A DNA stretch of 24,619 nucleotides from a virus, in IMG/VR virus record IMGVR_UViG_3300009706_000059, positions 1-24,619 of that record; one strand, written 5' to 3'. A model generated the notes under the pieces. That model made no database searches and was not told the DNA's origin. It saw only the letters and a list, made by a program, of their open reading frames with translations. Positions within the stretch are counted from its first letter, which is position 1, and every line of letters begins with the position of its first letter. This document shows, piece by piece, positions 1-24,619 of this stretch. The position numbers and the translations under genes are program-made.

Positions 1-2
1 CA

Positions 3-938
3 GACAATGAAAGGCACAAAGAGGCCCAGTCCAAAGGTTATGATTCTTATATGCATATGCAGCAAGGTAAAAAATCCACGGTACAAAGAGTAAAGAATGC
101 GGTTGGTTCATTAGTGAATAAAGCCACCGGTAACAAGAACGAAGGGGTCACTGGTGATCCAGAAGCGAATGAAAAAGCGTTAGCTAAAAATCGAGCAATG
201 GCAAAGAAGTATGGTCAAGTTCGACAGGGTATTCCTCCTGAAAAAAAAACTGAAGCAGTAGAACCTGTCGATGAAATAAGTTCAGCAACTGCTGATAGGG
301 CATCACAAAAAGCTTATAATGATATCCGCGATAATCCAAGCTCCCAGAAACCAACGCTAGGAACAACCAAAACAGCACAATCAGACGCTAAGCGAAAAAG
401 ACAAACTGACAAATTTGATGCCTATCGTGATAAAAAAGACTTTGACAAGAAGGGTAGCAAAAAAGGTGGTGCCGCAAAGGCTGCAGGTAAAATGGGTCAG
501 AAAAGCGATCAGCAGAGACATACCGACTGGCGCGATAACCCAGACGACCAGAACCAAGGTCACTATGTATCAAATTCCTTTGATCCAGGTGAAGCAAGTT
601 CAAATGTAGAACTTCCTGAAGATTCTTTCGTTGCACAAGTAGCAGCACATTTAAGTGGGCAACGTAAAGGTGTTGTCACTGAACTTTCAACTGATCTTTT
701 AAAGCGAGCCGCAAGTACAGCTCACAAAGATATGGAGAAACAAAAAGACTACCATGATTTGGCAGCGCATGACGGAGGAAGTACAGAAAGGGAAAAGTGG
801 ACGAAGAAGAGGGCAGAGAAGAGAGAGAAACAAGCCACAAAATTCAGTGCGGCAGCCGGCGAAAAGTCGCCCAAGCCCGAAAGCCAAGATTCCCGTGATA
901 AGAGATTAAGAAAGACGAAGAGAGATATGTATTCTTAG
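3..938 (+). CDS. Lysine-rich low-complexity protein, 5' end outside window
   Basis: The reading frame is open to the left edge, so the true start may lie outside; the first in-window ATG is at 51 (295 residues from there). The product is very rich in Lys, Asp, Gln and Ser, with no membrane segment or catalytic motif that I recognise. Two related modules are visible, numbered from the ATG at 51: residues 73-92 (VDEISSATADRASQKAYNDI) and 210-229 (VTELSTDLLKRAASTAHKDM), each an 'E-[IL]-S ... A' helix-like unit followed by charged residues. I recall similar modules in uncharacterised proteins of marine T4-like phages, possibly virion-associated, but function is unknown. A hairpin terminator follows the stop codon, so this is the last gene of its transcript. 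Confidence 0.75.
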   Translation, partial: DNERHKEAQSKGYDSYMHMQQGKKSTVQRVKNAVGSLVNKATGNKNEGVTGDPEANEKALAKNRAMAKKYGQVRQGIPPEKKTEAVEPVDEISSATADRASQKAYNDIRDNPSSQKPTLGTTKTAQSDAKRKRQTDKFDAYRDKKDFDKKGSKKGGAAKAAGKMGQKSDQQRHTDWRDNPDDQNQGHYVSNSFDPGEASSNVELPEDSFVAQVAAHLSGQRKGVVTELSTDLLKRAASTAHKDMEKQKDYHDLAAHDGGSTEREKWTKKRAEKREKQATKFSAAAGEKSPKPESQDSRDKRLRKTKRDMYS

Positions 939-964
939 TAGCCAATTCATCAGGTTGACAGTAT

Positions 965-992
965 AACCCGGACGGATATTGTCCGGGTTTAT
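965..992 (+). terminator. Rho-independent-like hairpin after the first gene
   Basis: A perfect 9-bp stem (965-973 with 981-989, core CCCGGAC/GTCCGGG) encloses a 7-base loop and is followed by a short T/A run. It stands out in an AT-rich background and separates the first gene from the glutaredoxin cassette. Confidence 0.75.
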
Positions 993-1013
993 ATATAAAA
1001 GAAGTATAAAATA

Positions 1014-1256
1014 ATGAATATAGAATTAAATAATGTTCTAGTGAGACATCAATCAGTTCCCGAATGTGATTGGTGTGATAAATCAAAAGACTTATTAGAT
1101 CAAAAAGGTATTAAATATACAATTATAGATAGCGATAAAAAGTTTTTTTGGAATTTAATGCAAGTCACTCACAGTAAAAAAGTTCCCCAGATAATTTTAA
1201 ATGGAGAATTTGTCGGTGATTATAATGATCTAGTAGAACATTTTAACGGAACGTGA
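1014..1256 (+). CDS. Glutaredoxin
   Basis: An 80-residue protein of the thioredoxin fold: a beta strand, then the redox motif CDWC (Cys18, Cys21), a helix, and the loop KKVPQI with the cis-proline at about residue 58, followed by 'NGEFVGDYNDL', the glutathione-binding GG/GD turn. Size and motif order match phage and bacterial glutaredoxins, which reduce disulfides such as that of ribonucleotide reductase using glutathione. It is the first gene after the terminator at 965-992. The next gene starts on a GTG that overlaps its TGA stop, so the two are translationally coupled. Small redoxins are common in T4-like phages; the in vivo partner cannot be told from sequence. Confidence 0.9.
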   Translation: MNIELNNVLVRHQSVPECDWCDKSKDLLDQKGIKYTIIDSDKKFFWNLMQVTHSKKVPQIILNGEFVGDYNDLVEHFNGT

Positions 1257-1972
1257 TTTCAATCATATGTGGTCTCTTTAAAGGAACCGGAAGAGGCTTG
1301 CCTCATTCAGTAGACATTTATTCCCCTGAATGGGTAGATAAATTATATCGGGGGTTAAAAAGGAATATCACAATTGATTGGGAATTGTTTTGTTTAGTTG
1401 ACGAAGATTATAATTTTAAAGAACCAATTAAACCAATCCCCTTCTTAGATCCAACTGTTCCAGGTTGGTCCCTCTTAGCAGAATTTTATAGACCAGATAT
1501 TACAACAAATCGTAGAATGACTATTGGTCTGGATACTATCATTTGTTCTAATATAGATGATATTCTTTCTTTCCCTTTAGATGTTGGTCTTGTCACAGAT
1601 CCAATGTCCGGAATAGGAATAATAAAGAAAGATGAAGTATGTAATGCTATTAGTATTGTTAGTAATAAAACAGTAAATGATATCTGGAATGTTTGGACAA
1701 ACCAAAAAGAATGGGTACTGAAAGAGTGTACTTTGCCGCCATGGAATACACCATCAGAATTAGCGATGATGAGGAAGTTATTTAATGCAGATGGAAAAGT
1801 TCCCAGAATAGATATTGGATTCCCTGATAGAATTCATAGTTATAAAATGCATATAATGAAATCCCCGATACTTTTGAAAACTACAAGTATCGTATATTTT
1901 CATGGTATACCCAAAATACAACAACTTTATAATAAAAGTTTTAACATAGAATTATTAAAAAATTGGATATGA
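1253..1972 (+). CDS. Glycosyltransferase-like protein
   Basis: A 239-residue protein whose GTG start overlaps the glutaredoxin stop (GTGA). The N-terminal strand 'MISIICGLFK', the block 'DWELFCLVDED' (residues 42-52) and 'RRMTIGLDTIICSNIDDIL' (87-105) resemble the nucleotide-sugar-binding half of GT-A glycosyltransferases, where a D-x-x/DxD-type acid sits after a hydrophobic strand. I see no textbook DXD, so the fold call is inference and the sugar is unknown. There is no signal peptide or membrane segment. Position at the head of a cassette with an acyltransferase and a carbamoyltransferase supports a role in glycan modification. Confidence 0.55.
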   Translation: MISIICGLFKGTGRGLPHSVDIYSPEWVDKLYRGLKRNITIDWELFCLVDEDYNFKEPIKPIPFLDPTVPGWSLLAEFYRPDITTNRRMTIGLDTIICSNIDDILSFPLDVGLVTDPMSGIGIIKKDEVCNAISIVSNKTVNDIWNVWTNQKEWVLKECTLPPWNTPSELAMMRKLFNADGKVPRIDIGFPDRIHSYKMHIMKSPILLKTTSIVYFHGIPKIQQLYNKSFNIELLKNWI

Positions 1973-1996
1973 ACCCTTATATGTAAAAGGAACGAA

Positions 1997-2623
1997 ATGA
2001 GTTTAAATGGATTTACACAACAATGGCATGATGATGGAGAGGGAAATAAGATACATGAATCAGCAGTAATAAATTGGGAAAGAGTTTCTATAGGTTCTGG
2101 TAATGAAATAGGGCCGGGAGTTTGTATTGGTACAGACGCACAACATCGAAATGAAGATTCTGTTGGAGAAATTATTATAGGTGATAATAATATTATTAGA
2201 GAATATACAACAATAAATTTACCTACTAGATGGTCTAAAAAAACGATCATAGGAAATAATTGTTACTTAATGGTTCTTTCTCATGTAGGCCATGATTGTG
2301 TTATAGAAGATGATGTTACTTTTACCAACAACGTAGTGTTGGGTGGTCATGTTTATATAATGAAAGGATGTCAATTAGGTTTTGGAACTGTTATTCATCA
2401 ATATCAAACTCTAGGTTCTTATTGTATGTTTGGAATGGGAACAATTATAACAAGTAAACAAACTGTTGTGCCAGGCGGATTATGGTATGGTAATCCGGGA
2501 AAATTTTCTAAAAATAATATAATAGGTTTAAATAGAAATAAAGTTGATGAGATTATATTAAATAATGAATATCAAAGATATAGGGCAATTAAAAATGAAA
2601 GATCTAAATATAGATATGAATGA
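1997..2623 (+). CDS. LpxA-like acyltransferase (left-handed beta-helix)
   Basis: A 208-residue protein built of hexapeptide repeats (for example 'VSIGSGNEIGPGVCIG'). It matches LpxA, UDP-GlcNAc 3-O-acyltransferase, in detail: 'IGDNNIIREYTTIN', 'SHVGHDC', 'GGHV', 'IHQ' and 'NIIGLNRNKVDE' correspond to E. coli IGDRNRIRESVTIH, AHIAHDC, AGHV, VHQ and NIEGLKRRG. His96, His99, His118 and His134 have the same spacing (3, 19, 16) as E. coli His122, His125 (catalytic), His144 and His160; Gln135 matches Gln161. Met147 falls at the E. coli Gly173 acyl-ruler position. The C-terminal helical domain is shorter than in the 262-residue E. coli enzyme. A good Shine-Dalgarno (AAAGGAACGAA) precedes the ATG. Real substrate unproven: lipid A precursor or another nucleotide sugar. 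Confidence 0.85.
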   Translation: MSLNGFTQQWHDDGEGNKIHESAVINWERVSIGSGNEIGPGVCIGTDAQHRNEDSVGEIIIGDNNIIREYTTINLPTRWSKKTIIGNNCYLMVLSHVGHDCVIEDDVTFTNNVVLGGHVYIMKGCQLGFGTVIHQYQTLGSYCMFGMGTIITSKQTVVPGGLWYGNPGKFSKNNIIGLNRNKVDEIILNNEYQRYRAIKNERSKYRYE

Positions 2624-2870
2624 CTCACTCCCGCTCGCAGAAGCTTTTATTTCTATTGTAGATGGTAAATTGTGTGTGGATAGAACTGTGTTCGAATTAC
2701 ATGAGCTTAGAGAAGTGAAACAATACTTTCAAGAAAATGGATATATATCATCTCAATTTTATCCACAAGGTGATGAAGATGTAGATAATCTTCATGCTAT
2801 AATTGAAAAAATGGCAGAACTGTCTCCTGAATGTCATGACGATAATGTAGAAAGTTATTTTTTAAATTAA
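2616..2870 (+). CDS. Small protein of unknown function
   Basis: The chosen ATG at 2616 overlaps the end of the LpxA-like gene by 8 bases and gives 84 residues; in-frame ATGs at 2595 and 2565 would overlap further and give up to 101. The product is acidic, with 'FISIVDGKLCVDRTVFELHELREVKQ' split as a strand, a turn and a long helix, and an acidic tail rich in D, E and H. No known family or membrane segment is recognised. The next gene starts on the base right after its stop, so it belongs to the same translationally coupled run. Confidence 0.65.
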   Translation: MNDSLPLAEAFISIVDGKLCVDRTVFELHELREVKQYFQENGYISSQFYPQGDEDVDNLHAIIEKMAELSPECHDDNVESYFLN

Positions 2871-3599
2871 ATGGAAATTTTTCTTAGCGGTCCAGGCGGC
2901 ACAGTATCAACCTGGGAATTAACTGAAGCGGCTTATAATTATTGGAAAGATAAACCCAGAAAATTATTATTTGATTTTTCTTGGAACATACCCGACCTTA
3001 GAAGTGATAATGTTTTTGATGAAGAACATCCACCTAGAAATAAACTAGGTATACCCGACCAAGCATATTTTTTTAAACCTTTCGATGTAATATGGCGAAA
3101 TGAAGAAAGATGGATAAGAAGCGATCCTTTTAAAGGAAAAGGTTGGTGCATAGATGTTTGCGAATACGATAAATCAACGATTTATGTTGAAGAAGATAAT
3201 GTAGTAACCCAATATCATCCAGATGAATTTCCTACTATAAGATTTGAGAAAATATATAAACCACCATCTGAATTATTCTATTCAGCAGTTTCTACAGAAA
3301 TAGGTAATTGGCAACATAAGGTATATAATAAATCTGTACCGTTGCGCAAATTTAGATTACATATAATACATATTAATGATAAGAAATGGATCTTTGATCT
3401 TGCTCCACCTCAAAAAGAAAATTGGGATATGTATAGATGGACCAGAACTGATTGGTCTTATAGGCTCCATGTTAGAAATAAACCATTTGTTGATGGTATG
3501 AGTTTATTTACAGGTATTGATTTATCATATGATATGAATACCGGAAACCACGAACAAGATAGCTCACACTTTAAAGTTCATGATACACGTATTCGGTGA
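2871..3599 (+). CDS. Hypothetical protein in surface-modification cassette
   Basis: A 242-residue protein starting immediately after the preceding stop. It is rich in Trp, Tyr and charged residues with no signal peptide or membrane helix. N-terminal 'MEIFLSGPGGTVSTWELTEA' looks like a strand-loop-helix opening but not a classical P-loop. Blocks such as 'KFRLHIIHINDKKWIFDLAPP' suggest a mixed alpha/beta fold. I do not recognise the family. It overlaps the following SGNH-like gene by 20 bases, so it is part of the same operon; a role in glycan or lipid modification is a guess from context only. Confidence 0.7.
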   Translation: MEIFLSGPGGTVSTWELTEAAYNYWKDKPRKLLFDFSWNIPDLRSDNVFDEEHPPRNKLGIPDQAYFFKPFDVIWRNEERWIRSDPFKGKGWCIDVCEYDKSTIYVEEDNVVTQYHPDEFPTIRFEKIYKPPSELFYSAVSTEIGNWQHKVYNKSVPLRKFRLHIIHINDKKWIFDLAPPQKENWDMYRWTRTDWSYRLHVRNKPFVDGMSLFTGIDLSYDMNTGNHEQDSSHFKVHDTRIR

Positions 3600-4257
3600 T
3601 TCATATTGTGATCCTTGTAGCGGTCAATTAGATCAAAGTAAAAGATGGTATAATAATCTCGGGGAACCAACTTTTATTTACGGATTAGCTGGATCAAGTA
3701 TAGATTGGTCTTTAGATAATTTTATTAATGGCCATGCGGAAAGATCTGGTAAAATAATTTTTATAGAATCCATACCTCGCCGATTTCATTTTGAATTTTT
3801 AAAAACCCCAAGACATGATGCTGCTGTAATGTGGGGCCATGATTGGGAAAATGATAAATGGCTTTCTGAACCTGGTATGAAATATGTTCATAAACATAAG
3901 CAATTTGTTAAACACTTTCATAACAACTATAAAGATTATCATAAGGCAACAAAAGCAAGATGCGTTCTAAAAGCTTTGTCCGATCAATATGAAAAAGTAT
4001 TATATTTTTCTACATCGCGCAATCGTAATAATTATGCAACCCTTGAAATACAAGCAATTGATAAATTCGAAATAGTCGATATAATATTGATGGATGCTTC
4101 CAGAGGTGAAATTATAAATGATTATGATCCTGAATTTAGAGACCAGAGATCAAATCATTTTTGCGAATCTAATCATGAAATATTATCAACATATATAAAG
4201 AGGAAGTTTAATAACGAAAGTGTTGAAGATATAATTTTTGAAAAGAATTTAATATGA
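3580..4257 (+). CDS. SGNH/GDSL-like hydrolase
   Basis: A 225-residue protein opening with 'MIHVFGDSYCD', the GDS block I of SGNH/GDSL esterases with the nucleophile at Ser8. 'GLAGSS' (35-40) fits the block II glycine, and the C-terminal 'NHFCESNHEIL' (192-202, His193 and His199) fits the block V region that carries the catalytic His. Family members remove or transfer acyl groups on sugars, lipids or polysaccharides. The start overlaps the previous gene by 20 bases and the stop overlaps the carbamoyltransferase start (ATGA), so expression is coupled. The block III Asn is not obvious, so catalytic competence is uncertain. Confidence 0.6.
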   Translation: MIHVFGDSYCDPCSGQLDQSKRWYNNLGEPTFIYGLAGSSIDWSLDNFINGHAERSGKIIFIESIPRRFHFEFLKTPRHDAAVMWGHDWENDKWLSEPGMKYVHKHKQFVKHFHNNYKDYHKATKARCVLKALSDQYEKVLYFSTSRNRNNYATLEIQAIDKFEIVDIILMDASRGEIINDYDPEFRDQRSNHFCESNHEILSTYIKRKFNNESVEDIIFEKNLI

Positions 4258-5681
4258 TTTATTGGGGATTAACTTGTGGTTCACATGATGGTGCTCTAGC
4301 AGTATATCATGATGGAGATATAGTATTTGCAACTGATGCGGAAAGATTTTCCAGAAAGAAAAATGATCCAAATATTCCTAAGGAACTTCTTGATTATGTT
4401 TTAGAAGAATATGGGGAACCATCCAAAGTTTATTTTTATGAAAATCCATTTGTAAAAACGTCGCGACGTTGGTATGCCGGACAAAAACCATTTTATAAAC
4501 CACCAGAGTTTCCTTATAATCATAAACTGAAATATACTTCACATCATTTATCTCATGCAGCGTATGGTTATTATACTTCTCCCTTTGATAATACTATGGT
4601 TTTGGTTATTGATGCGATAGGAGAATGGGAGACATTGACCGTATGGAAAGCCAAAGGTAAAAAGTTAAAGAAGTTATGGAATTGGAAATATCCTAAATCT
4701 TTAGGTTTGATGTATTCAGCATTAACTCAATATGCTGGATGGAAACCTAATGAAGAAGAATATATTATGATGGGAGCCGCGGCCCGACAGATGTATCCAT
4801 ATGAGCCAGTTTATAAAAGAATATTTGAACTCTGGAATAATGGAACGAACTGGCATAAAGGTTTACTCAAATTAGAAGAATGGACAAAAAGACCAGAAGT
4901 TTATCCTGAAGATGTTCCTACTGCCGCCCAAGCGGTATATGAAGATATTTTTAGAGACATAATAAAAAGAGTTAGTATTCATAAATTAAATGAAACAGGT
5001 AATATAGTTTTTGTGGGAGGATGTGCTTTAAATGTTAGTGCCAATAGATTTTTATCAGATTATTTTTCTCGTATCCATATTCCATCTAATCCAGGTGACT
5101 CTGGTTCTGCTGTGGGATGCATTCTGGCAAGAACAAGAAACCACATTGATCCTTCTCCTTATCTTGGTTATGATATTCAAGGACCGTTTCCGTTTCAAGA
5201 AATAATAGATGAATTAATGATTAAAAGAGTGGTTGGAGTTGCCAATGGTAGATGTGAATTTGGGCCGAGAGCTTTAGGTAATAGAACTTTATTTGGGGAT
5301 CCAAGAGATCCTAAAATTAAAGATAAAATTAATGAAATAAAAGGTAGAGAACCTTTTAGACCTTTTGCACCAATGATATTAGAAGAAGATGTTTCAAAAT
5401 ATTTTAATGGAGGATTTTTTTCGCCGTATATGAGTTGTGCTCTTCAAGCAACGGAAGAATTTAAAATTAAATATCCAGGAGTTGTTCATTTAGATGGAAC
5501 TTCTAGATTACAAGTAGTTACGCACGAGCCTCATAAAACGTTATTACAAATTTGGAAAGATATTACAAAATGTCCAGTATTATTAAATACGTCTTTAAAT
5601 ATTAAAGGAGAACCAATTGTCAACACCAAAGAAGATGCTAAAGCCTTCACTAAGAAAACGGGTGTCAACGTATATTCTTAA
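4254..5681 (+). CDS. Carbamoyltransferase (NodU/TobZ/CmcH family)
   Basis: A 475-residue two-domain protein. The N-terminal Kae1-like domain has 'GSHDGALAVYHDGDIVFATD' at the start, the metal-binding 'HHLSHAAYG' (His97, His98, His101), 'VIDAIGEWE' (Asp120), and later 'GGCALNVSANRF' and 'NPGDSGSAVGC'. The C-terminal YrdC-like domain has 'GRCEFGPRALGNRTLFGDPR' and 'REPFRPFAPMI', then 'LLNTSLNIKGEPIVNT'. This family makes carbamoyl-AMP from carbamoyl phosphate and ATP and transfers the carbamoyl to a sugar or small-molecule hydroxyl. Marine T4-like phages commonly carry it. The C-terminus stops soon after the EDA block, slightly shorter than many homologues. The ATG overlaps the upstream stop. 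Confidence 0.93.
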   Translation: MIYWGLTCGSHDGALAVYHDGDIVFATDAERFSRKKNDPNIPKELLDYVLEEYGEPSKVYFYENPFVKTSRRWYAGQKPFYKPPEFPYNHKLKYTSHHLSHAAYGYYTSPFDNTMVLVIDAIGEWETLTVWKAKGKKLKKLWNWKYPKSLGLMYSALTQYAGWKPNEEEYIMMGAAARQMYPYEPVYKRIFELWNNGTNWHKGLLKLEEWTKRPEVYPEDVPTAAQAVYEDIFRDIIKRVSIHKLNETGNIVFVGGCALNVSANRFLSDYFSRIHIPSNPGDSGSAVGCILARTRNHIDPSPYLGYDIQGPFPFQEIIDELMIKRVVGVANGRCEFGPRALGNRTLFGDPRDPKIKDKINEIKGREPFRPFAPMILEEDVSKYFNGGFFSPYMSCALQATEEFKIKYPGVVHLDGTSRLQVVTHEPHKTLLQIWKDITKCPVLLNTSLNIKGEPIVNTKEDAKAFTKKTGVNVYS

Positions 5682-5751
5682 ACATTATTTGAGAATTAAA
5701 TATAAATTTGTTAAAGAAAAAGAAGATTTAGATCCATTTATATATGATTGA
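5635..5751 (+). CDS. Very small basic protein overlapping the carbamoyltransferase end
   Basis: A 38-codon frame starting at the ATG at 5635, inside the carbamoyltransferase 3' end (47-base overlap), and stopping at 5749-5751, where it overlaps the next ATG (5744) by 8 bases. The product is basic and helix-like, including 'ILKHYLRIKYKFVKEKEDL' and ending in DPFIYD. It fills what would otherwise be the only gap in the cassette, and its overlap pattern matches neighbouring gene junctions. A Shine-Dalgarno-like AAGGAG lies rather far upstream (near 5604). An alternative is that a frameshift extends the carbamoyltransferase, but that protein already contains its conserved C-terminal block. Confidence 0.5.
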   Translation: MLKPSLRKRVSTYILKHYLRIKYKFVKEKEDLDPFIYD

Positions 5752-6223
5752 TTTACCGCATGTAATGATAGCGCCGAAGAATAAATTATCTGATCCTTCA
5801 ATATCAAACTTAAAAATTTTTGATGATAAAAGTTATGGATTTGATTATCAAGAACATTTAATCCGAAAGGTTTTTAATGAAGAGGGGCCCGATATATATC
5901 TATTTTTAATATATGAAGATTATCAAAAGAGTGCCGGTTTTGAACGGACTAAAATATTTCCAAATGATTCAGCTGAAGGATATAAAACAGAAACAACATG
6001 TTCTACAGATAATCTTAATAATACAAGGAAAAAAAAATATGGAAAGGGAACCGTTTTTAAAAATTGTCATTGGACTCCTTTTTTACAATTTTATATTGAT
6101 AATCAATTTTGGAAAATAGAATATGAAAAATATTTAAAGACTCTGGAACATTATAAAAAAGTATTTTATAGTTTTAGTTATTGTCATTTAGAAGATTATG
6201 AAAATTGGAATAATTGGTTGTAG
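5744..6223 (+). CDS. Hypothetical protein
   Basis: A 159-residue protein overlapping the small frame before it by 8 bases and the next gene by 26 bases. It is rich in Tyr, Asn, Lys and aromatic residues, for example 'GPDIYLFLIYEDYQKSAGFE' and a C-terminal aromatic helix with 'YKKVFYSFSYCHLEDYENW'. There is no signal peptide, clear membrane segment or recognised motif. The internal part resembles cyanophage or pelagiphage proteins that accompany sugar-modifying genes only by context. Function unknown. Confidence 0.6.
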   Translation: MIDLPHVMIAPKNKLSDPSISNLKIFDDKSYGFDYQEHLIRKVFNEEGPDIYLFLIYEDYQKSAGFERTKIFPNDSAEGYKTETTCSTDNLNNTRKKKYGKGTVFKNCHWTPFLQFYIDNQFWKIEYEKYLKTLEHYKKVFYSFSYCHLEDYENWNNWL

Positions 6224-7100
6224 TCATAGTTCCGGATTGTCCGAAGGAGGACTTTTAAAAAAATCCGGTGGTTTTAACGCTTGGAAGGGTTGGCCGAGAG
6301 AATTGGCTAAAGCTTATCCCCAACATGATGTTCATTTATTTGCATCTCCGGGAGGAGGTCAAAATAATATGGAGTCAGCTTTAAGAACATGTCTTATTGA
6401 AAACTTTGATGTTGTGCTTCTCCAATTTACAACGCAGCGACAATTATATCCAACACAATTGGATAGAGTTTCAAAAAAGTCTGATGGGACACTTGATTCT
6501 TGGTACAATACTCAGCGAAGAGATAATTTTATTTTACAACAACAAAAAATAAGAGCTCTTTCCATAAAGAATTATGTAGTTGAACGCAAATGCGTTATGG
6601 TAGGCGGACATTGGGATGCTAGGAATCGAATAAAAGAATTAGGTATGGAACTTAATGCATATGAATTGCCTCAAGTCTTGTTAGATATATTCATCGATAA
6701 TGATTATTTTAATGAAATGGCGGAGACTTTTTATAATTGTAATGCGCTATATAAAAAATTATTTAAACATTTTTATTCTATGCTGTGGGTTCCGACCCAT
6801 AGTCATGGGCCTACTAATAGTGATCAATCTGTAGTAGAGATAAAAGATAAAGTTCCTCTTTTTATGTCTGAGTTTTTAACAGGAAAAAATCTTAGAGATA
6901 AGGTTGACTGGTCTAAAACAATATACGATTGGCTAGTAGAGCATTGGACAACGTCTCTTAATGTGACTCCTTTAGAAGCGGGAAGGTTAGTGTATCATGA
7001 GTATAAAAAATATAAAGGGCATTTGGGAGAAGATGCTCAACGAGAAGTTTTATTTGAATATATTTTAGGAAACAAAGAATTGAAGGAAGCATTAGGATAA
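6198..7100 (+). CDS. Divergent SGNH-fold-like protein
   Basis: A 300-residue protein beginning 'MKIGIIGCSHSSG', a beta strand followed by G-C-S-H-S where SGNH hydrolases have G-D-S. 'FASPGGGQNN' (about residues 49-58) fits the block II glycine-Asn loop. The C-terminus has 'LNVTPLEAGRLVYHEYKKY', similar in layout to the end of GDSL proteins, but the usual catalytic D-x-x-H is not clear. It may therefore be an SGNH-like binding or transferase protein rather than an active esterase. It overlaps the previous gene by 26 bases and ends one base before the transporter start. It is the last member of the modification cassette. Confidence 0.55.
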   Translation: MKIGIIGCSHSSGLSEGGLLKKSGGFNAWKGWPRELAKAYPQHDVHLFASPGGGQNNMESALRTCLIENFDVVLLQFTTQRQLYPTQLDRVSKKSDGTLDSWYNTQRRDNFILQQQKIRALSIKNYVVERKCVMVGGHWDARNRIKELGMELNAYELPQVLLDIFIDNDYFNEMAETFYNCNALYKKLFKHFYSMLWVPTHSHGPTNSDQSVVEIKDKVPLFMSEFLTGKNLRDKVDWSKTIYDWLVEHWTTSLNVTPLEAGRLVYHEYKKYKGHLGEDAQREVLFEYILGNKELKEALG

Positions 7101-7101
7101 A

Positions 7102-7596
7102 ATGAAAAAGAAAGATAGAAAACTTTATGATTCGTGGAAATATAAAAAAGGAAATTATATGGAATTTAATAATCCAGTTTTTCAGACCTTACTGGGTCTT
7201 GTCATATTTTACATTGGCTTGAAAATGTTCACAGGTGGAATGAAATCAATGAGCCATTTAGAACAACTTGAATGGTTTCTAGGAAATCCTTATTGGATGT
7301 TCTCGGGAGCAATTGTATGTACTCTTCTTTGGCAATCTTCATCACTTACTACAACTGCGGTTATTGGTCTTGTTGCTTCTGGCTCATTACCCTTACCGTC
7401 TGCAATCGCCGCTATATTAGGTGCAAATGTGGGAACAACAGGAACTATATGGATAGCAGGAATGTTAGTGAGCGATGGATTACCTACGGGCATTACGCGG
7501 CAGGTAGCTCTTGTACATACAGGAGTAAATACTTTTATGGCAATTGCCTTACTTCCGTTTGTGCATCACATTTCGCGATATGTTTCTCGCTTTTAA
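7102..7596 (+). CDS. Na+/phosphate cotransporter half (PNaS/NptA-like)
   Basis: A 164-residue membrane protein with one complete PNaS repeat: a hydrophobic segment 'LLGLVIFYIGLKMFTGGMKS' (30-49), then 'WQSSSLTTTAVIGLVASG' (77-94), 'AAILGANVGTTGTIWIAG' (103-120) and 'VALVHTGVNTFMAIALLPF' (135-153). QSS and GAN-GTT are the substrate- and Na+-binding signatures of type II Na+/Pi cotransporters. Full bacterial proteins have two such repeats plus a PhoU-like tail; this one has a single repeat and might work as a dimer. A strong Shine-Dalgarno (AAAGGA, 7147-7152) favours the ATG at 7159, dropping 19 basic residues. It would sit in the inner membrane and raise phosphate uptake during infection. Confidence 0.85.
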   Translation: MKKKDRKLYDSWKYKKGNYMEFNNPVFQTLLGLVIFYIGLKMFTGGMKSMSHLEQLEWFLGNPYWMFSGAIVCTLLWQSSSLTTTAVIGLVASGSLPLPSAIAAILGANVGTTGTIWIAGMLVSDGLPTGITRQVALVHTGVNTFMAIALLPFVHHISRYVSRF

Positions 7597-7602
7597 AAAT
7601 GA

Positions 7603-7610
7603 TATAAATA
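7603..7610 (+). promoter_or_regulatory. Exact T4 late-promoter octamer with no plus-strand gene after it
   Basis: TATAAATA matches the T4 late consensus exactly but points into the antisense of the tRNA and synthetase-like gene. In AT-rich DNA a chance match is quite likely. Confidence 0.2.
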
Positions 7611-7622
7611 TATTTTTACAAT

Positions 7623-7732
7623 TGGCTCTGGGGGTTGGGTTCGAACCAACACATCTTTGATCTAGATTATACGATCAAACCAAAGATAATACGCTAACAA
7701 CGTACCGCGTCTTCCTGTTTCGCCACCCCAGA
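7623..7732 (-). tRNA. tRNA with anticodon GTT (Asn), 38-base variable arm
   Basis: On the minus strand the acceptor stem TCTGGGG/CCCCAGA pairs perfectly over 7 bp, followed by G73 and an encoded CCA (7625-7623). The D-arm has a GCG/CGC stem with conserved GG in the loop. The anticodon arm GTACG/CGTAT carries loop TTGTTAG, anticodon GTT at 7698-7696. The T-arm is GTTGG-TTCGAAC-CCAAC. GTT plus G73 are the Asn identity elements known from E. coli. The variable region (7688-7651) is 38 bases instead of 4-5, with a 7-bp stem (7687-7681 with 7659-7653), and the D-arm resembles tRNA-Leu. It lies 18 bases downstream of the synthetase-like gene on the same strand. Aminoacylation identity is inferred. 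Confidence 0.82.
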
Positions 7733-7750
7733 GTATCACGTATTATTATA

Positions 7751-8608
7751 TCAGAATTCGAATTTTACATTCAGGGCACTTATAAGTCTGGTAAGACCTA
7801 TTCCACCACCATATCTTGGAAAAAATTTATGACTTAAGAATTCTTTCAATTCTTTTTCTACTCGCGCTTCGCCGAATAATTTAAATAATAATTCAGCATA
7901 TTCTCCATCGGAAATTGTATGAAACTGTTCTCTCATCTCTTCCGGATCAGCAGACCTTTCAGCGGAACCGATAGTTTCCATGCCACCCATAATTACATCA
8001 CATTTGTTAGCAAGATCACCTACTTTTTTCATATTCCAAAAGGGGGAAGTATGATAAGGAAATTGAGTTATAAATCCAACACCGGAAGGATGAGAATCAG
8101 ATATCATTTGTTCGTGCTCATGATCTAATTCTTCACAATCAAATTCCTGACACCACATACCATAACTTTTTTCAGGAAATGGTTCGGCAACGCGATCAGG
8201 AGGTATGAAACCTAAGTGGTAAATTAAATCTCTTTCCATATTAAGTAAGTCCTGAAAGTCACCAGGTGCTTCAAACTCAAACATGGGAAATATAACTTCA
8301 TGTCTGCCTTCGACAGGATTCTGTTCTTGTCTATAAGATGTTGAAACACAGAATACACCTTTTAAATCCGGATTATTTAATAGCTCGTATTCCAACCACA
8401 TTTGACCGGTTTGGGGTAAAGGCCATATGATGTCATTATAATTATATGTTGCGACAGTTGTAGGATCTTCGCAAGCAGCTAATATGGATAATCTGTTTTG
8501 GGTGTGAACTTCGAGAAAACCACGGGAATGAAAAAAATTACGAAGACGGGTAACGGCATTGTCAAAATCTGCGGGTATAATTAAGCTAGTCAGTTTGTTC
8601 CTTTCCAA
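7751..8608 (-). CDS. Class II aminoacyl-tRNA synthetase core, AsnRS-related
   Basis: A 285-residue minus-strand protein with all three class II motifs. Motif 1 spans residues 20-36 (GFLEVHTQ), with Gln where Pro is normally invariant. Motif 2 is 'YRQEQNPVEGRHEVIFPMFE' (92-111: Arg93, Glu95, Arg102, His103, Phe107). Motif 3 is 'YGGGIGLTRL' (266-275, Arg274). 'FITQFPYHTSPFWNMK' and 'METIGSAERSADPEEM' align with AsnRS blocks before motif 3. The N-terminal OB-fold that reads the anticodon is absent, as in archaeal AS-AR (tRNA-independent asparagine synthetase). It could make Asn, load the adjacent GTT tRNA, or modify something else. The start is unclear: TTG at 8608 follows an in-frame stop, and no ATG lies nearby. 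Confidence 0.88.
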   Translation of the reverse strand: MERNKLTSLIIPADFDNAVTRLRNFFHSRGFLEVHTQNRLSILAACEDPTTVATYNYNDIIWPLPQTGQMWLEYELLNNPDLKGVFCVSTSYRQEQNPVEGRHEVIFPMFEFEAPGDFQDLLNMERDLIYHLGFIPPDRVAEPFPEKSYGMWCQEFDCEELDHEHEQMISDSHPSGVGFITQFPYHTSPFWNMKKVGDLANKCDVIMGGMETIGSAERSADPEEMREQFHTISDGEYAELLFKLFGEARVEKELKEFLSHKFFPRYGGGIGLTRLISALNVKFEF

Positions 8609-8640
8609 AAAAATTCATTAAATATTCTCTCCAATTCAAT

Positions 8641-8648
8641 TATTTATC
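8641..8648 (-). promoter_or_regulatory. Possible late promoter for the synthetase-like gene
   Basis: On the minus strand GATAAATA is one base from the T4 late octamer TATAAATA and lies about 33 bases upstream of the presumed start of the synthetase-like gene. An alternative minus-strand sigma70-like pair (TTGAAA and TATCAT, 16-base spacer) lies further upstream. Neither is strong. Confidence 0.25.
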
Positions 8649-8650
8649 AA

Positions 8651-8745
8651 AAAAGATTATCAACGATTTTAATGAGATACAGGTAACCGGTCGCAATCAT
8701 TGATGATAAAAGATTATCAATAATTTCAATAAGGTACTAGTAACC
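8651..8745 (+). repeat. Imperfect direct repeat pair in the divergent control region
   Basis: Two 38-base units (8651-8688 and 8708-8745) start with the same 13 bases AAAAGATTATCAA and end GTAACC, with roughly four fifths of positions identical. They lie between divergently transcribed genes just upstream of the sigma70 promoter, the usual place for a protein-binding site. GATTATCAA recurs inverted near the second promoter copy. Confidence 0.6.
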
Positions 8746-8761
8746 TCTTGATATTACAAGA

Positions 8762-8822
8762 AATCAAATATGTTGACATGTTGCGCTATAAATGGTATAA
8801 TATATATAGAGAATAAAGAAAG
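8762..8822 (+). promoter_or_regulatory. Consensus sigma70 promoter, copy 1
   Basis: TTGACA (8773-8778), a 17-base spacer and TATAAT (8796-8801) give a perfect host-type promoter, expected to act early. The whole 61-base block is nearly identical (2-3 differences) to the block at 11676-11736. It drives the 81-residue gene and the CobT-like gene. Confidence 0.88.
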
Positions 8823-8855
8823 GGAATAATCCCATAACCAAATGAGAGAGAAATA

Positions 8856-9101
8856 ATGGCAGTCACAATCAAAAATACAAAAGCAACCAAAGAAATAAAG
8901 CACATGACTAAAAATCAGACGTATCAGGTATGGATGCGTACTTGGGATACCATGGAATATGTATCACCTTTATATCTGACGGCAGAAAGCTTTGATGATG
9001 CTTTTAACAAGATGGAGATCTTTAGAGATAAGTATCAGGTCAAATCATGTCTTGCAGAGGGAGATCATATAACTGAAGATCCTAGATTTAACATCGTATA
9101 A
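8856..9101 (+). CDS. Small early protein, unknown function
   Basis: An 81-residue protein, the first gene behind the consensus promoter. After a basic start it has 'TYQVWMRTWDTMEYVSPLYL' (residues 24-43), then a helix and an acidic loop 'EGDHITEDPRF'. The alternating strand-helix pattern suggests a compact alpha/beta domain. No membrane segment or known motif is seen. GAGAGAAATA precedes the ATG. The CobT-like gene begins 7 bases after its stop, so the two are co-transcribed; a helper role for that protein is possible but unproven. Confidence 0.75.
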   Translation: MAVTIKNTKATKEIKHMTKNQTYQVWMRTWDTMEYVSPLYLTAESFDDAFNKMEIFRDKYQVKSCLAEGDHITEDPRFNIV

Positions 9102-9108
9102 GAGGAAC

Positions 9109-11616
9109 ATGGCTGAATTAATAGAACAAAAAGGAATTTTAGCAAAACTCATGGCGTCAGAAAATATTACTGTGCGCCACGCTAAAGTTCCAACCGCCGG
9201 ATTCGACCCGAAAGGCAGAACATTAATTTTACCGATTCTCAAAGAGATGGAAGGTGAGGTTTATGACTTGTTTGTTTGTCACGAAGTCGGACACGCTTTA
9301 AATACACCAGCTAATGGTTGGCACAAGGTTATTGCAAAAGAAGGACCAAATTATAAAGGTTTTCTGAACGTTGTGGAAGATGCCAGGATCGAAAAATTAA
9401 TCAAAAGAAAGTTTGCAGGTGCCGGAAAGGCGATGAGCAAGGGATATAAAGTCTTGGTACATGATAGAGATTTTTTCGGGCTCAAGCAATACAATATAGA
9501 TATCAATTCTGCCTCACTAATTGATAAACTCAATATTCATTTTAAAGGTGGTCCCTTGGAGAATGTTCAATTCACCGAAGCAGAGAAACCATTTGTTGAT
9601 AAGATGGCAGAACTTGAGACTTGGGAAGATGTTGAACAGCTGACCAAGGAACTTTGGGACTATGCAGAAGAAAACGAACAAGAACAACAAACACAGCCAG
9701 ATGATTCTTTTATGGATCAATATTATCAAGAAGACGAAGATGAAGAAGATAGTGATGATGAAGAAGGTGATTACGAATTTAATGAAACAGATTTTCAGGA
9801 TCAGTCTAAAGAGGAAACAGAGAAAGATGATTGTGACAAGCCGGTAGATAAATGTGATAATGAAGGAACTGATGGAGATCAGGAAGAGGATCAAAAAGAA
9901 GAAGGTGATGGAGATCAAGAATCTTCTCAGTCTGAATCAGATGAAGAAAAAGAGGAAGAAGGAGAAAAGCTGGGTGCCGGAACAGCAGGAGGATATGATA
10001 AGTGGTATAAAGATGATCCGTGGAAATGGAAACATGAACCGAAATCCTTAACCGATCAGAATTTTCGTGAACATGAGGATCAGCTAGTTCATGAAGATGC
10101 ACTAGATTTGAAATATTATAATTCACCAACAATTGATTTAAAAAGTGAAAATTTGATTATTAATTATAAAGAACTTTTAAAAAGAACTCAGGAGGCAATA
10201 GATGAACGCAGGAATTATTTGATAGAGACGAAGAGAGAAGCAGAAGCCGAAAGAGAAGAATCATTAGCATTTGGATATGCCCGCGAATATTTGAAATATA
10301 TTGATAAAGAAAATAAACCAGTTGTTAATTATCTTGTTAAAGAATTTGAAATGAAAAAGAAAGCAGCTGAATATAAAAGGTCGATGACTGCAAACACAGG
10401 TGCCATATCTCTTTCAGATATTCATAAGTACAAATATTGTGATAATATTTTTAAGAAAATTACGATTGTTCCTGAAGGTAAGAGTCACGGACTTTATTTT
10501 TTAATGGATTGGTCAGGTTCTATGAGTGATAAAATGATTCCAACTTTGAATCAATTATTTCAATTAATAGATTTCTGCAGGAAATGTAATATCGCTCATG
10601 AGGCATATGCTTTTGTTGATTACAGTTTTGATGAAGAAGGAAAAGAAAAAGAAACTTTTGGGCATCCTTATAAAGAACAATTAGGCGATTTGGCAATAGG
10701 AGATAAATCTACTCAATTAATTGAAATATTTTCTAATAAAATGTCCAGTAGGGAATTTAAGTCTCAACGTGAAAATCTTCTTTTATCCATACTTCGATGT
10801 GATAGAGATTTTGCAAATGCGTACTGGTTAGAAGAAAGAAAAAATAAAGTAATTTATAGAAATAAAATGACTGGTAGAAATACCAAAATTCCGAAAGATA
10901 CAATCCCTTCTTTAATTTTTGACACTTGGGGGGTGGAAAAAGGATGTCGAACATCTTGGGAATGGAATTCAATAGCACGAGCGATTAATTTTCCGCTACA
11001 TCGTCTTTGCGGAACTCCTTTGAATGATGCAATCATGATAAGTTCAGTAAATGTTAAAAGATTCCAAAGAGAAAATAATTTAGATATTGTTAACACAATT
11101 ATTCTTTCAGACGGAGAATCTAATTCATCTCATAAAACTTTCGTGACAAGAGAAGGTAGCGGAGATGAACTTTTTACAGAACGAATTGAAACTCGTGATT
11201 CTAACATCAGGTTGGTTGATAAAGAAACAAAAAAAGTTTTTGAATGGACCGCCTGTCATGGATTTCGTCAAACAGAAAATTTTATAAATTATTTTAAATA
11301 TAAGACTGGTTCAAACGTTTTAGGATTTTTTCTTACAACTTCTTCTGATGATGCAGGACGCATGGTCGGTTGGAACCAATGGCAAGATAGAAAATCGGAT
11401 TACAATCGAAACGGATACATGATCGTAGATGATCATGGATATGATGAACTTTATGTAATCAAACAACATGCCTCCGTTTTGATGGAGGATGAAATAAATA
11501 TTGATACTAATAAAGTTAATTCAACAGCTTCTTTGACTAAGGCATTCAAAAAATTTCAGAAAGGAAAATTAGAAAAAAGGATAATGCTTCAAAGATTTGC
11601 GGAAATGGTTGCTTAA
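9109..11616 (+). CDS. CobT-like protein: metallopeptidase motif plus VWA domain
   Basis: An 835-residue protein in three parts. The N-terminal domain has 'CHEVGHAL' (HExxH at residues 58-62) and 'NVVEDARIE' (87-95), the zinc-peptidase layout in which a downstream acid completes the site. Residues about 186-288 are an extremely acidic linker of Asp, Glu, Gln and Ser, as in CobT. The C-terminal VWA domain has a full MIDAS: 'MDWSGSM' (D467-x-S-x-S471), 'CGTPLND' and 'LSDGES'. VWA proteins of this type work with MoxR-class AAA+ ATPases; the CobS-like partner follows behind a copy of the same promoter. Marine T4-like phages carry CobS/CobT-like genes without CobN, so cobalt chelation is doubtful; remodelling or proteolysis of a target is an alternative. 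GAGGAAC precedes the ATG. Confidence 0.85.
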   Translation: MAELIEQKGILAKLMASENITVRHAKVPTAGFDPKGRTLILPILKEMEGEVYDLFVCHEVGHALNTPANGWHKVIAKEGPNYKGFLNVVEDARIEKLIKRKFAGAGKAMSKGYKVLVHDRDFFGLKQYNIDINSASLIDKLNIHFKGGPLENVQFTEAEKPFVDKMAELETWEDVEQLTKELWDYAEENEQEQQTQPDDSFMDQYYQEDEDEEDSDDEEGDYEFNETDFQDQSKEETEKDDCDKPVDKCDNEGTDGDQEEDQKEEGDGDQESSQSESDEEKEEEGEKLGAGTAGGYDKWYKDDPWKWKHEPKSLTDQNFREHEDQLVHEDALDLKYYNSPTIDLKSENLIINYKELLKRTQEAIDERRNYLIETKREAEAEREESLAFGYAREYLKYIDKENKPVVNYLVKEFEMKKKAAEYKRSMTANTGAISLSDIHKYKYCDNIFKKITIVPEGKSHGLYFLMDWSGSMSDKMIPTLNQLFQLIDFCRKCNIAHEAYAFVDYSFDEEGKEKETFGHPYKEQLGDLAIGDKSTQLIEIFSNKMSSREFKSQRENLLLSILRCDRDFANAYWLEERKNKVIYRNKMTGRNTKIPKDTIPSLIFDTWGVEKGCRTSWEWNSIARAINFPLHRLCGTPLNDAIMISSVNVKRFQRENNLDIVNTIILSDGESNSSHKTFVTREGSGDELFTERIETRDSNIRLVDKETKKVFEWTACHGFRQTENFINYFKYKTGSNVLGFFLTTSSDDAGRMVGWNQWQDRKSDYNRNGYMIVDDHGYDELYVIKQHASVLMEDEINIDTNKVNSTASLTKAFKKFQKGKLEKRIMLQRFAEMVA

Positions 11617-11675
11617 TGCAAGTTTGTTTTACAACAATTTCAACTGGTTATAAGGAACACATTGATATTATTGAT

Positions 11676-11736
11676 AATCAAATATGTTGCCATGTTGCGC
11701 TATAAATGGTATAATATATATAGAGAATAAAAAAAG
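11676..11736 (+). promoter_or_regulatory. Sigma70 promoter, copy 2
   Basis: TTGCCA (11687-11692), a 17-base spacer and TATAAT (11710-11715). Compared with copy 1 at 8762-8822, the -35 carries a single A-to-C change, which should weaken it. The transcript has an untranslated leader of roughly 90 bases before the CobS-like gene, containing a small possible hairpin (CAACT ... AGTTG near 11750). Confidence 0.83.
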
Positions 11737-11812
11737 ACCAGCGACAACTGCTGAAGCGAAGAGTTGGGTGGGATGGCGGTAAACAAACAATAATAATAAC
11801 GAGAGAGGTTAT

Positions 11813-12991
11813 ATGATGAATAAGGAAGAATTAGTAGAAACTTGGAAATCCAAGCACGGTGTACAAACGATTTTAGATCGTTCACAAGTAAATGTAGTAG
11901 CTGATGAAAGTGGTAATCCAGAACCAAATCAGAATTTTCTGGGAAAACTTAGAGTAGGTCGAAATCAGTTTTCAATTGCAAATTATGGAAAGAACATGAC
12001 AGCTCCTGTAGCAAAATGGGGAGATAAATATCGCAAACCGAAAGCGCTTAAAGATGTGAAGATCGTCCAGCACGATACCACAATCAAGAAAGTAGATGAA
12101 AACATCTCTTTCGTTCCAGAAAAAGATCCCAATTATATTAAAGCAGGATATTACAAAGAACTAGTTCAGATATTTAAATCTGGAATGTTCGTGCCTTCTT
12201 TTATTACCGGCTTGTCCGGAATGGGTAAAACCAAGGAAGTTTTTGAAGCCGCGGCTAGTACAAAGCGCGAATTAATTCGTGTCAATATTACAATTGAAAC
12301 AGATGAAGATGACCTTCTCGGTCATTATATTTTAAAAGACGGGGAAACCATCTGGGAAGACGGGCCAGTTATTGTCGCAATGGAAAGAGGCGCACTGCTT
12401 CTTCTTGATGAAATTGATCTTGCATCTAATAAGATTATGTGTCTCCAACCTGTACTTGAAGGCGGAAGTATTTTCTTGAAAAAGATTAATCGTCTTGTAA
12501 AGCCTGAAGCTGGATTCAACATTGTCGCAACTGCCAATACAAAAGGTAAGGGTAATGACGATGGCCGGTTTATCGGAGCCAACATTCTTAATGAAGCTTT
12601 TCTTGATCGTTTTCCAATTACATTCGAACAAGATTATCCCCCTACCGCCGTTGAAAAGAAAATTGTTTCTAGAATTCTTAAAAACCACGGTGTTGTAGAT
12701 TCAGACTTTGTTAATCATCTTTGTCAGTGGACAGATGTTATCCGCCGGACCTTTGCTGACGGGGGAATAGATGAAATTATTTCTACTCGTCGTTTGATAA
12801 ACATTGTTACTTCTTATATGATATTTCAAAATAAAGAAAAAGCGATCGAATTTTCGATCAACCGGTTTGATGATGATACCAAAACAGGATTTATGGATCT
12901 CTGGACTAAAGTAGACCCTAATGCAGTTCCTGATGAACCTGAAGCATCTGGTGAAGGTGAATCAGAAGCGTCGGGAGATATGCCATATTGA
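11813..12991 (+). CDS. cobS: CobS-like AAA+ ATPase (MoxR class)
   Basis: A 392-residue protein with an AAA+ core: Walker A 'GLSGMGKT' (133-140), Walker B 'LLLLDEID' (195-202), sensor 1 'ATANT' (239-243) and 'FLDRF' (263-267) with the arginine-finger position. The order and the N-terminal extension of about 110 residues match CobS of the aerobic cobaltochelatase and its phage relatives. T4-like cyanophages widely carry a gene called cobS. It likely forms a hexameric ring acting on or with the VWA protein encoded just upstream. An acidic Ser/Glu-rich tail closes the protein. A second ATG lies one codon in. GAGAGGTTAT precedes the start. Confidence 0.9.
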   Translation: MMNKEELVETWKSKHGVQTILDRSQVNVVADESGNPEPNQNFLGKLRVGRNQFSIANYGKNMTAPVAKWGDKYRKPKALKDVKIVQHDTTIKKVDENISFVPEKDPNYIKAGYYKELVQIFKSGMFVPSFITGLSGMGKTKEVFEAAASTKRELIRVNITIETDEDDLLGHYILKDGETIWEDGPVIVAMERGALLLLDEIDLASNKIMCLQPVLEGGSIFLKKINRLVKPEAGFNIVATANTKGKGNDDGRFIGANILNEAFLDRFPITFEQDYPPTAVEKKIVSRILKNHGVVDSDFVNHLCQWTDVIRRTFADGGIDEIISTRRLINIVTSYMIFQNKEKAIEFSINRFDDDTKTGFMDLWTKVDPNAVPDEPEASGEGESEASGDMPY

Positions 12992-13034
12992 TTGTCTACA
13001 TAACCATTATTCACAAAATAAAATAATTTAATCC

Positions 13035-13081
13035 TTGACATTATTTACATTATCAGCTATAATTATTAAATAGTTGATAAT
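13035..13081 (+). promoter_or_regulatory. Consensus sigma70 promoter for the replication operon
   Basis: TTGACA (13035-13040), a 17-base spacer and TATAAT (13058-13063). TTGATAAT at 13074-13081 covers the expected early transcribed region and repeats the inverted form of GATTATCAA seen near 8655 and 8712. It should drive the glycosyltransferase-like gene and gp45-gp44-gp62-regA downstream. Confidence 0.8.
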
Positions 13082-13119
13082 GTTTTTTGTATTTTGTTAA
13101 TGATGAGAAAAAGGAAATG

Positions 13120-14118
13120 ATGCAAATTGAAGTACCTATAGCAGATTTAAGAAAGAAAAAAATATTTGTTGCTACACCAATGTATGCGGGCATGTGTAGT
13201 GGAATGTATACAAAAGCTTGTTGCGACTTAGCAACCACCGCTACCAAATATCAAATAGATTTAAAGTTCTTTTATCTTTTTAACGAATCCCTAATTACAA
13301 GAGCGCGAAATTATTGTGTCGATGAATTTTTGAGATCAGATTATACTCATCTCATGTTCATTGATGCAGATATTTGTTTCGATCCGAATTATGTTTTAAC
13401 ATTAGCTGCTCTATGTGATGAAACTAAACCAATTGTTGGAGGAATATATCCTAAGAAGTGTATTGCTTGGGAAAAAGTTCGTAATGCTGTTGATAAAGGT
13501 TTAGCTGATGATAATCCTATGCTTCTTGAAAAGTTTACAGGAGATTTTGTTTTCAATCCAACTGGTGGAACTCAAACAATATCTTTATCTGAGCCAGTTG
13601 AAGCATTAGAAATAGGAACAGGATTTATGATGATACGTAGAGAAGCGTTAGATGAATTCGCAAAAGCTTATCCTAAATTTCGATATAAACCCGATCATAA
13701 TCGATCAGACCATTTCGATGGTTCCAGATATATTCATGCTTTTTTTGATACCATTATTGATAATGATCAATGGATGGGCGAAGGAAATTCTGAAAACTCA
13801 GATCGTTATCTATCTGAAGATTATATGTTCTGTCAATTAGCACATAAAATTGGAATTAAAACCTTTCTATGTCCTTGGATGAAATTACAACATATTGGAA
13901 CATATGTGTTTAATGGTAATCTTCCTGATATGGGAGCCTTAGAATACGCAGCCCATGGATATGATACTGAAAGTCGACCTTTTCTTGAGGACCGAAAAAA
14001 GAAATTAGAATCAAAAGGAATGAGCAGAAAAGACAGAAGAGCTCTTGCCAAAGAAAAACGGAAGGATTCTAAAAAGAAGGACAAACCTGATCATACGGAG
14101 AGTCCTAATCACCTATAG
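13120..14118 (+). CDS. Glycosyltransferase family 2-like protein
   Basis: About 332 residues from the ATG at 13120, which has AAGGA four bases upstream; ATG 13117 and TTG 13087 are in-frame alternatives. The N-terminus 'KKIFVATPMYAGMCSGMY' and 'NESLITRARNYCVDEFL' precede 'HLMFIDADICFDPNYVL', with the metal-binding DxD at residues 82-84, typical of GT-A glycosyltransferases. 'EIGTGFMMIRREALDEF' and 'SEDYMFCQLAHKIG' fit the acceptor-site blocks of GT2 enzymes. The C-terminal tail is highly basic (SRKDRRALAKEKRK). It might glycosylate phage DNA, a protein or a cell-surface glycan. It sits at the head of the replication operon, unlike the cassette at 1014-7100. Confidence 0.78.
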   Translation: MQIEVPIADLRKKKIFVATPMYAGMCSGMYTKACCDLATTATKYQIDLKFFYLFNESLITRARNYCVDEFLRSDYTHLMFIDADICFDPNYVLTLAALCDETKPIVGGIYPKKCIAWEKVRNAVDKGLADDNPMLLEKFTGDFVFNPTGGTQTISLSEPVEALEIGTGFMMIRREALDEFAKAYPKFRYKPDHNRSDHFDGSRYIHAFFDTIIDNDQWMGEGNSENSDRYLSEDYMFCQLAHKIGIKTFLCPWMKLQHIGTYVFNGNLPDMGALEYAAHGYDTESRPFLEDRKKKLESKGMSRKDRRALAKEKRKDSKKKDKPDHTESPNHL

Positions 14119-14129
14119 GAAATATAATG
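14117..14129 (+). promoter_or_regulatory. Possible RegA operator at the gp45 start
   Basis: AGGAAATATAATG over the gp45 start resembles the AU-rich RegA sites that in T4 overlap the initiation regions of genes 45 and 44. Inferred by analogy only. Confidence 0.3.
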
Positions 14130-14813
14130 ATTATACATAATGATACTATTGAAACATTAAAAAACTTCGCTGAGATTAATCAGAGCTTGATTATTGAAGC
14201 AGGAGATACGATAAAGACAGTTAGTGAACAAACAAACGTTTTAGCAAAGGCTAAACTTGGTCAAAGCTTTCCTCAGGATTTTGCTATATATGATTTGAAT
14301 AAATTTTTAGGAGTTCTTTCATTATTTGCAGAACCTCAATTTGATTTCAGTGAAAAATCAATAAAAATACAATCAAGTGTTGACGCTAATAATTTCGTCG
14401 CAGGTGATTCCGTAGCTGAATATCAATTTGCAAATATGAGTTTATTTGAAAACGAGAGAAAGATCCTAGCAAAAGATATAAATTTACCGTCTGAAGAAGC
14501 TGTTTTTAGATTAGAAGAAAAATATCTTAGTTCCATAATGAGAGCAGCAGCGGTAATGAGTCTCCCAGAAATTGCAGTTGTAGCAAATGACGGGAAACTT
14601 AAAATACAAGCAATAGAAGCTAAAACATCTATTGATAGTTATGCAGTTGAATTAGGAGTTTCAACTTCTAATTTCAAAATGATTTTTAAAATAGAAAATC
14701 TTAAACTTATGAGGGGGTCTTATGATGTTAAGATATCAGACAAAGGATTAGGGCATTTTAAAAATATAGATCGAGATCTAGAATATTGGATTGCAACTGA
14801 ACAAACATCTTGA
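14127..14813 (+). CDS. 45: Sliding clamp, DNA polymerase processivity factor gp45
   Basis: A 228-residue protein, the same length as T4 gp45. The opening 'TIETLKNFAEINQSLIIEAG' and the middle 'LGVLSLFAEPQFDF' match gp45, which forms a trimeric ring around DNA, tethers polymerase gp43 and also activates late transcription. The gene is followed directly by gp44 and gp62, the order of the T4 clamp and clamp-loader operon. The start lies 8 bases after the glycosyltransferase-like gene, with AGGAAATATA ahead of it. Confidence 0.95.
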   Translation: MIIHNDTIETLKNFAEINQSLIIEAGDTIKTVSEQTNVLAKAKLGQSFPQDFAIYDLNKFLGVLSLFAEPQFDFSEKSIKIQSSVDANNFVAGDSVAEYQFANMSLFENERKILAKDINLPSEEAVFRLEEKYLSSIMRAAAVMSLPEIAVVANDGKLKIQAIEAKTSIDSYAVELGVSTSNFKMIFKIENLKLMRGSYDVKISDKGLGHFKNIDRDLEYWIATEQTS

Positions 14814-14820
14814 AATTATG
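14810..14820 (+). promoter_or_regulatory. Possible RegA operator at the gp44 start
   Basis: TTGAAATTATG ends on the gp44 ATG and lacks a good Shine-Dalgarno. It resembles the AU-rich RegA recognition element of T4 gene 44. RegA itself is encoded downstream in the same operon. Confidence 0.35.
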
Positions 14821-15756
14821 ACAAAAAATATATTATGGGTTGAAGCTTATAGGCCTCAAACAGTATCGGAATGTATTCTACCAGATCATTTGAAAGAACC
14901 GTTTGAATCTTATGTGACTACAGGCAATATACCAAATCTTCTTTTATGCGGTGGTCCCGGCATGGGTAAAACCACAATTGCGAAAGCAATGTGTAAAGAG
15001 ATTGGCTTAGACTATTTGGTTATTAATGGTTCTCAAGAATCCGGTATTGATTTATTAAGAGTTAAGTTAGAAAATTATTGTAGTAGCGTTTCTTTAATTG
15101 GTGGTCGTAAAGTCGTTATTATAGATGAAGCTGATTATTTAAATCCTCAATCTACTCAGCCCGCAATGAGAGGATTTATTGAAAGATTTGCAGATAACTG
15201 TAGTTTCATTTTTACTTGTAATTATCTTAATAGAATTATCGATCCTATTCATTCTCGATGTTCGGTAGTTGAATTTAAGGTAGATAAAAAAGAATCTCCT
15301 AAAATAGCACAGCAGTTATTAGATAGGATTAAAGTAATTCTTAATGAAAATAATGTAAAGTTCAACGAAAAGGTTATTGTTGAACTTATTATGAAATATT
15401 ATCCTGATTTTAGAAGAACTCTAAATGAATTACAACGATATAGCACCAGCGGAAGTATTGATAGCGGTATCCTTAGTTTACTTTCCGATTCTGATTTTAA
15501 CGCTCTTATTAATGCATTAAAGGAAAAGAACTTTACAAAGGTTCGTAAATGGGTTGTTGATACAAGTCATACAGATGCTAGAACAGTATATAGAAAGTTA
15601 TATGATAATTTGCATGACCATTTGACGCCAGCAGGATTACCACCAATAATTCTTTTATTGGCAGATTATCAATATAAGAGTGCATTCGCTGCCGATCAAG
15701 ACATAAATCTTACAGCATGTTTAATTGAGATCATGATAGAAGGCCAATGGCAATAA
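14818..15756 (+). CDS. 44: Clamp loader large subunit gp44
   Basis: 312 residues from the ATG at 14818 (T4 gp44 is 319); an upstream in-frame start at 14791 lies inside gp45 and is less likely, since 'WVEAYRPQTV' near the N-terminus is the conserved beginning. It is an AAA+ ATPase with Walker A 'GGPGMGKT' (45-52), Walker B 'VVIIDEAD' (99-106) and the clamp-loader SRC motif (146-148, 'HSRC'). Four gp44 and one gp62 open and load the gp45 ring at primer ends using ATP. It overlaps gp62 by 10 bases. Confidence 0.96.
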   Translation: MTKNILWVEAYRPQTVSECILPDHLKEPFESYVTTGNIPNLLLCGGPGMGKTTIAKAMCKEIGLDYLVINGSQESGIDLLRVKLENYCSSVSLIGGRKVVIIDEADYLNPQSTQPAMRGFIERFADNCSFIFTCNYLNRIIDPIHSRCSVVEFKVDKKESPKIAQQLLDRIKVILNENNVKFNEKVIVELIMKYYPDFRRTLNELQRYSTSGSIDSGILSLLSDSDFNALINALKEKNFTKVRKWVVDTSHTDARTVYRKLYDNLHDHLTPAGLPPIILLLADYQYKSAFAADQDINLTACLIEIMIEGQWQ

Positions 15757-16172
15757 ATCCGTTTGATTTTGTAAATGATATTAATTATAAGAAAAAAGAT
15801 ATACTAAGTGACGACTATGATAATCAATTAGAAGGACAATATAAAGCGTTTCTGGTAAATCGATCTTTAAGCTTTAATTTCGATACTATCCTTCAAGCCA
15901 ATGAAATGAATACCAGAACTCATCTGGATAATAAACTTCAATACCACTATTTGCTAAATATTATCAGACCCAAGAATAGATTTGGTCGATGGTTGAAAGC
16001 TGAGAAGTATGAAGCCATAGATTTAATTGTTGAATATTATGGATACAGCCTTCAAAAAGCAAGAGAGGTTGTAGATATCTTCAGTGATGAGGATCTGAAT
16101 ACTCTTAGGCAAGAATTATTTACAGGTGGTTTGAAGGAGAACAATGAGCGCAGAGATAGATTCTCTCGTTGA
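15747..16172 (+). CDS. 62: Clamp loader small subunit gp62
   Basis: A 141-residue protein, shorter than T4 gp62 (187) but typical of marine relatives. 'NPFDFVNDINYKKKDIL' at the N-terminus and 'KLQYHYLLNIIRPKNRFGRW' are recognisable gp62 features. It is the non-ATPase subunit that completes the gp44 loader. The gene overlaps gp44 by 10 bases and regA by 29 bases, so the three are translationally coupled and made in fixed proportion. Confidence 0.9.
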   Translation: MAINPFDFVNDINYKKKDILSDDYDNQLEGQYKAFLVNRSLSFNFDTILQANEMNTRTHLDNKLQYHYLLNIIRPKNRFGRWLKAEKYEAIDLIVEYYGYSLQKAREVVDIFSDEDLNTLRQELFTGGLKENNERRDRFSR

Positions 16173-16572
16173 AATTAAGTTAAAGCAACCCGACGATTTT
16201 TTAAAAGTAAAAGAAACATTAACGAGAATAGGTGTAGCATCTAAGAAGGATAAGACTTTATATCAATCTTGTCATATTCTTCATAAGCAAGCTAGATATT
16301 ATATTGTACATTTTAAAGAATTGTTTATGTTGGACGGTAAACCTTCCAATTTTTCGGATAATGACGCCGCGAGGCGAAATACAATAGTAAATTTATTAGC
16401 CGAATGGGATCTGGTACAAAAAGTTAATAATGATGAAATCGATGAAGATAACATAGTTCCAATTAATCAATTAAAGATTATATCTTTTAAGAAAAAAGAT
16501 GAATGGGAACTAGTTGCGAAATATAATATAGGTAATAAAAAAAATGACGACACTAAGTCTGAAAGCTCATAA
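16144..16572 (+). CDS. regA: RegA translational repressor
   Basis: 142 residues (T4 RegA is 122). The blocks 'IKLKQPDDFLKVKETLTRIG', 'DKTLYQSCHILHKQARYYIV' and 'ISFKKKDEWELVAKYNIGN' are near-identical in layout to T4 RegA. RegA binds AU-rich ribosome-binding regions of early mRNAs, including those of genes 44, 45 and regA itself, and blocks initiation. A strong GAAGGAG lies before the ATG. The C-terminal Asp/Ser tail is an extension. It overlaps gp62 by 29 bases and the dUTPase by 29 bases. Confidence 0.95.
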   Translation: MSAEIDSLVEIKLKQPDDFLKVKETLTRIGVASKKDKTLYQSCHILHKQARYYIVHFKELFMLDGKPSNFSDNDAARRNTIVNLLAEWDLVQKVNNDEIDEDNIVPINQLKIISFKKKDEWELVAKYNIGNKKNDDTKSESS

Positions 16573-17053
16573 ATTATATCCCGACGTAACCCTTCCAACA
16601 TTTTCAACACGAGGCTCCGCATGTTTTGATATACATGCATATTATACTCCTGAAATAGGATGTAAATTTTGGAATGACGATAGGAAAAAATTTATTGAAA
16701 GACATGATAAGAATATAGTAATACATCCTTTTCAAAGAGTCCTAGTTCCTACAGGGATAATTTTAGATATTCCATCGGGATATTCAGTAAGAATACATCC
16801 AAGATCTGGTACAGCGATTAAACAAGGTATGAGTTTTATTAATTGTGAAGGAGTGATCGATTTTGATTATATCGATCCGCTAATGATTCCTGTAATAAAC
16901 TTATCAGACGTTCAATCAATTGTTATAAATAACAATGATAGAATTGCTCAGGGCGAACTTGTGAGATTACAACAATATAATATTGAAGAAATTAGCTCAC
17001 CTCCTAAACAAAAAACCAGCCGAACAGGTGGTTTTGGGAGTACTGGCAAATGA
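16544..17053 (+). CDS. dut: dUTPase (dUTP diphosphatase)
   Basis: 169 residues with all five motifs of trimeric dUTPases: motif 1 'GSACFDIHA' (24-32), motif 2 'PRSG' (86-89), motif 3 'GVIDFDY' (103-109), motif 4 'RIAQGEL' (133-139) and the glycine-rich arm 'RTGGFGSTGK' at the C-terminus. It hydrolyses dUTP to dUMP and PPi, keeping uracil out of phage DNA and supplying dTMP synthesis. A loop of about 25 charged residues (about 40-58) between motifs 1 and 2 is longer than in E. coli Dut. It overlaps regA, and its stop overlaps the next start (ATGA). Confidence 0.95.
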   Translation: MTTLSLKAHKLYPDVTLPTFSTRGSACFDIHAYYTPEIGCKFWNDDRKKFIERHDKNIVIHPFQRVLVPTGIILDIPSGYSVRIHPRSGTAIKQGMSFINCEGVIDFDYIDPLMIPVINLSDVQSIVINNNDRIAQGELVRLQQYNIEEISSPPKQKTSRTGGFGSTGK

Positions 17054-17244
17054 GTAAATTTAAAGTTTTAGGGCACAGTTACGACTTAGAAGTATACGAA
17101 GAAGTTTTAACTGATCCCGAAAAAGGTACTATTGAATTCGACGAGGTCGGAGTGTATAGTGCCAATTCCATATTATATTTAATATGGATAGTGCTCAAAC
17201 ACAGATTTGGGCATTTAATAGCCGGAGAAGGTTGGAGAGATTAA
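17050..17244 (+). CDS. Small protein, unknown function
   Basis: A 64-residue protein whose ATG overlaps the dUTPase stop (ATGA). 'FDEVGVYSANSILYLIWIVL' (about 35-54) contains a hydrophobic stretch that could be a membrane helix, followed by the basic 'KHRFGHL' and a Gly-rich end. No family is recognised. It ends the regA-dut run; a non-coding gap of about 90 bases follows before Hsp20. Confidence 0.65.
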   Translation: MSKFKVLGHSYDLEVYEEVLTDPEKGTIEFDEVGVYSANSILYLIWIVLKHRFGHLIAGEGWRD

Positions 17245-17336
17245 TTCTTGACCTTTTCTTTTCATATCATTAGGAATTGCTTGCGTAAGGGTTCTTAATG
17301 TTTTACTAAACGTCTTTGCTTAAAGAAGGAGGACAT

Positions 17337-17780
17337 ATGTTAACGACTAACGCACTTTCTGTATTCCCCACCCACAAACAATTTGAACAAGCATTAGGAT
17401 TATCCGTTGGATTTGAAACAATGTTTGATAGACTTTTCGAGTGTAATCAACAAAACCAATCTTCTGGTTATCCACCTTATAACTTGAAAAGAGATGGAGA
17501 ACACTATATAATAGAGTTAGCAGTTGCAGGACTCAGCGAAAAAGATATTATGGTGCATGTTGAGGATCGGGTATTAACTGTCAGCAGTGAAACAGAGAAA
17601 ACCGATGAATCTTATATTCATCAAGGTATTGCTAAGCGCTCATTTAAAAGATCTTGGACTTTAACTGATGATATGATAGTTAACGACGCGGTTATGACCA
17701 GTGGAATGTTAATTATCACCTTAGAAAGAATTGTTCCTGAGGATAAGAAATCTAGACGGATCCCAATTGTAACTAAATAA
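17337..17780 (+). CDS. Small heat-shock protein (Hsp20/IbpA family)
   Basis: 147 residues from the ATG at 17337, chosen because GAAGGAGG sits directly upstream; an in-frame TTG at 17316 is less likely. The alpha-crystallin domain is clear: 'PPYNLKRDGEHYIIELAVAG', 'ITVHVEDRVLTVSSE'-type strands (here DIMVHVEDRVLTVS), the Arg-rich 'KRSFKRSWTL' and 'GMLIITLERIVPE' before a C-terminal 'RRIPIV' I-x-I anchor. Such chaperones hold unfolding proteins as oligomers. Hsp20 is common in T4-like cyanophages and pelagiphages. The gene has its own leader region. Confidence 0.93.
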   Translation: MLTTNALSVFPTHKQFEQALGLSVGFETMFDRLFECNQQNQSSGYPPYNLKRDGEHYIIELAVAGLSEKDIMVHVEDRVLTVSSETEKTDESYIHQGIAKRSFKRSWTLTDDMIVNDAVMTSGMLIITLERIVPEDKKSRRIPIVTK

Positions 17781-17813
17781 TTTATTTTTCGTAAATTATA
17801 CAGGAGGGGGCGT

Positions 17814-17821
17814 TATAAATA
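17814..17821 (+). promoter_or_regulatory. Exact T4-type late promoter before the M15 peptidase
   Basis: TATAAATA matches the T4 late consensus and lies about 50 bases upstream of the GTG start of a lysis-type peptidase, a product normally needed late. AGGAGG just upstream (17802-17807) precedes an ATG (17821) that opens a 24-codon frame, but a late transcript would start after that ATG. Confidence 0.55.
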
Positions 17822-17869
17822 TGTTATATAGAAATGTGGTCATAACAAACCCTCTTTTAGGATTATACA

Positions 17870-18367
17870 GTGATAGATTTATTAAATACAGATGAAGATA
17901 TTAGAGTAGCACAAAATTTTACTCTTCCCGAACTTGTGAAAAGTTCAACGGCGGCTAGATTGGGAATATCCAATATGCCTGATACCGCACAAATTTTAGT
18001 TAACCTTACTAACGTTGCAAATCATATTTTACAACCGGTAAGAAATGAAGTTGGACCACTTCGAGTTAATAGTGGTTATAGAGGATTGGCTCTGAATAAG
18101 GCAGTCGGCGGATCTAAAACTAGTCAACATTGTTGGGGAGAAGCAGCTGATTTTGAAAGTTCCAGAATAGGTAATTATAAATTAGCGTGCTGGATTAAAG
18201 AAAATTTAGAATTTGATCAATTAATTTTAGAATTTTATACTCAAGGTCAACCTAGTAGCGGATGGGTCCACTGCTCTTTTAAAACAAATGGTCAGAATCG
18301 CGGAAAAATTAATACAGCTCTGAGAGTAAAAGGAAAAACAGTATATAAAAATGGGCTGATTCAATGA
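17870..18367 (+). CDS. M15-family peptidase, probable endolysin
   Basis: 165 residues from a GTG start with AGGAT just upstream. The fold marks are 'LRVNSGYRGLALNKAVGG', the zinc motif 'HCWGEAADFE' (His87-x6-Asp94), 'FDQLILEF' (Glu121 possible catalytic acid) and 'GWVHCSF' (His134, third ligand). These define the peptidase M15A/VanY-type D-alanyl-D-alanine carboxypeptidase fold used by phage lysins. It cleaves peptidoglycan peptides and would act in the periplasm, yet has no signal peptide, so it needs a holin. The next gene is a small membrane protein overlapping by 4 bases. A T4-type late promoter lies upstream. Confidence 0.9.
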   Translation: MIDLLNTDEDIRVAQNFTLPELVKSSTAARLGISNMPDTAQILVNLTNVANHILQPVRNEVGPLRVNSGYRGLALNKAVGGSKTSQHCWGEAADFESSRIGNYKLACWIKENLEFDQLILEFYTQGQPSSGWVHCSFKTNGQNRGKINTALRVKGKTVYKNGLIQ

Positions 18368-18528
18368 ACCGATTATTAATATTTCCTCTTTTGGTATATC
18401 TCCAATTTCTATATTTAATTGGGGCATATAAGACTAAAAGAAGTTGGGTTGATGATCATATATTATGGTGTTATAAGAAATTAAAATCTTATGGACACAA
18501 AGTGGAATATAATTATTTTGATAAATGA
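18364..18528 (+). CDS. 54-residue single-pass membrane protein, possible lysis partner
   Basis: A short gene not obvious from length alone: ATG at 18364 overlaps the peptidase stop (ATGA) and its own TGA at 18526-18528 overlaps the gp43 ATG (ATGA again), so both junctions are tight. The N-terminus 'LLIFPLLVYLQFLYLIGAY' (about 4-22) is one membrane helix, followed by basic 'KTKRSW' and a charged soluble tail. Position right after an M15 lysin suggests a holin or spanin-like helper, but a single helix and short tail are also found in many unrelated phage proteins. Confidence 0.85.
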   Translation: MNRLLIFPLLVYLQFLYLIGAYKTKRSWVDDHILWCYKKLKSYGHKVEYNYFDK

Positions 18529-21029
18529 AATTTTATACAAACGTACACCAAATCGGTGATCATGTTTTAGTTAGGGGTTATGAAAACGGCCAACGTTTTG
18601 ATGATCGCATTGAATATCACCCCACAGTTTTTATTCCTTCCAACGAAAAATCAAAATATTCAACTATTGATGGAAAATCATTATCTCCTATTAAGCCCGG
18701 TACAATTAAAGAAACAAGAGAATTTATTCGAAAATATGATGGAGTAGAAAATTTTCAGATTTATGGAATGACTGCTTGGAGATATAATTATATTTACGAA
18801 GAGTTTCCCAAAGACAAAGGTATTGATTATGATTTTTCACAACTCATAGTTGCGAGTATTGATATTGAGGTTGGTTCAGAACATGGTTTTCCGGATCCAA
18901 TTTCTGCCTCAGAAGAAATACAAGCAGTTACTGTTGGAGCAAAAGGAAAATATTTTGTATTTGGATGTGGTGAATATAATAATACTAATCCAGATGTTGA
19001 ATATTTTCACTGCGCCGATGAAAATCATTTAGTTCAAGAATTTCTTTCTTTTTGGGAAAAGTTGGCACCTGATATTATTACAGGGTGGAATATTCAAGGC
19101 TTTGATATCCCATATTTAGTTAATAGGATTTCTAGATTATTTGATAAAAAGAATGTTAAGAGATTATCTCCATGGAGAATAGTTAATGAAAGAACAACAA
19201 ATTTTAGAGGCAGAGAAACAATCTTTCATGATCTCATCGGCATTGCTGTTATTGATTATATTGATGTTTATAGAAGGAATTCTCCTCCAGCGGAAAGTTA
19301 TAGGTTAGATTATATTGCTTCTATTGAATTAGGAGAAAGAAAATTATCGTTTGAGGAATATGGAAATCTTTATACATTATATAAAGAAAATTTTCAGCTG
19401 TTTATCGATTATAATATTAAAGATGCGCAGCTCGTAGAACGATTAGAGGAAAAGAAAAAATTGATAGAAATGGTGGTTGCTTTGGCATATGAAGCAAAGG
19501 TAAACTATCAAGACACATTTGGAATGGTGATGATGTGGGAAGTTATTCTTGCGAATGATTTAATGAATAGAAATATAATAGTTCCACCCAAGAAAGATAA
19601 TATAAAAAATGCCGCATATGTTGGAGCATATGTAAAAGAAGTACAAGCGGGCCTACATAATTGGGTTGTCAGCTTTGATTTAAATAGTCTATATCCTCAT
19701 TTAATTATGCAATACAATGTTAGCCCTGATACTATTTTAACGGGCGTTACAGAGACATGTCGGGTTGATTCTTTATTAAATAAGCAAGTTGATTTAAACA
19801 AATATTATGATAAAGATATTATCATTGCTCCTAACGGACAAGGGTTCAAAAAAGATGAACAAGGATTCTTACCAAGAATAATGCAGGAAAAATATGATAA
19901 TAGAGTTATCTTTAAAAAGAAGGAAATCGCGGCTAAGAAAAAATTAGAAAAAGAAAAAGATCCAATCGAGATAGAAAAATTAAAAAAGGAAGCAGATTCA
20001 TTTGGTAATAAACAAACCGCTATGAAATTAATGCTTAATAGTGTTTACGGTGCTTTTGGAAATCCGTATTTTAGATTTTTTGATTTGAGAATATCAGAAG
20101 CTATTACATTGGGAGGACAGCTCAGTATTCGCTGGGCAGAAACTGTGGTCAATAATTATCTCAACAAAATTTTAGAAACAGAAGAGGTTGATTATGTATT
20201 GGCATCAGACACTGATTCCCTCTATATTACATTAGATGCATTAGTTCAAAAAGTATTTCCTGAAAATCCGGATACAACTAAAGTAATAAATTTTTTAGAT
20301 AAAGTATGTGAGGAAAAACTTCAAGGAGTAATTGATAGCGGATATTCAGAACTTGCAAGCTATATGAATGCTTACGGTCAGAAGATGTTTATGAAAAGAG
20401 AGTGTATTGCTGATAAAGGTATTTGGACGGGAAAGAAACATTATATTCTTAATGTTCATGATAACGAAGGAGTTAGATATGCGAACCCACGAATCAAGGT
20501 TATGGGAATTGAATCTGTCAAATCATCAACTCCCACATCTTGTAGAGATAAATTAAAAAAGTCTTTTGATATTATCATCAATCACGATGAAGAAGCTATA
20601 CAGAAGTTCATTGCAGATTTTAGAGAACAGTTCGAAAAAGAACCTATTGAAAATATTGCATTCCCCAGATCAGTTAAGGGAATTGAAAAATATAATGGTG
20701 GTACAAAATTGTATGCTAAAGGAACACCCGTTCATGTAAAAGCAACACGCTTGTATAATCATTTTCTGAAACAAAATAAATTGCAAAATAAGTATCCTCT
20801 TATTCAAGAGGGGGAAAAGATTAAATTTATTTATTTGAAACAGCCTAATCCTATTAGAGATGGTGTCATAGCCATGATGGAAGGCTTGCCTGAAGAGTTC
20901 GGGCTTCATGATTATATTGATTATGATAAACAATTTGAAAAGTCTTTTAGGGGACCCTTGAATGAAATATTAAAAGTCATTGGATGGTCTCCTGAAAAAA
21001 CAAGTTCTCTAGAAGCTTTTTTAGTATAG
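18525..21029 (+). CDS. 43: DNA polymerase gp43 (family B)
   Basis: 834 residues, slightly shorter than T4 gp43 (898). The N-terminal exonuclease has Exo I 'SIDIEV' (Asp113, Glu115), Exo II 'GWNIQGFDIPYLVNR' and Exo III 'YNIKDAQLVERL'. The polymerase has motif A 'FDLNSLYPHL' (about 384), motif B 'KLMLNSVYGAFGNPY' (about 501) and motif C 'ASDTDSLYI' (about 560). It replicates the phage genome with proofreading, tethered by gp45. The ATG overlaps the preceding small gene by 4 bases. The C-terminus 'SSLEAFLV' is a plausible clamp-binding peptide, similar in type to the T4 tail that docks on gp45. Confidence 0.98.
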   Translation: MKFYTNVHQIGDHVLVRGYENGQRFDDRIEYHPTVFIPSNEKSKYSTIDGKSLSPIKPGTIKETREFIRKYDGVENFQIYGMTAWRYNYIYEEFPKDKGIDYDFSQLIVASIDIEVGSEHGFPDPISASEEIQAVTVGAKGKYFVFGCGEYNNTNPDVEYFHCADENHLVQEFLSFWEKLAPDIITGWNIQGFDIPYLVNRISRLFDKKNVKRLSPWRIVNERTTNFRGRETIFHDLIGIAVIDYIDVYRRNSPPAESYRLDYIASIELGERKLSFEEYGNLYTLYKENFQLFIDYNIKDAQLVERLEEKKKLIEMVVALAYEAKVNYQDTFGMVMMWEVILANDLMNRNIIVPPKKDNIKNAAYVGAYVKEVQAGLHNWVVSFDLNSLYPHLIMQYNVSPDTILTGVTETCRVDSLLNKQVDLNKYYDKDIIIAPNGQGFKKDEQGFLPRIMQEKYDNRVIFKKKEIAAKKKLEKEKDPIEIEKLKKEADSFGNKQTAMKLMLNSVYGAFGNPYFRFFDLRISEAITLGGQLSIRWAETVVNNYLNKILETEEVDYVLASDTDSLYITLDALVQKVFPENPDTTKVINFLDKVCEEKLQGVIDSGYSELASYMNAYGQKMFMKRECIADKGIWTGKKHYILNVHDNEGVRYANPRIKVMGIESVKSSTPTSCRDKLKKSFDIIINHDEEAIQKFIADFREQFEKEPIENIAFPRSVKGIEKYNGGTKLYAKGTPVHVKATRLYNHFLKQNKLQNKYPLIQEGEKIKFIYLKQPNPIRDGVIAMMEGLPEEFGLHDYIDYDKQFEKSFRGPLNEILKVIGWSPEKTSSLEAFLV

Positions 21030-21038
21030 AGAATTTGA

Positions 21039-21046
21039 TAAATATG
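21039..21046 (+). promoter_or_regulatory. Possible late promoter before the small membrane gene
   Basis: GATAAATA is one base from the T4 late octamer and lies about 90 bases upstream of the gene at 21137. The leader between them can form a small hairpin (GTTC/GAGC region near 21060). Weak on its own. Confidence 0.25.
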
Positions 21047-21136
21047 CATAGTAAGGTAGTTCGGAATGAGCTGAGTTACCAGAAATTATGTTTAACCGTG
21101 GTGAGAGAATAATATAAAATAAAAGGAGAACAATAT

Positions 21137-21358
21137 ATGGTAGATAAAGTACTTGGATGGATTCGTTCCATCACTGAACTTGGTTTAGCAGTTATTGCTC
21201 TTGGCGTAGTTCTTCAGATTATTTTTGGTGCAGCTTTACCGTTTATCGGAATTGATATCGTGGGTTCTGTTGTAGCACTTGTAAAACAATTAGGACAAGA
21301 AGGTTTTGTCGGTTTAATTGCGATATGGGTACTCTGGGGAATTTATTCCAAGTCATAA
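21137..21358 (+). CDS. Small two-helix membrane protein
   Basis: 73 residues with two strong hydrophobic segments: about 13-37 'ELGLAVIALGVVLQIIFGAA' and about 56-70 'FVGLIAIWVLWGIY', joined by a short polar loop. An excellent AAAAGGAG lies ahead of the ATG, so it may be highly expressed. Size and two-helix hairpin topology fit a holin or other inner-membrane phage protein, but no signature motif is seen. It has its own leader after gp43 and is followed by a structured RNA region and terminator. Confidence 0.75.
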   Translation: MVDKVLGWIRSITELGLAVIALGVVLQIIFGAALPFIGIDIVGSVVALVKQLGQEGFVGLIAIWVLWGIYSKS

Positions 21359-21367
21359 CTAGAAATT

Positions 21368-21453
21368 GTGGCGCATCGGCAGACTTGGGTTAAACCCCGA
21401 GGCGTAGCCATCCTGCTGTCCCTGCTTCGGCGTTGGGCTTAGGTGTGCGCCAC
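21368..21453 (+). ncRNA. GC-rich structured RNA before uvsX
   Basis: A perfect 8-bp closing stem (GTGGCGCA 21368-21375 with TGCGCCAC 21446-21453) encloses an 70-base GC-rich interior with at least one clear hairpin (CTTGGG 21384-21389 with CCCGAG 21396-21401) and further pairing options (AGCC/GGCT; GCAG with either of two CTGC). Base composition differs sharply from the flanks and there is no open reading frame. It is not a tRNA: there is no T-loop or anticodon arm. It could be a riboswitch-type leader of uvsX, a stand-alone small RNA or a 3' structure of the upstream mRNA. Confidence 0.65.
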
Positions 21454-21462
21454 TTTGCATGC

Positions 21463-21496
21463 AAAAGGGGGAGCCGAATATTGCCCCCCTTTTTTT
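21463..21496 (+). terminator. Strong Rho-independent terminator
   Basis: AAAAGGGGG (21463-21471) pairs with CCCCCTTTT (21485-21493), ending in seven T (21490-21496). A perfect 12-base palindrome TTTGCATGCAAA (21454-21465) overlaps its left arm, so the two structures compete. It lies 32 bases before the uvsX start. Confidence 0.88.
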
Positions 21497-21528
21497 GAAA
21501 AATATAATGATTAATTGAAAAAGGTTTT

Positions 21529-22599
21529 ATGAGTGATTATTTTGGAGAAATGCTACAAGTAGCTAATAATGAATATGGCGCAGTAGTAAGTGATGGTGTT
21601 GAAGCAGGCGATGTAGAAAGTTTTATTGATACCGGATCGTATATTTTAAATGCTCAATTGTCTGGTAGCATCTATGGTGGATTACCATCTAATAAAATTA
21701 CAGCATTTGCCGGAGAAAGTTCAACAGGCAAAACTTTTTTCGTTTTAGGTTGTGTCAGACAATTTCTCGTAGATAATCCTACTGGTGGAGTTATATATTT
21801 TGAAAGTGAATCTGCCATAACCAAAGATATGATAGAATCAAGAGGAATCGATTCTAAACGAATGATTATCCTACCTGTTGCTACGGTTCAAGAATTCAGA
21901 ACACAAGCAACTAAAATTCTAGAAAAACATTTAGAAGAACCCATCAAGTCTCGTCCGCCAATGATGATATGTTTAGATTCATTAGGTAATCTTTCTACTA
22001 CTAAAGAAATGGAAGATGTTAGTGACGGTAAAGAGACCAGGGATATGACCAGAGCACAAATGGTTAAAGGCACATTTAGGGTTTTAACTTTATTAGGTGG
22101 TAAAGCTAAAGTACCTCTTGTTGTTACTAATCACACATACGATCAAATAGGAACATTATTTCCTCAAAAAATTATGGGTGGAGGAACAGGCTTACATTAT
22201 GCCGCATCTAGTATCGTATTTCTATCTAAAAAGAAAGAAAAGGATGGTACTGAAGTAATTGGTAATATAGTTCATTGTAGAACTTATAAATCTAGGCTCA
22301 CAAAAGAACATAAAATGGTAGATGTTCTTCTTACCTTTAAAGAAGGATTGAATAGATATTATGGATTAGCAGAATTAGCAGAGAAGTATGGAATCTTTAA
22401 AAAAGTTTCTACCAGATTAGAAATGCCCGATGGAGAAAAGGTTTTTCTAAAAACCATGCTTAAAAATCCTACCAAGTATTTTACTAAAGAAATTTTAGAC
22501 AAGTTAGACGTTGCAGCTGGGAAAGAATTTTTATATGGTGAAATGGAAATAGAAGAATTGGCTGTAGAAGAAGAATCAGCACCCAAAGAGGCAAGATAG
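21529..22599 (+). CDS. uvsX: UvsX recombinase (RecA family)
   Basis: 356 residues (T4 UvsX is 391). RecA core with Walker A 'GESSTGKT' (62-69), '[10 protein letters not shown]' with the catalytic Glu, Walker B 'MMICLDSLG' (145-153) and the DNA-binding loops around '[18 protein letters not shown]' and '[15 protein letters not shown]'. UvsX coats single-stranded DNA and drives strand invasion for recombination-dependent replication and repair. It sits between gp43 and gp41, as in T4-like phages. AAAAAGG lies four bases ahead of the ATG, downstream of a strong terminator, so a promoter or read-through must supply it. Confidence 0.96.
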
Positions 22600-22609
22600 G
22601 AGTATACAT

Positions 22610-22936
22610 ATGTGTCCTATATGCTGGATTAGTGGTTTTATTGCCGTACTATTTGGCGGCAGTTTTGTCGCCACCGTTAACCATCCTATAAGTTGGATTA
22701 TAGGAGGATTTGTTGTTGCTTATGGCCTTTATAAATTTTATGATGGTTATAAACGTGGTAAATCAATGGAAGAAGACACAAAAGCCAAAAATAGAAAAAC
22801 AATTTATAGATTTGTCCAAGGGATTGTTATCGGAAGTTTTGTTACCGGAGTACTTTTTTACAAATACACGGCGGACGAACATCAACGAATGCATGATTTG
22901 TTAGATCAACATGGAATAGAACAACATGTCGACTGA
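22610..22936 (+). CDS. Small membrane protein with CPIC and His-rich tail
   Basis: 108 residues. It starts 'MCPICWISGFIAVLFGG', putting a CPIC pair at residues 2-5, then has a second hydrophobic segment 'WIIGGFVVAYGLYKFY' and a third 'FVQGIVIGSFVTGVLFY', with a basic, charged loop between. The C-terminus is His-rich (HQRMHDLLDQHGIEQHVD). Cys-x-x-Cys plus His suggests metal or redox chemistry, but no family is recognised. GGAG precedes the ATG; it overlaps the next gene by 11 bases and follows uvsX closely, so it is in the same transcript. Confidence 0.7.
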   Translation: MCPICWISGFIAVLFGGSFVATVNHPISWIIGGFVVAYGLYKFYDGYKRGKSMEEDTKAKNRKTIYRFVQGIVIGSFVTGVLFYKYTADEHQRMHDLLDQHGIEQHVD

Positions 22937-23135
22937 TAATATGATAATAGAGAAAGTTAAAGTAGTGGAATTAACGTTTGAAGATGGAACAAAAAAAATA
23001 TGTCGAGGGGGAGAAGCTGCTGTGGAAAGAGCCTGGGGAACTTATCCAATAGTATCTGCTAGGTGGACTGGCGAAGAAGAAACAATGCAATGGATTCCTC
23101 TAGAAGATAATCGAACAGAGATAACGGGCTGGTAA
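22926..23135 (+). CDS. Small protein, unknown function
   Basis: 69 residues overlapping the previous gene by 11 bases. Alternating strand-like blocks 'EKVKVVELTFEDGTKKICRG' and 'YPIVSARWTGEEETMQWIPL' suggest a small beta-rich domain. One Cys, no membrane segment and no known motif. It lies between uvsX and gp41 in a tight co-directional run, where T4-like phages often carry small unknown genes. Confidence 0.65.
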   Translation: MSTDNMIIEKVKVVELTFEDGTKKICRGGEAAVERAWGTYPIVSARWTGEEETMQWIPLEDNRTEITGW

Positions 23136-23140
23136 AAAGA

Positions 23141-23536
23141 ATGAATGAATTAACAAAAAAAGATTACGATAGAATTAATAGTTATTTTAATTTAGTTCCT
23201 CATCCGGAACATATCGAAGATGTTTCTCAAATGTGTGTTGAATTAAACACGGGCCCTTTTAAAGGAACTGTTATAAAATATGGTAAGTTTCAAGTTGCTC
23301 CACCGGATGAAATGGGAGAAAGTAATGCGAAATATGAATACGATGTTATTCTTGTTCCACCAGAATTACAGGGAGTAGAACATTCTGATGAAGAAGGTGT
23401 AGAATTTGAATATATGATTGGAGAAATTTTAGTTAAATTATTATGGGACAGATATAAAGAAGAGAGTGAAAAGGAAGGAGTAAAAACAAATGATGCCACG
23501 GATAGAACAGCTGATACTATCACATTTAATACATAA
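23141..23536 (+). CDS. Hypothetical protein between uvsX and gp41
   Basis: 131 acidic residues. 'VELNTGPFKGTVIKYGKFQV' and 'YEYDVILVPPELQG' look like beta strands of a compact domain, followed by a helix 'EYMIGEILVKLLWDRYKEES' and a disordered Asp/Thr tail. I do not recognise the family. The gene overlaps gp41 by 47 bases, so it is coupled to the helicase. A link to replication is plausible from position only. Confidence 0.75.
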   Translation: MNELTKKDYDRINSYFNLVPHPEHIEDVSQMCVELNTGPFKGTVIKYGKFQVAPPDEMGESNAKYEYDVILVPPELQGVEHSDEEGVEFEYMIGEILVKLLWDRYKEESEKEGVKTNDATDRTADTITFNT

Positions 23537-24619
23537 TGAAAATTTTACGAGGAAAGTTGTTCCTTACGTAAAATCTGAATATTTTGAAGATCCTCCGGAA
23601 AAAATAGTTTTCAAATTAATTCAAGAATATATTTTAAAGCATAATGACCTACCAACCAAACAAAGTTTATTAATAGATTTAGATCAATTAGATGGTATAC
23701 ATGAATCAGAATATACTAAATCTAGTGAAATAATTAATACTTTAGAAAAGCCTAGTGATTCTAAAGACATCACACCCTGGCTTTTAGAACAATCAGAAAC
23801 ATTTTGTCAAGATAAAGCAATATATAATGCTGTAGTGAATGCTATCGCAATTCTTGAAGGTAATGAAAAGACTCATTTATCTAAAGGAGCAATTCCCACC
23901 GTTTTATCAGAAGCTTTAGCTGTTTCTTTTGATCCTCATGTAGGACACGATTTTATTGACGACGCGGACAAAAGATTTGATTTTTATCATAGAGTAGAAG
24001 AAAAACTTGAATTCGATCTCGAGTTGTTTAATAAAATTACAAAAGGGGGTTTACCTAAGAAGACTTTAAATATTTGTTTAGCAGGAACTGGAGTTGGTAA
24101 ATCTTTATTCATGTGTCATCAAGCCGCTAGTTGTCTTTCTATTAATAAAAATGTTCTTTACATCACCATGGAGATGGCGGAAGAAAGGATCGCTGAAAGA
24201 ATTGATGCGAATCTTTTAGATATTCCTATGAGTCAATTAGAAGAAATTCCTAGAGATATGTATAAAAAGAAAATAGATAAACTCAAAGGAAAAACCAATG
24301 GTAAAATAATTATTAAAGAATATCCTACTGCATCTGCCGGCGCAATGCATTTTAAAAATTTATTAGGTGAATTAAACTTGAAACGTAATTTTGTTCCCGA
24401 TATAATATTCATAGATTATTTAAACATTTGTACATCTTCTAGAATAAAGGCAGGAGCCAATGTTAATTCATACACATATATTAAATCTATTGCTGAAGAA
24501 TTAAGAGGCTTAGCTGTAGAATATAATGTTCCGATTATGTCTGCAACACAAACAACCAGATCAGGGTTTACAAGTACAGATATTGGTTTAGAAGATACAT
24601 CTGAGAGTTTTGGTTTACC
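23490..24619 (+). CDS. 41: Replicative helicase gp41 (DnaB-like), 3' end outside window
   Basis: The first 376 codons are present; the gene runs off the right edge. ATG at 23490 (or 23493) has GGAAGGAG about nine bases upstream and overlaps the previous gene by 47 bases. After a helical N-terminal domain of about 170 residues, the RecA-like motor has Walker A 'AGTGVGKS' (198-205), 'VLYITMEMAEERIAERID' and Walker B-type 'DIIFIDYLN' (about 303-311), then 'VPIMSATQTTRSG' with the sensor Gln. It is the hexameric 5'-3' helicase that works with primase gp61 at the fork. Confidence 0.95.
   Translation, partial: MMPRIEQLILSHLIHNENFTRKVVPYVKSEYFEDPPEKIVFKLIQEYILKHNDLPTKQSLLIDLDQLDGIHESEYTKSSEIINTLEKPSDSKDITPWLLEQSETFCQDKAIYNAVVNAIAILEGNEKTHLSKGAIPTVLSEALAVSFDPHVGHDFIDDADKRFDFYHRVEEKLEFDLELFNKITKGGLPKKTLNICLAGTGVGKSLFMCHQAASCLSINKNVLYITMEMAEERIAERIDANLLDIPMSQLEEIPRDMYKKKIDKLKGKTNGKIIIKEYPTASAGAMHFKNLLGELNLKRNFVPDIIFIDYLNICTSSRIKAGANVNSYTYIKSIAEELRGLAVEYNVPIMSATQTTRSGFTSTDIGLEDTSESFGL

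Follow-up and report, generated by a model that had tools for sequence, protein, structure and literature searches.

What function is served by a gene for a truncated asparaginyl-tRNA synthetase (AsnRS)-like protein when it is placed next to a tRNA gene with an asparagine anticodon in a marine phage? The question is raised by a 24,619-nt viral sequence (IMG/VR record IMGVR_UViG_3300009706_000059, positions 1 to 24,619; hereafter, the window). The first-pass annotation described a minus-strand class II synthetase core of AsnRS type without the anticodon-binding domain, followed 18 bases later by a minus-strand tRNA with anticodon GTT and G73. The two were considered the only minus-strand genes of the window and probably co-transcribed. 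The likeness to archaeal AS-AR, which has the same truncated layout and makes Asn without tRNA, led to the suggestion of either a dedicated enzyme–tRNA pair or an Asn-supply gene plus a tRNA, possibly evading host AsnRS or tRNA-cleaving defences. The observation itself was confirmed and proved to be far broader than one phage. The interpretation was supported only in part, since the pair is conserved and the core is of AsnRS type, whereas the asparagine synthetase reading was not supported and nothing found favours evasion of tRNA-cleaving defences. The annotation also missed two features: in most relatives the tRNA lacks bases normally needed for decoding, and the enzyme is linked to pyrimidine genes in cells and phages.

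The protein, hereafter X, is encoded by a minus-strand ORF at 7751–8608 and comprises 285 aa with a TTG start; its homologues start at the position of residue 6, here a CTG at 8593. The only Pfam match is PF00152, the class II (D, K, N) synthetase core (E 9e-18, residues 18–279), and the whole protein aligns to the catalytic domain only, so there is no N-terminal OB-fold anticodon-binding domain. X belongs to phrog_29758, of unknown function (1e-111). The stop codon is followed by an 18-nt spacer (7733–7750, minus strand) and by a minus-strand tRNA at 7626–7732 (Rfam RF00005, 41.5 bits, gathering score 29), with the encoded CCA end at 7623–7625. The anticodon GTT lies at 7696–7698, and the discriminator G at 7626. 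The parsed cloverleaf has acceptor, anticodon and T stems of 7, 5 and 5 bp, and the folding z-score is −3.9. ARAGORN does not find this tRNA, presumably because of its 38-nt variable region (7651–7688, minus strand), which bears a long hairpin (type II arm). A separate cloverleaf parser found no other candidate on either strand of the window. All other sizeable non-overlapping ORFs are on the plus strand. Co-transcription is inferred from spacing and orientation, as only a weak minus-strand promoter match (9 of 12) lies upstream; the divergent plus-strand genes have a perfect sigma-70 promoter, TTGACA-17-TATAAT with extended TG, at 8773–8801.

Conservation of the two-gene linkage in marine phages had been proposed beforehand as a check, with the routine occurrence of one gene without the other as the outcome that would count against the pair. 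At least 596 viral-contig stretches encode a relative of X. The 314 loci that were retrieved (designated L with a number) were reduced to 227 distinct ones. Among 141 distinct phage loci with at least 350 nt downstream, 127 carry a GTT or GTC cloverleaf according to the parser and five more by inspection, so that the same two-gene order is found in 132 of 141; nine phage X loci lack the tRNA. The order is therefore not due to chance. The spacer is mostly 4–11 nt, and in some loci a small ORF intervenes; in L010, L017, L018 and L034 such an ORF between X and the tRNA has a possible zinc-finger motif (SCFECD...EHQEEH). Huge-phage members (L084, L085) lack the adjacent tRNA, and scanning with the L085 homologue gave nothing. 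In L093, a contig binned as Pacearchaeota but resembling the phages, the tRNA seems reduced to its two acceptor strands (TCCGGGGTCCCCCGGAGCCA), a deletion remnant. Cultured examples of the pair are the Prochlorococcus phages P-SSM2, P-SSM7 and P-SSM5, in which it is labelled "tRNA ligase" with "tRNA-Asn"; otherwise the family is annotated as unknown. No close DNA relative of the window was found among named phages beyond a 344-bp patch.

The tRNA is not a tRNA-Asn in its body, which corrects the initial description; only the acceptor end and the anticodon are of Asn type. The D arm matches the tRNA-Leu type in 121 of 127 sequences, as it does in 7 of 8 phage tRNA-Leu(UAA) and in 0 of 55 other phage tRNAs. 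The variable region is 11–39 nt in 120 of 127, unlike the short variable loop of a type I body. The Leu anticodon and A73 of tRNA-Leu are, however, absent. G73 is present in 127 of 127 sequences and GUU in 125 of 127. In the 112 distinct sequences, the anticodon is GUU in 110 and GUC (Asp) in 2, G73 is constant, and the 1:72 pair is U-A in 111, although 2:71, 3:70 and all other variable pairs show compensated changes; only 1:72 and 53:61 are near-fixed. Bacterial Asn identity is transplanted to another tRNA body by the anticodon plus G73 alone, and U1-A72 is the determinant for GatCAB amidation of Asp-tRNA-Asn (PMC9976931). The phage tRNA is thus a Leu body rewritten to Asn identity.

The anticodon loop shows a different trend. 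Position 37 is U in 92 of 112 distinct sequences (106 of all 127), and position 33 is not U in 27 of 112 (30 of 127), whereas 57 of 57 control tRNAs from the same loci have U33 and a purine at 37. Covariation on both sides of the loop fixes the register. Selection appears to keep charging and to relax decoding, and the family looks chargeable but not built for decoding. The window's own copy (loop UUGUUAG) is an exception with U33 and A37, while its nearest relatives (L002, L003, L008) have U37.

A private translation pair, in which X charges its own tRNA with Asn and the tRNA decodes AAU/AAC, supplementing the host AsnRS or insulating the phage from it, is favoured by the near-universal linkage, the complete catalytic core, the strictly kept GUU and G73 and the U33 and A37 of the window copy. 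It is weakened by the altered loops in the relatives, by the type II Leu body, by the cellular X genes described below, which are free of this tRNA and linked to pyrimidine genes, and by the six X-bearing genomes that have their own AsnRS; this reading is therefore considered unlikely, although charging with asparagine was not assayed. A decoy or spare tRNA against host anticodon nucleases or Asn-tRNA-targeting defences, which X would keep charged or whose pool it would repair, could explain the conserved G34-U35-U36 with altered flanking bases. However, no defence gene was recognised among the recurrent neighbours of the pair (PADLOC was not applied), X occurs in cells without this tRNA beside pyr genes, and nothing ties X to RNA repair, so that this possibility appears improbable.

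The second outcome named in advance as contrary to the pair, the loss of ATP- and Asp/Asn-binding residues from the protein, did not occur either. Q66, T67, Q69, L72, E73, R93, E95, H103, E111, E113, E211, R218 and R274 are invariant in 46 homologues. The amino-acid pocket Q66-T-G-Q69-M-W-L72-E73 is encoded at 8390–8413, motif 2 (R93-x-E95 ... R102-H103) at 8300–8332, the segment E211-TIGSAE-R218, equivalent to EIIGGSQR of AsnRS, at 7955–7978, and motif 3 (R265 ... G271 ... R274) at 7787–7816, all on the minus strand. In an alignment with AsnRS and AspRS of Pasteurella atlantica, positions 72–73 are Leu-Glu in X, Ala-Glu in AsnRS and Lys-Gln in AspRS, which indicates an asparagine-type pocket. 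Motifs 2 and 3, E73 and R218 are shared with AsnRS, whereas a Glu that AsnRS and AspRS share before the motif-2 Phe is Ile106 in X.

Comparison of a predicted structure with known synthetases, also suggested at the outset, ranked AsnRS first. The AlphaFold2 model (pLDDT 93, pTM 0.90) matches class IIb AsnRS structures such as 8h53, 1x54 and 2xti; the match to 8h53 has Z 26.8 and 2.5 Å over 251 residues, against 25.7 for the best AspRS and 23.7 for AS-AR (3rex). In the profile comparison AsnRS was likewise first (2xgt, 9e-14) and AS-AR far lower (3p8t, 6e-5). X nevertheless falls far below the curated AsnRS cut-off (asnS model TIGR00457, 25.1 bits against 342.6). An ammonia-dependent asparagine synthetase like AS-AR or AsnA, with the tRNA as a separate accessory, could be supported by the stand-alone class IIb core of the same length as AS-AR, by that structural match and by weak NCBIfam hits to AS-AR-like models. 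These hits are far below the curated cut-offs (NF005055, 23 of 389 bits; NF005053, 18.2 of 322 bits), X has Leu-Glu instead of the Lys-Gln of AspRS, the type expected for an Asp-binding site, and the reading explains neither the tRNA nor the pyr operons. It is therefore held to be very unlikely, although formation of Asn from Asp, NH3 and ATP was not measured.

A scan of 84,980 prokaryote genomes revealed X at about 50–62% identity in Patescibacteria, Dependentiae, Midichloriaceae, Chlamydiae, Bacteroidota, Myxococcota, Woesearchaeota and the complete chromosome of Pasteurella atlantica. No tRNA of this kind lies beside these genes. The odd-tRNA pattern had no match in 15 X-bearing cell genomes, against one match each in 11 of 15 virus records. 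Six of 15 X-bearing genomes have a canonical AsnRS, so X is not simply their AsnRS. A quick tree, with SH-aLRT support only, places phage X in two groups among cellular X, and a comparison of phage-specific residues with cell X gave no obvious tRNA-binding patch. In many Patescibacteria (L091, L095, L100, L101, L103, L110, L112, L128, L129), X lies between dus (tRNA-dihydrouridine synthase) and dnaX, an arrangement to which no meaning was assigned, and in L115, L136, L155 and L157 an argininosuccinate-lyase-like gene lies directly upstream of X.

X adjoins pyrimidine genes within 3.5 kb in 15 of 73 cell loci and 14 of 154 phage loci. At an assumed chance rate of 2%, which is our estimate, 12 of 73 would already have P of about 2e-8. 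The gene forms are unrelated: X-pyrF-pyrE(short)-pyrD in Midichloriaceae and Rhodospirillaceae, pyrD next to X-pyrF-pyrE in P. atlantica, X-pyrEF(fusion)-pyrD in L142 and L144, pyrD-pyrEF-X in a Chitinophagaceae genome, and convergent pyrF/E/D in Dependentiae. In phages, the orders are pyrD-X-tRNA-pyrE (L223, L334, L335), pyrD-X-tRNA (L218, L224, L097) and prs...pyrF-pckA-HAD-pyrE-X-tRNA (L035). The last contig (L035, 118–7550) has an unusually full nucleotide-synthesis set of PRPP synthetase, PyrF, PEP carboxykinase, PyrE-like protein, X, tRNA and an IMPDH/GMP-reductase-like gene. The window itself has no pyr gene within 10 kb of X. P-SSM2 and P-SSM7 have X-tRNA but no PyrD or PyrF match, and the P-SSM2, P-SSM7 and P-SSM5 records gave no match to the phage-type PyrE.

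Short PyrE-like proteins of 126–137 aa beside X in phages, Midichloriaceae, Rhodospirillaceae and P. atlantica could suggest that X is a regulatory subunit of a short phosphoribosyltransferase, as HisZ, a HisRS-core paralogue, is for short HisG. However, X also sits with ordinary PyrE-PyrF fusions (L142, L144, L166), its catalytic residues are invariant in the 46 homologues, unlike those of a non-catalytic subunit, and the tRNA is not explained. This possibility is regarded as remote.

The canonical de novo UMP pathway consists of CarAB, PyrB, PyrC, PyrD, PyrE and PyrF, and homologues of the last three adjoin X. Among the 12 genomes with X in a clear pyr locus (L096, L098, L099, L105, L106, L120, L142, L144, L147, L149, L162, L166), PyrB exceeds its cut-off only in that of L149. 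In the eight also searched for PyrC and CarB, PyrC exceeds its cut-off in none and CarB in two (genomes G002 and G012), in the first of which it adjoins argF/argC. Weak PyrB hits in P. atlantica and the Rhodospirillaceae genome are ornithine carbamoyltransferases. PyrD and PyrF are usually present. Among Patescibacteria, however, most X-bearing genomes lack PyrD, and PyrB is absent from 9 of 13 PyrD-bearing genomes with X and from 6 of 11 without it, which is not a difference. Random sampling of Patescibacteria gave X in only 3 of 152, including the seed genome. Haemophilus influenzae is a pyrimidine auxotroph (PMC13328217). PyrB/PyrC are lacking in such auxotrophs as well, and missing steps alone do not prove a bypass. 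These counts thus leave undecided whether X accounts for the absence of PyrB/PyrC, whereas its recurrence in operons with pyrD/E/F of unrelated lineages is evident. By genomic context, the enzyme family belongs at least partly to pyrimidine synthesis.

The preferred, though tentative, explanation is that X plus its tRNA is a metabolic module of marine phages and not primarily a translation pair. The analysis itself demonstrates the retained AsnRS-type ATP and asparagine pocket without the anticodon-binding domain, the Leu body with the Asn identity set and the U1-A72 pair of amidotransferase-competent tRNA-Asn, the loss of U33 and/or a purine at 37 in most phages, and the link to pyrimidine genes, which in cells is without this tRNA and in genomes that mostly have no PyrB, PyrC or CarB. 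The reaction and the role of the tRNA are inferred. In this view, the tRNA would be loaded with Asn by the host, owing to G73 and GUU, or by X, and spared from the ribosome. X would use ATP and asparagine, free or carried on tRNA, to supply dihydroorotate or its direct precursor, so that the feedback-controlled CarAB-PyrB-PyrC steps are bypassed and phage DNA synthesis receives more UMP. In cells, free Asn or the ordinary Asn-tRNA would serve. The mass balance fits, as dihydroorotate equals asparagine plus CO2 minus H2O, and an ATP-using enzyme with an asparagine pocket could make it directly by a carbamoyl-adenylate step like that of TsaC/YrdC; no chemistry was measured, including dihydroorotate formation. 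In its strongest form, this would be a previously unknown, carbamoyl-phosphate-free route to pyrimidines, in phages using Asn bound to a purpose-made tRNA. Such a route is not excluded but is considered doubtful.

Aminoacylated tRNAs and synthetase paralogues outside translation are already known, while the proposed pyrimidine chemistry would be categorically new. Bacillus cereus tRNAOther and other pseudo-tRNAs (PMC3399842) can be aminoacylated but are not used in translation; tRNAOther is, however, cellular, poorly charged with Lys and carries a Trp anticodon, whereas the phage tRNA keeps a complete Asn identity set and sits beside an AsnRS-core gene. Aminoacyl-tRNA is a metabolic substrate for Glu-tRNA reductase (HemA) in haem synthesis and for GatCAB transamidation. 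No tRNA-dependent or other alternative route to pyrimidines, and no account of this phage pair, was found in the literature searched, which did not extend to subscription papers and preprints. If the explanation is right, abundant ocean phages carry a dedicated aminoacyl-tRNA that feeds metabolism, and bacteria own an unrecognised entry into UMP synthesis that explains genomes with pyrD/E/F but no pyrB/C. Even without the chemistry, a tRNA under selection to be charged with Asn but, in most phages, not to decode is a rare case of a tRNA outside translation in viruses, and it is directly testable because P-SSM2 and P-SSM7 are cultured.

Two further plus-strand genes of the window recur near X. 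A NodU/CmcH-type carbamoyltransferase (4254–5681; PF02543 and PF16861), here in a T4-like phage, has a homologue near X in six loci, its relation to X not having been established. A Na/Pi-cotransporter-like membrane protein (7102–7596) recurs beside X in 19 phage loci, usually convergent with it.
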